Assembly: GCF_002252525.1 (NCBI RefSeq)
Contig: NZ_NNRM01000017.1
Location: 620,001-684,000 of the forward strand
Reading direction: 5' to 3'
Origin: Brucella pseudogrignonensis
Lineage (GTDB): Bacteria; Pseudomonadota; Alphaproteobacteria; Rhizobiales; Rhizobiaceae
Length of the DNA: 64,000 nt
Both the position numbers and the translations under genes were made by a program. This document shows positions 1 through 64,000 of this stretch, piece by piece (the first letter of the stretch is position 1; every line of letters starts with the position of its first letter). The notes under the pieces were generated by a model. The model did not search any database. It was not told where the DNA came from and saw nothing but the letters and a program-made list of their open reading frames with translations.

Positions 1-50
1 AGCCTGTGCGATAGGGCATCTAGTTGATTATATTTCGATGAGGACCCTTA

Positions 51-869
51 ATGACCGCAAAGTCAGGTTTGTTGCAGGGCAAGCGCGGATTGATTCTGGG
101 CGTAGCCAACAACCGTTCCATCGCCTGGGGTATTGCCAAGGCCGCTCGTGAAGCTGGTGCGGAACTCGCATTCACCTATCAGGGTGATGCGCTGAAGAAG
201 CGCGTGGAGCCGTTGGCCGAAGAATTGGATGCTTTCGTTGCAGGACATTGTGATGTTGCTGACGGCGCAAGCATTGATGCTGTTTTTGAAGCACTTGAAA
301 AGAAGTGGGGCAAGCTCGACTTCGTCGTTCACGCCATTGGTTTCTCCGACAAGGATGAACTGACCGGGCGTTACGTCGATACCAGCGAAGCGAACTTCCA
401 GAACACCATGCTGATTTCGGTTTATTCGCTGACGGCAATTTCGCGCCGCGCGGAAAAGCTGATGGCTGATGGCGGCTCCATTTTGACGCTGACCTATTAC
501 GGCGCTGAAAAAGTCATGCCGAACTACAACGTCATGGGTGTTGCAAAGGCTGCTCTTGAAGCAAGCGTCAAGTATCTGGCCGTTGATCTTGGCCCGCAGA
601 ATATCCGCGTCAATGCGATTTCAGCAGGTCCTATCAAGACTCTGGCTGCATCCGGCATTGGTGACTTCCGCTATATTCTCAAGTGGAACGAGTATAACGC
701 ACCGCTGCGCCGCACGGTTACGATTGATGAAGTGGGCGATGTTGGCCTTTACTTCCTCTCTGACCTCTCGCGCTCGGTCACGGGTGAAGTTCACCACGCT
801 GACAGCGGCTACCACGTCATCGGCATGAAGGCTGTTGACGCTCCGGATATCTCAGTCGTTAAAGACTGA
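51..869 (+). CDS. fabI: enoyl-[acyl-carrier-protein] reductase (NADH), FabI
   Basis: Catalyses the last, NADH-dependent reduction of enoyl-ACP in type II fatty acid elongation in the cytoplasm. The 272-residue protein has the FabI form of the Rossmann nucleotide loop near residues 17-26 (GVANNRSIAW) and the catalytic Tyr159-x6-Lys166 pair (YNVMGVAK), with a second Tyr in TYYGAEK just before it. Length is normal for the family. It starts with ATG after a GAGGA-type ribosome site and is followed by a strong hairpin terminator, so it is probably transcribed alone or as the last gene of an operon. The other fab genes are about 36 kb away. Alphaproteobacteria often have two FabI paralogues; I cannot tell which this is. 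Confidence 0.95.
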   Translation: MTAKSGLLQGKRGLILGVANNRSIAWGIAKAAREAGAELAFTYQGDALKKRVEPLAEELDAFVAGHCDVADGASIDAVFEALEKKWGKLDFVVHAIGFSDKDELTGRYVDTSEANFQNTMLISVYSLTAISRRAEKLMADGGSILTLTYYGAEKVMPNYNVMGVAKAALEASVKYLAVDLGPQNIRVNAISAGPIKTLAASGIGDFRYILKWNEYNAPLRRTVTIDEVGDVGLYFLSDLSRSVTGEVHHADSGYHVIGMKAVDAPDISVVKD

Positions 870-882
870 TTGTTGTAAGACG

Positions 883-919
883 AAATCCCGAAAAGTTGAC
901 CGACTTTTCGGGATTTTTC
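883..919 (+). terminator. rho-independent terminator after fabI
   Basis: Perfect 14-bp inverted repeat (883-896 with 903-916) with a 6-base loop, followed by a T-run. It lies directly after the fabI stop and rules out the upstream TTG at 896 as a start for the next gene. Confidence 0.85.
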
Positions 920-1012
920 TTTTGTCTTTCCGTCAGCGGGAAGGTTATCCAAAGAATGGGCACTAGCATAATGTGCGCCAGAAAATCATTAGCGGCAGAT
1001 AGAGGTAATGCT

Positions 1013-1603
1013 TTGGCTCGGGAGATCATCTACTTTTCGCGTCACGGTGAGACGGATTGGAATGTCTCGCAGCGCATTCAGGGGCAGCTTGATATTGATA
1101 TCAACGCCCATGGACGTACCCAGGCAGACCGTAACGGCGATATGCTGAAATCGCTGATTGGCGACGGTGCCGGTTATGATTTCGTTGCAAGCCCGCTGCG
1201 CCGCACACGCGAAACAATGGAGCGCATTCGCCTGCGCATGGGTCTCGACCCATATGATTTCCGTACTGATCCGCAGCTTATGGAAGTGAATTTCGGCGAT
1301 TGGCAAGGCTTCATGATGGAAGATATTGCCAAGGAGCGTGATGACCTTGTGCAAGCGCGCGCTCGCGATAAGTGGAACTTCATCCCGCCGGGCGAAACGG
1401 CTGAAAGCTATATGCGTCTTTCTCAGCGTATCGGGCGCTGGGTTGAAGCGGTCGAATGGCCAACCGTCTGTGTGACGCATGGCGGCTGCATTCGCACCCT
1501 GTTTTATCTCTATGGTGATATCGACGGCCACGATGCTGCAAATATCTCCATCCCGCAGGACAAGATATTGAAGTTCGAAAACGGCAAGCTTGATTGGGTT
1601 TAA
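1013..1603 (+). CDS. histidine phosphatase family protein (phosphoglycerate mutase-like)
   Basis: A cytoplasmic branch-1 histidine phosphatase. The catalytic RHG motif is near the N terminus (YFSRHGETDWN), the second arginine follows in SPLRRTRET, and the second histidine is in VTHGGCIRTL near the C terminus. The substrate cannot be read from sequence; cofactor-dependent phosphoglycerate mutase, alpha-ribazole phosphatase and sugar-phosphate phosphatases share this fold. I chose TTG at 1013 because AGAGG lies 7 bases upstream and the protein then begins right before the catalytic strand. The longer frame to 896 runs through the fabI terminator; ATG codons at 956 and 971 are possible but lack a clear ribosome site. 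Confidence 0.85.
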   Translation: MAREIIYFSRHGETDWNVSQRIQGQLDIDINAHGRTQADRNGDMLKSLIGDGAGYDFVASPLRRTRETMERIRLRMGLDPYDFRTDPQLMEVNFGDWQGFMMEDIAKERDDLVQARARDKWNFIPPGETAESYMRLSQRIGRWVEAVEWPTVCVTHGGCIRTLFYLYGDIDGHDAANISIPQDKILKFENGKLDWV

Positions 1604-1706
1604 AGCATTTCCAGCAAAATTGTGAAGTGGTTTTGCATAGGGATAATGCGTAAAAACAAAAAGATAGAGCGGTTCCAACGGTTCAATATTAACTGGAACT
1701 GCTCTT
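1604..1706. repeat. bipartite palindromic intergenic repeat, full copy (RIME-like)
   Basis: About 103 bp made of two imperfect palindromes joined by an A-rich linker. The first half pairs 1605-1612 loosely with 1641-1649; the second pairs 1666-1677 with 1694-1705 with one wobble. Related copies lie at 10396, 24130, 28978 and 58048. The design resembles the rhizobial intergenic mosaic elements (RIME) and the Brucella Bru-RS palindromes; I could not check which family it belongs to. Confidence 0.8.
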
Positions 1707-1780
1707 AAAAGCCGGGTAGCTTTTGATATCGATACGCTGCGTCGTTGCGGTCGTTGAAAAGCCCTACTTTGCGAGTGTTC

Positions 1781-2539
1781 ATGTCATTCAAACGCTTTGC
1801 GGTTATTGCTGACATTCATGGCAACAGTGATGCGCTGGCAGCAGTGCTCGCTGATATTGATGCCCTGAATATCCAAACCATTGTCAATCTCGGGGATCAT
1901 TTAAGTGGGCCGCTCGCTGGGCGAGAAACGGCGGATATGCTGATGGCGCGTGAGATGATTGCAATTCGTGGCAATCATGACCGTTGGCTGGTTGAAAAAG
2001 CCGTCGAAGACATGGGCCCATCTGATCGCGTTGCCTATGACCAGTTGGAAGAGCGGCATCTTGCCTGGCTGCGAGATATGCCCGCAACCAAAGTTCTCGC
2101 AGATGGCCGCATTTTTCTGAGCCACGGCACGCCCACGAGTGACACGACTTACTGGCTCGAAACTGTGACTGCCACTGGCGATGTCGTGCTGAGGCCGAAA
2201 AAGCAGATTGAAGCGGAAGCAGAAGGCATTGCCGCATCACTGATCCTCTGCGGTCATACGCATACGCCGCGCGTTGTGCGGTTGAGCGATGGTCGCCAGA
2301 TCGTCAATCCCGGCAGCGTTGGCTGTCCCGGCTATGATGACGATCAGCCCGTGCCACATATTGTGCAGACCGGAACGCCGAATGCGTCTTATGCTGTAAT
2401 CGATGATGATGCAGGTAACTGGCGTGTTACATTCCGCAGTATCCCATATGACCCATCTCGAATGGTTTTGCTTGCTGAGAAGGCAGGCAGGGAAGAATGG
2501 GCACACGTCATTCGCACTGGATGGCTTCGCGTCGAATAA
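1781..2539 (+). CDS. metallophosphoesterase family protein (YfcE-like)
   Basis: A calcineurin-type, probably binuclear-metal phosphoesterase of 252 residues. Metal-binding motifs occur in the expected order: ADIHGN at residues 9-14, LGDHLSGP, RGNHDRW, and GHTHTP toward the C terminus, followed by the family's NPGSVG loop. Cyclic nucleotide or small phosphoester substrates are usual for this class; the true substrate is unknown. ATG at 1781 puts the first metal motif close to the N terminus; an in-frame TTG at 1745 would add 12 residues not expected in the family. The upstream gap is occupied by an intergenic repeat. Confidence 0.88.
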   Translation: MSFKRFAVIADIHGNSDALAAVLADIDALNIQTIVNLGDHLSGPLAGRETADMLMAREMIAIRGNHDRWLVEKAVEDMGPSDRVAYDQLEERHLAWLRDMPATKVLADGRIFLSHGTPTSDTTYWLETVTATGDVVLRPKKQIEAEAEGIAASLILCGHTHTPRVVRLSDGRQIVNPGSVGCPGYDDDQPVPHIVQTGTPNASYAVIDDDAGNWRVTFRSIPYDPSRMVLLAEKAGREEWAHVIRTGWLRVE

Positions 2540-2559
2540 GCGCGTGAGTTTTCTGTTTC

Positions 2560-2573
2560 TTGCCATTTGGCAA
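2560..2573. promoter_or_regulatory. perfect 14-bp palindrome, candidate operator of the RES/Xre pair
   Basis: TTGCCA-TT-TGGCAA just upstream of a TATGCT -10-like hexamer at 2577-2582 and 37 bases before the antitoxin ATG. Antitoxins of this family commonly autorepress by binding a palindrome at their own promoter, so this is the natural operator candidate. Not tested. Confidence 0.5.
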
Positions 2574-2609
2574 AATTATGCTATCTTTCCGCCATAAGGA
2601 AGGTATGCC

Positions 2610-3023
2610 ATGGAGCTTCAGCCAATCAGCATAACGCCTGCGGGCAATCTGTCGAAGGTAATCACTGACGAAGAAGCGGGCGCATTGGCGCGCACCACGG
2701 TCAATTTGTTCAAAGCGTGGAAACTGTCAGATACGGAAGCCAGTACGCTTTTGGGTGATATGTCCCCGCGAACATGGGCGCGCTGGAAAGAAGGGAGCAT
2801 AGGTCGCATCGACCGTGACTTGCGGATGCGTATGGCGCATCTTATGGGCATTCACAAAGGCCTGCGCTACATGTTCCGCGATGCTACGCGCGGCTACACC
2901 TGGATCAGAAAGCCAAATGCCGCATTCGGCGGTTTGTCGGCGCTCGATCTCATGTTGCGTGGTGAAATTTCAGATCTTGCTGCACTACGAGAATGGCTCA
3001 ATGCGGAGCGCGGCGCATGGTAA
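2610..3023 (+). CDS. type II antitoxin, Xre/MbcA/ParS toxin-binding domain
   Basis: A 137-residue protein of the Xre/MbcA-like antitoxin class that neutralises a RES-domain NAD-degrading toxin. The N-terminal half contains a helix-turn-helix-like segment (KLSDTEASTLLGDMSPRTW, about residues 38-56); the C-terminal half carries the DUF2384-type toxin-binding region ending in PNAAFGGLSALDLM. A strong AAGGAAGG ribosome site precedes the ATG. The stop codon overlaps the start of the toxin gene, so the two are translationally coupled. Identification rests on motif pattern and on the RES neighbour, which together make it strong. Confidence 0.9.
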   Translation: MELQPISITPAGNLSKVITDEEAGALARTTVNLFKAWKLSDTEASTLLGDMSPRTWARWKEGSIGRIDRDLRMRMAHLMGIHKGLRYMFRDATRGYTWIRKPNAAFGGLSALDLMLRGEISDLAALREWLNAERGAW

Positions 3024-3715
3024 GCGGGCTGGCTCAAAAGCAACATGTTCACTGGCCACAGACTTTTCGCATCATCCGCTCCATCCATCCGCCAATCGAT
3101 CTGTTTGAAGATATCGCTGATCCGCGTGATTGGGAGGCGCTGGCTTCGGTTGAGGAGAAGACAAACCCGCGCATTCGTTTCGAAATTGGCGATCTTGGCA
3201 AGGTGCCTGCTGATCGGCGCGTTGCCGGGCAGGGTGCAACCTATGTGATGGCGCCTTTCGTACATTGCTCGACAACCCGTCCGGGGCGTTTCAGCGATGG
3301 CAGCTACGGTATTTATTATGCCGCTGATCGTGAAGATGTGGCGGTGGCGGAAACCATCCATCACCATGAAAAATTCATGCGGGCAACCGATGAAGAACCG
3401 GGCTGGACTTCCGATTTTCGGGTGCTGATTGGCAGTGTCGAACAGGAACTGGACGATGTGAGCAAAGTACCAGGCGTGCTTGATCCGGTTGACTATGGGG
3501 CTTCACATATTGAGGGAAAAGATCTGCGCGCAGCGGGAAGCAACGGACTTCTCTGGCCAAGTGTGCGGATGCGCGGTGGCTCTTGTATCGGGATTTTCTG
3601 GCCGAATGTTATAACGATTCCCGTTCAGGGTCGGCACTACAGCTATCACTGGAATGGAACCCGCGTCGATTTTGTTCGCCAGTACGACACGGGTCTAGTG
3701 CTTGCGGTAAGCTGA
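3017..3715 (+). CDS. RES domain toxin (NAD+ phosphorylase/glycohydrolase-like)
   Basis: Partner toxin of the preceding gene, 232 residues. The RES fold is named for conserved Arg, Glu and Ser; candidate residues are in RPGRFSDGSYGIYYAA and in AVAETIHHHEKF, with a Ser in the GSNGLLWPSVR region near the C terminus. Characterised RES toxins deplete cellular NAD+. ATG at 3017 overlaps the antitoxin stop (ATGGTAA); an in-frame upstream start at 2993 would add 8 residues inside the antitoxin gene. No frameshift or missing segment is seen, so the toxin looks intact. Confidence 0.9.
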   Translation: MVSGLAQKQHVHWPQTFRIIRSIHPPIDLFEDIADPRDWEALASVEEKTNPRIRFEIGDLGKVPADRRVAGQGATYVMAPFVHCSTTRPGRFSDGSYGIYYAADREDVAVAETIHHHEKFMRATDEEPGWTSDFRVLIGSVEQELDDVSKVPGVLDPVDYGASHIEGKDLRAAGSNGLLWPSVRMRGGSCIGIFWPNVITIPVQGRHYSYHWNGTRVDFVRQYDTGLVLAVS

Positions 3716-3717
3716 TC

Positions 3718-3969
3718 TTATGGGGCTTCCTGAATGTCGGTGACGAAGCGCGTATTGTCGGCTTCATCATAGAGAATGATAACTTTCATGCCCTTGCTGA
3801 TAGCAGAGAAATCGAACTCTCCGGGCAATTTGTAGGTCTTGCCGTCATCCAGTGTAATTGTTTCTTTATCCTGATTGATGCCGGTGATCTTGCCTTCGAC
3901 ATCATCCGCCATGGCAACGGTCGAAAAGAGCGAGGCAATAATGAAGAGCAGTCCCACAATATACTGCAT
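3718..3969 (-). CDS. DUF1344-type small secreted protein
   Basis: An 83-residue protein with an N-terminal hydrophobic signal segment (IVGLLFIIASLFSTVAMA), likely cleaved after AMA, then a small beta-rich domain (GKITGINQDKETITLDDGKTY) typical of the DUF1344 family of rhizobial envelope proteins. Function unknown. Start choice: AGGAGG directly abuts an ATG at 3978 (zero spacing) but is 9 bases from the ATG at 3969, so 3969 is the likely start. It ends 2 bases after the RES toxin stop, in convergent orientation. Confidence 0.75.
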   Translation of the reverse strand: MQYIVGLLFIIASLFSTVAMADDVEGKITGINQDKETITLDDGKTYKLPGEFDFSAISKGMKVIILYDEADNTRFVTDIQEAP

Positions 3970-4279
3970 GGGTGTCATCCTCCTTTTGAGTGCCCGACCG
4001 TCAACTGACTGATTCGACACGAATTGCATTTTGCGCAATTGCTTCCCTCAAAGTTTGTATGAGCCGACAGTATGGGCTGAAACTAAAGGGCGCAACTTGA
4101 TTGTGGGCGCATTTTAGCCGACGGAATGTGTCAAAAAGAATGCGGTATGTGGATGATCCGATGGAAATTTTGCGAACCGTATGTGGCTAATCCCAGCTAT
4201 AATTTGACCGTTGCTCAAAAGGCCAATAAAACCGGCCCATATCTTGCCGGCAAAGGCGCTCCGTAATCAGGCTTAGCTC
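3970..4279. other. 310-bp intergenic region between DUF1344 gene and aroC
   Basis: Divergent promoter space. No gene recognised. It contains an inverted repeat AATTGC-N7-GCAATT at 4022-4040 that could serve as a regulator site or short hairpin upstream of the DUF1344 gene. No clear ribosome binding site is visible before aroC. Confidence 0.5.
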
Positions 4280-5374
4280 ATGTCTCATAACAGTTTCGGT
4301 CATCTGTTTCGCGTAACCACCTGGGGCGAAAGCCATGGTATTGCGCTTGGTTGTGTCGTGGATGGTTGCCCTCCTGGCATTACCTTTACCGAAGCCGAAA
4401 TTCAGTCCTATCTCGATAAGCGCAAGCCGGGTCAATCGAAATATACGACCCAGCGTCGCGAGCCGGATCAGGTTCGTGTGCTTTCTGGTGTGCTTCTGGG
4501 CGACGATGGCGTCACCATGACCACCACCGGCACGCCGATTTCGATGATGATCGAAAACACAGATCAACGCTCCAAGGATTATGGTGATATTGCAAAGCAG
4601 TATCGTCCGGGCCATGCCGATTATGCTTACGACGTCAAATACGGCATTCGCGATTATCGCGGCGGTGGTCGTTCCTCGGCACGCGAAACCGCAGCCCGCG
4701 TTGCGGCTGGCGCAATTGCTCGTAAGGTTGTTCCGGGTTTGCAGGTGCGTGGTGCGCTCGTCTCGATGGGTGTGCACGACATTGATCGCTCGCGCTGGGA
4801 CTGGAACGAAGTCGATAACAACCCGTTCTTCACGCCGGATGCTGGTTCTGTGGAGGTCTTCGCGGACTATCTGGATGGCATCCGTAAGAATGGCTCTTCC
4901 ATCGGCGCGATTATTGAAATCGTCGCAGATGGCGTGCCTGCAGGTATTGGTGCGCCGATCTATGGCAAGCTCGATCAGGATATTGCCAGCCTGCTGATGT
5001 CGATCAATGCCGTGAAAGGCGTCGAAATTGGCAACGGCTTTGAGGCTGCGCGCCTGACAGGCGAAGAAAACGCCGACGAAATGCGTATCGGTAATGATGG
5101 TCAGCCGATGTTCCTGTCCAATCAGGCGGGCGGCGTGCTTGGTGGTATTGCAACCGGCGCCCCCGTGGTGGCACGCTTTGCAGTGAAGCCGACGTCATCG
5201 ATCCTGACGCCACGCAAATCCATTGATAAGGACGGCAAAGAAGTGGATGTGATGACCAAAGGACGCCACGATCCTTGCGTGGGCATTCGCGCTGTGCCGA
5301 TTGGCGAAGCGATGGTCGCTTGCGCAATTGCCGATCACTATCTGCGCCATCGTGGACAGACGGGACGTATCTAA
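4280..5374 (+). CDS. aroC: chorismate synthase
   Basis: Last enzyme of the shikimate pathway, converting 5-enolpyruvylshikimate-3-phosphate to chorismate with reduced FMN. The 364-residue protein shows all three family signatures: [14 protein letters not shown] near the N terminus, RPGHADY followed by [19 protein letters not shown] in the middle, and the [17 protein letters not shown] block near the C terminus. Length is standard. The next gene is a RibB fusion on the same strand after 74 bases. Confidence 0.97.
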
Positions 5375-5448
5375 AAAATAGAAAGTTCAGTTTCAGGAAC
5401 TGAGGGCCGGTTTTCGACTGAAGCTGTGGTACAACCATTGAGGCTGAA

Positions 5449-6564
5449 ATGAGCTATAATCAGAAACAGGTCGTTGATGCGCTGCGCGCTTTTGAGCGTG
5501 GCGAAATTGTTGTGGTCATGGATGATGATGGGCGCGAGAACGAAGGCGATCTGATCGTTGCAGCCGTTCACTGCACGCCGGAAAAAATGGCCTTCATCGT
5601 TCGTTACACGTCGGGCATCGTCTGCACGCCAATGACGCGTGATGAAGCCAAGCGTCTTAATCTGGCGCCGATGGTAGCGGAAAATGAGTCCGCTCACACA
5701 ACGGCTTTCACGGTCACTGTTGATTATCGCCACGGCACCACCACTGGCATTTCGGCTGAAGACCGCACGCTCACTGTCCGCAACCTCGCAAACCCGAATG
5801 CAGGTGCTTCGGATTTCGTGCGTCCCGGCCATATTTTCCCGCTGATCGCGCGCGAAGGCGGTGTGCTGATGCGCTCCGGTCACACGGAAGCAGCTGTTGA
5901 CCTCTGCAAGCTCGCAAATCTCCCGCCAATCGGCGTGATCTGCGAACTGATCAATGATGATGGCACGGTTATGCGTGGCCCTGATGTGACGGCATTTGCT
6001 GAAAAGCATACGCTGCATCGCGTTACGGTAGCTGATCTCATCGCCTATCGTCAGCGCAAGGAAACGCTGGTCAAGCGCATCAGCGACGCGCCAGTCAAAA
6101 CCTGTGCTGGCCCGGCCCATGCCTATACCTACGAGTTGCCGTGGGAGCCGATGCAGCATGTCGCTGTTGTCTTTGGCGATATTCGTGATGGTGAAGAAGT
6201 GCCTGTCCGTCTGCACCGCGAAGACGTGATCAATGATGTTTTCGGCAGCAGCGGCAACAATCTCGACGCGATTATGAAGCGTATGGGCAAGGAAGGCCGT
6301 GGCGTTCTGGTTTACCTGCGTGAAGGTTCTGTCGGGGTTCGTGCAGATCACCGTGATGCGCGTGCGCGTGAAGCGCTGCTTGGCGAACACGAAGCCCATG
6401 CGGAAGCTGTGGCCCGCGAAGAAGAATGGCGCCAGATCGGTCTGGGCGCACAGATTCTGAAAGACCTGGGCATCACATCGATCGTGCTTCTGGCATCGCG
6501 TGAGCGCCACTATGTTGGTCTTGAAGGTTTCGGCATCAATATCGCCCGCACCGAAATCATCTGA
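5449..6564 (+). CDS. ribB: 3,4-dihydroxy-2-butanone-4-phosphate synthase with degenerate GTP cyclohydrolase II domain (RibBX type)
   Basis: A 371-residue fusion. Residues about 1-205 are an intact DHBP synthase (riboflavin precursor from ribulose 5-phosphate): DDDGRENEGDLIVAA, the TTGISAEDR loop and RPGHIFPLIAREGG are present. The rest aligns in pattern with GTP cyclohydrolase II, but where active enzymes have a zinc site of three cysteines, this protein reads LHREDVINDVFGSSGNNLDAI with none. The second domain is therefore probably not a working cyclohydrolase, as described for rhizobial RibBX proteins. A separate GTP cyclohydrolase II is expected elsewhere in the genome. Confidence 0.93.
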   Translation: MSYNQKQVVDALRAFERGEIVVVMDDDGRENEGDLIVAAVHCTPEKMAFIVRYTSGIVCTPMTRDEAKRLNLAPMVAENESAHTTAFTVTVDYRHGTTTGISAEDRTLTVRNLANPNAGASDFVRPGHIFPLIAREGGVLMRSGHTEAAVDLCKLANLPPIGVICELINDDGTVMRGPDVTAFAEKHTLHRVTVADLIAYRQRKETLVKRISDAPVKTCAGPAHAYTYELPWEPMQHVAVVFGDIRDGEEVPVRLHREDVINDVFGSSGNNLDAIMKRMGKEGRGVLVYLREGSVGVRADHRDARAREALLGEHEAHAEAVAREEEWRQIGLGAQILKDLGITSIVLLASRERHYVGLEGFGINIARTEII

Positions 6565-6600
6565 CACAGTGTTGTCGGCTAAAGATGCTACAGGATCGCA

Positions 6601-7551
6601 ATGACAACACGGCTTTACTGGCATCCTACCTATCTTGAACATATCGTGCCGCCCGGACATCCCGAGCGGCCCGACCGCATTCGTGCGCTGATGAGCGAGC
6701 TGGAAGGACCGGATTTCTACCGTCTCGACCGTGTGGAAGCGCGGATGGCATCAGAAGATGCCATCCTGCTCGTGCATCCTGAAAGCTATGTCGACGAAAT
6801 CCGTAAGCAAATTCCCGATGGCATAGACGATGAGGAAGCGCCGCAACCGATCAACAAGCTTGGCGTCGATACCTATGTGAGTCCGAAAAGCTGGGAAGCA
6901 GCATTGCTAGCCATTGGTGGCGCAAATGCTGCCGTAGACGATGTGTTTTCCGGAAAAGCTGATAACGTCTTTGTCGCTTCACGCCCGCCCGGTCATCATG
7001 CCGAGCTGTCAACGGCAATGGGCTTCTGCCTGTTTAACAATGTTGCTATCGCAGCGCGTCATGCGCAGCGCAATCATGGTGCGGAACGCATCGCAATAGT
7101 TGATTGGGACGTGCATCATGGCAACGGCACGCAGGATATCTTCAAAGATGATCCGAGCGTTCTTTACTGTTCGACGCACCAGTTTCCGCTTTTTCCTGGC
7201 ACAGGCCGGAAAGATGAGGTAGGTGTCGGTAACATCGTCAATGCTCCGCTTTCGCCCAATACCGGCAGCCGGGAATTTCGCGAGGCATTTAATAGTCGTG
7301 TATTGCCTGCTTTGGACAACTTCCGGCCAGATTTGATCCTTATTTCGGCTGGCTTCGACGCGCATTTCCGCGATCCTCTTGCCGAGATCAATCTCGATGA
7401 ATCGGATTTCGATTGGGCGACGGGCAAGCTCATGGAACGTGCTGAACGGTTCTGCAATCACCGACTGGTGAGTGTGCTTGAAGGTGGATATGATCTTGAG
7501 GGCTTGTCGCAGTCCGCGTCTTCTCATATTACGCGGCTGTTGAAAGGATAA
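6601..7551 (+). CDS. histone deacetylase family protein (acetoin utilisation/acetylpolyamine amidohydrolase-like)
   Basis: A zinc-dependent deacetylase of 316 residues. The arginase/deacetylase-fold motifs are complete: RPPGHHAE with the tandem catalytic histidines, GFCLFNNVAIAA, the metal-binding VDWDVHHGNGTQ, and SAGFDAH with the third metal ligand. Bacterial relatives act on acetylated small molecules or proteins; substrate unknown. It is followed within 3 bases by xseB, so the two are probably cotranscribed. Confidence 0.9.
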   Translation: MTTRLYWHPTYLEHIVPPGHPERPDRIRALMSELEGPDFYRLDRVEARMASEDAILLVHPESYVDEIRKQIPDGIDDEEAPQPINKLGVDTYVSPKSWEAALLAIGGANAAVDDVFSGKADNVFVASRPPGHHAELSTAMGFCLFNNVAIAARHAQRNHGAERIAIVDWDVHHGNGTQDIFKDDPSVLYCSTHQFPLFPGTGRKDEVGVGNIVNAPLSPNTGSREFREAFNSRVLPALDNFRPDLILISAGFDAHFRDPLAEINLDESDFDWATGKLMERAERFCNHRLVSVLEGGYDLEGLSQSASSHITRLLKG

Positions 7552-7554
7552 ACC

Positions 7555-7809
7555 ATGGTAACCGAACCGTCCAACACCGACATTGCAGTTATGAGCTTTG
7601 AGGATGCCTTGAAGCAGCTTGAGAAGATCGTCGATGATCTGGAGCGGGGCGATGTGCCGCTGGAAGAATCCATCCGCATCTATGAGCGTGGCGAAGCGCT
7701 GAAGAAGCATTGCGATACGCTGCTCAAATCTGCAGAAGACAAGGTCGAGAAAATTCGCATTGGCCGTGACGGTCAGCCAGCGGGTACAGAACCGCTCGAC
7801 GCTGAATAA
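7555..7809 (+). CDS. xseB: exodeoxyribonuclease VII small subunit
   Basis: An 84-residue protein of the XseB family. The hallmark [17 protein letters not shown] and the [18 protein letters not shown] helix pair are present, followed by the KVEKI tail. It binds the large nuclease subunit XseA, which is not in this window. ATG at 7555 lies 3 bases after the upstream stop; an internal ATG at 7591 would start just before the conserved core and is possible. Confidence 0.93.
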
Positions 7810-7818
7810 ATCTCAGAC

Positions 7819-8337
7819 TTAAAACATCGCCTTGAGCTGGGCGGCGTAGGGCGCAAGCACGCCGCTCAGGAGATAGGGCCCTAGTCCCCAGACAAGTGTC
7901 CAACCGGCAGCGCCAATCACATTGGCAGCCAGAAAATGCATAGGGTTCATTTTCATGGAACCTGCGACAATGCCGTTTAATTGTCTAAGCAGGACGACAA
8001 AGCGCGCTGTCGCGACCACATAAATACCCTTGCTCTCAAACATTTTCTCGAATTTATCGAGACGCTCCGGCGTCAGTTTCACGTAGTGCCCGTATCGCAG
8101 AATGAGCGCTCGCCCGCCAAAGCGTCCAATCGCATAGCCGGTACAATCACCTAAAACCGCACCAACAAACACCGCCAGAATGACCATCTCGATATTGAGT
8201 GTGCCATGCAGCGCTAAGAGCGAACTTGCAATCAATGCGCTTTCACCGGGAAGCGGTGCGCCAAAAGACTCGAAATAGACGATGACGAAAAGGGCCAGCG
8301 CGCCATAGGCGGCGATATAAGGCTCAATAAAGCTCAT
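7819..8337 (-). CDS. DedA family inner-membrane protein
   Basis: A 172-residue polytopic protein of the DedA/SNARE-associated family, a class now linked to lipid flipping and membrane homeostasis. Seen: hydrophobic N-terminal segment (ALALFVIVYFESFGAPLPGES), the FE.F..PLPGE loop, GDCTGYAIGRFGG, and the R-x3-P/R-rich amphipathic region (ATARFVVLLRQLNGIVAGS). It converges on xseB with only 9 bases between stops. Substrate not predictable. Confidence 0.88.
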   Translation of the reverse strand: MSFIEPYIAAYGALALFVIVYFESFGAPLPGESALIASSLLALHGTLNIEMVILAVFVGAVLGDCTGYAIGRFGGRALILRYGHYVKLTPERLDKFEKMFESKGIYVVATARFVVLLRQLNGIVAGSMKMNPMHFLAANVIGAAGWTLVWGLGPYLLSGVLAPYAAQLKAMF

Positions 8338-8361
8338 TCGGAAACCACGCTAAACATAAAA

Positions 8362-8385
8362 AGGCTCCGGCGCGAACCGGAGCCT
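8362..8385 (-). terminator. terminator after the GlsB-type gene
   Basis: 9-bp perfect stem (8362-8370 with 8377-8385), 6-base loop, followed on the minus strand by TTTTTA. Confidence 0.75.
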
Positions 8386-8405
8386 AAGCACTATAGTTGG
8401 TTTTG

Positions 8406-8669
8406 TTAGCCGATGGAACGCTTGCCGGTGATCTTGTGGTAAGCCCACAAGACGATAATGGAACCGATAATTGCAATGATCAGGCTCATTGGATCAAATG
8501 CGCCTGTGACGCCTCGACCGAAAAGAGCGGAAGAAAGAACGCCGCCAACGATTGCTCCGACAATGCCCAAAGCAATGTCGAAAAACACCCCCTGACCGCT
8601 TTTATTGACGATTTTGCTGCCGATGAAGCCGGCAATCAAGCCTAATATAATCCAGCTTATTACAGACAT
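8406..8669 (-). CDS. GlsB/YeaQ/YmgE family stress-response membrane protein
   Basis: An 87-residue, mostly hydrophobic, glycine-rich protein of the transglycosylase-associated (YeaQ/GlsB) family, with three predicted membrane segments: ISWIILGLIAGFIGS, FFDIALGIVGAIVGGVL and SLIIAIIGSIIVLWAY. Members are small inner-membrane proteins induced by envelope or alkaline stress; no biochemical activity is established. It has its own terminator downstream. Confidence 0.85.
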   Translation of the reverse strand: MSVISWIILGLIAGFIGSKIVNKSGQGVFFDIALGIVGAIVGGVLSSALFGRGVTGAFDPMSLIIAIIGSIIVLWAYHKITGKRSIG

Positions 8670-8834
8670 CTAATATCTCCGATTGCGAAAATAAGGTTTT
8701 GCATCAGACAGTTAGAAAATTTTCACAATAGTTTCGATTTGGCAAGGTATAATGCTTGTCAAAGGCGGAAACTTATTTCACCTTAACTTATCGCGTGTGA
8801 GAAAACCACAGCGACCAACAGGGAGTATCGTGTG

Positions 8835-9401
8835 ATGGGAAGTTATGACGACAATTCCAACAATTCGCCGATCCCCGGCGGCAGCCTTGCCAAGCCGGTT
8901 CTGATCGCGCTCGGTGCGCTTCTGGTCGGCAAGATGCTGAAAGGGCATAGTGAGGAGCCTGAACAGCCAGCTTCCATTCCAGACCAGTCTGCTCCTCAGC
9001 AGGCGGATAACGGTGGCGGTCTGCTTGGCGGTATTCTGGGTGGCCTCGGTGGTTTGCTGGGTGGTGCGCTCGCAAGTGGCGGTGCAGCTTCCGCACCGAC
9101 TGCTCCCGGTCCACTTGGCGGCGGCTTAGGCGGTCTTCTCGATCAGCTCAAACAGGCAGGTCTTGGCGATAAGGTGGATTCCTGGGTTGGGCAGGGCAAC
9201 AATCATCAGATTGAACCAGGTCAGCTCGGAGATGCACTCGGCCAGAAGACGTTGAGCGAAATCGCTGCTCATGCAGGGATTGATCAGCAGGAATTGCTTA
9301 ATCAGCTATCGCAGGTTCTTCCGGGGTTGGTGGATAAGCTCACGACCAACGGACAGGTGCCAGACACAAACGAATTGTCGCGCCTGTTGCACAATCGCTA
9401 A
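8835..9401 (+). CDS. YidB/DUF937 family protein
   Basis: A 188-residue protein. The N-terminal 35 residues include a hydrophobic stretch (PVLIALGALLVGKML), then a Gly/Leu-rich segment with GGLLGGILGGLGGLLGG repeats, then the conserved YidB domain (LLDQLKQAGLGDKVDSWVG, IEPGQLGDALG, SEIAAHAGIDQQELL). Function unknown. ATG at 8835 and GTG at 8832 overlap; AGGGAG at 8819-8824 fits either. A TATAAT hexamer at 8748-8753 may be its -10 element. Confidence 0.85.
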   Translation: MGSYDDNSNNSPIPGGSLAKPVLIALGALLVGKMLKGHSEEPEQPASIPDQSAPQQADNGGGLLGGILGGLGGLLGGALASGGAASAPTAPGPLGGGLGGLLDQLKQAGLGDKVDSWVGQGNNHQIEPGQLGDALGQKTLSEIAAHAGIDQQELLNQLSQVLPGLVDKLTTNGQVPDTNELSRLLHNR

Positions 9402-9424
9402 TACGGTCTTATTTTTCTACATCA

Positions 9425-9460
9425 CGCACCGGCAAACGGCTTGCCGGTGCGCTTTTATTT
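9425..9460 (+). terminator. rho-independent terminator after yidB-like gene
   Basis: 11-bp perfect stem (9425-9435 with 9441-9451), 5-base loop, then TTTTATTT preceded by C. Confidence 0.85.
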
Positions 9461-9472
9461 GGTGGCAGTCCG

Positions 9473-10393
9473 ATGAGTTTTTTCCCTTGTCCTGATCCGG
9501 TTCTTGGCGACAAGACTTCCGTAGATGCAATTGAAACTCTGGTCATTCCGCGTACGAGCGATATTGGCGGGCTGGAAGTGCGTCGGGCTTTGCCGACCGT
9601 ACGCAGGCGTCTGGTTGGGCCTTTCATTTTCTTTGATCGCATGGGACCGGCAGTTTTAAAGGATGGCGATGCGCTTGATGTCCGCCCGCATCCGCATATC
9701 GGTCTATCTACCGTGACCTATCTTTTCGATGGTCATATCCGCCATCGTGACAGCCTCGGCACTGAAATGGTCATCCGTCCGGGGGATGTGAACCTCATGA
9801 CGGCAGGTCGTGGCATTGTCCATTCCGAGCGTTCGCCTGAAGAAGAACGCAATGGGCCGCTGTCGATTTCCGGTGTGCAGACATGGCTGGCACTGCCGGA
9901 GCAATTTGAAGAAATCGATCCGCATTTCTATCATACCAATTCGCCCGATCTGCCACTGATGGAAGATCGCGAGTTTAACGGGCGTTTGATTATCGGCTCG
10001 CTGCATGGCGTTTCATCGCCGGTGATCCAGCACGCGGAGACACTTTATGCCGATATTGAAGTGTTGCCTGGAGGGCGCTTTCATATCCCGCCGACCACGG
10101 AAGAGCGTGCTATCTATACGCTGCGCGGCAATGTCGGCATTGGCGGTGACGTGTTTCCAGCGGACCGCCTGCTGGCTTTCCGTCCGGGTGATGATATCGT
10201 GGTGCAGGCTGGCCCTGACGGCGCGCACTTTATGCTATTTGGTGGAGCGGCACTTGGTTCCAAGCGATATGTCTGGTGGAATTTCGTTTCGTCTTCCAAA
10301 GAGCGTATTGAACAGGCCAAAGAGGAATGGCGCACTGGACGCTTTGATATTGTGCCGGGCGATGAAGAAGAATTCATACCTTTGCCGGAATGA
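9473..10393 (+). CDS. pirin family protein
   Basis: A bicupin protein of 306 residues. The N-terminal cupin contains the pirin signature RPHPHIGLSTVTYLFDGHIRHRDSLG with the histidines and Glu that bind iron, and GDVNLMTAGRGIVHSE. The second cupin (EVLPGGRFHIPPTTEERAIYTLRG) is followed by the pirin C-terminal WWNFVSSSKERI. Bacterial pirins include quercetinases and redox-linked regulators; no clear role here. It stands alone between a terminator and an intergenic repeat. Confidence 0.92.
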   Translation: MSFFPCPDPVLGDKTSVDAIETLVIPRTSDIGGLEVRRALPTVRRRLVGPFIFFDRMGPAVLKDGDALDVRPHPHIGLSTVTYLFDGHIRHRDSLGTEMVIRPGDVNLMTAGRGIVHSERSPEEERNGPLSISGVQTWLALPEQFEEIDPHFYHTNSPDLPLMEDREFNGRLIIGSLHGVSSPVIQHAETLYADIEVLPGGRFHIPPTTEERAIYTLRGNVGIGGDVFPADRLLAFRPGDDIVVQAGPDGAHFMLFGGAALGSKRYVWWNFVSSSKERIEQAKEEWRTGRFDIVPGDEEEFIPLPE

Positions 10394-10395
10394 TG

Positions 10396-10455
10396 GAGCA
10401 TTTCCAGTAAAAGTGCGAAGCGGTTTTGCGTTGGATAATGCGACAAAACAAAAAG
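10396..10455. repeat. intergenic palindromic repeat, first half only
   Basis: About 60 bp matching the first palindrome plus A-rich linker of the 1604-1706 element; the second palindrome is missing and the sequence passes directly into CCGCCGC. Confidence 0.7.
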
Positions 10456-10570
10456 CCGCCGCATAGGACAACATGTCTCGCGGGGCACAATGTGATCTTT
10501 GGTCCGCTTGATCTGCCTATAATGCTGCTATACCGACAAACCAAAATCTTACCAGAAACAGGTTGTTTCA

Positions 10571-12487
10571 ATGTCCCGACCCATTACCCCGCTGCTCGAC
10601 AAGGTGCCAACGCCTGATGCCTTGCGCGAATTGCCGGAACAGGATTTGCCAAAGCTTGCGGAAGAACTGCGTGCCGAACTGGTCGATGCAGTCTCCACGA
10701 CGGGCGGACATCTGGGGGCGGGGCTTGGCGTGGTGGAACTGACCATCGCGCTGCACCACGTCTTTGACACACCGCATGACCGCATCATCTGGGATGTGGG
10801 CCATCAGGCATATCCGCACAAAATTCTGACCGGACGCCGCGACCGCATCCGCACGCTCAGGCAGGAAAACGGCCTGTCCGGTTTCACCAAGCGTGCTGAG
10901 AGCGAATATGACCCATTCGGTGCTGCGCATTCCTCGACCTCCATTTCGGCAGGTCTTGGCATGGCAGTTGCCGCTGATCTTTCGGGCGAAAAGCGCAATG
11001 TAATCGCTGTCATCGGCGATGGCTCCATGTCGGCTGGTATGGCCTATGAAGCGATGAACAATGCCGGTGCGCTTGATGCGCGCCTCATCGTCATTCTCAA
11101 TGACAACGACATGTCGATTGCCCCGCCGACAGGTGCCATGAGCGCCTATCTGGCGCGTCTGGTATCTGGCAAGACCTATCGTAGCGTGCGTGAAGCCGCA
11201 AAGCAGGTTGCCAAGAAGCTGCCGAAGTTCTTGCAGGACAAGGCGCGTAAATCGGAAGAGTTTACGCGTGCGTTCTTCACCGGCGGCACGATGTTTGAAG
11301 AGCTTGGCTTTTACTATGTCGGGCCGATTGATGGTCACAACCTCGACCATATGCTGCCGATCCTCAAAAACGTGCGTGACACGCAGGACGGCCCCGTGCT
11401 GATCCATATGGTGACGCAGAAGGGCAAGGGCTACGCGCCCGCCGAAGCTGCTGCCGACAAATATCATGGCGTGAACAAATTCGACGTCATCACCGGCAAG
11501 CAGTCGAAGCCACCGGCAAATGCGCCAAGCTACACCAAGATTTTTGGCACAAGCCTCATTGAGGAAGCCCGCCACGACGACAAGATCGTCGCTGTCACGG
11601 CGGCGATGCCGACCGGCACGGGCCTCGACCTTTTTGGTGAGGTCTTCCCGAAGCGCACCTTTGACGTGGGCATTGCCGAGCAACATGCGGTGACTTTTGC
11701 CGCAGGTCTTGCCAGCGAGGGCTATAAGCCGTTCTGCGCGATCTATTCGACCTTCCTTCAGCGCGGCTATGATCAGGTCGTGCATGATGTGTCGATCCAG
11801 AACCTGCCCGTGCGTTTCCCCATTGACCGCGCTGGTCTGGTGGGTGCCGATGGCCCAACTCATGCGGGTTCGTTTGACACGGGCTTCCTCGCGGCGCTTC
11901 CGGGCTTTGTTGTAATGGCCGCGTCTGACGAAGCCGAACTGCGCCATATGGTGCGTACGGCTGCGGAATATGACGAAGGTCCGATCTCCTTCCGCTATCC
12001 GCGCGGCGATGGTGTCGGCGTGGAACTGCCGGAACGTGGTTCTGTGCTTGAAATCGGCAAGGGCCGCATCGTTCGCGAAGGCACCAAGGTGGCGCTTTTG
12101 TCATTTGGCACGCGCTTGCAGGAATGTCTTGGTGCCGCCGATGAACTGGCCGCTGCTGGTCTTTCCACAACGGTTGCAGATGCACGTTTTGCCAAGCCGC
12201 TTGATCATGATCTCATCCGTCGCCTTGCGCGCGAGCATGAAGTGCTCCTCACGATTGAAGAAGGCGCTGCGGGTGGCTTTGCTGCCCATGTGCTGCAATT
12301 CCTTGCGACCGATGGTCTGCTGGATCGCGGCCTCAAGGTGCGCGTACTGACCCTGCCAGATACCTATCAGGATCACGCCAAGCCGGAAGTTATGTATGCC
12401 AATGCCGGTCTTGACCGCGCTGGCATCGTGCATACGGTCTTTGCAGCATTGGGCCGCGAGGAAATCGCGACACCTTTCCGCGCCTGA
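10571..12487 (+). CDS. dxs: 1-deoxy-D-xylulose-5-phosphate synthase
   Basis: First enzyme of the methylerythritol phosphate isoprenoid pathway; joins pyruvate and glyceraldehyde 3-phosphate using thiamine diphosphate. The 638-residue protein shows the transketolase-type TPP motif [18 protein letters not shown]...NDNDMSI, the [15 protein letters not shown] region, the pyrimidine-domain [15 protein letters not shown], and the C-terminal transketolase domain. Full length. Its stop is 3 bases from the tlyA start, so dxs, tlyA and the methyltransferase that follows form an operon. The pathway's ispH is also in this window (55507). Confidence 0.97.
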
Positions 12488-12490
12488 TTG

Positions 12491-13252
12491 ATGAGCGAAG
12501 CATCATTGGATAACCGCCCGCGTCTTGACCAGTTGCTGGTTGATCGCGGGTTGTTCGCTACGCGCTCGCGTGCGCGTGACGCAATTCAGCGCGGCACGGT
12601 GAAGGTTGACGGCAAGCCCGTCACCAAGCCGGGGCAAAATGTACTGCGTACAGCAGAGCTGAGCGTAGATGATCCCGCAAGCGCCTATGTTTCGCGTGGC
12701 GCGCTGAAACTCATCGCGGCACTTGATCATTTCAATCTCGATGTGAAGGGCGTGAGCGCGCTCGATATTGGCGCATCGACCGGCGGCTTTACACAAGTGC
12801 TTCTGGAGCGCGGCAGCAATCATGTCATCGCCATTGATGTGGGCCATGACCAGTTGCACGAGAGCCTCCGCAATGACCCGCGTGTCACCAACAAGGAGGG
12901 CGTTAATGCCCGTGCGCTGGATTTCAGCCACCTTGATGGCCGCGATATTGGCTGCGTTGTTTCGGATGTGAGCTTCATTTCCTTGAAACTCGCTTTGCCA
13001 CCGGCATTGGCCTTGGCGCAAAAAGATGCTATCTGCGCGCTTCTCGTAAAGCCGCAGTTTGAAGCCGGGCGTGAAGCCATCGGCAAAGGTGGCATTTTGC
13101 GTGACCCGAAAGACGGCGAACGCATTGCGGAAGAATTGAAATCATGGCTTGAGACGCAGCCCGGTTGGCGCGCGCTCGGCCTTTGCCCGTCACCCATTGA
13201 GGGCGGCGACGGCAATCGTGAATATCTCTTGGCAGGAAAGAAAGACCAATGA
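12491..13252 (+). CDS. tlyA: TlyA family rRNA (cytidine-2'-O)-methyltransferase
   Basis: A 253-residue RNA methyltransferase. An N-terminal S4 RNA-binding domain (RLDQLLVDRGLFATRSRARDAI) is joined to an FtsJ-like SAM-binding domain (ALDIGASTGGFTQVLLERG, motif I; DVSFISLKL, motif IV). TlyA proteins methylate cytidines in 16S and 23S rRNA. ATG at 12491 follows dxs by 3 bases; TTG at 12488 is an alternative. The end overlaps the next gene by 4 bases (ATGA). Confidence 0.93.
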   Translation: MSEASLDNRPRLDQLLVDRGLFATRSRARDAIQRGTVKVDGKPVTKPGQNVLRTAELSVDDPASAYVSRGALKLIAALDHFNLDVKGVSALDIGASTGGFTQVLLERGSNHVIAIDVGHDQLHESLRNDPRVTNKEGVNARALDFSHLDGRDIGCVVSDVSFISLKLALPPALALAQKDAICALLVKPQFEAGREAIGKGGILRDPKDGERIAEELKSWLETQPGWRALGLCPSPIEGGDGNREYLLAGKKDQ

Positions 13253-14478
13253 CGACCCAGGTAACAATCCGCTCGATGGGTGCGGGCGGCGATGGCGTCG
13301 CCAATCTTCCCGATGGTCAGCTTTTTGTGCCTTTCACACTGCCCGGCGAAGTGGCCAATGTGGCGCGCGACAAAAACCGCGCGACAGTGATGGCATTGCT
13401 TGAAACCTCCGCTGAGCGTCAGGACCCAGCCTGCCAGCATTTTGAAGATTGCGGCGGCTGCGCTTTGCAGCATTGGCAGGATGAGCCTTACCGCGCATGG
13501 AAGCGCGAACTGGTGGTCTCTGCCTTAAAGGGCAGGGGCCTTGAGGTTGAAGTCGATGAGCTGGTCGCTTGCCAGCCACAGTCGCGCCGCCGTGCAACCT
13601 TTGCTGCGCGCAAGACGGAAAAGGGCGTGCTGCTTGGCTTTAACCGACACCAGAGCCACGAGATCATCGATATTGTCGAATGCGCCGTCACAGTGCCGGA
13701 AATCATTTCGCGGCTTGATGACCTGCGCGAAGTGGGCGCGTTGATTGCACCCGGCTCCAAGCCGTTCAAACTGGCGGCAACCGTAACCGCATCGGGCCTT
13801 GATCTGGCGGCAAGCGGCTGCGGCAAACTCACCGACGAGCAGCGCCGCGCGCTCACCGCACTCATTATGAAGAAAGGCTTTGCCCGCCTTTCGCATGAAG
13901 GTGAAATCATCGTCGAGCCTAAAAAGCCAGTTATTCATATCGGCAATGTGCCAGTTCCGGTGCCTCCGGGTTGCTTCTTGCAGGCAACGGTCGATGCAGA
14001 AGAAGCGATGGTGTCGCTGGTTCAGGCACATCTTGGCAAGGCCAAGCGCGTTGCAGACCTCTTCTGTGGTGTGGGCACATTCGCGCTGCGTATTGCGGAA
14101 AAGTGCGCGGTCCACGCAATCGAAAACGATGCTCCGGCGCTGGCAGCGCTTGATCGCGGTATCCGCCATGTGCAGGGCCTAAAACCTGTCTCGGTTGAAC
14201 GCCGCGACCTCTTCCGCCGTCCGTTGATGCCAAAGGAACTGCTGCCTTACAATGCAGTGGTCTTCGATCCGCCGCGCGCGGGTGCAGAAGAACAGGCGCT
14301 GGAACTGGCTAAATCCAAGGTGGAGAAGGTTGTCGCGATCTCGTGCAACCCGGTGACGCTGGCGCGTGACCTCGCCATTCTGGTGAAGGGCGGCTACCGC
14401 ATCACCCGCGTCACACCGATTGACCAGTTCCTCTGGTCGCCACATGTCGAAGCCGTGGCGACACTGGTGAAGAGGTAG
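13249..14478 (+). CDS. TrmA/RlmD-type 23S rRNA or tRNA (uracil-5-)-methyltransferase
   Basis: A class I SAM RNA methyltransferase of 409 residues. An iron-sulfur cysteine cluster is visible early (CQHFEDCGGCALQHW), with the SAM motif VADLFCGVGTFALRIAE in the C-terminal half, FDPPRAGAEEQ, and the catalytic cysteine in AISCNPVTLARDL. The family methylates C5 of uridine in rRNA or tRNA; specificity is uncertain. ATGA overlap with tlyA indicates translational coupling. It is the last core gene before an AT-rich insertion. Confidence 0.92.
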   Translation: MTTQVTIRSMGAGGDGVANLPDGQLFVPFTLPGEVANVARDKNRATVMALLETSAERQDPACQHFEDCGGCALQHWQDEPYRAWKRELVVSALKGRGLEVEVDELVACQPQSRRRATFAARKTEKGVLLGFNRHQSHEIIDIVECAVTVPEIISRLDDLREVGALIAPGSKPFKLAATVTASGLDLAASGCGKLTDEQRRALTALIMKKGFARLSHEGEIIVEPKKPVIHIGNVPVPVPPGCFLQATVDAEEAMVSLVQAHLGKAKRVADLFCGVGTFALRIAEKCAVHAIENDAPALAALDRGIRHVQGLKPVSVERRDLFRRPLMPKELLPYNAVVFDPPRAGAEEQALELAKSKVEKVVAISCNPVTLARDLAILVKGGYRITRVTPIDQFLWSPHVEAVATLVKR

Positions 14479-14631
14479 TAATAGTTTTTATTTGAAGCTG
14501 AGGAACTTAGCCCCATTCACTCCGAGTATGAATTAGTTATATTTAATTTATCCATCATAAAATTGAGTTGCTTAGGGAATTGACTGGTATTTTTAGTGTA
14601 GCTATGGAGGATGGCTTAAACGGGGGGAATA
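14479..14631. other. AT-rich left flank of the GTPase cassette
   Basis: 153 bp of visibly AT-rich sequence between the core methyltransferase and the GTPase gene. No gene, tRNA remnant, integrase or clear direct repeat seen. It presumably holds the cassette's promoter; the ribosome site before the GTPase is the GGGGGG run at 14622-14627. Confidence 0.5.
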
Positions 14632-15450
14632 ATGGCAAAACGCAACTGGAAAGCTTGGCCTAAAGAATTCAAGTCAAAACTTGATGCCACTAATAGTATC
14701 ATTGGTATAAGTTCTGCAGGTATTGGCGGTGTAGGTCTTATAGTTTCCCAGCCCGTGGTGGCGGGGTTGGGGTTCGGTGCCGCGGTTTTAGTCGCTGCAT
14801 GGAGTGCTGTAACTTCATTCCCCGTGAAATTGATTTCTCCTGAGCATTATTTACATCAAAAAATTGATGATTTTTCTTTAATTGGAACGTTCGATCCGAA
14901 TTTAACGCTTGTAGGTTTTGTTGGTCCATCGCGGGCTGGTAAAACTACGCTTTTAAACTACATTAATTATGAGGTTGAATCTGTTCAAGAAAGAACTGAT
15001 GATATTTATTTTGTTGTCTCTTTGAATTCGGGAAATCCAAATTTATATTATGGTATATTGGACGGTGCGGGCCAGCAATACTATCAGCAGTTTCAGATCG
15101 TGGGAAAATCAGATATAGCTTACATTTTTTTAGATCATTCATCTGTACGAGATTCTATGAGTGTTGATTTTGATCGGCTAAAAGAGCACGAGGCTTTTTT
15201 GAATCAGTTAAGTGGTTATTTGCGTAAGGAGAAGAAGCAGCTGAAAAGCTTGCATTTTATTCTCAATAAAAAAGATTTGTGGGAAACATCACCACAAAGA
15301 GTAGATTTAGAGAGTTGGTTGGATAATCAAGTGGGGCGTTGGAAGGAGTTCTCTAATTTTCCTATAACTAAGTCTTATCATAGCAACTTTGTAACGGCGG
15401 ATAAATTGAAGCTAGAGAATGAGCTTCGAAATTTATTGATCAAGGGATAA
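14632..15450 (+). CDS. membrane-anchored Ras-like GTPase of unknown function
   Basis: Not a family I can name. Seen in its 272 residues: a hydrophobic hairpin at about 23-62 (two probable membrane segments), then a complete small-GTPase motif set: P-loop G98-PSRAGKT-T106, G3 motif D144-GAG-Q148 (DxxGQ, as in Ras/Arf GTPases), and G4 motif N212-KK-D215. The C-terminal region after about 220 is short and polar. The gene is AT-rich with TTT, TTA, AAT and ATA codons unlike its neighbours, which suggests horizontal origin. A second AT-rich gene follows after 4 bases. Role inferred only: GTP-controlled membrane switch, possibly in stress or phage defence. Confidence 0.8.
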   Translation: MAKRNWKAWPKEFKSKLDATNSIIGISSAGIGGVGLIVSQPVVAGLGFGAAVLVAAWSAVTSFPVKLISPEHYLHQKIDDFSLIGTFDPNLTLVGFVGPSRAGKTTLLNYINYEVESVQERTDDIYFVVSLNSGNPNLYYGILDGAGQQYYQQFQIVGKSDIAYIFLDHSSVRDSMSVDFDRLKEHEAFLNQLSGYLRKEKKQLKSLHFILNKKDLWETSPQRVDLESWLDNQVGRWKEFSNFPITKSYHSNFVTADKLKLENELRNLLIKG

Positions 15451-15454
15451 TTCT

Positions 15455-16024
15455 ATGATCGGGGAAAAAGACAGCGCTCTAATTATATATAACTCCCCCG
15501 TTTCCTTTGTTTTAATGGGGCCAGGGAGAGTTCATAGACGAGTACTCGCACGATCTGCGCATGAGAATTTGGATCTTATTGGCCTAGATAGTCGTTCTTC
15601 ATTTGTATTTTCTCGTTCTATTTCGACTAAAATCCGACGTATGTTTGGTTTTAATCGTGATCTGGATGCTTTGGTCGTTAGAACAAAAAGCGCCTTTATT
15701 GAAGCAGATGATGTGAAGGATGCTCGAAAGACACATTTGACATTTGCATGGCGTGGCCTCGCAAGTATATCTGACTTAGAAAGGTTGGAGGTCTTATTTG
15801 ATGAGACTGCTGGGGACATGGTTTCTGCGATGCAAAGCGAATCAGTGTCTGGCCTAGAGTGGCAGCTTTCTCAACTTATCCATAATTGCCGTTTTGCAAC
15901 GGAGAGAGTTAAAGACAGGCTTATATATTTAAGATCAGCATTTTTGTTCATCATATTTCTATATATGATGACTTTTATTTACCTTTTTGATAGCTCATTT
16001 TTCAAGTCGGGAGGTGGTTTCTAA
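15455..16024 (+). CDS. unknown tail-anchored membrane protein, partner of the GTPase
   Basis: A 189-residue protein with no family I recognise. Residues 1-150 look soluble, mixed alpha/beta with several basic stretches (RVHRRVLARS, SRSISTKIRRMF); residues about 161-179 form one hydrophobic segment (AFLFIIFLYMMTFIYLF) with a short Ser/Gly-rich end, so it is probably C-terminally anchored. AAGGG at 15442-15446 gives a good ribosome site. It starts 4 bases after the GTPase stop, shares its AT-rich composition and overlaps the converging racemase gene by 30 bases. The two genes look like one transferred cassette. Confidence 0.75.
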   Translation: MIGEKDSALIIYNSPVSFVLMGPGRVHRRVLARSAHENLDLIGLDSRSSFVFSRSISTKIRRMFGFNRDLDALVVRTKSAFIEADDVKDARKTHLTFAWRGLASISDLERLEVLFDETAGDMVSAMQSESVSGLEWQLSQLIHNCRFATERVKDRLIYLRSAFLFIIFLYMMTFIYLFDSSFFKSGGGF

Positions 16025-16780
16025 CGTTTTGCCGTCGGGGGCGAATGAGTATTTTACTTTAGAACGGTTTTTATTGGATCGATGCTCGGGCCTTAACGCC
16101 CAGTCTACCGCCGCTTCGGCATGTAACCGTGTCGTGTCAAACACTGGCACGGGGCTGTCTTCTTGGCCGATAAGCAGCATGATTTCGGTGCAGCCGAGGA
16201 TGATGGCCTCTGCACCGCGCTCGACGAGGCGTTGGATCACCGCGCGGTATTTTTCGCGTGAGGCATCTCGCACTTGGCCAACAACCAGTTCCTGATAGAT
16301 GATGTCATGCACGGTTTTGCGGTCGGCATCGTCGGGCGTCAAAACTTCAAGCCCATGCCTGGAGGCGAGGCGGCCTTTGTAGAAATCCTGCTCCATCGTG
16401 AAAGCGGTGCCGAGAAGGCCTACTTTGGAGAGGCCTTGGGCTTTTATCTTTTCTGCAGTCGGGTCTGCAATGTGCACAAGCGGGATCGACGTGGTGCGTT
16501 CAATGTCAGCGGCCATTTTATGCATGGTGTTGGTGCAGATGAGGATGAAATCTGCGCCGCCTTTTTCAAGGTTTTGCGCGGCTTCAATCATCAGCTTGGT
16601 CAGTTCGTCCCATTTGCCCTGATGCTGGAGATGCTCGATTTCAGCAAAATCCATCGACCACATCAGGCTTTTGGCCGAATGCGTGCCACCAAGCCTTGCA
16701 CGGATTTCCTGATTGATGATGCGATAATATTCCTGCGAGCTTTCCCAGCTCATCCCGCCAATCAATCCAATCGTTTTCAT
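15995..16780 (-). CDS. aspartate/glutamate racemase family protein
   Basis: A cofactor-independent Asp/Glu/hydantoin racemase of 261 residues. Both catalytic cysteines are in their usual settings: ICTNTMHKMA and LGCTEIMLLI; the N terminus IGLIGGMSWESSQEYY is typical of YgeA-type broad-specificity racemases. The domain seems to finish at about AAVDWAL; the last 30 or so residues are a Lys/Arg/Ser-rich extension whose end is encoded inside the AT-rich cassette. ATG at 16780 follows GGGAGG; TTG at 16783 is less likely. Confidence 0.9.
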   Translation of the reverse strand: MKTIGLIGGMSWESSQEYYRIINQEIRARLGGTHSAKSLMWSMDFAEIEHLQHQGKWDELTKLMIEAAQNLEKGGADFILICTNTMHKMAADIERTTSIPLVHIADPTAEKIKAQGLSKVGLLGTAFTMEQDFYKGRLASRHGLEVLTPDDADRKTVHDIIYQELVVGQVRDASREKYRAVIQRLVERGAEAIILGCTEIMLLIGQEDSPVPVFDTTRLHAEAAVDWALRPEHRSNKNRSKVKYSFAPDGKTLETTSRLEK

Positions 16781-16801
16781 CAAGCCCTCCCAGATATAAT
16801 G

Positions 16802-16823
16802 AAGGGCGGATCGCTCCGCCCTT
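16802..16823 (-). terminator. hairpin terminator after LOG family gene
   Basis: 9-bp perfect stem (16802-16810 with 16815-16823), 4-base loop, between the LOG gene stop and the racemase start. T tail is weak on the minus strand. Confidence 0.5.
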
Positions 16824-16858
16824 GTTCTTCAATCACGCGTAATAGTTCAGTGCGGTGA

Positions 16859-17461
16859 TTACATTTTTTCGATGATTTTTGGATCGCCTTCATGGGCTTT
16901 GCCATTGGCAGCGAGGATTGCAGGCACGATATCTTTCGCCTGATCGATCACCAGCGGCTTCACCTGATGCGCGGTGTGCAGGAAGCCCTCATTTGTCATG
17001 TGCTCAAGCAATGTGAGCATTGGCTGCCAGAAATTGTTGATATTGGCGAAGACCATCGGCTTGCGATGCTTGCCAAGCTGCGCCCATGTCATCATTTCCA
17101 CGATTTCTTCAACCGTGCCAATACCGCCGGGAAGGGTGACGAAAGCGTCGGACTTCTGGAACATCAGATGCTTGCGTTCGTGCATGTCGCCGACGATGAT
17201 GAGTTCAGTCAGCTCCTGCGCCTTTTCAAGGCTCGCTTCTTTGTCGAGCAGGAAGGTCGGGATGATGCCGGTGACTTCGCCACCAGCTTCCATCACACCC
17301 TGCGCAACCGCGCCCATAATGCCGCGTGTGCCGCCGCCATAAACAAGGCGAATGCCGTGTTCTGCAAGGGAACGACCGAGCGTCAGACCTGCTTCACGAT
17401 AGATTGGATTTAAGCCCGTTGAAGAGCCGCAATAAACACAAATGGATCGAATCTCAGACAT
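16859..17461 (-). CDS. LOG family protein (TIGR00730, cytokinin riboside 5'-monophosphate phosphoribohydrolase-like)
   Basis: A 200-residue Rossmann-like protein. The LOG-family signature PGGIGTVEEIVEMMTWAQ and the N-terminal VYCGSSTGLNP and YGGGTRGIMGAVA loops are present. Members hydrolyse the N-glycosidic bond of nucleotide monophosphates; in bacteria the physiological substrate is often unclear. Transcribed on the minus strand ahead of the racemase gene. Confidence 0.92.
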   Translation of the reverse strand: MSEIRSICVYCGSSTGLNPIYREAGLTLGRSLAEHGIRLVYGGGTRGIMGAVAQGVMEAGGEVTGIIPTFLLDKEASLEKAQELTELIIVGDMHERKHLMFQKSDAFVTLPGGIGTVEEIVEMMTWAQLGKHRKPMVFANINNFWQPMLTLLEHMTNEGFLHTAHQVKPLVIDQAKDIVPAILAANGKAHEGDPKIIEKM

Positions 17462-17566
17462 GATTTCTTGTGCGCCTTTGGCGTTTGAGCGTCAAGCTTT
17501 GGCTAGACTTTTCAAGCCAGACCTATAACTCTGGAAAGGTAAAATTTTGACAGGGAGTTCGATGGC

Positions 17567-17914
17567 ATGAAGAAATGGATTTTGTTGGCAGGTCTTTCGC
17601 TGGCTGCATCGAATGCATCGGCAGGTGAGATCACGATCCAGCTCCCTGACGATATTGATGTGACTGTAAATTCAGTGCTCTACAAATGCGGTGATCAGAA
17701 TGTTTCTGCAACCTATTACAATGCGGGTGATAACTCGCTTGTTGAGCTTGAAATGGAAGATAACACGGTCATCGCAGCCAACGTCCTTTCCGGTTCTGGT
17801 GCTAAATATGCGGGTGGGATTTACGTCTGGTGGACCAAAGGTGAAACTGCCGATTTGTATAATCTGATGGATGATCCGGAACAAGAAAAGCCGATCAGCT
17901 GCAAGGAAGAGTAA
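17567..17914 (+). CDS. MliC family periplasmic protein (C-type lysozyme inhibitor-like)
   Basis: A 115-residue secreted protein. A signal peptide (WILLAGLSLAASNASA) is followed by a domain with the MliC pattern: YKCGDQNVSATYYN, an aliphatic middle strand set, and a closing Cys in ISCKEE that likely pairs with the first Cys. Characterised members block C-type lysozyme in the periplasm or on the surface. There is no lipobox, so it is probably soluble. Good AGGGAG ribosome site before ATG 17567. Confidence 0.8.
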   Translation: MKKWILLAGLSLAASNASAGEITIQLPDDIDVTVNSVLYKCGDQNVSATYYNAGDNSLVELEMEDNTVIAANVLSGSGAKYAGGIYVWWTKGETADLYNLMDDPEQEKPISCKEE

Positions 17915-18010
17915 CTTCACAGCAATAATCATTCGGATAGCGTGCGCAATTCTGCTCAACTTCTTGTGAGGTGCAGAAAAAAGCGATAAACCCGGAGGTT
18001 AATTTATCTC

Positions 18011-19282
18011 TTGTGGGTTTCGGGCCGAATGCAAAACTATAGATATGGGGTTATCGGTGTTCTTCTCGTCCTCGTTCTTGGCGGGGGCGCATATTATTGG
18101 AATTCGCTGAAAGAGCAGGCTGTTACGTCGGATTCGGGCATTGCTGCAAAGGCTCCTGAAACCGGCAGTTTGCCAAAGCCTTCGGAGGCGCAAACGCCCG
18201 CTGCAACGCAAGAGCCAGAAAAACCAGCCGATGCTCAGCCGCAGCAATTGACTGAACAGCCTGCGCCAGAGGCAGCAAAAGAAGCGCCGAAAGAAGCGAA
18301 AGTTCCGGTCTTCGATATTCTGCGTGTAGAAACAGATGGTTCTGTCGTAATCGCCGGTCAGGCTGCTGCGAATGCCGCCATCGAAATCATTTCCGGTTCC
18401 AAGGTGCTGGGGACAGCCAAGGCCGGTGAAAACGGCGACTTCGCTATCGTTCTCGATCAGCCGCTTGAACCGGGCGATCACCAGCTGGTGCTGCGTGCTG
18501 GCGGTGAGGGCGGCAATGTTGCAACCTCTGCGCAAACTGCGATTGTTTCCGTTCCCGATAACAGCAAGGGCCAGGTATTGGCGCTGGTTGAAGAGCCGGG
18601 CCAGGCCAGTCGCCTGATCACCAAGCCAGAAGTCCCAGCTCAGCAAACGACCGCTTCAACCGCGCCGGATGCAGCTCCTACCGAAACCGCGCCGCAGGCT
18701 AAGCCTGATCCCGATGCGCCGATTGCCATCGAGGCTGTCGAGATTGAAGGCGACAGGGTCTTTGTTGCAGGTAAGGCCAATGGTCCGAAGGATGGAAACA
18801 GCGTTGTTGTGAACGCCAATGATATCATGCTTGGTGCCAGCCCGATTTCGCCGGAAGGTCGTTTTCTGGTGCAGAGCCAGAAGCCCCTCGCAGTGGGCGA
18901 CTACATTATTCGTGCTGATCTTCTCGATAGCTCTTCTCGTGTGATTGCCACAGCGCGCGTGCCTTTCCGCCGCGAAGCTGGCGAAAATGTTTCGGCTGTT
19001 GCTTCGGGAACTGGCGATCAGAACTCCAGTGCGGGAGAAGCAGCCAGCGCCACACCTTTGCAGAAGGTGGAAGGCTCTGTGATCATCCGAAAGGGTGATA
19101 ATCTCTGGACGATTTCGAAGCGAACATATGGTCAGGGTACACGATACACGACGATCTATCTCGCGAACCGCGATCAGATCCGTAATCCTGACCTAATTTT
19201 GCCGGGACAGGTCTTTGTAATGCCGCAGCAGCCGCTCGGTGATGACGAAGTGCAGCGCCGACTGCAGGATTCCGCAAACTGA
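18011..19282 (+). CDS. LysM peptidoglycan-binding domain protein with Ig-like repeats
   Basis: A 423-residue envelope protein. A single N-terminal anchor (VIGVLLVLVLGGGAYYW) is followed by a Pro/Ala/Glu/Gln-rich linker, two Ig-like modules (starting near ILRVETDGSVVIAGQA and IEAVEIEGDRVFVAGKA) and a C-terminal LysM domain (VIIRKGDNLWTISKRTYG...LILPGQVFVMP). It is probably anchored in the inner membrane and reaches the peptidoglycan. Start uncertain: TTG at 18011 has GGAGG 12 bases upstream; ATG at 18029 (MQNYRYG) lacks a ribosome site. This architecture is common in rhizobial genomes; role unknown. Confidence 0.85.
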   Translation: MWVSGRMQNYRYGVIGVLLVLVLGGGAYYWNSLKEQAVTSDSGIAAKAPETGSLPKPSEAQTPAATQEPEKPADAQPQQLTEQPAPEAAKEAPKEAKVPVFDILRVETDGSVVIAGQAAANAAIEIISGSKVLGTAKAGENGDFAIVLDQPLEPGDHQLVLRAGGEGGNVATSAQTAIVSVPDNSKGQVLALVEEPGQASRLITKPEVPAQQTTASTAPDAAPTETAPQAKPDPDAPIAIEAVEIEGDRVFVAGKANGPKDGNSVVVNANDIMLGASPISPEGRFLVQSQKPLAVGDYIIRADLLDSSSRVIATARVPFRREAGENVSAVASGTGDQNSSAGEAASATPLQKVEGSVIIRKGDNLWTISKRTYGQGTRYTTIYLANRDQIRNPDLILPGQVFVMPQQPLGDDEVQRRLQDSAN

Positions 19283-19356
19283 TATAAATCGGCAATATCT
19301 GTTTTGTGAACGCAGTGTCCTTTAGAAAGGATGCTGCGTTATATTGTCTTTTTGAG

Positions 19357-19383
19357 TATAATCGTATATCGTCGATTTACGAT
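19357..19383 (+). promoter_or_regulatory. -10 element with overlapping inverted repeat, candidate ArsR operator
   Basis: TATAAT at 19357-19362 overlaps the left arm of an inverted repeat ATCGTA (19361-19366) / TACGAT (19378-19383), whose right arm reaches the regulator's ATG. Repressor binding here would cover the promoter, the usual arrangement for ArsR autorepression. No good -35 hexamer seen. Confidence 0.5.
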
Positions 19384-19717
19384 GAATATTTCCCTCGACA
19401 CGATGTCCGATGTTTTTCCGGGCGTAGACGACGACCTTGCGGCGCGCATTTATGCAGCGCTCGGTCATCCCGTTCGCATTCACATTCTCCGGCAGCTGAT
19501 TCTTGAAGATGCCTGCTGCTGCAAGGATATTGTCGGCCGTCTCGACCTTGCTCAGTCCACGGTATCGCAGCATCTCAAGGTTCTCGTACAGGCCGGCCTT
19601 ATCGACTATCGGCCCGACCGCCAGACTTCCCGCTACAGCGTCAACTGGCAGCAATTGTCCATCATTCGTTCGCATCTCGCAGCCTTTCGAAATGGCTGCT
19701 GCGAAAAAACTGTCTGA
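19382..19717 (+). CDS. ArsR/SmtB family metal- or thiol-responsive repressor
   Basis: A 111-residue winged-helix protein. The DNA-reading helix is in CCKDIVGRLDLAQSTVSQHLKVL, followed by the wing DYRPDRQTSRYSV. A run of three cysteines (EDACCCKD) sits just before the recognition region where some ArsR sensors bind metals, and a second pair (NGCCEKTV) lies at the C terminus; together they suggest a thiol metal site. ATG at 19382 is preferred to 19331 because a -10 element lies between them. It precedes the Atm1-like exporter by 15 bases. Confidence 0.88.
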   Translation: MNISLDTMSDVFPGVDDDLAARIYAALGHPVRIHILRQLILEDACCCKDIVGRLDLAQSTVSQHLKVLVQAGLIDYRPDRQTSRYSVNWQQLSIIRSHLAAFRNGCCEKTV

Positions 19718-19732
19718 TTTGAAAGAAACATC

Positions 19733-21619
19733 ATGAGTTCCCCCAAAACTGTTTCTGCCGATTCCGGCGAAACGTTCAAAACATTGCGAAATCTCTGGCC
19801 CTACATGTGGCCATCTGAACGCCCTGATCTGCGCATGCGCGTGGTTTGGGCGACGTTCTATCTGGTGATTTCCAAGATCGTTCTGATCCTTGTTCCCTAT
19901 TTCTTCAAATGGGTGACGAATGCACTGAATGGACAGCTTTCAACGCCCGATTATATTCCGCTGATCCTTACCGGCGCGGTCATGCTGGTGCTCGCCTATA
20001 ATGCGGCCAAGATTATTCAGGCGGGGCTCAATCAGCTTCGCGATGCGCTGTTTGCCAGTGTCGGCCAATATGCGGTGCGTCAGCTTGCCTATAAAACCTT
20101 CGTGCATATGCACCAGCTTTCGCTCCGCTTCCATCTGGAGCGACGCACGGGTGGTCTCTCGCGTGTGATCGAGCGCGGCACCAAGGGCATTGAAACGATC
20201 GTTCGTTTCACGATCCTCAACACGTTGCCGACCATTCTTGAGTTTGCGCTGACGGCGGTGATTTTCGCCTTCGCCTATGGCTTTTCCTACTTGCTGGTAG
20301 TTGCTGCAACCGTATGGGCCTATACGTGGTTCACGATCAAGGCGAGTGACTGGCGCATCAATATTCGTCGCGAGATGAATGATTCCGACACAGATGCCAA
20401 CACCAAGGCCATCGATTCGCTACTCAACTTCGAGACGGTCAAATATTTCGGCAATGAGACGATGGAAGCCAAGCGCTTCGATGCGTCGATGGCGCGCTAT
20501 GAAGATGCCGCGACAAAAACCTGGACTTCGCTCGGCTGGCTGAACTTTGGTCAGGCTGTGATTTTCGGTGTCGGTATGGCCATTGTTATGGTGATGTCGG
20601 CGCGCGAAGTGCAGGCGGGCACGCAGTCGCTTGGTGACTTCGTATTCATCAACGCGATGTTGATGCAGCTTTCCATTCCGCTCAATTTCATCGGTTTCAT
20701 CTATCGTGAAATCCGTCAGGGCCTGACTGACATTGAGCAGATGTTCGACCTCCTCGATGTACAGCAGGAAGTGCAGGACAAGCCAAGCGCCGAACCGCTT
20801 GATGTGGACAAAGGCGCAATCCGCTTCAACGATGTGCATTTCGCCTATGACGCCAACCGTCCGATCCTCAAAGGCGTCAGCTTTGAAGTGCCGGCGGGTA
20901 AGACGGTGGCGATTGTCGGCCCGTCAGGTGCAGGTAAATCCACGATCTCGCGTCTTCTGTTCCGCTTCTATGACGTTCAGTCCGGTTCGGTGACGATTGA
21001 TGGGCAAGATGTGCGCGATGTAACGCAAGAGAGCCTGCGCAAAGTCATCGGCATGGTCCCGCAGGATACTGTGCTCTTCAATGACACGATTGCCTATAAC
21101 ATTCGTTATGGTCGCACTGATGCGAGCGATCAGGACGTGGAAAAGGCAGCCGAAATGGCGCAGATCTCCGGCTTCATCAAACATCTGCCGGAAGGCTATC
21201 AGGCAATGGTCGGCGAACGTGGCTTGAAGCTTTCAGGCGGTGAAAAGCAGCGCGTGGCAATTGCTCGTACGATCCTGAAAGCACCGCCAATTCTTATTCT
21301 AGATGAGGCCACATCGGCACTCGATACAGCGACCGAGCAAGAAATTCAGTCGGCGCTCGATATCGTCAGCCGTGGCCGCACAACACTGGTGATCGCGCAT
21401 CGTTTGTCGACGGTTATTGGTGCGGACGAAATCATCGTGCTGAAGGAAGGGCTGATTGCCGAACGTGGTACGCATAGGGCGCTTCTGAAGCAGGATGGTC
21501 TTTATGCTTCGATGTGGAACCGTCAGCGTGAGGCTGATGAGGCAGAAGAACGCCTGCGTCAGGTCCGCGAAAGTGACGACATGGGCGTCGTCACGCGTGG
21601 TGCGCCTGCTGCGGAGTAA
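19733..21619 (+). CDS. Atm1-like ABC exporter (fused permease and ATPase)
   Basis: A 628-residue half-transporter expected to work as a homodimer in the inner membrane. The N-terminal half has about six membrane segments; the ATPase half has Walker [10 protein letters not shown], signature LSGGEKQRVAIARTIL, Walker B ILILDEATSALD and a switch His (VIAHRLST). The NFETVKYFGNE segment is typical of the Atm1/HMT1 group, which exports glutathione-linked or metal-thiol compounds. Coupling to a Cys-rich ArsR regulator supports a metal or thiol detoxification role. Confidence 0.9.
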   Translation: MSSPKTVSADSGETFKTLRNLWPYMWPSERPDLRMRVVWATFYLVISKIVLILVPYFFKWVTNALNGQLSTPDYIPLILTGAVMLVLAYNAAKIIQAGLNQLRDALFASVGQYAVRQLAYKTFVHMHQLSLRFHLERRTGGLSRVIERGTKGIETIVRFTILNTLPTILEFALTAVIFAFAYGFSYLLVVAATVWAYTWFTIKASDWRINIRREMNDSDTDANTKAIDSLLNFETVKYFGNETMEAKRFDASMARYEDAATKTWTSLGWLNFGQAVIFGVGMAIVMVMSAREVQAGTQSLGDFVFINAMLMQLSIPLNFIGFIYREIRQGLTDIEQMFDLLDVQQEVQDKPSAEPLDVDKGAIRFNDVHFAYDANRPILKGVSFEVPAGKTVAIVGPSGAGKSTISRLLFRFYDVQSGSVTIDGQDVRDVTQESLRKVIGMVPQDTVLFNDTIAYNIRYGRTDASDQDVEKAAEMAQISGFIKHLPEGYQAMVGERGLKLSGGEKQRVAIARTILKAPPILILDEATSALDTATEQEIQSALDIVSRGRTTLVIAHRLSTVIGADEIIVLKEGLIAERGTHRALLKQDGLYASMWNRQREADEAEERLRQVRESDDMGVVTRGAPAAE

Positions 21620-21928
21620 ATAATCGCTTGTTAAACCAAACACCTGTGACCTTTTCTCATAGGTGTTTGGTCAGGCCTGAGCGTAGATGAATTTCTCAAA
21701 GCTTGATGCGTCGCATTATTGTGCTTTGGATTAGTATATGATCACGAACCCTGACAGTCGTGAATAAATTGCGAAATACGTTTTGATTTTAAGCGGGATG
21801 AGGTAAAACCGGGCCAAGCGTCGCATCGTGCTGTTGATCAGGGGAGATTTTCGGCAAAGCGGTGCGCATATAATTCACTAGAACGCATGGTTGTCGGGCA
21901 GACTTGCCGCGTTCCAGAAGGAAAAACG
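21620..21928. other. 309-bp intergenic region before psd
   Basis: No gene recognised. It holds a perfect 11-bp inverted repeat (21635-21645 with 21661-21671, 15-base loop, no T-run) just after the exporter and a 6-bp repeat TCACGA/TCGTGA (21742-21747, 21758-21763) in the probable psd promoter region. An in-frame ATG at 21887 upstream of psd lacks a ribosome site. Confidence 0.5.
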
Positions 21929-22627
21929 ATGAGCCTGTCTGATACCATTCGTAACACTTTCGTGCCGATCCATCGTGAAGGTTATCCGTTTATCGCGGGC
22001 TTCTTCGTGGTTTCGCTCATTCTGGGCTGGCTGTGGAACCCGCTGTTCTGGATTGGTCTCGTTCTGACCATCTGGTGCATTTATTTCTACCGCGATCCTG
22101 AGCGTGTGACGCCAATCGCCGACGATCTTGTGATCAGCCCGGCTGACGGCAAGGTTTCTTTCGTTGGCCCGGCAGTGCCGCCAGCGGAACTGGATCTCGG
22201 CGCAGAGCCGCTTATGCGCGTGTCTGTGTTCATGAACGTGTTTTCCGTTCACATCAATCGTGCGCCAGTGCGTGGTCGTATCGAGAAGATCTTTCACCGC
22301 CCGGGCAAGTTCCTCAATGCAGAACTTGATAAGGCCAGCACCGAAAACGAGCGCAATTCCGTTCTCATCGACAGTGCAAACGGCAAGGTCGGCGTTGTAC
22401 AAATCGCAGGTCTGGTTGCCCGCCGTATCGTCTGCTGGTCACGCGAAAGCGACAATCTCTCAGTCGGTGAGCGCTTCGGCCTGATCCGTTTCGGCTCACG
22501 CGTTGATGTCTATCTGCCAGCCGGTGCATCGGTTCGCGTTGCTGTCGGCCAAACCGCTGTGGCTGGTGAAACGGTTCTTGCTGAATTCGGTAGCGAACGC
22601 GTTGAACCTGTGGTGCGGATCGCCTGA
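21929..22627 (+). CDS. psd: phosphatidylserine decarboxylase proenzyme (short form)
   Basis: Converts phosphatidylserine to phosphatidylethanolamine at the inner membrane. The 232-residue protein is of the short class: an N-terminal hydrophobic region ([25 protein letters not shown]), the conserved SPADGKV and [13 protein letters not shown], and the self-cleavage site in [11 protein letters not shown], where Gly-Ser splits to give the pyruvoyl group. AGAAGGA precedes ATG 21929. It is followed after 4 bases by pssA, which makes its substrate. Confidence 0.95.
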
Positions 22628-22631
22628 GCCG

Positions 22632-23468
22632 ATGGAAACACCATTCCCACCCTTCGAGCCTAATGGCCGCGTGGATTCATCCCGCGGCCCAAGACTGTCG
22701 CAGATTCCTCTGCGCATCGTAATTCCGAATGTCATCACGGTTCTTGCCATCTGTGCGGGCTTAACTGGCATTCGTCTGGCATTTGAGCACCGCTTTGAAC
22801 TCGCAGTAACGATGGTGCTGATTGCGGCGTTTCTCGACGGTATTGATGGCCGCGTAGCCCGCATGATGAAAGGCTCGTCGAAATTCGGTGAGCAGATGGA
22901 TTCGCTGGCCGATATCGTCAATTTTGGCGTCGCGCCTGCATTGGTGCTTTATGTTTTCGTACTTGATCAGGCGCGTTCCTTCGGCTGGATTGCGGCGCTG
23001 CTTTACGCCATTGCCTGCTGCCTGCGTCTTGCCCGTTTCAACGTGATGCTGGAAGACCCGAACCGCCCTGCATGGCAGAGCAATTACTTCATCGGCGTGC
23101 CTGCACCAGCAGGCGCCATGTTGGTTCTGTTGCCCGTCTATCTCGGCTTCCTTGGGCTGACACCAAGCAAGGGGCTGGCTTTCGGTGTTGCGATCTACAC
23201 AGTTGCCATTGCTTTCCTGCTGGTCAGCCGCTTGCCGGTTTATAACGGCAAGTCCGCCGGTAGCCTCGTGCGCCGCGACATCGTCATGCCGCTGATCCTC
23301 ATGGTGGTGATTTATGTGGCATTTCTGATGAGCTTCACATGGCACACGCTGACACTGACAGCGCTAGCCTATGTTGCCTTTCTGCCGCTTAGTCTGCTGG
23401 CATGGAACCGTCGTGAAGCAGCCGATAAGAAGGCCGCTCATGAAAACGAGCCGTCAGAAGACGTCTGA
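22632..23468 (+). CDS. pssA: CDP-diacylglycerol-serine O-phosphatidyltransferase
   Basis: Makes phosphatidylserine from CDP-diacylglycerol and serine. The 278-residue integral membrane protein carries the CDP-alcohol phosphotransferase motif in DGIDGRVARMMKG...EQMDSLADIVNFG (DGx2ARx8Gx3Dx3D) and about seven membrane segments. ATG at 22632 lies 4 bases after psd; the frame is open further upstream inside psd but without family sequence. psd-pssA form an operon for phosphatidylethanolamine synthesis. Its 3' end overlaps the converging ATPase gene by 15 bases. Confidence 0.94.
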   Translation: METPFPPFEPNGRVDSSRGPRLSQIPLRIVIPNVITVLAICAGLTGIRLAFEHRFELAVTMVLIAAFLDGIDGRVARMMKGSSKFGEQMDSLADIVNFGVAPALVLYVFVLDQARSFGWIAALLYAIACCLRLARFNVMLEDPNRPAWQSNYFIGVPAPAGAMLVLLPVYLGFLGLTPSKGLAFGVAIYTVAIAFLLVSRLPVYNGKSAGSLVRRDIVMPLILMVVIYVAFLMSFTWHTLTLTALAYVAFLPLSLLAWNRREAADKKAAHENEPSEDV

Positions 23469-24011
23469 CGGTAAGTTTTGGAGAATAAAATTTGCGCGCT
23501 CCTGAACCGTTGATTTCGGCAGGAGCGCGATTTCATATCCAAACTGCTGATATGTCTGCTCCATCGCATCAAATGTGCGTTTCGCCTCATCGAAGTTCTG
23601 TTTGCGCTCGGCGTCCTGATCAAAAATTTCTGCCCATGGTGGAGCGAGAAACACCGTTCTGTTATATCGAATCGTGGACGCTGCTTGCCGAATGTGTTCA
23701 GGCACCGGCAATCTACAAAGCGTGAGATAGCCGATAACATCAGGCACACCGCGATCAAAGAACACCGGTCCTTCGTTGTTGCAGGCAAGACCGTAAGAGC
23801 GCATCTCCCACGAAAGCATCAGTTCCGCAAACAAGGAGCGATCTGCCCATGGCAGTGCTTTCCCGCCGATTTCTACCTGATGCTGAATGATGGCGCGGCC
23901 TGCTTCGACACTGCGTGCAAAGCCCCGCTTCTCCAGAGCATCGATGAGTGTGCTTTTGCCTGATCCGGGTCCGCCACTGATAATGATAAAGCGTTGATAG
24001 TCGTGAGACAT
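23454..24011 (-). CDS. AAA family P-loop kinase-like ATPase
   Basis: A 185-residue single-domain P-loop protein (AAA_28-like). Walker A ISGGPGSGKST at about residues 10-20, a DRGVPDV segment resembling a kinase substrate loop, and a C-terminal FGYEIALLPKSTVQERANFIL end typical of this group. Relatives are annotated as predicted ATPases or kinases with no defined substrate. It overlaps the end of pssA convergently. Confidence 0.8.
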   Translation of the reverse strand: MSHDYQRFIIISGGPGSGKSTLIDALEKRGFARSVEAGRAIIQHQVEIGGKALPWADRSLFAELMLSWEMRSYGLACNNEGPVFFDRGVPDVIGYLTLCRLPVPEHIRQAASTIRYNRTVFLAPPWAEIFDQDAERKQNFDEAKRTFDAMEQTYQQFGYEIALLPKSTVQERANFILQNLPSDVF

Positions 24012-24129
24012 TGGTCCTCCAGTAAAATGGGAATGTGCGCGTGCATAAGCGCGCGAAGGAACAGTCTTGTCTGGTAGGGGGAAGGTCCGCTTTAAAATGA
24101 GCCGGAAAGGTCGGCAGGAGCGGAATATT

Positions 24130-24235
24130 TAGAGCATATCCCGAAAAATGCGAAGCGGTTTTCGGAAAAAGATGCGCGTAGAAACAAATAGATAGAGCAT
24201 TTCCAATGACTCAATCAAAACAGGAAATGCTCTAG
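24130..24235. repeat. bipartite palindromic intergenic repeat, full copy
   Basis: About 106 bp. The second half is a perfect 12-bp inverted repeat (24193-24204 with 24223-24234); the first half begins TAGAGCATATCCCGAAAA at 24130-24147. Same family as 1604-1706. Confidence 0.8.
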
Positions 24236-24245
24236 AAAGGATAAG

Positions 24246-24273
24246 TCCGGCCTTGGCATCGTGCAAGGCCGGA
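24246..24273 (-). terminator. hairpin after SDR gene
   Basis: 10-bp perfect stem (24246-24255 with 24264-24273), 8-base loop, 11 bases past the SDR stop on the minus strand. T tail weak. Confidence 0.55.
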
Positions 24274-24283
24274 TCTGCAAAAA

Positions 24284-25036
24284 TCAGGACGGCATATGAT
24301 AGTCGAGGAAGCGATCCTGACGCACATCGTAAAGTTTGCCAGTAACATCAAGGTTCGGATCGGCTAGTTTGACGATCTTCTCGGCGACTGACTGTGGTGT
24401 TGGCAAAGTTTCCGGATCTTCACCCGGCATTGCCTGCGCACGCATGGCGGTGCGGGTTGCGCCTGGATTAACTGAGTTGACCTTGAGCTTCATCTGTTTG
24501 GCTTCTTCTGCCCAGCAGCGCGCCATCACTTCGACTGCGGCCTTGGAAGCGGCATAAGGGCCCCAGAATGCGCGGCAGGAGTGAGCAACACCTGATGAGA
24601 GCAGAATTGCACGTCCAGCATCAGATGCACGCAGCAGCGGGTCTGTGGTACGGATGAGGCGCCATACGCTGGTCACGTTGACATTCATAACCTTATCAAA
24701 TGTCTTGGCTTCTACATGGCCGATGGGGGAAATCGTGCCAAGGACGCCAGCATTTGCAACGAGAATATCGAGTTTACCCCAGCGCTCATGAATAGAGCCG
24801 CCGAGACGATCAATCGCTTCCATATCGGTAATGTCGAGCGGAACGAGCGTGGTGGTGCCACCGATCTTACGAATTTCGTCGTCAAGTTCTTCCAAACCGC
24901 CAACAGTACGTGCGACGGCGATCACATGAGCGCCGCGCTTTGCAAGCTCAAGCGAAAGAAAATATCCAATGCCGCGTGATGCGCCTGTTACCAAGGCGAT
25001 ACGGCCCGTAAGGTCGCCCTTAAGGTCAGTTGTCAT
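24284..25036 (-). CDS. SDR family NAD(P)-dependent oxidoreductase
   Basis: A 250-residue classical short-chain dehydrogenase. Nucleotide loop TGASRGIGYFLS, NAG motif (VANAGVLG), catalytic Ser in LLSSGVAH and YAASKAAVEVM (Tyr-x3-Lys) are all present. Substrate unknown. ATG at 25036 has GGGGGTAGA upstream; an in-frame start at 25063 lies close to the purF terminator and is less likely. It follows purF in the radA-cvpA-purF-SDR order seen in related genomes. Confidence 0.9.
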   Translation of the reverse strand: MTTDLKGDLTGRIALVTGASRGIGYFLSLELAKRGAHVIAVARTVGGLEELDDEIRKIGGTTTLVPLDITDMEAIDRLGGSIHERWGKLDILVANAGVLGTISPIGHVEAKTFDKVMNVNVTSVWRLIRTTDPLLRASDAGRAILLSSGVAHSCRAFWGPYAASKAAVEVMARCWAEEAKQMKLKVNSVNPGATRTAMRAQAMPGEDPETLPTPQSVAEKIVKLADPNLDVTGKLYDVRQDRFLDYHMPS

Positions 25037-25067
25037 TCTACCCCCAATTTCGTGCAGGAACATGAAA

Positions 25068-25090
25068 CAGGCGGCCTTTTGAGCCGCCTG
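25068..25090 (-). terminator. rho-independent terminator after purF
   Basis: 8-bp perfect GC-rich stem (25068-25075 with 25083-25090), 7-base loop, followed on the minus strand by TTTCATG. Confidence 0.65.
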
Positions 25091-25105
25091 CGTGAAGACT
25101 ATCGA

Positions 25106-26596
25106 TCAGCCGTTAGAAGCAAGAAGCGACAACGTGTGAACGTTGCTTTCGCCTTCCTGATCGACAAGACGGGTTGGATATTCACCCGTGAAGTAGTGAT
25201 CGGTGAAGGCGGGCGCCTTAGGATCACGAGGTTGTCCACCGACGGCCTGATAAAGTCCATCGATTGACAGAAATTCTAGCGAATCTGCACCGATATAGCG
25301 GCACATCGCTTCGAGACTGTCATACTGGTTCGCCAGCAGCTTATCACCGTCCGGTGTGTCAATGCCATAGAAGTCTGGATGGAAGATCATCGGGCTTGCA
25401 ACGCGAATATGCACTTCCTTGGCGCCTGCATCGCGGATCATCTGAACGATCTTGACCGAAGTGGTGCCACGGACGATGGAATCATCCACCAGAACAACGC
25501 GCTTGCCTTCGATCATCGCACGATTGGCGGAGTGCTTGAGCTTCACGCCAAGTGCACGGATCTGCTGGGTTGGCTCAATGAAGGTACGACCGACATAGTG
25601 ATTGCGGATGATACCATATTCAAACGGAATGCCGCTGGCCTGCGCGAAGCCAAGCGCTGCCGGCGTGCCGCCATCCGGCACAGGAACAACCACGTCAGCT
25701 TCGATTGGCGATTCTTTCGCCAGTTCCATGCCCATGTTCTTGCGCGCAACATAAACGCTGCGACCGCCAACAACCGAGTCAGGACGTGCGAAGTAGACAT
25801 ATTCAAACAAGCAAAGGCGTTCCGGTTGCGGATTTTCGGCCTTGATGCAGTCAGTTGTGATCGAGCCATCTTTCTGGATTTCACAGATGATGACTTCGCC
25901 GTTTTCCACGTCGCGAATATATTTCGCGCCGATAATGTCGAGAGCACAGGTTTCCGAGCAGAAGATCGGTTTTCCGTCGAGTTCGCCCATGACGAGGGGA
26001 CGAATGCCAACCGGGTCGCGCGCCGCAATCAGCTTCGTGCGCGTAAGCGCCAGCATTGCATAACCGCCTTCGACCTGACGGATTGCATCGACAAAACGCG
26101 CGCTCGAGGAAGCCTGACGTGAACGGGCGATCATATGCAGCACAACTTCGGTGTCCGATGTTGCCTGGAAAATGGCGCCGGACGCAATCAGCTGCTTGCG
26201 CAGCGTAATGCCATTAGTGAAATTGCCGTTATGCGCAATCGCGATGCCGCCAACTTCCAGCTCTGCGAAAAGCGGCTGAACGTTACGCAGGATCGTTTCG
26301 CCAGTGGTGGAATAACGCACATGGCCGATGGCGCGATCGCCGGGCAAACGATTGAGCGTCGAAGCATCGGTGAAGTGATCTCCAACCAGGCCCATATGGC
26401 GCTCCGAATGGAAGCGGCGGTTGTGGTAGGAAACAATACCGGCGGCTTCCTGTCCGCGATGCTGAAGGGCGTGCAGACCAAGCGCTGTCAGCGCTGCTGC
26501 GTCCTCATGGCCGAGAATACCAAATACACCACACTCTTCATGCAACGTATCATCGTCCAGCATAAAGGAAGTTTCGTCATGCGATTGTTGGAACAT
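25106..26596 (-). CDS. purF: amidophosphoribosyltransferase
   Basis: First committed step of purine synthesis: phosphoribosylamine from PRPP and glutamine. The 496-residue protein has the N-terminal nucleophile domain with the catalytic Cys in EECGVFGI (preceded by a short propeptide), the RHMGLVGDHF and GHVRYSTTGE glutaminase motifs, and the PRPP-binding VVLVDDSIVRGTT. ATG at 26596 is preferred over TTG at 26605; ATG at 26563 is another candidate. Transcribed after cvpA with 180 bases between, including a terminator-like hairpin. Confidence 0.96.
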   Translation of the reverse strand: MFQQSHDETSFMLDDDTLHEECGVFGILGHEDAAALTALGLHALQHRGQEAAGIVSYHNRRFHSERHMGLVGDHFTDASTLNRLPGDRAIGHVRYSTTGETILRNVQPLFAELEVGGIAIAHNGNFTNGITLRKQLIASGAIFQATSDTEVVLHMIARSRQASSSARFVDAIRQVEGGYAMLALTRTKLIAARDPVGIRPLVMGELDGKPIFCSETCALDIIGAKYIRDVENGEVIICEIQKDGSITTDCIKAENPQPERLCLFEYVYFARPDSVVGGRSVYVARKNMGMELAKESPIEADVVVPVPDGGTPAALGFAQASGIPFEYGIIRNHYVGRTFIEPTQQIRALGVKLKHSANRAMIEGKRVVLVDDSIVRGTTSVKIVQMIRDAGAKEVHIRVASPMIFHPDFYGIDTPDGDKLLANQYDSLEAMCRYIGADSLEFLSIDGLYQAVGGQPRDPKAPAFTDHYFTGEYPTRLVDQEGESNVHTLSLLASNG

Positions 26597-26729
26597 CGTC
26601 CGCAAGGCCTTTCGATTGCGGTTTGTTAAAAGCGGTATTTACAGGAAAAGGCGTCACTTTAAAAGCGGTCCGTTTCACCTGCGTCATTTTCAGCTCTCAA
26701 TATAAGGATGGATTGAGGCTGAAAACAGA

Positions 26730-26761
26730 TGAAACCGGTAGCGCTAGGCATACCGGTTTCA
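26730..26761 (-). terminator. hairpin terminator after cvpA
   Basis: 11-bp perfect stem (26730-26740 with 26751-26761), 10-base loop, 18 bases after the cvpA stop; weak T-rich tail on the minus strand. Confidence 0.6.
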
Positions 26762-26778
26762 AAAAAGGTGGTTCAAGA

Positions 26779-27381
26779 TCAGTTTGCAGCCGGTGTATCG
26801 TCCGGTACAGGTGCTTCCGTCTGATCGCCTGTCTGGCCACTTGGCTGGCCGGTTGCAGGTGCCTGACCTTCCTGACCTGGCTTAAACTGCTTGATGGCCG
26901 CTTCTGGGTCCGCAGGCAAAAGATCGATCAGCTGCTGACCAAAGGAATCAAGCATTGGCTTGGACTTTGCGTTGCTCACCCACGCAGGTTGGCCGGTTGG
27001 CACCAGCCAGTTGAAGAACAACATCGCGACAACAACGAGAAGAACACCGCGTGCAGCGCCGAACAAGAAGCCGAGCGTCCTATCGAGTGCACCGATGCGA
27101 CTGTCGATGATGAAATCAGCGATCTTCATGGTAATCAGCGAAACAACGATCAGAACCACAAGGAAAACCGCACCGGCGGCTGCAATCTTCGCGATTGTTT
27201 CGTTGTTGATATAGGGCTGAAGGTACGGCAGAACCGGCTTATAGAAAAGATACGCAGCGGCGGCTGCTGCTGCCCATGAGACCAGCGAAAGCACTTCACG
27301 CGAAAAACCACGGACCATCGCAAGAACGGCCGAAACCAGCGTTATTCCGAGTAGAATTCCATCAAGTAACGTAATCGGCAT
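26779..27381 (-). CDS. cvpA: CvpA family inner-membrane protein
   Basis: A 200-residue protein with four hydrophobic segments in the first 125 residues (LLDGILLGITLVSAVLAMV, SWAAAAAAAYLFY, AAGAVFLVVLIVVSLI, ARGVLLVVVAMLFFNW) and the conserved RGFSREVLSL. The C-terminal tail is Pro/Gln/Gly/Thr-rich and disordered. CvpA is required for colicin V export in E. coli and lies beside purF there too; its own function is unclear. Confidence 0.9.
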   Translation of the reverse strand: MPITLLDGILLGITLVSAVLAMVRGFSREVLSLVSWAAAAAAAYLFYKPVLPYLQPYINNETIAKIAAAGAVFLVVLIVVSLITMKIADFIIDSRIGALDRTLGFLFGAARGVLLVVVAMLFFNWLVPTGQPAWVSNAKSKPMLDSFGQQLIDLLPADPEAAIKQFKPGQEGQAPATGQPSGQTGDQTEAPVPDDTPAAN

Positions 27382-27451
27382 TCTGGCCTGTCCTTAATTT
27401 ATACGCAGCGTGGCTTTTTCGCCTGCGGGGCAGTCAAACTTGGCTGAGCAT

Positions 27452-27484
27452 AACAGCGGAAAGTTGACGAAACCTTCCGCTGTT
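27452..27484. repeat. 14-bp inverted repeat after radA
   Basis: 27452-27465 pairs with 27471-27484 with one wobble and a 5-base loop. It lies about 50 bases past the radA stop and lacks a T-run; possibly a transcript-end stabiliser or factor-dependent terminator. Confidence 0.5.
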
Positions 27485-27533
27485 AAATCTCATTAAATTC
27501 AATTATCTGCAACCTTATGGTCGCAGATGAAAC

Positions 27534-28925
27534 TTACTTCTTACCCGGTCCCGATGCAGCGATACGCGCAACAAGATCGGGTAGCGCCGTAGTTTCTACG
27601 AGGCCGAAGTTGCGGTCTTTCCAGAGTTCGCTGCTTCCGCCCGGCACTACTGATTGCCGGAAACCGAGCTTTTCGGCTTCCTTCAGTCTCTGTACTGCAT
27701 GCGAAACCGCACGAACAGCACCAGAAAGGCTTATTTCGCCGAAATAAACACTATCTGCGGGCAGGGCAATACCTGCAATGGATGAAACAAGCGCCGCAGC
27801 CACGGCAATATCCGCCGCTGGCTCACTGATGCGATAGCCACCCGCCACATTGAGATAGACATCATGCTGGCCAAAACGCACGCCGCAATGTGATTCGAGA
27901 ACCGCCAAAATCATCGCGAGACGGCTTCCATCCCAGCCCACAACCGCACGGCGCGGTGTGCCGAGCGAAGAGGGGGATACGAGTGCCTGTATCTCGACCA
28001 GAACCGGGCGCGTGCCTTCCATGCCTGCAAAAACAGCAGCCCCCGGCGACTTTTCGTTGCGCTCACCAAGGAATAGCTCAGAGGGATTGGATACTTCGCG
28101 TAAGCCTCCGTCCGACATCTCAAAAACGCCGATTTCATCGGTCGGGCCGAAACGGTTCTTGACCGTGCGTAGAATGCGGTACTGGTGTCCGCCTTCACCT
28201 TCAAAATAGAGAACGCCATCGACCATGTGTTCAACCACGCGCGGGCCGGCGATCTGCCCTTCTTTGGTGACGTGGCCAACGAGGACGACCGCAGCACCTG
28301 TCTGCTTGGCATAGCGGATCATTGCTTGAGCAGAGGAACGCACCTGCGTCACTGTACCGGGTGCGGAATCTGCCATGTCAGTCCAGAGCGTCTGGATTGA
28401 GTCAATGATAACGAGATCAGGTCGCTTGCCATCAGAAACTGTGGCAAGAATGTCTTCGACATTGGTTTCTGCAGCCAGTTCTACCGAAGAAGACGCAACG
28501 CCTAAACGTTGCGCACGCAGTCTTATCTGCGCGACGGCTTCTTCGCCGGATACATAGACGATTCGGTGCCCGCGATTGGCGAGAGCTGCCGCCGCTTGTG
28601 TCAACAGCGTTGACTTGCCGATGCCGGGATCGCCACCAATCAGGATAGCCGAACCACGGACGAAGCCACCGCCAGTTACGCGATCAAGTTCGCTGATGCC
28701 GGAAATGATGCGCGGCGCATCTTCGATTTCGCCAGACAAAGAGGTGAGGGCAACGGCGCGGCCCTTTCGCTTTGAAAGCATGGAGCCAGGGCCGGAGCCA
28801 ATGCCACTATTGGTGCCTTCTTCGACGAGTGTATTCCACTCGCCGCAGCCGTCGCACTTGCCAGCCCAGCGCGTATGAACCGCGCCGCAATTCTGGCAGA
28901 TGAACTGAATGCGTGCTTTGGCCAT
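27534..28925 (-). CDS. radA: DNA repair protein RadA
   Basis: A RecA-like branch-migration helicase used in recombinational repair, 463 residues. Zinc finger of four cysteines at the N terminus (CQNCGAVHTRWAGKCDGC), Walker A GGDPGIGKST, the RadA-specific KNRFG motif (VKNRFGPTDEIG), and a C-terminal Lon-protease-like domain (GGYRISEPAADIAVAAAL). ATG at 28925; the TTG just upstream is less likely. Lies between dnaB and cvpA on the minus strand. Confidence 0.96.
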   Translation of the reverse strand: MAKARIQFICQNCGAVHTRWAGKCDGCGEWNTLVEEGTNSGIGSGPGSMLSKRKGRAVALTSLSGEIEDAPRIISGISELDRVTGGGFVRGSAILIGGDPGIGKSTLLTQAAAALANRGHRIVYVSGEEAVAQIRLRAQRLGVASSSVELAAETNVEDILATVSDGKRPDLVIIDSIQTLWTDMADSAPGTVTQVRSSAQAMIRYAKQTGAAVVLVGHVTKEGQIAGPRVVEHMVDGVLYFEGEGGHQYRILRTVKNRFGPTDEIGVFEMSDGGLREVSNPSELFLGERNEKSPGAAVFAGMEGTRPVLVEIQALVSPSSLGTPRRAVVGWDGSRLAMILAVLESHCGVRFGQHDVYLNVAGGYRISEPAADIAVAAALVSSIAGIALPADSVYFGEISLSGAVRAVSHAVQRLKEAEKLGFRQSVVPGGSSELWKDRNFGLVETTALPDLVARIAASGPGKK

Positions 28926-28956
28926 CAAGCACGCTCTCTAAGATCGGAAAAACTAG

Positions 28957-29067
28957 TCATATTGCTCCGGGATACAAGCAATTCCAGGAAAAGTGCTTAG
29001 CGGTTTTCCGTTCGGAATTGCGACCAAAAGGAACATTCGATTTATTCATACTGCTCCGGGATATAAG
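28957..29067. repeat. direct repeat: duplicated 3' end of dnaB flanking a palindromic element
   Basis: 22-bp copies at 28957-28978 and 29046-29067 agree at 20 positions. The right copy encodes the last residues of DnaB (YIPEQYE, minus strand); the left one would read CIPEQYD then stop, but is outside the gene. The palindromic repeat lies between them. Confidence 0.8.
28978..29030. repeat. intergenic palindromic repeat, first-half copy between radA and dnaB
   Basis: Outer arms GCAATTCC (28978-28985) and GGAATTGC (29014-29021) are perfect inverted repeats; the interior matches the AAAAGTG...GCGGTTTT core of the first half of the 1604 element. Confidence 0.7.
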
Positions 29068-30547
29068 ATCCCTCGGCCAAATCTGCAAATCGCGTGAACT
29101 CGGCCTGGAAGGCGAGTTTGACCGTACCCGTTGGTCCGTGACGCTGCTTAGCAACAATAACGTCAGCAGTACCTTTTACTTTTTCAAAGTGCTGTTTCCA
29201 CTCTTCATACTTAGGGTCGAACTCATCGCGAGGCTCGAGGTTCTTAACGTAATATTCCTCACGGAACACGAAAAGTACCACGTCGGCGTCCTGCTCGATC
29301 GAACCCGATTCACGAAGATCGGAGAGCTGAGGGCGCTTGTCGTCACGGCTTTCCACCTGACGCGAAAGCTGTGATAGCGCGATGATCGGAACATTGAGTT
29401 CCTTACCAAGCGCTTTGAGACCCGTGGTAATTTCGGTGATTTCCTGCACGCGGTTCTGTGCCGAAGCTTTTGAGGAACCAGTCATCAGCTGAACGTAGTC
29501 GATGACCAGAACGTCGAGACCGCGCTGGCGCTTCAGGCGACGCGCACGCGCTGCCAGCTGCGCAATTGAGATACCACCGGTCTGATCGATATAAAGCGGG
29601 ATCTTCTGCATATGCTGTGAGCAGGCGACCAGCTTTTCAAAATCCGATTCAGTAATATCACCGCGACGAATCTTCGAGGAAGACACTTCCGTTTGCTCAG
29701 AAATGATACGGGTCGCGAGCTGCTCCGCCGACATTTCGAGTGAGAAGAAGCCAACAACACCGCCATTGATGGCCTTCATCGTGCCGTCGGCCTGCTGCTC
29801 GGCTTCATAGGCATTGGCGATGTTGAAAGCGATGTTCGTAGCAAGCGAGGTCTTACCCATACCCGGACGACCTGCAAGAATGATCAAGTCGGAAGGCTGC
29901 AAGCCACCCATTTTGCCATCAAGCGTATGAATGCCCGTGGATACACCCGAAAGGTGGCCGTCGCGCATAAAAGCGGCGTTCGCCATATCAACGGCGGTGG
30001 TAACGGCATCCTTGAACGCCTGAAAACCACCATCATAACGGCCCGTTTCTGCAAGTTCGAACAGACGGCGCTCGGCGTCTTCGATCTGTTCCTGCGGTGC
30101 ATTATCAACCGGCGCGTCATAAGCGACGTTGACCATATCTTCGCCAATGCCAATCAAAGCGCGGCGCGTTGCAAGATCATAGATCGCACGGCCATAATCT
30201 TCGGCATTGATGATGGTCACGGCTTCGGTGGCGAGACGCGCGACATACTGGAATACAGTCAGATCACCGATCTTGCCCTCATTGGGCAAGAATGTTTTCA
30301 TGGTGACAGGATTAGCCATCTTGCCGACGCGGATAAGATCCGTGGAGATCTCGTAGATACGGCGATGCAAAGGCTCGAAGAAATGGGTCGGTTTCAGAAA
30401 ATCTGAAACGCGATAAAAGGCGTCGTTGTTGATGAGGATAGCGCCCAAAAGCGCCTGCTCTGCTTCAATGTTGTGGGGTGCTTCCCGATAAAGCGTCTCT
30501 TTTTGATCGCGCGCATCGTCAAGTTTGCGTACCGCCGCTTCCGCCAT
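29042..30547 (-). CDS. dnaB: replicative DNA helicase
   Basis: Hexameric helicase that unwinds the fork and binds primase and DnaC/loader, 501 residues. The N-terminal domain begins PHNIEAEQALLGAIL; the RecA-like domain has Walker A GRPGMGKTSLA, the GVVGFFSLEMSAEQLATR block, Walker B DVLVIDYVQLM and the KQRHGPTGTV loop. No intein is seen. The C terminus (YIPEQYE) is duplicated as a fragment just downstream. Full length. Confidence 0.97.
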   Translation of the reverse strand: MAEAAVRKLDDARDQKETLYREAPHNIEAEQALLGAILINNDAFYRVSDFLKPTHFFEPLHRRIYEISTDLIRVGKMANPVTMKTFLPNEGKIGDLTVFQYVARLATEAVTIINAEDYGRAIYDLATRRALIGIGEDMVNVAYDAPVDNAPQEQIEDAERRLFELAETGRYDGGFQAFKDAVTTAVDMANAAFMRDGHLSGVSTGIHTLDGKMGGLQPSDLIILAGRPGMGKTSLATNIAFNIANAYEAEQQADGTMKAINGGVVGFFSLEMSAEQLATRIISEQTEVSSSKIRRGDITESDFEKLVACSQHMQKIPLYIDQTGGISIAQLAARARRLKRQRGLDVLVIDYVQLMTGSSKASAQNRVQEITEITTGLKALGKELNVPIIALSQLSRQVESRDDKRPQLSDLRESGSIEQDADVVLFVFREEYYVKNLEPRDEFDPKYEEWKQHFEKVKGTADVIVAKQRHGPTGTVKLAFQAEFTRFADLAEGSYIPEQYE

Positions 30548-30765
30548 GATTCTCTAGTCCTGTCCCTGATCTCTCCAGCTAGCTCTGAAGTGAAGCTAAA
30601 CGCAACGCAGCCTCAAGGTGATTCCTGCTGGAAGATACAAGCTATACCATGATTCACAGGCATCCACAGTTCACGGTTCAATCTTTTGCACCGGGACTTG
30701 ACGTCTGTTGTGATGCAGAATGGCTGCTGCTACGAAACCCGAAACAAGCTCAGAGGGATTCTTTT

Positions 30766-31776
30766 ATGCGTTCTCGTTTCATATCGGCGTGGCTGGCGGC
30801 CATCGCTTCGTTGTCATTTCTGTCTTTTCCTGCGGCAGCTGCTGAACCGATCAAGGTTAAGGTCTTCATCGCTGCAATGTTCGAGATCGGCGAGAACAGC
30901 GGCGATCGCGCAGGTGAATTTCAAAACTGGTATGAGCGCTATTGGAAAGATGCCAAGCCTATCGAAGTGAAAGGCGCATTGAAGCCCGTCTATTGTAACG
31001 ATGATGGTGTTTGCGGCGCAGTGCTTGGCATGGGCAAGGTGAACTCATCTGCCAGTATGCAGGCTATTCTTCTCGACCCGGCTTTTGACTTCTCGAAAAG
31101 CTATTACGTCCTGTCGGGTGTTGCCGGTACGCCACCTTCACGCGGTACGATTGGCGATGTGAGCTGGGCGACATGGCTTGTTGATTATGACCTTGGGCAC
31201 CGCTGGGCCCCGGAAGAAGGCAAGGCAGGCGAGCCGGTCTTCATGCCGCGCAAAGGTTATGAAGACTATCGCGTCTTCAAGCTCAACCCTGATCTTGTCG
31301 CTGCCGCCATGCGTCTCGGCAAAGACGTGAAGCTTGAGGATTCGAAGGAAGCGCAGGCCTATCGGATGCGTTATCCGGACAAAGCTGCACAATCAGCACC
31401 GTCTTTGAAGGAAGGCACTCATATGACGGGTGATACTTTCTTTCATGGTCCGGGATTGTCGAAAGAAGCGCAATACATTGCAAAGCTTTACGGCGCTGAC
31501 GACTATTTGATCACCGAAATGGAAGCTGCTTCGATCACCCTCGTCATCAAGCGCCAGTTCGGAACGGATCGTATTCTCAGCCTGCGTGGAGCCGTGAACT
31601 TCGATCAGGGCAATCCAAACGAAACGACGTTGCAGCACCTTGATCCAGCACCGGGCGAAACCGCCGGCGGGTTTGCCGAAACAGTCAAGAATATCTACCT
31701 CGTCGGCGCTCCGGTCGTCGATGAAATCACGACCCATTGGGATAAATGGGAAGCTGGCGTTCCTAAAGCTGAATAA
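30766..31776 (+). CDS. purine nucleoside permease (NUP) family periplasmic protein
   Basis: A 336-residue secreted protein with signal peptide FISAWLAAIASLSFLSFPAAAA. The mature part matches the NUP pattern: VKVFIAAMFEIGENSGDRAGEFQNW, VLSGVAGTPPSRGTIGDVSWATW, and EMEAASITLVIKRQFG. Fungal members take up purine nucleosides; the fold is related to nucleoside phosphorylases and bacterial members are exported. ATG at 30766 follows GAGGG at 30753-30757; the upstream frame to 30649 has no signal character. Confidence 0.85.
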   Translation: MRSRFISAWLAAIASLSFLSFPAAAAEPIKVKVFIAAMFEIGENSGDRAGEFQNWYERYWKDAKPIEVKGALKPVYCNDDGVCGAVLGMGKVNSSASMQAILLDPAFDFSKSYYVLSGVAGTPPSRGTIGDVSWATWLVDYDLGHRWAPEEGKAGEPVFMPRKGYEDYRVFKLNPDLVAAAMRLGKDVKLEDSKEAQAYRMRYPDKAAQSAPSLKEGTHMTGDTFFHGPGLSKEAQYIAKLYGADDYLITEMEAASITLVIKRQFGTDRILSLRGAVNFDQGNPNETTLQHLDPAPGETAGGFAETVKNIYLVGAPVVDEITTHWDKWEAGVPKAE

Positions 31777-31780
31777 GCAT

Positions 31781-31816
31781 AAAGGGCTGTGTGAATGTTC
31801 ACACAGCCCCTTTCTT
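31781..31816 (+). terminator. rho-independent terminator after NUP gene
   Basis: 12-bp or longer stem (GGGCTGTGTGAA with its complement) around a 2-base loop-plus-flank, followed by TTTCTTTGT. Confidence 0.75.
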
Positions 31817-31828
31817 TGTATGTCAGCA

Positions 31829-33112
31829 CTATTGGGCTTTGGCCCTTTTTTTGGGTGCTTGTGTCTCGCTGTTGGCACCTTTTGGCGCGCTGTCGAGCCG
31901 CTTGAGTCGCTTTTCCTCAGCCTCAATGTAATTGCGTGTTAGCGGCACGGCTTCCTGCTTATGTGCAATCTGAATATGGAACACCATCATGTTCTGCCAA
32001 CGGAATGCGCTCTCAGAGGCTGCAAGGTAAAATTCCCACATTCGGCAGAAACGTTCGTCGTAAAGAGCTTTGGCTTCCTCGCGTCGAGCCATAAACGCAA
32101 GACGCCATTCTTTAAGCGTTTCGGCATAATGAAGCCGCAAGATTTCAATGTCAGTGACATAAAGCCCTGCTTTCTCGATATGCGGCAACACCTCGGAGAG
32201 GGCAGGGATATAACCACCCGGGAAAATATACTTGCGGATGAATGGGTTGGTTGCGCCAGGGCCATCGGCGCGGCCAATAGCGTGAAGCAGGAAGACGCCG
32301 TCTTTTTTCAGCAAGCGCGCCGCATGTTGAAAATATTCAGCGAAATGTCCGACGCCGACATGCTCGAACATTCCTACTGAGACAAGCCGGTCGAACTGGT
32401 CATCGATATTGCGATAATCTGTCAGCTGAAACTTGGCGCGGTCCGCAAGATCTTCTTCGGCTGCGCGTTTGTTGGCGATAGCGTGCTGTTCTTCTGAAAG
32501 CGTGACACCGGTCACATTGGCTTTGAGATAACGGGCGAGATAAAGCCCCATGCCGCCCCAACCGCAGCCAATATCCAGAATTTTGTCGCCTTCATTGACG
32601 AGAAGTTTCGCTGCGATATGGCGCTTCTTCGCGAGTTGTGCCTCAGCGAGCGTCGTATTGGGTGTTTCAAAGTAAGCGCAGGAATATTGCTTGTCCGGAT
32701 CAAGGAACAGATCGTAAAGCGCGCCTGAAAGGTCGTAATGGCTTTTCACATTGCTCGATGAGCGAGCCAGATTGTTCATCTGCTGGAAACGCCGAAACAG
32801 CACGCGGAATTTGCCAGCTGCCTTCATCCAAGGCTCGGTGGCGGCTATTGGTCCCGTGTTTTCGAAAACCACTTTCAGCAATGTGTAAATATCGCCGTTG
32901 AGAAAATCGATTTCGCCATCCATGAAGCATTCCGCAAGCTTCAATTCAGGGTCGAGCGCTACAGCGCGTTCAGCATGTCGAGTATTAAAACGGATATGAA
33001 CCGGCTCGCCGGTCTTGTCTCCATACTGATTGGCAGTCCCATCAGAATCGGTAACCGTCAGGTCCCCGGTTTTGATCATATGCGAAAGAACAGTACGCAG
33101 CATTCCATACAT
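31829..33112 (-). CDS. cfa: cyclopropane-fatty-acyl-phospholipid synthase
   Basis: Methylates unsaturated acyl chains of membrane phospholipids using SAM, 427 residues. Motif I ILDIGCGWGGMGLYLAR, the lipid-binding HYDLSGALYDLFLDP, CAYFETPNTTL and the VGVGHFAEYFQ region are characteristic. The C-terminal tail is Lys/Arg/Ala-rich. AAGGAG lies 9 bases before ATG 33112; a start at 33157 would add 15 residues through the ribosome site. Confidence 0.93.
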   Translation of the reverse strand: MYGMLRTVLSHMIKTGDLTVTDSDGTANQYGDKTGEPVHIRFNTRHAERAVALDPELKLAECFMDGEIDFLNGDIYTLLKVVFENTGPIAATEPWMKAAGKFRVLFRRFQQMNNLARSSSNVKSHYDLSGALYDLFLDPDKQYSCAYFETPNTTLAEAQLAKKRHIAAKLLVNEGDKILDIGCGWGGMGLYLARYLKANVTGVTLSEEQHAIANKRAAEEDLADRAKFQLTDYRNIDDQFDRLVSVGMFEHVGVGHFAEYFQHAARLLKKDGVFLLHAIGRADGPGATNPFIRKYIFPGGYIPALSEVLPHIEKAGLYVTDIEILRLHYAETLKEWRLAFMARREEAKALYDERFCRMWEFYLAASESAFRWQNMMVFHIQIAHKQEAVPLTRNYIEAEEKRLKRLDSAPKGANSETQAPKKRAKAQ

Positions 33113-33454
33113 CGGCCCCATCTCCTTGTTGAGATTAGAGCAGGTGCAAACATCCATGCGATTGCATGGCAGGCGGCCTGTTGCCTTTATAAAAGCCGCG
33201 CTGTCATCAGATTTTCAGGCAATTCCCATTTGGTCAGTCAGTCTTTGGCCGGCCTCTGGCTTTTCGCCTGAGCAAACGCGGACGCTTCCGTCAGCACCCT
33301 CTCCAATCCAATACTAAAATGAAGAATAGGCACTTTTGCCGATCTGAAAAGAGAAAATGCCCGACGGAGACCGCCGGGCATGATCATATAAAGTTTACCA
33401 CCATGAGAATGCCAGCCAAAGCGGCTGGCATTTCTCGGATGATAGACGGCTAAA
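33113..33454. other. 342-bp intergenic region between rplI and cfa
   Basis: No gene recognised. The right part holds the two rplI terminator hairpins; the left part is the presumed cfa promoter and leader. Confidence 0.5.
33357..33432 (-). terminator. tandem terminators after rplI
   Basis: Hairpin nearest the gene: 33408-33417 with 33423-33432 (10 bp perfect). Second: ATGCCCG-type arms at about 33357-33382, followed on the minus strand by ATTTTCTCTTTT. Confidence 0.75.
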
Positions 33455-34024
33455 TTAAGCCTGGTCTTCTGCTTCTTCGTCTTCGTCGAAGATTTCTTCA
33501 GCAAGCGGAGCTTCTTCGATGCCGTAGATAGCTTCGATAGAGGTGAGGTCTTCACCCTTTGCCTGACGTTCTGCTTCTTCGGTCGAACGTGCGATGTTGA
33601 CAGTAACGCTGACCTGAACTTCTGGATGCAGCGAAATCGCAACTTCGTGCAGGCCAATTGCCTTGATTGGCTGGTTCAGTTCAACCTGGTTGCGGTGCAG
33701 GTTGAAGCCGTTTGCGGTGATGATGTCAGCGATGTCGCGGGTCGAAACCGAACCGTAGAGCTGACCGGTTTCACCAGCCGAACGAACAACGATGAACGAT
33801 TCGCCGTTGAGCTTTGCAGCAACTGCTTCAGCTTCGTTCTTGCGCTCAAGGTTCTGAGCTTCGAGCTGTGCGCGCTGGCCTTCAAACTTCTTCTTGTTGG
33901 CTTCGTTGGCACGAAGAGCCTTGCCCTGCGGCAGAAGGAAGTTACGGGCAAAGCCGTCCTTGACCTTAACAGTGTCGCCCATCTGACCGAGGCGAGCGAT
34001 GCGTTCCAGAAGAATAACGTCCAT
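33455..34024 (-). CDS. rplI: 50S ribosomal protein L9
   Basis: Binds 23S rRNA near the base of the L1 stalk. The 189-residue protein begins [32 protein letters not shown], the L9 signature, then the long connecting helix (Lys/Glu-rich) and the C-terminal domain. It has an acidic tail of about 40 residues ([14 protein letters not shown]) beyond the usual length, common in rhizobia and relatives. Last gene of the rpsF-rpsR-DUF2232-rplI cluster. Confidence 0.97.
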
Positions 34025-34054
34025 TTGAGTTTCCTTTCGAGTGTTTCAATATGT

Positions 34055-35014
34055 TTATTGGTTGTTGGCGTCTGGCATTTTTGAGATCGGCGCACCGCGC
34101 GATGTATCGAAAAGACCAAAAACCATGAAGACAAAAAGCAGGAATGCGAAGAGGATAATCGCCACATAGACGAGCCACAGCACCACTGGGCGCCAGGCTT
34201 TTCCACGCGTGCGCATGTGGAATGTTGCAAGACCTGCAATCATGAAGCCGAAGCTCAATGCTCCAACAACTACCGTTGCAATCAGGCCAGCTCCACCCGG
34301 CAGAAACGCTACTGCGAGCGCCACCGCAAAAACGAGCAATGCCGGACGCGGCATACGCATGGTCGCGGGCCAGTCATCACGCGGACGGCGTAAACGGCCA
34401 GAAAGAGCTGTAAGGCGCAGAGCCAGATAGAGATTACCGACCAGAATGGCAAGGCAGGTTGCAGGCTGAACCGCAGGCAAAGCTACCATTAGAAGAGCCG
34501 TAACGCTCTGGCGCATTTCATCGCTAGGTGTGAACTGTGGATCAGCCTCCGCCAGACGATCGATCAGCGTATTAGCCAGCTCGCGAGCCATATCTGGCCC
34601 GAAACCCAGAATGAAACCAATGATGATGAAGCTGACAGCAACCATCAGCGCGAGACGGAAAACAATATCCGAAAGCGGATACCAGACCATGACGTCTTTA
34701 GGACCGCCGAGTTCGGAAGCCGGACGTGCGAGGCCGGAAAGATACGCGCCTGTTGCAGCGGGCACGTAGCTTGTTAGTGCCATCAGCACTGCTGCCATGG
34801 GGGCTGCAAACACGCCGATCGCAATGGTGGCGGCTGCAGCGGCAACAAGCCCTGCGCTCGAACCCCAACCAAGGGCGGCAACAAAAATTGGTAACGGCGT
34901 CAGGAAATACAGAACCACCGCCATGCCCGATTGAGCAATGACGCCAGACGACATCAATGCCGAGGCAAGCCCCGCCAATATGCCGACTCCAATGATGGTT
35001 CCGTTAAACTTCAT
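34055..35014 (-). CDS. DUF2232 family polytopic membrane protein
   Basis: A 319-residue protein with about eight hydrophobic segments (IIGVGILAGLASALMSSGVI, LYFLTPLPIFVAALGW, AAAATIAIGVFAAPMAAVL and others). DUF2232 proteins lie between rpsR and rplI in many bacteria; function unknown. Same strand and spacing support cotranscription with the ribosomal genes. Confidence 0.85.
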   Translation of the reverse strand: MKFNGTIIGVGILAGLASALMSSGVIAQSGMAVVLYFLTPLPIFVAALGWGSSAGLVAAAAATIAIGVFAAPMAAVLMALTSYVPAATGAYLSGLARPASELGGPKDVMVWYPLSDIVFRLALMVAVSFIIIGFILGFGPDMARELANTLIDRLAEADPQFTPSDEMRQSVTALLMVALPAVQPATCLAILVGNLYLALRLTALSGRLRRPRDDWPATMRMPRPALLVFAVALAVAFLPGGAGLIATVVVGALSFGFMIAGLATFHMRTRGKAWRPVVLWLVYVAIILFAFLLFVFMVFGLFDTSRGAPISKMPDANNQ

Positions 35015-35128
35015 AAACTCGCTGTCCTGCTCCGGCTATTCCGGTTCTGCAGTTAGAGACGGCACAAGGGCTTCGCCTCAACTTGGGTTTTAATTACACT
35101 CCGTTGCGCCCATCGCAGTGGAGGAAAA

Positions 35129-35152
35129 TGGGAGGCGAAGTGTCGCCTCCCA
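35129..35152 (-). terminator. terminator after rpsR
   Basis: 10-bp perfect stem (35129-35138 with 35143-35152), 4-base loop, followed on the minus strand by TTTTCC. May reduce flow from rpsF-rpsR into DUF2232-rplI. Confidence 0.7.
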
Positions 35153-35159
35153 AAAAGTC

Positions 35160-35408
35160 TTACTTCACAACGTATGGAAGCAGGCCGAGGAAACGAGCGC
35201 GCTTGATCGCCTTGGCAAGTTCACGCTGCTTCTTCTGGCTGACAGCCGTAATACGCGAAGGAACGATTTTGCCGCGTTCCGAAATGTAACGCTGCAGAAG
35301 CTTGATGTCCTTGTAGTCGATCTTCGGTGCGTTTGCGCCGGAGAAAGGGCACGTCTTGCGACGACGATGGAAAGGACGACGGGTCGGGATCTGATTGATA
35401 TCAACCAT
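35160..35408 (-). CDS. rpsR: 30S ribosomal protein S18
   Basis: An 82-residue protein with the S18 signature [61 protein letters not shown]. Binds 16S rRNA as a dimer with S6, whose gene lies directly upstream with 2 bases between stop and start. Confidence 0.98.
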
Positions 35409-35410
35409 GA

Positions 35411-35863
35411 TTATGCTCCTTCACCAGCTTCGTTGTCGCGTGGACGACGTGGGCCGCGATCACCGCGATCGCCACGGTCGAAACCGCCTTCACGTGGACG
35501 ACGTGGGCCGCGGTCATCACCATCGCGTTCACGACGATCGTCGCGGCGCGAAAGCATAGCCGACTGGCCTTCTTCGTGTTCTTCAACGCGAACGGTCATG
35601 AAACGAAGAACGTCTTCGTTGATGCGCATCTGGCGTTCCATTTCAGCTACGGCTGCTGCCGGAGCTTCAATGTTTACGAGCGTGTAATACGCCTTGCGAT
35701 TCTTCTTGATGCGGTAGGTGAGGGGACGAAGACCCCAGTTTTCAACCTTACCGACCTTGCCGCCATTAGCTTCGAGGACACCCTTGTACTGTTCGACGAG
35801 AGCGTCGACCTGCTGCTGGGAAATGTCCTGGCGGGCAAGAAGCACATGTTCATAAAGAGCCAT
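35411..35863 (-). CDS. rpsF: 30S ribosomal protein S6
   Basis: A 150-residue S6. Residues 1-100 match the family ([51 protein letters not shown]). The last 50 residues are an Arg/Asp/Gly/Pro-rich repetitive tail, encoded partly by a 20-bp direct repeat, as in other rhizobiales. First gene of the ribosomal cluster. Confidence 0.97.
35439..35512. repeat. 20-bp direct repeat inside the rpsF tail
   Basis: Identical 20-bp copies at 35439-35458 and 35493-35512, 54 bases apart (18 codons, in frame), encoding the RGPRRPR-type units of the S6 tail. Confidence 0.8.
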
Positions 35864-36212
35864 TGGCTTTGCCTTTCTTCTGTTGCATCACGCTGGCACT
35901 AACGGCTAAGCCTCTGCGACTTCTCTTAGAACCGGAAAACCGGGAAGAAAGGACGCTTGGGTAAAGACAATCGAGAGCGGAGACACGGGAGGCAGAAGCA
36001 CTTACGACTTCCACATGCATTCTCACTTTTAACGGTGAGGAAGACATGCTCCTCCGTTCAGCCCCCAGCTAATGCCAGCAACGAACGGGCGCCTATTACG
36101 TGTTTTTCCCCTGCTTTGCAAGCGTTGCGACTGGCAAAAATCCACAAATACTTGACTTTTCAACCCATGCTGGGGCACATCGCGTGAAATTGTTATATAA
36201 AAAGAGGCATTC
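35864..36212. other. 349-bp divergent intergenic region, rpsF / fabD
   Basis: No gene recognised. It should hold divergent promoters; a TTGACT hexamer at 36152-36157 is a possible fabD -35 but no good -10 follows. A hairpin-forming stretch lies around 36030-36058 in the rpsF leader. An S6:S18-binding leader RNA is possible in principle; I could not recognise its consensus. Confidence 0.45.
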
Positions 36213-37157
36213 ATGGCGGTAGCATTTACCTTTCCCGGACAGGGCAGCCAGGCAGTTGGCATGGGCAAAGCCTTGGCGGAACAGTTCGCTGAAGCACGCG
36301 CTGTTTTCGAGGAAGTAGACGCAGCACTGGGCGAAAAGCTCTCCGCGACCATGTTTGAAGGTCCGGAAGATGTTCTGACGCTGACGGCCAATGCACAACC
36401 AGCTCTCATGGCGGTTTCGATTGCCACGTTGCGCGTCATGGAAGCGCGTGGCTTTTCGCTGAAAGACAAAGTCGCCTACGTTGCGGGCCATTCGCTCGGC
36501 GAATATTCGGCGCTGTGCGCAGCGGGCACTTTCTCGCTTGCAGATACTGCCCGCCTTTTGCGCATTCGCGGAAACGCCATGCAGAAGGCTGTTCCGGTCG
36601 GTGAAGGCGCAATGGCTGCCATTATCGGCCTCGAGCACAGCGATGTTGAAGCCATCTGTGCAGAAGCAAAGGCCTCTGGCTCGGTTCAGATCGCAAATGA
36701 CAATGGCGGCGGTCAGCTCGTCATTTCTGGTTCAAAAGCGGCTGTTGAACTGGCGGCTTCGCTTGCTTCCGAAAAAGGTGCCAAACGTGCGATCATGTTG
36801 CCCGTCTCTGCACCGTTCCATTCGACGCTGATGGCTCCTGCTGCGGAAGCTATGCGTGAAGCGCTGGCTCAGGTTGAGAAGCACAATCCGGTTGTGCCGG
36901 TGATTGCCAATGTGCGTGCGGCGCCTGTCACGGATGCCAATGAGATCGCTGATCTGCTGGTCGAGCAAGTCACGGGTCAGGTGCGTTGGCGGGAAACTGT
37001 TGAATGGTTTGCAGCCAATGGCGTAACCACGCTTTATGAAGTAGGTTCAGGCAAGGTTCTGACCGGTCTTGCGCGTCGCATCTCTAAAGATGTGACTGGA
37101 GTAACCGTTGGTTCGGCCGAAGAAATCGATGCAGCTCTTGCTGCGCTTAATGCATAA
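36213..37157 (+). CDS. fabD: malonyl-CoA:ACP transacylase
   Basis: Loads malonate onto acyl carrier protein. The 314-residue protein has the TFPGQGSQ N terminus, the nucleophile elbow GHSLGEYSAL, the substrate Arg in LLRIRGNAM and the catalytic His region SAPFHSTLM. First gene of the fabD-fabG-acpP-fabF cluster; fabG follows after 11 bases. Confidence 0.97.
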   Translation: MAVAFTFPGQGSQAVGMGKALAEQFAEARAVFEEVDAALGEKLSATMFEGPEDVLTLTANAQPALMAVSIATLRVMEARGFSLKDKVAYVAGHSLGEYSALCAAGTFSLADTARLLRIRGNAMQKAVPVGEGAMAAIIGLEHSDVEAICAEAKASGSVQIANDNGGGQLVISGSKAAVELAASLASEKGAKRAIMLPVSAPFHSTLMAPAAEAMREALAQVEKHNPVVPVIANVRAAPVTDANEIADLLVEQVTGQVRWRETVEWFAANGVTTLYEVGSGKVLTGLARRISKDVTGVTVGSAEEIDAALAALNA

Positions 37158-37168
37158 GAGGATCTGGA

Positions 37169-37906
37169 ATGTTTGATCTGACTGGCCGCAAGGCTCTCGT
37201 AACCGGTGCGACCGGCGGTCTGGGCGAAGCGATTGCTCGCGCTCTTCATGCGCAGGGCGCAATCGTCGGCCTTCATGGTACGCGTGAAGAAAAGCTGAAA
37301 GAGCTCGCTGCTGAACTCGGTGATCGTACGTTCATTTTCCCGGCAAACCTGTCTGACCGCGAAGCCGTCAAGGCTCTTGGCCAGAAGGCGGAAGAAGAAA
37401 TGGGCGGTATTGATATTCTCGTCAATAATGCCGGGATTACCCGTGATGGCCTGTTCGTACGCATGAGCGACGAAGATTGGGACGCGGTTCTCAATGTCAA
37501 CCTGACCTCGGTGTTCAACCTGACGCGTGAGCTAACCCATCCGATGATGCGCCGCCGCAATGGCCGTATTATCAACATTACGTCGATTGTTGGCGTAACC
37601 GGTAATCCAGGTCAGGCAAACTACTGTGCGTCCAAAGCGGGCCTAATCGGCTTCTCGAAGTCGCTGGCCCAGGAAATTGCAAGCCGTAACGTTACAGTTA
37701 ACTGTATTGCTCCGGGTTTCATCGAATCGGCTATGACCGACAAGCTGAACGAGAAGCAGAAGGAAGCAATCATGGGCAGCATCCCGATGAAGCGTATGGG
37801 CGCTGGTGGTGATATTGCTGCTGCGGTTGTTTACCTGGCAAGCGATGAAGCCGCATATGTGACTGGCCAGACACTGCACATCAATGGCGGTATGGCTATG
37901 ATCTAA
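37169..37906 (+). CDS. fabG: 3-oxoacyl-[acyl-carrier-protein] reductase
   Basis: NADPH-dependent beta-ketoacyl-ACP reductase, 245 residues. Nucleotide loop TGATGGLGEAI, NNAG, Ser in ITSIVGVTG and catalytic YCASKAGLIGFSK are as in FabG. The C terminus TGQTLHINGGMAM is the family ending. Downstream of fabD in an operon-like arrangement, then a 288-base gap with a separate acpP promoter. Confidence 0.96.
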   Translation: MFDLTGRKALVTGATGGLGEAIARALHAQGAIVGLHGTREEKLKELAAELGDRTFIFPANLSDREAVKALGQKAEEEMGGIDILVNNAGITRDGLFVRMSDEDWDAVLNVNLTSVFNLTRELTHPMMRRRNGRIINITSIVGVTGNPGQANYCASKAGLIGFSKSLAQEIASRNVTVNCIAPGFIESAMTDKLNEKQKEAIMGSIPMKRMGAGGDIAAAVVYLASDEAAYVTGQTLHINGGMAMI

Positions 37907-38110
37907 AAGCCCTTTACAGGCTTTGAGGTCACTATTTTACGGTATATAAAGGCTTAAAGTCGGACTGTGAAAACTAAAATGCGCTTTGCCTTGCTCAAGA
38001 AGCATGGTAATGCGCCCGACGAGAGTTTCGGCATTTCGGTTGCGAGATGTCGTTATCCTGTTCCGCAAGGAATATCCACAGGGTGACTGTCAGGCGAGTA
38101 AACTCGAAAC

Positions 38111-38140
38111 TTGGCAGGCATCTTATAACTTGATTACAAT
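38111..38140 (+). promoter_or_regulatory. sigma-70-type promoter for acpP
   Basis: TTGGCA (38111-38116), 18-base spacer, TACAAT (38135-38140), about 55 bases before the acpP ATG. Fits the need for high, separate expression of acyl carrier protein. Confidence 0.55.
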
Positions 38141-38194
38141 CATGCATGCCGCTAACCAAGGCAGAGCAAACTAACAACAGGTCGAGGTTCCGAC

Positions 38195-38431
38195 ATGAGC
38201 GATACCGCAGAGCGCGTCAAGAAAATCGTTGTTGAGCATCTGGGTGTAGATGCCGACAAGGTCACCGAAGGCGCAAGCTTCATTGATGATCTTGGTGCAG
38301 ACAGCCTCGACACCGTCGAGCTGGTCATGGCTTTCGAAGAAGAATTCGGCGTTGAAATTCCTGACGACGCTGCAGAAACGATCCTCACGGTCGGCGACGC
38401 TGTGAAGTTCATCGATAAGGCATCCGCCTAA
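38195..38431 (+). CDS. acpP: acyl carrier protein
   Basis: A 78-residue acidic ACP. The phosphopantetheine attachment site is Ser37 in [12 protein letters not shown]. Central carrier of fatty acid synthesis, lying between fabG and fabF as usual. A hairpin lies just after the stop. Confidence 0.98.
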
Positions 38432-38443
38432 TCTGAGCTTTTG

Positions 38444-38470
38444 GGGCTGGGATTCTTGCAATCCCGGCCC
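38444..38470 (+). terminator. hairpin between acpP and fabF
   Basis: 10-bp stem with one wobble (38444-38453 with 38461-38470), 7-base loop, followed by TACTTGTCTT. A partial terminator would explain higher acpP than fabF transcript. Confidence 0.5.
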
Positions 38471-38633
38471 TACTTGTCTTCTGCTTGGAGACACGAACTA
38501 ACATAACCGGTTCTGGCCAAACACAGGCCACATGCGAAACGCAATCCGGTAGCAAGATTGAGCATCGACTGTATGAGGCGCTATTCGCCTGCGGGATGTC
38601 TCCAACGAAGTTTATCAAATCTAAGGGGTGGAT

Positions 38634-39893
38634 ATGAGGCGTGTCGTCATCACCGGTCTTGGTCTGGTGTCTCCGCTTGCGAGCGGTGTCGAAGAGACCT
38701 GGAAGCGTCTTGTTGCCGGTGAAAGCGGTGCTCGCCGCATCACGGAATTTGAAGTTGATGATCTGGCCTACCAGATTGCCTGCCGTATTCCGATCGGCGA
38801 TGGCTCCAACGGCACATTCAACCCCGATCTCCATATGGAGCCCAAGGAGCAGCGCAAAGTTGATCCGTTCATCGTCTATGCTGTTGGCGCAGCCGATCAG
38901 GCTCTGGACGATGCCAACTGGCATCCTGAAAGCGATGAAGATCAGGTTCGCACTGGCGTTCTGATCGGTTCCGGTATCGGTGGTATCGAAGGCATCGTCG
39001 AAGCGGGCTACACGCTGCGTGATAAGGGTCCGCGTCGTATTTCGCCATTCTTCATTCCCGGCCGTTTGATCAATCTGGCTTCCGGCCATGTTTCGATCAA
39101 GCACGGACTTCGTGGCCCGAACCATTCCGTGGTAACTGCCTGCGCAACCGGAACGCACGCCATTGGCGATGCTGCCCGTTTGATTGCCTTTGGCGACGCG
39201 GACGTCATGGTTGCCGGTGGTACGGAATCGCCGGTCAGCCGCATTTCGCTGGCAGGCTTCGCTGCTTGTAAGGCTCTGTCCACCAAGCGCAATGACGATC
39301 CAACCGCAGCTTCCCGTCCTTATGACAATGACCGCGACGGTTTCGTCATGGGTGAGGGTGCAGGCGTTGTGGTTCTTGAAGAGCTGGAACACGCTCTTGC
39401 GCGTGGCGCAAAGATCTACGCTGAAGTCATCGGCTACGGTCTGTCAGGTGACGCTTTCCACATCACCGCTCCGACCGAAAGTGGCGAAGGCGCAGAGCGC
39501 TGCATGGTTGCAGCTTTGAAGCGCGCTGAAATCACTCCGGACCAGATCGATTACATCAATGCGCATGGCACTTCGACCATGGCTGATACCATCGAGTTGG
39601 GTGCAGTCGAACGTGTTGTTGGCGATGCGGCCTCGAAGGTCTCCATGTCTTCGACAAAGTCGTCAATCGGGCATTTGCTCGGTGCGGCAGGTGCTGCGGA
39701 GGCAATCTTCTCAACGCTAGCTATCCGCGACAATATCGCTCCGCCAACGCTTAATCTGGACAATCCAGCGGTTGAAACCAAGATCGATCTCGTTCCGCAC
39801 AAAGCGCGCGAACGCAAAATCGATATCGCCTTGTCGAACTCTTTCGGTTTCGGCGGCACTAATGCTTCGTTGATTCTGCGTCGCTATTCCTGA
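38634..39893 (+). CDS. fabF: beta-ketoacyl-ACP synthase II
   Basis: Condensing enzyme that elongates acyl-ACP with malonyl-ACP, 419 residues. Active-site Cys in VVTACATGTHAIGDAA, the two histidines in NAHGTSTMADTIE and KSSIGHLLGAAGA, and the SNSFGFGGTNASL ending are all present. ATG at 38634 with AAGGGG upstream; GTG at 38628 is in frame but within the ribosome site. Confidence 0.97.
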   Translation: MRRVVITGLGLVSPLASGVEETWKRLVAGESGARRITEFEVDDLAYQIACRIPIGDGSNGTFNPDLHMEPKEQRKVDPFIVYAVGAADQALDDANWHPESDEDQVRTGVLIGSGIGGIEGIVEAGYTLRDKGPRRISPFFIPGRLINLASGHVSIKHGLRGPNHSVVTACATGTHAIGDAARLIAFGDADVMVAGGTESPVSRISLAGFAACKALSTKRNDDPTAASRPYDNDRDGFVMGEGAGVVVLEELEHALARGAKIYAEVIGYGLSGDAFHITAPTESGEGAERCMVAALKRAEITPDQIDYINAHGTSTMADTIELGAVERVVGDAASKVSMSSTKSSIGHLLGAAGAAEAIFSTLAIRDNIAPPTLNLDNPAVETKIDLVPHKARERKIDIALSNSFGFGGTNASLILRRYS

Positions 39894-39923
39894 GTGGTAG
39901 CCTAAGCAAAAGTCGATCTATTT

Positions 39924-39951
39924 AAAAACGCGGGGATTTCTCCGCGTTTTT
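39924..39951 (+). terminator. rho-independent terminator after fabF
   Basis: 10-bp stem (39924-39933 with 39942-39951), 8-base loop, with the T-run forming the end of the stem. Confidence 0.8.
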
Positions 39952-40065
39952 GCCAAAATATAACCCGATGCGATGTTTAAACCTGCTTTTTGTGGTTAGT
40001 GTGCTTCACAAGTATTTGGTTGATTTGTATGCCGTCTCGCGCGGGTCTCAGGACGAGGTGATGGA

Positions 40066-41253
40066 GTGAGTTCAGAAGAAAAGCCCGGAGCCAACCCTGC
40101 AGAGCAGCAGCCGCAAGGTGCTGTGGTGTCCGAACAGGCCGCAGCTAAGCCTTTCGTGCCGAAATCTGCTTCAGAGGCTCTGCGCCCCGAACCGGGTACG
40201 CCACCGCCGCGCAAGCGTTCGCGCCATGCACGAAGCCAGATCGTCGTCTTCATGAATTTCATGCTGTCACTGATCGTACTGGTTTTGCTCGGTGCATCGG
40301 CCCTGTTTTACTTCGGCAAGCTACAATTTGACTCTCAAGGGCCTCTGACTGCTGAAACCACATTCCTTGTGAAGCGTGGCGCTGGCGTTTCAGAAGTTTC
40401 GAACAGCCTCGAAGGCCGTGAAATCGTCAGCGACGCACGTATCTTCCGCTACGGTATGCGTGCTTACGGCCATGAGAATGATCTCAAGGCTGGCGAATAT
40501 GCGATCCCTGCTGGCTCGACCATGCGCGACGTGATGAATATTCTCATCAGTGGCAAGTCGATCATGTATCCGCTGACAATTCCGGAAGGCCTGACTGTCA
40601 AACAGGTGTTCGACCGTATCTCTGCCGATCCAATTTTGGTTGGTGATATGCCAAAGAACATGCCTCCCGAAGGTGGTCTGTTCACCGACACGCTCAACTT
40701 CACACGCGGCTCGACACGCGAAGAAATCATCAATCGTATGATCGCTTCACAGCAGAAGTTGATTGATGATACTTGGGCGAAACGTCGCGCTGATCTGCCG
40801 GTCAAGGACAAGAATGAGTTCGTGACGCTTGCTTCTATCGTTGAGAAAGAAACAGGTATCGCATCGGAACGTCCGCATGTGGCTTCGGTTTTTGTGAACC
40901 GTCTCAACAAGGGTATGCGTATTCAGTCCGATCCGACTATCATTTACGGCCTCTTCGGTGGTGCTGGTAAGCCTTCTGATCGCCCGATCTTCAAATCAGA
41001 TATCGAGAAGCCAACGCCATACAACACTTATGTAATCAATGGTCTTCCGCCGACACCAATTGCCAATCCGGGTCGCGCAGCACTTGAGGCTGTGGCCAAT
41101 CCGCTCGATACTGAAGACCTCTACTTCGTGGCTGATGGTACTGGCGGGCATGTTTTTGCCAAGACCTTGGCCGAACACAATGCCAATGTGCGCAAATGGC
41201 GCGCGGTTGAGCAAGAAAAGAACCAGCTACAGCAGCAAAACACCGCCCAGTAA
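40066..41253 (+). CDS. mltG: endolytic peptidoglycan transglycosylase MltG (YceG)
   Basis: Inner-membrane lytic transglycosylase that cuts nascent glycan strands, 395 residues. A Pro-rich cytoplasmic N terminus, one membrane segment (FMLSLIVLVLLGASALFYF, about residues 63-82), a LysM-like subdomain, then the YceG domain with the catalytic Glu in FVTLASIVEKETG and SDPTIIYGL. GTG start. Lies between fabF and yicC-gmk, as in related genomes. Confidence 0.94.
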   Translation: MSSEEKPGANPAEQQPQGAVVSEQAAAKPFVPKSASEALRPEPGTPPPRKRSRHARSQIVVFMNFMLSLIVLVLLGASALFYFGKLQFDSQGPLTAETTFLVKRGAGVSEVSNSLEGREIVSDARIFRYGMRAYGHENDLKAGEYAIPAGSTMRDVMNILISGKSIMYPLTIPEGLTVKQVFDRISADPILVGDMPKNMPPEGGLFTDTLNFTRGSTREEIINRMIASQQKLIDDTWAKRRADLPVKDKNEFVTLASIVEKETGIASERPHVASVFVNRLNKGMRIQSDPTIIYGLFGGAGKPSDRPIFKSDIEKPTPYNTYVINGLPPTPIANPGRAALEAVANPLDTEDLYFVADGTGGHVFAKTLAEHNANVRKWRAVEQEKNQLQQQNTAQ

Positions 41254-41265
41254 TGGGCGGTTTTA
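41242..41265 (+). terminator. terminator overlapping the mltG stop codon
   Basis: 8-bp perfect stem (41242-41249 with 41254-41261) around a loop that contains the TAA stop, followed by TTTTAC-type T-rich sequence. Confidence 0.7.
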
Positions 41266-41300
41266 CTTCGCATGCTAGTCTTTGGTGAAGAAAGGTGCAC

Positions 41301-42200
41301 ATGGTGCTCCAGAGTATGACAGGGTTTGCGCGCCACGCGATACAGTATGGTGCTGCGGATAACGAAGCACGGATCGTGTGGGAAGTACGCTCGGTCAACG
41401 GCAAGGGTCTGGACCTGCGTTTGCGTTTGCCGCAAGGTCTGGAAGGTGCTGAGCACCCGGTTCGGTCACTTCTGGCGCGTTATTTTTCGCGCGGAAATTT
41501 TCAGGCAAGTCTGACAGTCGAACGTGCAGAAGCCCAGGCGGGTTTCACCATCAATCAAGCAATGCTCGATGAAGTTCTGAAACTAGGTGCGGAGCTGCAG
41601 GCCCGACACGGTCTTCAGCCAGCAAGCGTTGATGGCATTCTCTCGCTGCGTGGCATTATCGATCAGGTGCAAGTCAGCGAAGACGACAATTCACGCGCAG
41701 GGCTTGAAACAGCGGTAGTTGTGGCTTTTGAAGGCGCATTGAAATCCATTGCCGAAGCGCGCGCTCACGAAGGCCAATCGCTTTTCACGATCCTTTCCGG
41801 CCATGTCGATACGATTGAGCGTCTGACACTTGAAGCGCGGAACGATCCGTCGCGCAGTGTCGATGCTATCCGCACAAAGCTGGCCGGGCAGGTCGCTCTA
41901 CTCATGGAAACCGGACGCGATCTTGATGAAACGCGGCTTTATCAGGAAGCGGCCTTCCTTGCGACCAAGGCGGACATTCAGGAAGAGCTGGACCGGCTGG
42001 AAACCCATGTCGCTTCGGCCCGCAAGCTGCTTTCCGATGGCGGTCCGGTAGGGCGTAAGCTTGACTTTCTTTCACAGGAATTTAATCGCGAAGCCAATAC
42101 GCTGTGTTCGAAGTCGAATGCAGCGTCGATCACCGCAATCGGCCTCGAGCTGAAAGCAGTCGTCGATCAGTTTCGCGAACAGGTACAGAATCTGGAGTAA
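41301..42200 (+). CDS. yicC: YicC/YloC family endoribonuclease
   Basis: A 299-residue protein with the YicC N terminus MTGFARH, RSVNGKGLDLRLRLP, and the DUF1732 C terminus ending GRKLDFLSQEFNREANTLCSKSN. YicC-type proteins are metal-dependent RNases implicated in small RNA decay. GTG at 41295 and ATG at 41316 are alternative starts. Six bases separate it from gmk. Confidence 0.92.
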   Translation: MVLQSMTGFARHAIQYGAADNEARIVWEVRSVNGKGLDLRLRLPQGLEGAEHPVRSLLARYFSRGNFQASLTVERAEAQAGFTINQAMLDEVLKLGAELQARHGLQPASVDGILSLRGIIDQVQVSEDDNSRAGLETAVVVAFEGALKSIAEARAHEGQSLFTILSGHVDTIERLTLEARNDPSRSVDAIRTKLAGQVALLMETGRDLDETRLYQEAAFLATKADIQEELDRLETHVASARKLLSDGGPVGRKLDFLSQEFNREANTLCSKSNAASITAIGLELKAVVDQFREQVQNLE

Positions 42201-42206
42201 CGGAAA

Positions 42207-42869
42207 ATGGCCATCTCTTCGGTCGAACATGGCATTGCACGCAGAGGCTTGATGGTGGTGATTTCGTCACCGTCAGGTGCCGGAAAATCCACAATCGCGC
42301 GACAGCTGCTCGGCGATCCGGATATGAAGCTCTCGCTATCGATCTCCGTTACCACGCGTGAGCGCCGCCCCAGCGAAATCGATGGCGTGCATTACCACTT
42401 CATCACCAAGCGTGAATTTGAGCGGCTGCGTGACAATGATGAGCTGATCGAATGGGCGGAAGTGCATGGCAACTTCTACGGCACGTTGCGTCAGACCGCT
42501 GAGGAAGCGCTGGCAGACGGTCAGGACATGCTGTTCGACATTGATTGGCAGGGTGCTGAACAGCTCCAAGCCAAGATGCCTGCCGATGTGGTGTCGATCT
42601 TCATTCTGCCGCCTACCATGCGTGAGCTGCAGAACCGCCTCAACCGCCGTGCGGAAGACACGGCTGATGTGATCGAAACCCGCTTGCAGAATGCGCGGTT
42701 TGAAATCCAGAAATGGGTAAAATACGACTATATCGTCATCAATGAAGACCTTCAGCGCTCCTATGCGGGCATCAAAGGCATCATCGTTGCCGAGCGTTTG
42801 CGCCGTGATCGGCGTCCGGGACTTTTCGAATTTGTCGAAGGTCTTCTGGAGGAAAATCCGGGAATCTAA
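42207..42869 (+). CDS. gmk: guanylate kinase
   Basis: Phosphorylates GMP to GDP, 220 residues. P-loop [14 protein letters not shown], the [20 protein letters not shown]-binding block and the EVHGNFYGT loop are standard. In an operon with yicC. Confidence 0.97.
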
Positions 42870-42899
42870 ACAGCCATCAAAGCGCGGGGAGGGCGTGAC

Positions 42900-43652
42900 G
42901 TGAGACCAGTTGTTGTCGTCACTGGAGGCAGCAGAGGTATTGGTGCTGCGACTGCAACGCTCTTCGCGCGCGAAGGCTATAATGTCTGCATCAGCTATGT
43001 AAGCGATGTTGATGCCGCTCTTGGCACTGTAAAAGCCTGCGAAGGCCTCGGTGCCAAGGCAATAGCTGTGCGAAGCGACGTTGCAAACCGGCAAAACGTG
43101 ATCGATCTTTTCGCAACGTGTGATCGGGAGCTGGGCACGCCCAGCTGTCTCGTCAACAATGCGGGCGTCATCGGGCAAAACACCCGCATCCAGGGGCTTG
43201 AGGAAGAAGCACTCGAGCAAACATTCAGGACGAATGTCTTCGGGTTACTCTATTGCACACAGGAAGCCGCACGCCGCATGTCGACTGCGAACGGTGGCTC
43301 TGGCGGCACAATCATCAATATTTCATCAGTGGCAGCCGTTTTGGGGAGCCCGGGCGAATATGTCCATTATGCTGCCTCAAAAGGTGCGGTTGAAACCATT
43401 TCGATCGGCGCTGGCAAAGAGCTGGCACCGGAAGGTATTCGGGTAAATGCCATTCGTGTCGGCACGACCAATACCTCTATTCATTCAATTAGCGGCAACC
43501 CGGACAGACCAGCAAAAATCGCAGCCATGACACCGATGGGACGTATTGCCGAGCCGGAAGACATTGCACAAACTGCGCTCTGGCTCGCTTCCGATAAATC
43601 AGGATTTGTAACCGGAACCGTCATTACAGTTGCGGGTGGTCTAAGCGCTTAA
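42900..43652 (+). CDS. SDR family oxidoreductase
   Basis: A 250-residue short-chain dehydrogenase. TGGSRGIGAATA loop, NNAGVIG, Ser in NISSVAAVLG and YAASKGAVETI, ending in the TGTVITVAGGLSA tail. Similar to FabG-like sugar or sterol-type dehydrogenases; substrate unknown. GTG start with a GGGGAGGG ribosome site 8 bases upstream. It follows gmk closely on the same strand but has no obvious functional link to it. Confidence 0.9.
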   Translation: MRPVVVVTGGSRGIGAATATLFAREGYNVCISYVSDVDAALGTVKACEGLGAKAIAVRSDVANRQNVIDLFATCDRELGTPSCLVNNAGVIGQNTRIQGLEEEALEQTFRTNVFGLLYCTQEAARRMSTANGGSGGTIINISSVAAVLGSPGEYVHYAASKGAVETISIGAGKELAPEGIRVNAIRVGTTNTSIHSISGNPDRPAKIAAMTPMGRIAEPEDIAQTALWLASDKSGFVTGTVITVAGGLSA

Positions 43653-43751
43653 TTTAGTTGATAATATTATATCACGCCGTCGGTTTGATTTCCGATTGCG
43701 ACGATAATGATTGGGCATTCGAAATGAACTGCCGAAAAATTTTAGAAAGTT

Positions 43752-44426
43752 GTGATTGCCGTGTCTTTTGTAAGTCCGCCCACCAAGCACTGGTCTGTTG
43801 TTGAGCTATTGCATGAAACGGTCAAGAACCCGAATATTCATGTACGAGGAAAACACAGCTATTACAGCAATGCCTGGACAGGCTCATTTGAAGATAGCGT
43901 TGTTCGGTACTTGTATGGTGATGAATACAGCCTCAAGGCTTGGGAATCTCAATGGCCTGTGGATCAGCTCCACATAGGTGATTACGTTTGTATAGGCGCG
44001 GAAGCAGTCATCCTGATGGGTGGCAACCATACGCATCGTACGGACTGGTTCAGTCTCTATCCATTTCCGGATGTCATTCTCGATGCCTATAAGGGAAAGG
44101 GCGACACCGTTATTGCGGATGGTGCCTGGATTGGAATGCGTGCCATGTTGATGCCGGGCATCACTGTCGGAGAAGGGGCAATCATCGCCTCTGGTGCTAT
44201 CGTGACGAAGGATGTTGCACCTTACACGATTGTCGCCGGTAATCCTGCTACGGTGGTTCGCTCGCGGTTTCCAGCACCGGTTGTTGAAACCCTGTTGGGT
44301 ATGGGAATATACAACTGGGATCAGAAAAAGTTCGATGCAATGAAAGCCTATCTCTGCGCAAGCGAGATTGAAGTGCTTGTCAGCGCTTCGGCAAAATACG
44401 ATGCCTCGGTCAAAATAACGGAATGA
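43752..44426 (+). CDS. CatB-related O-acetyltransferase (xenobiotic acetyltransferase type)
   Basis: A 224-residue left-handed beta-helix acetyltransferase. The helix repeats (VCIGAEAVIL, ADGAWIGMRAMLMPGITVGEGAIIASGAIVTKDVAPYTIVAGNPA) and the loop GGNHTHRTDW carrying the likely catalytic His match the XAT group, which includes chloramphenicol type B and streptogramin acetyltransferases. Whether it acts on an antibiotic cannot be told. GTG at 43752 has a ribosome site only 2 bases away; GTG at 43761 has better spacing, so the start is uncertain by three codons. Confidence 0.87.
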   Translation: MIAVSFVSPPTKHWSVVELLHETVKNPNIHVRGKHSYYSNAWTGSFEDSVVRYLYGDEYSLKAWESQWPVDQLHIGDYVCIGAEAVILMGGNHTHRTDWFSLYPFPDVILDAYKGKGDTVIADGAWIGMRAMLMPGITVGEGAIIASGAIVTKDVAPYTIVAGNPATVVRSRFPAPVVETLLGMGIYNWDQKKFDAMKAYLCASEIEVLVSASAKYDASVKITE

Positions 44427-44435
44427 GCTTTGCGC

Positions 44436-44726
44436 TCATTCCAGACTGATCATAATGCGATCCGTATCAGCAACCAATTGCCGAAATGCTTCCAGAAAAG
44501 GCTTGCCGCCGAGCGTTTTTAGCTCGCTCAGGGCTTCCACATTCCTGAATACGAGTTCGCATTCGCCTGGCCAGCCGGGGCCACCCCATTGCACACCATC
44601 CCAAAATGAATCGAGCGTATAGCCAAAGGATTTTGGATCAAGCGCGGGCACGGTGTCGAGATAGCGCTGCCAGAGCTCGTTGGGGGACTTTATGCCGGTG
44701 CAGTCGATTTCGTAGACGGGCAGCAT
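44436..44726 (-). CDS. barstar family protein
   Basis: A 96-residue protein of the barstar (barnase inhibitor) family: IDCTGIKSPNELWQRYLDTV at the N terminus, then the FWDGVQWGG loop and the ending RIMISLE. Barstars bind and block guanyl-preferring RNases. Its ATG overlaps the stop of a small upstream membrane ORF (TGATG), so translation is coupled. No barnase-like RNase gene is recognised nearby. Confidence 0.85.
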   Translation of the reverse strand: MLPVYEIDCTGIKSPNELWQRYLDTVPALDPKSFGYTLDSFWDGVQWGGPGWPGECELVFRNVEALSELKTLGGKPFLEAFRQLVADTDRIMISLE

Positions 44727-44872
44727 CAGTCGACCAGTATGAGGATCGCGTCCACTACGGCCAGTGTGAAGAGCAGGGCGATCATGGTTGCAGCTGCAAT
44801 TACCATCATGCGCTTTTGTCGGGAGCGCTTTTCAGGCTGCTTCCCACTCCAGTCATATGGCGTCTCAGGCAT
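44726..44872 (-). CDS. 48-residue single-pass membrane protein
   Basis: Short ORF below usual length cut-offs. A charged N terminus (GKQPEKRSRQKR) is followed by one hydrophobic segment (MMVIAAATMIALLFTLAVVDAILILV) reaching the C terminus. GGAGG lies 5-6 bases before the ATG at 44872. It overlaps the upstream gene by 8 bases and the barstar start by 1 base, which strongly supports real translation. Family not recognised. Confidence 0.65.
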   Translation of the reverse strand: MPETPYDWSGKQPEKRSRQKRMMVIAAATMIALLFTLAVVDAILILVD

Positions 44873-45074
44873 TATCTCCTCCGGCATGATTTATCTCTTC
44901 AACCAGTCTCCATGGGTCCTGATCTTTATAAGCGTGCACATGACTGCGCCCATCTGCAAGATAAACAATACCCTGAGCGCCATAAAATTTACCGTCGGGA
45001 TATCGCATGGCGATTATCACTTCATATCCGCGTGCATCTTTGTAAACGCCACCTGTCCGGATTTTGAGTGTCAT
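44865..45074 (-). CDS. small conserved-looking hypothetical protein, first gene of the barstar operon
   Basis: A 69-residue protein, beta-rich by eye (IRTGGVYKDARGYEVIIAMRYPDG, QGIVYLADGRSHVHAY). No signal peptide or known motif. Start at ATG 45074 is set by GAGAGGA 7 bases upstream; the longer frame to 45158 enters the VOC gene. By position it could be the partner of the barstar protein, but it lacks the barnase catalytic pattern, so I leave it unassigned. Confidence 0.6.
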   Translation of the reverse strand: MTLKIRTGGVYKDARGYEVIIAMRYPDGKFYGAQGIVYLADGRSHVHAYKDQDPWRLVEEINHAGGDNA

Positions 45075-45123
45075 GCGCGGTCCTCTCGGGTCGCTTTCAG
45101 CAATAAGGGCTGTGGAGAAAATG

Positions 45124-45489
45124 TTATAGCTGCTGGAGTGCGATACGATTGCCTTCACTATCCATAATTTCAGCTACAAAGCTATTTTCGCCGAAAGCTG
45201 TCTTTGGAAACAGCACTTCGCTGCCGAATTTCGCGGCCTTTGCAATTACCTTATCGATGTCCGCAACGCTGAGATAGACAATCGCACCATTGATAGTTGG
45301 CACATAGACGTCGCCTTCTGCCAGCGCGCCACTAGCACCATCCTTACCTTCTTCGAAAGGAAAGTAAGCCATGCGATTGCCGTGGATTTTTACCACCTCG
45401 CCAAATGCGATGTCGAAGACTTCAGAATAAAACGCGACGGCACGTTCAAGCTTTGTAACCGGAATTTCGATGTGGGCGATGATATTCAT
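45124..45489 (-). CDS. VOC family protein (glyoxalase/bleomycin-resistance fold)
   Basis: A 121-residue single-domain VOC protein. HIEIPVTKLERAVAFYSEVF opens the first beta-alpha-beta-beta-beta unit and IMDSEGNRIALQQ closes the second, with putative metal ligands His6 and Glu near the C terminus. Substrate unknown. ATG at 45489 overlaps the stop of the upstream SRPBCC-like gene by one base (TGATG); GGAG lies upstream. Confidence 0.88.
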   Translation of the reverse strand: MNIIAHIEIPVTKLERAVAFYSEVFDIAFGEVVKIHGNRMAYFPFEEGKDGASGALAEGDVYVPTINGAIVYLSVADIDKVIAKAAKFGSEVLFPKTAFGENSFVAEIMDSEGNRIALQQL

Positions 45490-46061
45490 CAAGAAGCTCC
45501 GAAAGAAGAAATGGCTGTTTCGCTGGCTTTCCTGATCGAATTGAGGATGCGGCTGCGGATTATGCCGCTGACTGGACGGATCAGATACCAATAGGGCGTG
45601 AAGCGAAGATGACTTTTACGATCAGGGCAAAAGACACGCGTTTCGGTGACTAGGCGCGTTTTGCTGCCCTGTTCGGTCACTGTGAATGTCAGTGCAAGCT
45701 TTGCAACGCCCGGTGTGCAGAACGCGAGATAGTCTTCCGCGCTTTCCATTTTTACGAGGCCGAAATCAGTTTTCCAAAACTGCCCCACCAGCCCATAAAC
45801 CAGTGCTTCACTGGGCCTATGATCAAGCAGCGTAAACTCATGTAAGCCGAAAGGCGGCGCAACGTTATTTTCGCGCCCACGCAATTTTGCGAGCGCCCGC
45901 ATAGGCACTTCGCGTAGCGCAATCATGCTGCGGAAGAACATGTCCGTTTCTGGCCTGTAGCTCATTGCCGCCTGCAAGACGAGCTCAGGAGCAGCATTGA
46001 CATCGCAGCCATGGATTTCGCTGAAACCATATTCGGGCAGGTATTTGTCGATCAGCTGCAT
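45489..46061 (-). CDS. SRPBCC-like protein of unknown function
   Basis: A 190-residue protein that begins MQLIDKYLPEYGFSEIHGCDV and looks like a START/SRPBCC lipid-binding-fold protein (FGLVGMESA-type strand, LTFTVTEQGSKTRLVTETRVFC, ending in an amphipathic helix IRSRILNSIRKASE). The assignment is by pattern only. It lies 9 bases after tldD and one base overlaps the VOC gene, so the three are probably one transcript. Confidence 0.7.
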   Translation of the reverse strand: MQLIDKYLPEYGFSEIHGCDVNAAPELVLQAAMSYRPETDMFFRSMIALREVPMRALAKLRGRENNVAPPFGLHEFTLLDHRPSEALVYGLVGQFWKTDFGLVKMESAEDYLAFCTPGVAKLALTFTVTEQGSKTRLVTETRVFCPDRKSHLRFTPYWYLIRPVSGIIRSRILNSIRKASETAISSFGAS

Positions 46062-46070
46062 GAGCAGGGA

Positions 46071-47483
46071 TTATACCGCTGTACCACCGACCGTGACCTG
46101 ATCCATGCGCAGATGCGGCTGTCCGACGCCGACCGGAACCCACTGTCCGCCCTTACCACAATTGCCCGACCCGGTATCGAGTTTCATATCATTGCCGATC
46201 ATCGAAATGCGCTGCATGGCATCCGGGCCATTGCCGATCAGCATCGCGCCCTTGATAGGCGCACCGATCTTGCCGTCTTCGATCATGTAAGCTTCCGTGC
46301 AACCGAACACGAATTTGCCAGACGTAATGTCCACCTGACCGCCCCCGAATGAAACGGCATAAATGCCCTTCCTCATGGAGGCGATTATCTCTTCCGGCGT
46401 TTTGTCACCAGAAAGCATATAGGTGTTGGTCATGCGCGGCATGGGTGCGTGTGCATAAGATTCGCGGCGACCATTGCCAGTGGCTTCCATGCCCATCAGG
46501 CGGGCATTCTGCCGGTCCTGCATGTAATTCACCAGCTTGCCATCTTCGATCAGCACGGTGCGATTGGTCGGTGTGCCTTCATCATCGATGGTCAGTGAGC
46601 CGCGACGCTCGGAGATCGTACCGTCATCGACAACGGTTACGCCTTTCGAAGCCACCTGCTGACCGAGGAGACCGGCAAAGGCGGATGTCTTCTTACGGTT
46701 GAAGTCGCCTTCAAGGCCGTGACCAACAGCTTCATGCAGCATCACACCCGGCCAGCCATTGCCCAGCACAATGTCATAGGTGCCAGCCGGGGCGGGGATC
46801 GCTTCGAGATTAATCAGAGCCTGACGCAATGCTTCATCGGCAACGCTCTGCCAGCTTTCCGTAGTGATGAAGTCGCCAAAACCTTTGCGTCCACCAAGTG
46901 TGTGCGAACCGGATTCCTGACGGTCGCCATTGCCTGCTACCACCGAAACGCTCAAACGCACCATCGGGCGAATATCGCGTACAAAATGCCCATCCGCACG
47001 GAGAATTTCCACTTGCTGCCATGATCCGGCAATGGAAACAGAAACCTGCCGCACCTTGGGGTCTTTCGCGCGCAGATATGCATCGATCTTCTGCAGAAGC
47101 TGCACCTTCGCATCGAATGTCGGAGAGCCAATCGGGTTCTCGTCGGTATAGAGATGTCGATTGGTTCCTGCGGGTGCTGCTGCATATGTGCCGCTATGAC
47201 CTGTCAGTGTGGCAGAGACCGCATCGGACGCGCGTTTGAGAGCAGCAACTGAGAGATCGCCCGCATGGGCATAGCCAATAGCTTCGCCCGCGACTGCCCG
47301 CAGGCCAAATCCCTGATCCTGATTGAACGAGCCGGTCTTCAGACGTCCGTTGTCGAAAACGAGTGCTTCCGCCTCGCGATATTCCATAAAGAGTTCGCCG
47401 TCGTCGCTGCCTTTCAGGCTTTGCGAGACAAGGCGCTCAATATCGTCACGAGTTACGTCGAAGCTATCGATCAAGCTCTTCAT
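46071..47483 (-). CDS. tldD: metalloprotease TldD
   Basis: Partner of TldE/PmbA in a heterodimeric zinc protease that processes peptides (for example microcin B17 precursors). The 470-residue protein has the zinc motif HEAVGHGLEGD and the TldD C-terminal FVFGCTEAYMIEDGKIGAPIKGAMLIGNG. ATG at 47483 has CAGGA upstream; a start at 47513 is possible but lacks a site. TldE is not in the window. Confidence 0.95.
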   Translation of the reverse strand: MKSLIDSFDVTRDDIERLVSQSLKGSDDGELFMEYREAEALVFDNGRLKTGSFNQDQGFGLRAVAGEAIGYAHAGDLSVAALKRASDAVSATLTGHSGTYAAAPAGTNRHLYTDENPIGSPTFDAKVQLLQKIDAYLRAKDPKVRQVSVSIAGSWQQVEILRADGHFVRDIRPMVRLSVSVVAGNGDRQESGSHTLGGRKGFGDFITTESWQSVADEALRQALINLEAIPAPAGTYDIVLGNGWPGVMLHEAVGHGLEGDFNRKKTSAFAGLLGQQVASKGVTVVDDGTISERRGSLTIDDEGTPTNRTVLIEDGKLVNYMQDRQNARLMGMEATGNGRRESYAHAPMPRMTNTYMLSGDKTPEEIIASMRKGIYAVSFGGGQVDITSGKFVFGCTEAYMIEDGKIGAPIKGAMLIGNGPDAMQRISMIGNDMKLDTGSGNCGKGGQWVPVGVGQPHLRMDQVTVGGTAV

Positions 47484-47552
47484 AAAAATAATCCTGCGGC
47501 ATGTGTTTGCCACAGGATGTAAGCGCTAAATCGGTTGAGAACAACCTTGAGA

Positions 47553-48164
47553 TTACGGCAAGGCGTCGAAGCCTTCACCAAATCCCTTCAAATCTACGGG
47601 AATTCCAACCCCTTCTTCCGGTGTCTGGAAGACGATGAAGGTTGCAGACTTGCCATTGCGGAATGTGTTGAGCAGCTCGTCTTCAAGGATGACCTCTGCA
47701 TAGCAGCCGTCTTCAAAGCAGCGCACGAAATAGGCGCGGCCGATATCCTTGCCATCAACATTCAAGCCGAGGCCGTTTGGCAGCAATACGCCGAGCGGGG
47801 CCAGAACGCGCAGGATACGAGCCTTGTTATCAGCAGTTTTGAGAACAACGACCGAAAGGCCGAGTTCGGGACGCTTGGCTGCAACCACGTTCTGAATGAG
47901 CGCGCACTGCTCGGTTTTGGCACCGGCTGGCGTATCACACAGAATCGCCCATGGGCCATGCTGTGATTTGAGCGTGCCACTCTGCTGCGGCGTCGCGGAA
48001 GATTGCGGCTGGGCAGGTGTTTGTGCCGTTGGTGCTGGAAGTTGCGCAGGCGTTTCCTGTGCGACTGACGGCATTGTGTCAGCCGCGAAGACCAGAGCTA
48101 CACTCGTTGCGAGGGTAGCAAAGCGTTGGAAAATCGAGCGGCGGGCGGATGTGCGGAAAATCAT
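47553..48164 (-). CDS. invasion-associated locus B (IalB) family periplasmic protein
   Basis: A 203-residue secreted protein: signal peptide (FATLATSVALVFAADTMPSVA), a Pro/Ala/Gln/Thr-rich linker, and the IalB domain starting HGPWAILCDTPAGAKTEQCAL with two cysteines, and a second pair in RCFEDGCYAEV. IalB of Bartonella affects erythrocyte entry; homologues are widespread in free-living rhizobiales. ATG at 48164 follows TGGAGA. Divergent from coxB. Confidence 0.88.
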   Translation of the reverse strand: MIFRTSARRSIFQRFATLATSVALVFAADTMPSVAQETPAQLPAPTAQTPAQPQSSATPQQSGTLKSQHGPWAILCDTPAGAKTEQCALIQNVVAAKRPELGLSVVVLKTADNKARILRVLAPLGVLLPNGLGLNVDGKDIGRAYFVRCFEDGCYAEVILEDELLNTFRNGKSATFIVFQTPEEGVGIPVDLKGFGEGFDALP

Positions 48165-48570
48165 GAAATCTCCAGATCGAATCACCGGGACGTTACCCTC
48201 CGAAACAGGCGGTGAAAAGCTATTGTCGCTTCCGAGCCATCATCGCAAAGGTGATACCGGCATTGCATCTGAGATGCGTCCCCGGCAGTTGCATCCATTA
48301 TCACGCGGCACGTTAGAGGAAACCTCTTGCTAAATCATGGCTTCATTATGGGTTTATCAGGTTTTTCCCAAGTTTTCGAAGGGTTATGACGCTTTATTGA
48401 ATGGTCGGCATGCGGGCCTCTGACGCAGGCTTGCGCGCAAAAATGCCGCACAGGAACATATTCGCCTTCCTTGCGGTGTGCGTTAAGGTGTGGTTTGAAC
48501 GCTGACGGGGGATACGGCCGTCTAAACGTCCGGCGTCCAGCCTGAAAGGGCGAAAAGGGAGAGAGTTCTG
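48165..48570. other. 406-bp divergent region between IalB-type gene and ctaC
   Basis: No gene, tRNA or clear repeat recognised. It should contain divergent promoters for the IalB-type gene and the oxidase operon. GGGAGAG just before the GTG at 48571 is the ctaC ribosome site. Confidence 0.5.
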
Positions 48571-49455
48571 GTGGATAAATTTGTTGCCACAACGAGGGGT
48601 GCCGTCGTTGGTGCTTTCGCATTGCTGTGGACGAGCGGTGCCGCTTTGGCGGATCAGCCGCGTCCATGGGAGATAAGATTTCAAGAAGCTGCGACCGGTA
48701 TTGCCGAGCAGATTCATTGGTTTGAGCGTTATACGCTCTGGTTCATCATTCCAATCACATTGCTGGTTCTGGCGCTGATCGTCTGGTGTGTGATCAGGTT
48801 CCGCGCAAGCGCAAACCCAGAACCATCCAAGACCAGTCATAATACGGCTATCGAGGTTATCTGGACCGTGGGTCCGGTCATTATTCTGCTTTTCCTTGCG
48901 GTGCCGTCGTTCCAGCTTCTGACTGCTCAATATTCGCCTCAGGATCCGACGCTGACGGTCAAAGCAACCGGTTATCAGTGGTACTGGGGCTATGAATATC
49001 AGACCGAAACGCCGGTAAGCTTTGATTCGCTTATCTTGAAGGATGCTGATCGCGCTGCTGCAGGCAAAGAAGATCATGCTCGTTATCCGCGCCTTCTGGC
49101 AGTCGATAACGAAGTGGTCGTGCCGATTGGCGAAACGGTCCGTCTTCTGGTAACAGCTGCCGATGTGATCCATTCATGGACCATTCCGGCCTTTGGTGTG
49201 AAAATGGACGCCGTACCGGGCCGTATCAACGAAGCCTGGTTCAAAGCCGACAAGGAAGGCCTCTATTATGGCCAGTGTTCCGAGCTTTGCGGCAAGGACC
49301 ATGCCTTCATGCCAATCGCCGTTCGTGTCGTCTCAAAAGAGCAGTACAACACATGGCTGACGGCAGCCGCCTCGGATGTTCCGGGTGCAAACAAGGCGCT
49401 TCAGGCTGAGCTTGAAGGCGATGCAAACGATAAAGTGGCTGCGGCGGGTCTTTAA
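48571..49455 (+). CDS. ctaC: cytochrome c oxidase subunit II
   Basis: Carries the CuA centre that accepts electrons from cytochrome c. The 294-residue protein has a signal sequence (AVVGAFALLWTSGAALA), two membrane segments and a periplasmic cupredoxin domain; the CuA ligands are in YYGQCSELCGKDHAFMPI. GTG start. First gene of the oxidase cluster ctaC-D-B-F-G-E. Confidence 0.96.
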   Translation: MDKFVATTRGAVVGAFALLWTSGAALADQPRPWEIRFQEAATGIAEQIHWFERYTLWFIIPITLLVLALIVWCVIRFRASANPEPSKTSHNTAIEVIWTVGPVIILLFLAVPSFQLLTAQYSPQDPTLTVKATGYQWYWGYEYQTETPVSFDSLILKDADRAAAGKEDHARYPRLLAVDNEVVVPIGETVRLLVTAADVIHSWTIPAFGVKMDAVPGRINEAWFKADKEGLYYGQCSELCGKDHAFMPIAVRVVSKEQYNTWLTAAASDVPGANKALQAELEGDANDKVAAAGL

Positions 49456-49480
49456 AGACTTCGATACGCAAGACTGTTGA

Positions 49481-51157
<1,677 letters not shown>

Positions 51158-51375
51158 ATGTGCAAGGGGCGAGCCCTGAAAGGGGTTCGCCCTCGCGCAA
51201 AACTGTGATATGTGCGGGCGGCATTCAGTTCCGTCCGTCACCGATTGACGTTCAAGACGACGCTTCTGACTAGGAGTGAATGCATCTCCGGGAGGTAAAA
51301 GTCGTATTGAATAGCTGATGTGTGCTCTGGGCCGAGCACAGCATTGGCCCGGTGAATTCGAGGTTGTAGAAGTTA
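51158..51375. other. 218-bp gap between ctaD and ctaB
   Basis: Contains a GC-rich stem (around 51165-51192) with GT wobbles and no T-run just after the ctaD stop. No gene seen. Confidence 0.4.
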
Positions 51376-52323
51376 ATGTCTCTGGTGGAAAAAAACACGG
51401 TTTCCGATGACGCATTCGCTCTTTCCGAGGCGACTGCGCGGGATTATCTCGTCCTGCTGAAGCCGCGTGTGATGTCACTTGTGGTGTTCACCGGGCTTGT
51501 GGGCTTGGTGCTTGCGCCTGGACATATGAACCCTGTGCTGGCTGCAATCAGCATTCTCTGCATTGCGGTGGGTGCTGGCGCGTCCGGGGCTCTCAATATG
51601 TGGTACGATGCCGATATTGATGCCGTGATGAAGCGCACCCGCAATCGTCCAATTCCAGCAGGTATCATTGCACCGAACCAGGTTCTGGCGTTTGGCCTCA
51701 CGCTTTCGGTATTTTCTGTCATTACGCTTGGCCTGATGGTCAATTGGCTGGCTGCAGCTCTTCTTGCTTTCACCATCTTCTTCTACGCCGTGATCTACAC
51801 GATGTGGCTCAAACGCTCGACGCCGCAGAACATCGTTATCGGTGGCGCCGCCGGTGCTTTCCCGCCAATGATCGGCTGGGCTGCTGCAACTGGCGAGATC
51901 ACATGGGACAGCGTTGTGCTGTTCATGATCATCTTTCTTTGGACGCCACCACATTTCTGGGCTTTGTCGCTGTTTTCGACCAATGACTATGAAGCCGCAC
52001 GAGTCCCCATGATGCCGAATGTGAGGGGCGAACTATCGACCCGTCGTCAGGCGATGTTCTATGCCGTAATCATGGCGCCTGTAGGTGTGCTGCCTTACGT
52101 GCTTGGTTTTGCTGGCATCACTTATGGCGTGATTTCTACACTGCTCGGTCTGGCATTCGTCTATTATGCATGGCGCATGTGGATGGCCGAAAGCCATGCT
52201 CAGATGCTGCTTGCCGCGCGCAAACTGTTCCGTTTTTCGCTGATGTACCTTTCGGGCGTCTTTGCGGTTCTGCTGGTGGAAGCGCTGGCGATCAGGCTGC
52301 TGACAGCCTTTGGAGTGATTTGA
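51376..52323 (+). CDS. ctaB: protoheme IX farnesyltransferase (heme O synthase)
   Basis: UbiA-family prenyltransferase that adds a farnesyl group to heme for the oxidase, 315 residues. The prenyl-diphosphate motif [20 protein letters not shown] and the second Asp motif region near [15 protein letters not shown] are present, with about eight or nine membrane segments. The stop overlaps the next start by one base (TGATG). Confidence 0.95.
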
Positions 52324-52508
52324 TGGGTAATTCTGTACAGAAGCCAAATAACGAGGAACTAGAACTGGTTGTACCAACTGAGCAGCAGAGAAAAGCTCAG
52401 CGCAACCGTTCCTGGGGCCTCGCAATTGCTTTGGCTCTGTTCGTTGTCCTCGTTTATGTGGGCACAATGGCAAAGCTGGGAGCGAATGTTCTGGTTCGTC
52501 CACTCTAA
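52323..52508 (+). CDS. CtaF/CoxF-type small oxidase-assembly protein
   Basis: A 61-residue protein: polar N terminus, then a single membrane segment ([23 protein letters not shown]). Small single-pass proteins in this slot between ctaB and ctaG are typical of alphaproteobacterial oxidase operons. Translation is coupled to ctaB by the TGATG overlap. Confidence 0.8.
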
Positions 52509-52549
52509 TTTTAGGGTGGACTGATAAGAGTTCTATCTGGGAGGAGAGA

Positions 52550-53164
52550 ATGGCAGATCAGCAGAAAATTGATGAGAAGCAGAAGCGGCTCAATCGTTCA
52601 AACCGTACGGTTGCGATTGCGTGTCTGTCCTTCTTTGTCTGCATGATTGGCGCGGCTTATGCTTCAGTGCCGCTCTATCGTATTTTCTGCCAGGTAACGG
52701 GTTACGGCGGCACCACGCAGCGCGTTGAGCAATATTCCGATACCATTCTGGACAAGACCATGAAGGTGCGTTTCGACGCCAACACCGCAAATGGTTTGCC
52801 TTGGGAATTCAAGCCGGTTGAGCGCGAAGTGACCGTGCGTATCGGCGAAACCACCATGATAAAATATGAAGCGCGTAATCTGTTTGATGAGCCGACCTAT
52901 GGTCGCGCGAGCTTCAATGTGGCTCCGGGCCGTGCAGGCGCTTATTTCAACAAGGTTGAATGCTTCTGCTTTACCGATACGACTTTGCAGCCGGGTGAAG
53001 ACATGGAAATGCCGGTTGTTTTCTTCGTTGACCCGGAGATCGTCAATGATCCGGATTTGAAAGACGTAAAGACGATTACACTGTCCTACACGTTCTTCCC
53101 GATTGACAAGCCGAAGCCTGTTGCAAATGCAAAGGCGGCACCAGCGGGTAATAGCGGAAGCTGA
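52550..53164 (+). CDS. ctaG: cytochrome c oxidase assembly protein CtaG/Cox11
   Basis: Copper chaperone for the CuB site, 204 residues. One N-terminal membrane anchor ([22 protein letters not shown]) and a periplasmic Ig-like domain with the copper-binding ECFCF motif. Typical length; tail is Ala/Pro/Lys-rich. GGGAGG ribosome site. Confidence 0.95.
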
Positions 53165-53176
53165 TTTCGAAAATTG

Positions 53177-53219
53177 TGCGGCACACAATGCCGCAAAGAC
53201 AAAAGAGCCAAGCGGCTCT
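53177..53219 (+). other. two short hairpins between ctaG and ctaE
   Basis: 7-bp stem 53177-53183 / 53189-53195, then 6-bp stem AGAGCC/GGCTCT within 53204-53219. No T-run; likely transcript processing or stability elements. Confidence 0.4.
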
Positions 53220-53301
53220 ATGTTGCGATACTAAGGGATTTGTCTGAGATTCTTAGGGGAGCTTAGACAGGAAGGCACAGAGAGGAGCCTTGGGGAGAGA
53301 C

Positions 53302-54180
53302 ATGGCTGACGTTCACGAGAAAAATCACGACTATCACATCATCGCGCCCAGCCCATGGCCGTTCCTGAGTTCGGTTGGCGCGTTCGTGCTTGCCGTCGGC
53401 GGCATTTCATGGATGCGTTATATCAATAACGGCCAGCTTCCGTTCTTCGGTATCAATCTGGTGACGCCATGGATTTTCTTCATCGGCTTGGCGATCGTTT
53501 TGTATTGCATGTATGCTTGGTGGGCAGACACGATCAAGGAAGGCCATGAAGGCCATCATACCCGCGTCGTGGCACTGCATCTGCGCTACGGCATGATCAT
53601 GTTCATTGCCTCGGAAGTCATGTTCTTTGCTGCATGGTTCTGGGCATTTTTCGATGCAAGCCTGTTCCCGAACGAAGTGCATCAGGTGATGCGCGCTGAA
53701 TTCACCGGCGGTCAGTGGCCTCCAAAGGGCATTGAAGTTCTCGATCCGCTGCACCTGCCGCTTTACAACACTGTCATCCTGCTCCTTTCAGGTACGACGC
53801 TGACATGGGCGCACCATGCTCTGCTCCACAAGGATCGCAAGGGCATGATCACAGGTCTTGCGCTGACGGTTGCTTTGGGCGTGCTGTTCTCGTTCGTTCA
53901 GGCCTACGAATACATCCATGCACCGTTCGAATTCAAAGACTCGATCTATGGCGCGACCTTCTTCATGGCAACTGGCTTCCATGGCTTCCACGTCATCGTG
54001 GGAACGATCTTCCTGCTGGTGATCCTGTTCCGCGCGATGGGTGGTGATTTCACCCCGGAACGCCATTTTGGCTTTGAAGCAGCCGCTTGGTACTGGCATT
54101 TCGTGGACGTCGTCTGGCTGTTCCTGTTCTTCACGATCTACGTGTGGGGCGGTTGGGGCGCACCAATGCACGGCGGCTGA
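53302..54180 (+). CDS. ctaE: cytochrome c oxidase subunit III
   Basis: Seven-helix subunit III, 292 residues. Begins HEKNHDYHIIAPSPWP and has the conserved FASEVMFFAAWFWAFF and HGFHVIVGTIFLLV segments. ATG at 53302 follows GGGGAGAG; the frame start at 53290 lies inside that site. Confidence 0.96.
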   Translation: MADVHEKNHDYHIIAPSPWPFLSSVGAFVLAVGGISWMRYINNGQLPFFGINLVTPWIFFIGLAIVLYCMYAWWADTIKEGHEGHHTRVVALHLRYGMIMFIASEVMFFAAWFWAFFDASLFPNEVHQVMRAEFTGGQWPPKGIEVLDPLHLPLYNTVILLLSGTTLTWAHHALLHKDRKGMITGLALTVALGVLFSFVQAYEYIHAPFEFKDSIYGATFFMATGFHGFHVIVGTIFLLVILFRAMGGDFTPERHFGFEAAAWYWHFVDVVWLFLFFTIYVWGGWGAPMHGG

Positions 54181-54203
54181 TCAGCTGTTTGATAAGATGA
54201 TGG

Positions 54204-54236
54204 GGCGGCCTTGGAAACATGGCCGCCTTTTCTTTT
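54204..54236 (+). terminator. rho-independent terminator after ctaE
   Basis: 7-bp GC stem (54204-54210 with 54221-54227), 10-base loop, followed by TTTCTTTT. Confidence 0.8.
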
Positions 54237-54258
54237 CGCAAGTGTTAGGGAGCGTGTG

Positions 54259-54645
54259 ATGTCGGACCATAATTTATATCCAGCAGTCGATCCGGTGAAG
54301 AGCGGGCTGACGGGGCATTGCCCGCGCTGCGGCGAAGGTAAACTGTTCGATGGCTTCTTAACTGTCGCGCCGCGCTGCAGGGTCTGTGGTCTGGACTATT
54401 CGTTTGCCGATTCTGGCGATGGGCCTGCCGCCTTCGTCATTCTCATCATCGGTTTTATCGTGGTTGGCCTCGCCTTGTGGATGGAGGTCAATTATTCGCC
54501 GCCTCTATGGGTGCATTTCATTCTGTGGGTGCCACTGGCGATTATCCTTAGTCTTCTTGCCATGCGCAGCATCAAGGGTATTCTCATCAATCTGCAATTT
54601 CGCAACAAGGCGTCACAAGGACGTCTGGATGATGACAATGAATGA
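54259..54645 (+). CDS. DUF983 family membrane protein with zinc ribbon
   Basis: A 128-residue protein. An N-terminal four-cysteine zinc ribbon (CPRCGEGKLF...CRVCGLDY) is followed by two membrane segments (FVILIIGFIVVGLALWM, WVHFILWVPLAIILSLLA). DUF983 genes often lie next to ctaE and surf1 in alphaproteobacteria; a role in oxidase biogenesis is likely but unproven. Overlaps the next gene by 17 bases. Confidence 0.88.
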   Translation: MSDHNLYPAVDPVKSGLTGHCPRCGEGKLFDGFLTVAPRCRVCGLDYSFADSGDGPAAFVILIIGFIVVGLALWMEVNYSPPLWVHFILWVPLAIILSLLAMRSIKGILINLQFRNKASQGRLDDDNE

Positions 54646-55384
54646 CCAATCAAAGCGGCAGCGCCTGCCATGGGGATTGCTGATCGCCTCGCTTATCGCG
54701 CTGATAATTCTCCTTGGACTGGGTACGTGGCAGGTCGAACGGTTGCAGTGGAAAGAAGCGCTGATTGCGTCCACGCAAGAACGTATTCATGAGCCGCCTT
54801 TGCCGCTTGCAGAGATGGAAAAAATCTATCGTGAAAAAGGGACCGTTGAATATCTGCCGGTGACGGTTTCCGGCACTTTCATGCATCAGGGCGAACGCCA
54901 TTTTCTGGCGACCTATGAAGGTAAGCCGGGGTTCAATGTCTATACGCCGCTGATGCTTGAGGATGGCCGCTTCGTGCTGGTCAATCGCGGCTTCGTCCCT
55001 TACGAAAAGAAAGACCCGCAAACCCGCCTTGATGGACAACTGGATGGCCCTGTGACGATTACGGGGCTTGCACGCGATCCGCTCAGCGCAAAGCCGGGCT
55101 ACTTCCTTCCGGACAATGATGTCGCAAAAAATATCTTCTATTGGAAAGATTGGTCGGCCATGGCTGAAAGCGCGGATATTCCGTCGCTGGATGATGCTGT
55201 GCCGTTCTTTATTGATGCCGATAACAAGCCAAACTTTGGCGGTTTGCCTGTTGGCGGCGTGACGATTATTGATTTCCCCAACAACCATTTGCAATATGCG
55301 GTTACATGGTATGGCCTCGCTTTGGCGCTGATAGGGGTTGTCGGAAGCTGGCTCTGGCGGTATCGAAAGGCTACAAAGACTTGA
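54629..55384 (+). CDS. SURF1 family oxidase assembly protein
   Basis: Helps insert heme a into subunit I. The 251-residue protein has the SURF1 layout: a membrane segment at each end ([25 protein letters not shown] and [21 protein letters not shown]) and a periplasmic domain with NRGFVP and FLPDN. ATG at 54629 has AAGGA 7 bases upstream (54617-54621); 54632 and 54638 are alternatives. Confidence 0.92.
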
Positions 55385-55412
55385 CAAGGGCCTCGTTAGA
55401 GCCCAACTCCGG

Positions 55413-55468
55413 CCTTATATGCCGATCCTATATGCCCGACCCTATATGCCCGACCCTATATGATTGTG
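55413..55468 (+). repeat. 14-bp tandem repeat upstream of ispH
   Basis: Four units beginning 55413, 55427, 55441 and 55455; units two and three are identical (CCTATATGCCCGAC), the outer two degenerate. Confidence 0.85.
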
Positions 55469-55506
55469 AGCACTTCAAGCCACGCCGAACCCTGCGAGCA
55501 CGCTTC

Positions 55507-56556
55507 ATGACCGATACACGACCCCCTCTGGAAATCCGCCTCTGCGGCCCGCGCGGCTTTTGCGCAGGTGTTGACCGGGCAATCCAGATCGTGGTGCTGG
55601 CTCTGAAGAAATATGGCGCGCCTGTCTATGTCCGCCACGAGATCGTGCATAATCGCTATGTTGTTGAAGGCCTGCAGTCCCGCGGTGCGATTTTTGTCGA
55701 AGAACTTGATGAAATTCCGGCTGAACATCGTGATCAGCCGGTGGTATTCTCCGCCCATGGCGTACCGAAATCAGTGCCAGCGGATGCCGAATCCAAGAAC
55801 CTCTTCTATCTTGATGCAACTTGCCCACTGGTTTCCAAGGTGCATAAGCAGGCAATGCGTCATCAGCGCCTTGGCCGTCACGTCATCCTGATCGGTCATT
55901 CCGGCCATCCGGAAGTCATCGGCACTATGGGGCAGCTGCCCGAAGGCGCTGTGACGCTCATCGAAACGGTTGAGGATGCGCGGGCGATTGAATTCGCTGA
56001 TCCAGATAATCTCGGATTCGTAACCCAGACGACACTGTCGGTAGACGACACAGCTGGTATCATCGTTGAGTTGCAGCAGCGTTTCCCGAACCTGACAGCA
56101 CCTGCCGCCGAATCGATCTGCTATGCCACCACGAACCGTCAGGATGCGGTGCGCGCAGCGGCTCCTGGATGCGATCTGTTTCTTATCGTGGGTGCTCCGA
56201 ACTCTTCCAATTCCAAGCGTCTTGTCGAAGTTGCTGAAAAGGCGGGCGCGGGCATGTCGATGCTTGTGCAGCGCGCAAGCGATATCGAATGGGATAAGGT
56301 CGGAGATATTTCGGTCGTCGGGCTTTCGGCTGGTGCATCAGCGCCTGAGATCATCGTCGATGAGATCATCGATGCTTTCAAAGCCCGTTTTGATGTGAAG
56401 ATCGAACTGGCAGAAACGACAGTTGAAACCGAAAACTTCCTTGTGAATCGTGAGATACGCGATGTGGAACTGACGGTGCGCGATATGGCATTCGTCAACG
56501 GTGAAAACCGGGTCGTCGGTATTCCTAAATTAGAGCGCATCCCGAAAACTGGCTAA
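55507..56556 (+). CDS. ispH: 4-hydroxy-3-methylbut-2-enyl diphosphate reductase
   Basis: Last enzyme of the MEP isoprenoid pathway; an iron-sulfur protein of 349 residues. The three cluster cysteines are in [25 protein letters not shown] and [15 protein letters not shown] at 55507 is chosen because the frame upstream runs through surf1 and the tandem repeat. The last residues (LERIPKTG) are encoded by DNA that resembles the start of the intergenic palindromic repeat. Confidence 0.95.
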
Positions 56557-56603
56557 CGGCTATCGGATAAGACGCGTGTGGTGAATATGGGGAAATAAGC
56601 GGC

Positions 56604-57584
56604 ATGGCCGTCTATACAGATATCAACGAAATCGAACTTGGCGCTTTTCTCGAGCAATACGACATCGGTGCTCTGACTTCCTATAAGGGCATTGCGGAAG
56701 GTGTCGAGAACACCAATTATCTGCTCCACACCACGACAGGCTCTTTCATTCTCACGCTTTATGAGAAGCGCGTGAACCGCGATGATTTGCCGTTTTTCCT
56801 TAATCTGATGCTGCATCTTTCCAAGCGTGGTCTGGAATGCCCGCAGCCGGTTGTGCGTCGTGATGGCGCAACGATTGGTGAGCTTGCAGGGCGTCCGGCG
56901 GCAATCGTGACCTTCCTTGAAGGCATGTGGATGCGCAAGCCAACCGTCGCTCATTGCGAAGAAGTTGGTCGTGGATTGGCAGAAATGCATCTGGCGGGTG
57001 AGGACTTCGACATGCGCCGCCGCAACGGTCTGACATTGCCCGATTGGCGTCCGTTGTGGGACTTGTCCAAGGCGCGCGCTGATGCTGTTGAGCAGGGGCT
57101 GGTTTCAGAGGCAGAAAGCGATCTTGATTACCTTGAAAAGAACTGGCCAACGGGATTGCCTGAAGGCGTCATCCACGCTGACCTCTTTCCTGATAACGTG
57201 TTTTTCCTTGGTGATCGCCTGTCGGGCTTTATCGATTTCTATTTTGCGTGCACGGATATTCTCGCCTATGACGTGGCGGTCTGCCTGAACGCATGGTGCT
57301 TTGAGAAAGATTTCTCCTTTAATCTAACCAAGGGCGCGGCCTTCCTGCGGGGTTATAATTCAGTGCGACCGCTTTCGACCGCTGAAATTGAGGCTCTGCC
57401 AGTATTGGCCCGCGGCGCTGCTGTTCGCTTCATGCTGACCCGTCTTTATGACTGGCTTAATGTGCCGGATGGCAGCTTTGTCATGAAGAAAGACCCGATG
57501 GAATATGTGCGCCGTATGCGCTTCCACCGACAGGTCACATCTGCAACGGAATATGGTCTTGAACTTAGCGGAGCTGACGCGTGA
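56604..57584 (+). CDS. thrB: homoserine kinase (ThrB, aminoglycoside-phosphotransferase fold)
   Basis: Phosphorylates homoserine in threonine synthesis. The 326-residue protein is the kinase-fold type found in alphaproteobacteria: [15 protein letters not shown], the catalytic loop [11 protein letters not shown] and the metal motif [11 protein letters not shown]. Overlaps rnhA by 4 bases (GTGA). Confidence 0.93.
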
Positions 57585-58045
57585 AGCAGATTGAAGCTTT
57601 CACGGATGGTGCATGTTCTGGCAATCCCGGTCCCGGTGGCTGGGGCGCTATCGTGCGCTGGAACGGTCATGTGAAAGAGTTGAAGGGCGGCGAAGCCGAT
57701 ACTACCAACAATCGCATGGAGCTGATGGCCGCGATTTCAGCGCTTAATGCGCTTAAAGAGCCATGCGAAGTCGATCTCTACACTGACAGTGTCTATGTGC
57801 GTGATGGTATTTCCGGCTGGATTGAGGGCTGGAAGCGCAATGGCTGGAAAACTGCAGCCAAGAAGCCGGTCAAGAATGCAGAGCTGTGGCAGGCACTGGA
57901 TGAGGCGCGCAAGCCGCATAACGTGACGTGGCACTGGGTTAAAGGCCATGCTGGCCATCCGGAAAATGAACGCGCTGATGAACTTGCCCGCGCCGGTATG
58001 GAGCCATTCAAGTATAACGGTCACAAATCGCTTCAAGTTAAGTAA
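57581..58045 (+). CDS. rnhA: ribonuclease HI
   Basis: Degrades RNA in RNA-DNA hybrids, 154 residues. The four acidic catalytic residues are present: Asp in [16 protein letters not shown], Glu in NNRMELMAA, Asp in YTDSVYV and Asp in [10 protein letters not shown], plus the loop His ([11 protein letters not shown]). GTG start overlapping thrB. Confidence 0.97.
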
Positions 58046-58047
58046 TC

Positions 58048-58142
58048 AAAGCATTTCGAATAAAAGTGCGATGCATCGGATAATGCGAGAGAACAAAGCG
58101 ATAGAGCGGTTTCAATGATTCAGCATTAGTTGGGATCGCTCC
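58048..58142. repeat. bipartite palindromic intergenic repeat, full copy
   Basis: Both halves are recognisable: GCATTTCG...ATAATGC from 58051 and AGCGGTTTCAA with its near complement around 58105-58140. More diverged than the 1604 copy. Confidence 0.75.
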
Positions 58143-58163
58143 AGCTTCTGATATTTGGACAAG

Positions 58164-58196
58164 AAAAAGCCGCGCTGGGTTTCAGCGCGGCTTTTT
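58164..58196. terminator. bidirectional terminator between rnhA and MFS gene
   Basis: 14-bp perfect stem (58164-58177 with 58183-58196), 5-base loop; A-run on the left and T-run on the right, serving both converging genes. Confidence 0.9.
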
Positions 58197-58209
58197 AGTT
58201 TCAAGCAGA

Positions 58210-59547
58210 TTACTTGCCCTGCTGTACTTCTGTTGGGTCTTTAAGACGACCTGTCAGGGAGAACGCCAGCAGCGAAGATACCAGCATGACAGCGCCGACA
58301 ATGAACATTGGCATTTCGTAAAGACCAGTCCAGTCTTTAACGAGGCCTGTGATGTATGGTGCTGCGAAGCCCGCAATATTGCCGATCGTATTGATCAGCG
58401 CGATGCCTGCTGCCGCTGCCGTGCCGCTTAGGAAGCGGGACGGAATGGCCCAGAAGTTAGGCAAGGCGGAGAAAATCGCGCAAGCCGTAACTGTGATCAT
58501 CAGGATCGTGGTTGCAGGCGTTGGCATGAAAAGTGCTGCCGGAATGGCAATGGCACCAACAAGTGCTGGAATACCAATGTGCCATGGGCGAACACCGCGC
58601 TTTGCAGCATCGCGGCTCCAGAAATAGAGAGCGATAGCGGCTGGCAGATATGGAATTGCGGTGATCAGACCCTTGTCGAACACGTCGAACTTGGTGTCGA
58701 ACTGCTGTTCGAAGCCGCCAATGATTGTCGGCAGGAAGAAAGCCAGTGCATAGAGGCCGTAGATCAGACCGAAATAGACGATCGACAGAAGCCAGACGCG
58801 CTTGTCTGCGAGAGCAAGGCCCGTCTTGTGGCTGCCGTGAGCCTTTTCCTTGATCTTCTCTTCCTGAGCGAGTGCGCCGTTAAGCCAGTCGCGTTCTTCC
58901 TTGTTCAGCCACTTGGCGTCATTCGGCGTGTCAGGCAGGTAGAAGAAGGTGATGATGCCGACAACGATTGCAGGGACTGCAACGCCGAAGAACATGATGC
59001 GCCAGCCTTCGAGACCAAAAGCACCGTGCATTGCGATCAGCTCTGCTGCAAGTGGCGCGCCGATCACAGTGGTCAGCGGCTGTGCGAGATAGAACAGTGC
59101 CAGGATCTTGTTGCGGTGACGCGAAGGCACCCAGGTCGACAGGAACAGAATTGCACCTGGGAAGAAGCCAGCTTCAGCAACACCCAGCAAGAAGCGCAGG
59201 ATGTAGAGCTCGGTTGCGCTGGAAACCCAAGTGAACAGAAGGGCGACGATGCCCCATGTCACCATGATACGGGCGAGCCATTTGCGTGCGCCAAATTTGT
59301 GCAACGCGAGATTGCTAGGCACTTCAAGAATGATATAGCCGACAAAGAAGATACCGGCGGCAAAACCGAACTGAGCTGCTGTCAGCGCAAGGTCGGCAGT
59401 CATCCCGTTCGGACCAGCAAAGGAAATTGCGGTGCGATCCAGGAAGTTGATGAAGAACATCAGCGCGATGAAGGGAACCAGCCGGATCGAAATTTTCGAT
59501 ATGGCTGACTTTTCAGCGGACGTCATTTCGTGAGATTTTTGCTGCAT
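58210..59547 (-). CDS. MFS transporter, anion:cation symporter (ACS) family
   Basis: A 445-residue 12-helix transporter. Begins with the ACS-type RLVPFIALMFFINFLDRTAISFA and has VGYIILEVPSNLALHKFGARKWLARIMVTWG and GVAEAGFFPGAILFLSTWVPSRHR. Family members import carboxylates such as tartrate, glucarate or phthalate. ATG at 59547 has GGGAGGA upstream. Divergent from a LysR regulator, its likely controller. Confidence 0.92.
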   Translation of the reverse strand: MQQKSHEMTSAEKSAISKISIRLVPFIALMFFINFLDRTAISFAGPNGMTADLALTAAQFGFAAGIFFVGYIILEVPSNLALHKFGARKWLARIMVTWGIVALLFTWVSSATELYILRFLLGVAEAGFFPGAILFLSTWVPSRHRNKILALFYLAQPLTTVIGAPLAAELIAMHGAFGLEGWRIMFFGVAVPAIVVGIITFFYLPDTPNDAKWLNKEERDWLNGALAQEEKIKEKAHGSHKTGLALADKRVWLLSIVYFGLIYGLYALAFFLPTIIGGFEQQFDTKFDVFDKGLITAIPYLPAAIALYFWSRDAAKRGVRPWHIGIPALVGAIAIPAALFMPTPATTILMITVTACAIFSALPNFWAIPSRFLSGTAAAAGIALINTIGNIAGFAAPYITGLVKDWTGLYEMPMFIVGAVMLVSSLLAFSLTGRLKDPTEVQQGK

Positions 59548-59601
59548 TGCAGTTCCTCCCTGCTTGCATAGTAACAAGAGCGAAGGGAACTGCCTGAATG
59601 C

Positions 59602-59721
59602 ATATCATACGATATAATGGATTCCAGCGGTGCTTTCGCCCCTAAATACGCGAGATAGCTAAAGAATGCGACATGCCGCCGCAAGCGATTTATTGTCTGT
59701 GATTTGTGATATAACCTCACA
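59602..59721. promoter_or_regulatory. two inverted repeats in the MFS/LysR divergent promoter
   Basis: ATATC-ATAC-GATAT at 59602-59615, near the MFS start, and TGTGA-N7-TCACA at 59705-59721, near the LysR gene start. Both are candidate regulator sites. Confidence 0.45.
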
Positions 59722-59750
59722 GGTATGCTCAGATACGAACGGGAGTTTCC

Positions 59751-60641
59751 ATGCGTCCATTGCCTTCTTTGAACGCGCTAAAGGCTTTTGAAGCCGTCGC
59801 ACGCCATCGCTCGATGACGAGGGCGGCAGAGGAATTATGCGTGACGCATGGGGCAGTTAGCCGTCAGATACGATCACTGGAGGATTCCCTTGGGGTACTT
59901 TTGCTTACACGCAATGCGCGACTGAGCGATCCCACGCCCGAAGGTGCGCGACTGGCTGAGGGATTGGCCAGCGCATTTTCAATTATTGAAGGCAGTATAG
60001 AGCGGGTGAAACCGGGACCACTGACCTTGTCGTGTTCGTCCTCAATCATGATGGAGTGGATCATCCCGCGCATTGGCCGATTCCATGATCGCTATCCGGG
60101 CATCGAACTGCAGTTCAACATGAACTATGATCGCATCGATTTTATGCGCGACAAGATCGGCATAGCCATCCGCTCAAGCATTATCGAACCGCCAGCAGAT
60201 GCGGTCATTCGTGATATGGGTCGTGAAGCGATCGGACTTGTCTGTGCGCCGTCCTATCTTGCACAATGCCCGTTGATAACGCCTGCCGACTTGAACCAAG
60301 CAGCTATACTTGCCACGCAAACGCGTCTTAAAGCATTTGCTGACTGGCAAAAAGCGGCACATGCGGATTTCCCGGCGCCAGAGCCAAAATCCACGTTCCA
60401 TCATTTCTATCTGCTGATTCAGGCGGTGCTGTGCGGGCTGGGCGTGGCGGTCGTACCGCATATGCTGGTTGCCGAGCATATTGCATCGGGACGTCTGGTA
60501 GCGCCTTTTGGCTTCCGTCCGGGGCCGCGTCGAATGTTGCTCTGGATTGCGCCGCACAGGGCAGGGCAACCGGATACGCTGGCACTTGAAAAATGGCTCA
60601 CGCGTGAAATGCGCGCCCTGCCGGAAAAGCAGGGCGCATAA
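59751..60641 (+). CDS. LysR family transcriptional regulator (GcvA-like)
   Basis: A 296-residue LysR protein. The GcvA-type N terminus LPSLNALKAFEAVARHRSMTRAAEELCVTHGAVSRQIRSLEDSLG contains the helix-turn-helix; the rest is a periplasmic-binding-fold effector domain. Effector unknown. Position suggests control of the divergent MFS gene and itself. It converges on the peroxiredoxin gene. Confidence 0.93.
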   Translation: MRPLPSLNALKAFEAVARHRSMTRAAEELCVTHGAVSRQIRSLEDSLGVLLLTRNARLSDPTPEGARLAEGLASAFSIIEGSIERVKPGPLTLSCSSSIMMEWIIPRIGRFHDRYPGIELQFNMNYDRIDFMRDKIGIAIRSSIIEPPADAVIRDMGREAIGLVCAPSYLAQCPLITPADLNQAAILATQTRLKAFADWQKAAHADFPAPEPKSTFHHFYLLIQAVLCGLGVAVVPHMLVAEHIASGRLVAPFGFRPGPRRMLLWIAPHRAGQPDTLALEKWLTREMRALPEKQGA

Positions 60642-60650
60642 AGATTTGGA

Positions 60651-61136
60651 TTAAAGCTGCTCGATGAGGGTCGCAGCACTTGAAGTTGCGGCCTGACCAG
60701 CCTGTTCTTCGATGTTGAGGGTCTTGAGCACGCCGTCTTCAACAATTGCCGAATAGCGCTTCGAGCGGATGCCAAGGCCACCAGCGGTCGCATCCAGTTC
60801 CAGACCGAGAGCTTTGGTGAACAGGGCCGAACCGTCAGCGAGATAGAGAATCTTGCCTTCGCCGCCTGTGCTCTGTGCCCATGCGCCCATAACGAAAGCG
60901 TCATTCACGGCAACGACTGCGATCTGATCAACGCCTTTTGCAAGGATGGTGTCGCGGTTTTCGAGATAGCCAGGCAGGTGGTTAAGACTGCAGGTTGGCG
61001 TGAAAGCGCCGGGAACCGCAAACAGAACAACCTTCTTGCCAGCGAAAACTTCGTCGGTCGTCACTTCTTTGACGCCGTCTGCGGTCTTTACCTTGAAGGT
61101 TGCTGCGGGCAGCTTGTCACCAACTTTGATCGTCAT
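60651..61136 (-). CDS. peroxiredoxin, Prx5/AhpE-like, single cysteine
   Basis: Reduces hydroperoxides. The 161-residue protein has the peroxidatic site PGAFTPTCSLNHLPGY with Cys49. No other cysteine is present, so the resolving thiol must come from glutathione, glutaredoxin or another partner. Ends in a Ala/Ser-rich tail. A strong AGGAG precedes the ATG. Confidence 0.94.
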   Translation of the reverse strand: MTIKVGDKLPAATFKVKTADGVKEVTTDEVFAGKKVVLFAVPGAFTPTCSLNHLPGYLENRDTILAKGVDQIAVVAVNDAFVMGAWAQSTGGEGKILYLADGSALFTKALGLELDATAGGLGIRSKRYSAIVEDGVLKTLNIEEQAGQAATSSAATLIEQL

Positions 61137-61279
61137 CGTTTTTCTCCTGAAGGTGAGCTTTTGCCGTTATGGCCCACCTTTATGATGGCTGAATTTCGAG
61201 TGCCCATGCTTGAAACATGGCAAAGGCATTTAAGCTGATAATAGCCCATTCCACAATTTCAAATTACTGATCTTGCACG

Positions 61280-62062
61280 TTAATCCAGCCGGACTTGTCC
61301 GGAAACTGCTTTACCATTCTGAACCAGCGTATAGTCGATCAGTGCGCCGTCTGCGGCTTTACCATGTAGCGTTGCTGCGAAGCGCGACTGGTCGCTAGCG
61401 CTCTGGCGCTTTGCTTCGGAAAGGCTAAGCTGGTCGCTTCCGACAAACAGTTCAGCAGGTGCTTGTGCATCGGGAAGTGCGATCTCGAAAACCGCTTTGC
61501 TATCCTCCCGCTTGGCGGTTTTTATGCCGAATTCAGCCGATGCGGGAGTTGGCAGCCGATCAAAGGCTGTTTCGATGATCGTACGCGCGGCAATGGCTTG
61601 GGGCGATTGTGCAGAGGTTAAATTCAATGGAAAATCAAACTGAGCCTGAACGGGAATGCAGATTTTCTCACAAACGCCAAGGAAAACATGTCCTTTCAGG
61701 CGTTGCTCGCCGGGCTTTACGTGGAAGGTCAATGGCAATGACACCGAGTGCTTGTAACCGATACCGCCTTCATCCCCAGCGCCAAAATGCACGGGGGCAG
61801 GGAAGTCGATCCGCGCAAAAGTGTCACCTTCAATGCTAAGCTGCGGCGGTACGCCTGCATCACCCGGATTGCGCCAATAGGTTTTCCAGCCCGGGTTAAG
61901 ATCGATCTGCAACGCGCCGCGCACTTCGCCATCTGGCTTTGCATCTTCGATAATAACGCGCACTTTGCCGCCCGGCGTTTCCGACCAGTCAGATGTAGCG
62001 GCCTGCGCAGAAAATGCTGCACTCATGAGCAAAGGGAGGACAAGAAACTTCAAAGATCTCAT
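61280..62062 (-). CDS. stand-alone DsbD N-terminal domain protein
   Basis: A 260-residue periplasmic protein: signal peptide (FLVLPLLMSAAFSAQA), then a DsbD alpha-like domain with the Cys pair in LGVCEKICIPVQAQFDF. Full DsbD has a membrane domain and a thioredoxin domain after this; both are absent here. It probably exchanges disulfides with another membrane thiol carrier. ATG at 62062 or 62086 (in-frame); neither has a strong ribosome site. Confidence 0.82.
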   Translation of the reverse strand: MRSLKFLVLPLLMSAAFSAQAATSDWSETPGGKVRVIIEDAKPDGEVRGALQIDLNPGWKTYWRNPGDAGVPPQLSIEGDTFARIDFPAPVHFGAGDEGGIGYKHSVSLPLTFHVKPGEQRLKGHVFLGVCEKICIPVQAQFDFPLNLTSAQSPQAIAARTIIETAFDRLPTPASAEFGIKTAKREDSKAVFEIALPDAQAPAELFVGSDQLSLSEAKRQSASDQSRFAATLHGKAADGALIDYTLVQNGKAVSGQVRLD

Positions 62063-62125
62063 GCGGCGAGATTGGTAGAAAATCATGTTTCTATCAAGGC
62101 TGATTTTATGCGTGCAAATTGTAGT

Positions 62126-62470
62126 TCAGTGTTTCAGCAACAATTGCAGCGCGACACTAGAAAAGATCAGAAAGCCGAGACCAAGATGAAACAGAAACGC
62201 GATATTGGATATGATGCGCAGCCTGTCATAATCCGCGAAATTTGAAGCGATTTCATCGGGCGGTGTAGGGTTGTGCCAGAGATATAGCGCAAAACGATAG
62301 TTACCGCGTGGCATGGTGAAAAGATAATAGAGATCAGACACATCTCCGATCGCCTTCGTCATTGATGGGCTTTGTCTGATGTAATCGATAAGCGGAGAAA
62401 GTCTGACCTGCGCATATATAGAGTAAGCCAGGAAAAATACTGCTGAAACTACAACTATATACATCAACAT
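62126..62470 (-). CDS. hypothetical two-segment membrane protein
   Basis: A 114-residue protein with a membrane segment at each end (MYIVVVSAVFFLAYSIYA and IISNIAFLFHLGLGFLIFSSVAL) and a polar middle. No family recognised. ATG at 62470 has GAGAAGA upstream. Confidence 0.6.
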   Translation of the reverse strand: MLMYIVVVSAVFFLAYSIYAQVRLSPLIDYIRQSPSMTKAIGDVSDLYYLFTMPRGNYRFALYLWHNPTPPDEIASNFADYDRLRIISNIAFLFHLGLGFLIFSSVALQLLLKH

Positions 62471-62616
62471 GCTAGTGATTCTTCTCAATCATTAATTGCA
62501 TTTCTTCGCGGAGAGGTTGCTTCATTAAGCAACCGGAAATCAAGCCCGTTCGAAACAATAAGGAACTATGCACGATTTTCATTGTCATTTGGCGCAGTCT
62601 TGCTACCTTGATAGCT

Positions 62617-63219
62617 ATGACCATTCTCAGGAAGCCAAACCAGGAGCAGGGTTTCTTGAACGGGCAATTCCTGCTCGCCATGCCCGGAATGAACGACGAG
62701 CGCTTCGCCCGCGCTGTGGTCTATATCTGTGCGCATTCTGAAGAAGGCGCGATGGGCTTCATTATCAATCAGCTTCAGCCGGTAGGTTTCCCCGATCTGC
62801 TTCGCCAGATTGGGGTTATCGACGATGAGGATCTGATCGTTCTTCCCTCGCGTGCGCAGAACATGATCGTGCGCAATGGCGGGCCTGTGGATCGCACGCG
62901 CGGCTTTGTGCTCCACACCGATGATTACATGGTGGATTCCACCATGCCTGTTTCAGAAGATGTGTGCCTGACAGCAACGGTCGATATCCTACGCGCTATC
63001 TATGGCGGGGGCGGCCCTGCTCAGGCTCTTATGACGCTCGGATATTCGGGCTGGTCTCCTGGGCAGCTTGATATGGAATTTGCCGAAAACGGCTGGCTCG
63101 CATGTCCTGCTCCCATGGACATGCTGTTCGACAGCGACATTGCCGGAAAGTACGACCGGCTGATGGCTCGTATGGGCATTGATGTGACCCGGCTCGTTTC
63201 CGAAGCAGGTCATGCGTGA
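62617..63219 (+). CDS. YqgE/AlgH family protein
   Basis: A 200-residue cytoplasmic protein of the YqgE/AlgH (DUF179) family: [39 protein letters not shown] at the N terminus and [19 protein letters not shown] further on. Function unknown; linked to alginate regulation in Pseudomonas. ATG at 62617 is preferred to TTG at 62608. Confidence 0.92.
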
Positions 63220-63263
63220 ATTAGAGCAGTAGAAGCGTAACGCTAGGTGCCTGTTCCCTAAAA

Positions 63264-64000
63264 TCACGCTGCAGCAGAATCCTGCTGCTCTCGGATCAGG
63301 CGTGTCGCTTCATCGCGGCTCGACGGTTCGCCGAACATGAAGCTCTGCACATATTCACAACCCATCTGGCGCAGTTGAAGCGCATCGCTTTCGCTATCGA
63401 CGCCTTCTGTCACGACAGCGAGACCGAGGTCATGGGCCATGCTGACGATAGAGCGCAGAAGTGTGGTTTTCTGCGGTTGGTCGCCTTTAACGAATGAGCG
63501 GTCGATCTTGATTATATCGAACGGGAAGCGGGTAAGATAAGCGAGCGACGAATAGCCAGTGCCGAAATCGTCAAGCGACAGTCCAACACCCATAGTTTTC
63601 AAGCGCGCCAGCACATGAGCCGATTGCTCGGGATTTTCCATCAGAACGGATTCTGTCAATTCGAGTTTGAGGCTACCCGGATTGAGGTGAATGCGCGAGA
63701 GAACCGAGCGCACATCATTGATGAGGTCTTGTCGTATCAATTGCGTGCTCGAAAGATTGACTGACACAAACAGATCGAGCTTGGAAAACTGTTCTTGCCA
63801 AGCGAACAGATCTTCTGCCGCACGCTGAATAGCAAACAGACCGAGCTGCACGATCAGACCAGAGCTCTCTGCAATCGGAATGAATTCCGATGGTGGGATC
63901 GCACCACGGCGCGGATGCTCCCAACGCATCAGAGCTTCAAAGCCTGCAATTGTTCCTTCGTCCAATCGGACAATTGGCTGATAAACGAGACTGATTTCAT
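63264..64000 (-). CDS. EAL domain cyclic-di-GMP phosphodiesterase, 5' end beyond window
   Basis: Partial: only the C-terminal part is inside the window and the frame stays open to 64000. Catalytic motifs are intact: EALMRW, the Asn in VSVNLSST, LELTESVLME, DDFGTGYSSLAYL, IKIDRSFV and VVTEGVDSE. It should hydrolyse cyclic-di-GMP to pGpG. The missing N-terminal part may hold GGDEF, PAS or membrane modules. Confidence 0.93.
   Translation of the reverse strand, partial: EISLVYQPIVRLDEGTIAGFEALMRWEHPRRGAIPPSEFIPIAESSGLIVQLGLFAIQRAAEDLFAWQEQFSKLDLFVSVNLSSTQLIRQDLINDVRSVLSRIHLNPGSLKLELTESVLMENPEQSAHVLARLKTMGVGLSLDDFGTGYSSLAYLTRFPFDIIKIDRSFVKGDQPQKTTLLRSIVSMAHDLGLAVVTEGVDSESDALQLRQMGCEYVQSFMFGEPSSRDEATRLIREQQDSAAA

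What the first reader, a model, noticed from the sequence alone, without database searches (positions are those of the whole stretch)
14479..16024. AT-rich two-gene cassette: membrane GTPase plus tail-anchored partner
Inserted between a conserved methyltransferase and a racemase gene is a block of markedly AT-rich sequence with two tightly spaced genes (4 bases apart). The first encodes a small GTPase with complete G1 (GPSRAGKT), G3 (DGAGQ) and G4 (NKKD) motifs behind a hydrophobic hairpin; the second a protein with a single C-terminal membrane segment and no recognisable family. Foreign composition, two-gene coupling and a membrane location for both products are features often seen in anti-phage and stress modules. 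The function is inference.
Basis: partly seen in the sequence, partly recalled or inferred. Interest (0 to 1): 0.75.

Follow-up and report, generated by a model that had tools for sequence, protein, structure and literature searches.

The report
Rare mobile membrane GTPase gene pair
A rare pair of bacterial genes, apparently mobile, makes a membrane-anchored switch protein and a small partner found with it in every copy seen; some copies lie near phage-integration or candidate anti-virus genes, so it may be an undescribed bacterial defence module.

The parts
14479..16091 (.). AT-rich insert between the methyltransferase stop and the racemase 3' end
   Evidence: Flank comparison with 15 other genus genomes; G+C 39% for the pair against 54%
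14632..15450 (+). Membrane small GTPase, 272 aa: hydrophobic hairpin (about residues 20-69), then Ras/Arf/Rag-like G domain
   Evidence: ORF; motifs; hydropathy; model and fold matches; family of 5 distinct lineages
14923..14946 (+). G1/P-loop GPSRAGKT
15061..15075 (+). G3 DGAGQ
15265..15282 (+). G4 NKKDLW; NKxDxW is kept in all 7 sequences compared
15455..16024 (+). Partner, 189 aa: beta-rich N-terminal domain (weak longin-like match), helices, C-terminal membrane segment
   Evidence: ORF; family; hydropathy; low-confidence model; fold matches
13249..14478 (+). Left flank: tRNA/rRNA uracil-5 methyltransferase
   Evidence: PF05958 4e-15
15995..16783 (-). Right flank: Asp/Glu racemase with a C-terminal extension read from the insert
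   Evidence: PF01177 9.4e-47; extension against relatives

Best explanation
It is a mobile two-gene membrane switch. Shown: a conserved, closely coupled pair made of a small GTPase with a predicted membrane hairpin and a small partner that is beta-rich in a low-confidence model, with a C-terminal membrane segment in three of five distinct partners. The pair is rare, found in several phyla, and sits in variable or mobile loci. Inferred: the two proteins form a complex at the inner membrane. The partner acts as the GTPase's regulator or effector, perhaps through a longin/roadblock-like domain, as MglB does for MglA or longin proteins do for Rag/Rab. A phage cue shifts the nucleotide state, and the complex then blocks infection at the membrane (superinfection exclusion or abortive shutdown).
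Confidence: 0.5

Rival explanations
1. A minimal branch of the DO-GTPase conflict systems (Kaur et al. 2020), with the partner standing in for GAP1.
For: The prophage GTPase passes the Pfam DO-GTPase2 cut-off (30.7 against 27 bits), and the other four distinct members hit it below cut-off. Kaur et al. describe a downstream partner, and N-terminal membrane segments in about 13% of DO-GTPases.
Against: The window protein scores 20.2, below cut-off. Family profiles score Era (16-24) above the four DO-GTPases of L065/L066 (at most 10.9). No second GTPase, GASH-like or GAP1-like gene is seen next to the pair, unlike L065/L066 (layout by my reading).
Confidence: 0.2
2. A membrane-stress, trafficking or signalling switch (MglA/MglB- or conservon-like) with no role in phage defence.
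For: The fold is Ras/Rag/Arf-like, and small GTPases with roadblock partners act in polarity and signalling (PMC10933270 and PMC4316618 passages).
Against: The pair sits in variable or mobile loci and is rare; no roadblock hit for the partner.
Confidence: 0.25
3. A toxin-antitoxin or addiction-type pair kept by mobile elements: one product damages the membrane and the GTPase restrains it.
For: Two coupled small genes, AT-rich, some on mobile elements, with a single membrane segment in three of five partners.
Against: The G-domain motifs are conserved; no match to a named toxin family in the four libraries scanned.
Confidence: 0.15
4. A neutral decaying insert.
For: The Acinetobacter copy has an in-frame stop between hairpin and G domain, and the Acidipila copy appears broken.
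Against: Window, prophage, Okeania and Saprospiraceae copies are intact, with shared G motifs at about 30% identity.
Confidence: 0.03

Closest known systems
DO-GTPase / GAP1 conflict systems (PF19993; Kaur et al. 2020, PMC7159879)
   Same: TRAFAC-type GTPase with a downstream partner in mobile neighbourhoods, some with N-terminal membrane segments; weak Pfam similarity
   Different: One GTPase, a partner of only 167-191 aa with no Pfam hit, no second GTPase or GASH/FNIII-like gene seen; family profiles score Era higher than four DO-GTPases. Kaur et al. report near absence in cyanobacteria, but this family is in three Okeania
MglA/MglB and Rup small GTPases of prokaryotes (PMC4316618)
   Same: Ras-like GTPase with conserved neighbours; Rup group 1 also lacks the G3 Gln
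   Different: Membrane hairpin; partner has no roadblock hit; the paper left out proteins over 240 aa; mobile context
Rag/Gtr GTPases with longin/roadblock regulators; SR-beta with the SR-alpha N-terminal domain (SR recalled)
   Same: GTPase model matches LokiRagO best and Gtr chains closely; the partner model's list includes many longin-type chains and two SRP-receptor entries
   Different: Bacterial; no sequence similarity found; weak partner match
PADLOC candidates PDC-S31 and PDC-M28
   Same: Neighbours: at the same site in the nearest genome, and about 1 kb downstream in Okeania L018
   Different: Different proteins; no similarity to the pair reported

Membership tests
DO-GTPase2 (PF19993) | Score over the curated cut-off | tested here: not met
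   Window protein 20.2 against 27; 1 of 5 distinct members is over it, the prophage one at 30.7
DO-GTPase / GAP1 systems | Closer to DO-GTPases than to other GTPases | tested here: not met
   Era 16-24 bits, four DO-GTPases 10.9 or less, in 5 of 5 leave-one-out profiles; one Era and two genomes only
DO-GTPase / GAP1 systems | GAP1 downstream | tested here: not met
   The partner has no Pfam hit at E <= 10, nor do four homologues at E <= 1; that Pfam holds GAP1 models is recalled
DO-GTPase / GAP1 systems | Conserved Glu in Walker B | tested here: inconclusive
   The paper passage names no position. At the third place of G3, window has A, others D, only Saprospiraceae E
MglA/MglB | Roadblock partner | tested here: inconclusive
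   No Pfam roadblock hit for five partners; fold model too weak to decide
Longin fold (partner) | Longin-type sheet and helices, matched with confidence | tested here: inconclusive
Ras/Arf/Rag-type GTPase fold | G1, G3, G4 motifs and G-domain fold | tested here: met
Known anti-phage system | Convincing match to a PADLOC model | tested here: not met
   Window GTPase: mad8 E 7e-4 over residues 92-169, mad3 0.017, DndE 0.034; partner none. Five homologous proteins of the pair: none at E <= 0.01
Anti-phage system in general | Protects cells from phage | not testable with these tools
   Needs an assay

The most novel reading that the evidence does not exclude
A bacterial immune or superinfection-exclusion module built from a membrane-anchored Rag/Arf-like GTPase and a longin-type partner, in some lineages ending in a membrane anchor. 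This is the kind of pairing that eukaryotes and Asgard archaea use around membranes, carried here by prophages and integrative elements across bacterial phyla.
Probability: 0.22. Interest if true: 0.92.

Novelty: new variant of a known kind. Interest (0 to 1): 0.68.

Why it matters
If it defends against phage, it adds a small-GTPase module for which PADLOC 2.0.0 has no convincing model. If the partner really is a longin domain, it would place a GTPase-longin operon on bacterial mobile elements; the Asgard paper read here in passages (PMC10933270) says the roadblock/longin families are thought to be of archaeal origin and that the small GTPase genes of the Asgard strain MK-D1 are not generally in operons with them. 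Either point is directly testable.

Tried and rejected
Phages and plasmids by tblastn: no plasmid hit for the window GTPase, window partner, Acinetobacter GTPase or prophage GTPase. The GTPase hits in the phage collection are two Acinetobacter contigs labelled as phage whose annotated neighbours look chromosomal; the partner was not searched there. Early viral scans gave no relative among 5, 418 and 431 stretches; the first genome-contig scan gave none among 209. A degenerate pattern around G4 worked: 5 viral stretches, 1 true; 32 genome stretches, 5 true, with one further row at E 0.05 (L038) dropped. L004 was a chance match. A class match in G1100 was read as Era, with stops in the matched stretch, and dropped. 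Later viral scans returned only the same prophage contig. Foldseek of the partner against the viral library: 395 rows at E <= 10, none at E <= 0.001; one V-SNARE-named row at E 0.75. PHROGs: nothing better than E 0.011. PDB by sequence: the GTPase profile meets many GTPases, best Der 2.3e-6, then G-alpha-13, with guanylate-binding proteins near 1e-3, so sequence alone does not single out Rag or Arf; the partner profile gave only E 0.72 and 0.9. No direct repeats of 14 bases or more bound the window insert. Promoter- and terminator-like matches were at chance level. DUF2971 with 'defense' found no paper.

Paper searches that could have shown this pair; no title or abstract start listed describes it. 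Only open-licence PMC papers are held. Seen: PMC7159879 (passages, section 27), PMC11237479 (one passage), PMC10933270 and PMC4316618 (passages). All others: listing only.

Full report
What is there. The pair is the most AT-rich stretch of its length in the window: 39.2% G+C, against a lowest value of 49.0% among 5982 overlapping stretches outside it. The GTPase has overlapping hydrophobic segments at residues 20-69, then a G domain with G1 GPSRAGKT, G3 DGAGQ and G4 NKKDLW; the partner has one hydrophobic segment near its C-terminus.

The site. I took the racemase flank to 35 genus genomes; 18 had a DNA match and 17 did not, so those 17 were not compared. Sixteen of the 18, the window's own included, could be used; the other two are 24- and 30-base matches. 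None of the 15 others has the pair, in line (1 of 35). Three are cleanly empty, with 11, 12 and 18 bases between the flank matches (L050, L054, L048). A fourth (L060) has 65 bases but has also lost most of the racemase match. Six (L049, L051, L052, L053, L057, L058) carry two genes of ordinary composition that I read by eye as SRPBCC- and ArsR-like. Three (L047, L056, L059) carry a 274-276-aa protein that looks membrane-bound by eye; the L047 copy has no Pfam or PADLOC match. One (L055) carries an AT-rich 280-aa protein with no Pfam or PADLOC match. The nearest genome (L046, flanks 96-97% identical) carries an AT-rich DUF2971 gene that matches PADLOC's PDC-S31 at 1.1e-31. So this is a variable site with alternative cargo. 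In the window the racemase has lost its stop and runs about 30 codons into the insert.

Relatives. The GTPase is in 1 of 35 genus, 1 of 397 order, 1 of 398 phylum, 1 of 297 family and 1 of 385 class genomes, each time the window's own; a second class match was Era and was dropped. These sets overlap. The partner profile is in 1 of 289 phylum genomes, again the window's own. tblastn found an Acinetobacter pair. A degenerate pattern around G4 then found a prophage (1 of 5 viral stretches) and five genomes (5 of 32 stretches): three Okeania, one Saprospiraceae and one Acidipila, all titled MAG. The Acidipila copy changes frame and has a run of undetermined bases. The pattern sees only members that keep H..xLNKxD-W, so rarity and pairing are measured on a biased sample, and bins may hold misplaced contigs.

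Pairing. In the seven loci with an intact partner gene (five distinct lineages), the partner follows at +4, -17, -4, -26, -26, -26 and -8 bases; in Acinetobacter the GTPase frame is split by a stop. Left-out GTPases score 163-195 bits against 24.4 or less for Era; left-out partners score 52-71 bits, except Saprospiraceae at 10.5, against 8.9 or less for shuffles. The P-loop and NKxDxW are kept in all seven GTPases; the Gln at the end of G3 is in the window protein only. The pair is lower in G+C than its surroundings in all seven loci.

Context. On the prophage contig the pair lies between the contig end and a large serine recombinase, with a cytosine methylase, an S24 repressor and a CII-type regulator further in. 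The Saprospiraceae pair lies about 3.6 kb downstream of a phage-type integrase, with a helix-turn-helix gene between. The Acidipila remnant lies about 0.5 kb from an integrase fragment. The Okeania L018 pair is followed, after about 1 kb with one small ORF, by PADLOC candidates PDC-M28B (1.6e-64) and PDC-M28C (4.6e-78); no such ORFs stand out in the DNA held for L025 and L040 (for L040 only 253 bases downstream are held). In Acinetobacter a 218-base repeat occurs on both sides and once more downstream.

How it may work. Shown: coupled genes, GTPase motifs, predicted membrane segments, variable or mobile context. Inferred: a complex at the inner membrane in which the partner regulates, or is driven by, the GTPase. 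The varied G3 motif suggests that hydrolysis may depend on a partner, as proposed for Rup group 1, which also lacks the Gln (PMC4316618 passage). Prophage and hotspot carriage favour phage defence or superinfection exclusion over housekeeping, but no assay exists.

What it is not. It is not a standard DO-GTPase/GAP1 system: the window protein is under the Pfam cut-off, the profiles prefer Era, and the layout differs from the two clear systems in L065 and L066. The prophage member does pass the Pfam cut-off, so a distant tie is possible.

Noticed in passing
window 15995-16024: The racemase ORF lost its usual stop at the insertion and now ends inside the partner gene, overlapping it tail to tail by 30 bases.
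   Followed up: partly
L046 450-1463: The nearest genome has an AT-rich DUF2971 gene (PADLOC PDC-S31) at the same site.
   Followed up: partly
L055 640-1482: AT-rich 280-aa protein with no Pfam or PADLOC match at the same site, opposite strand.
   Followed up: partly
L047 627-1457, also in L056 and L059: A 274-276-aa protein occupies the site in three genomes; no Pfam or PADLOC match for the L047 copy.
   Followed up: partly
L002 7929-8552 and upstream: The Acinetobacter GTPase frame carries an in-frame stop between the hairpin part and the G domain; the contigs named 'Acinetobacter phage MD-2021a' look chromosomal here.
   Followed up: partly
L002 7179-7396, 9131-9348, 10311-10528: A 218-base direct repeat that begins with a terminator-like hairpin flanks the Acinetobacter pair.
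   Followed up: no
L018 3245-3751, L027 6157-6660: Okeania and Saprospiraceae partners lack the C-terminal membrane segment.
   Followed up: partly
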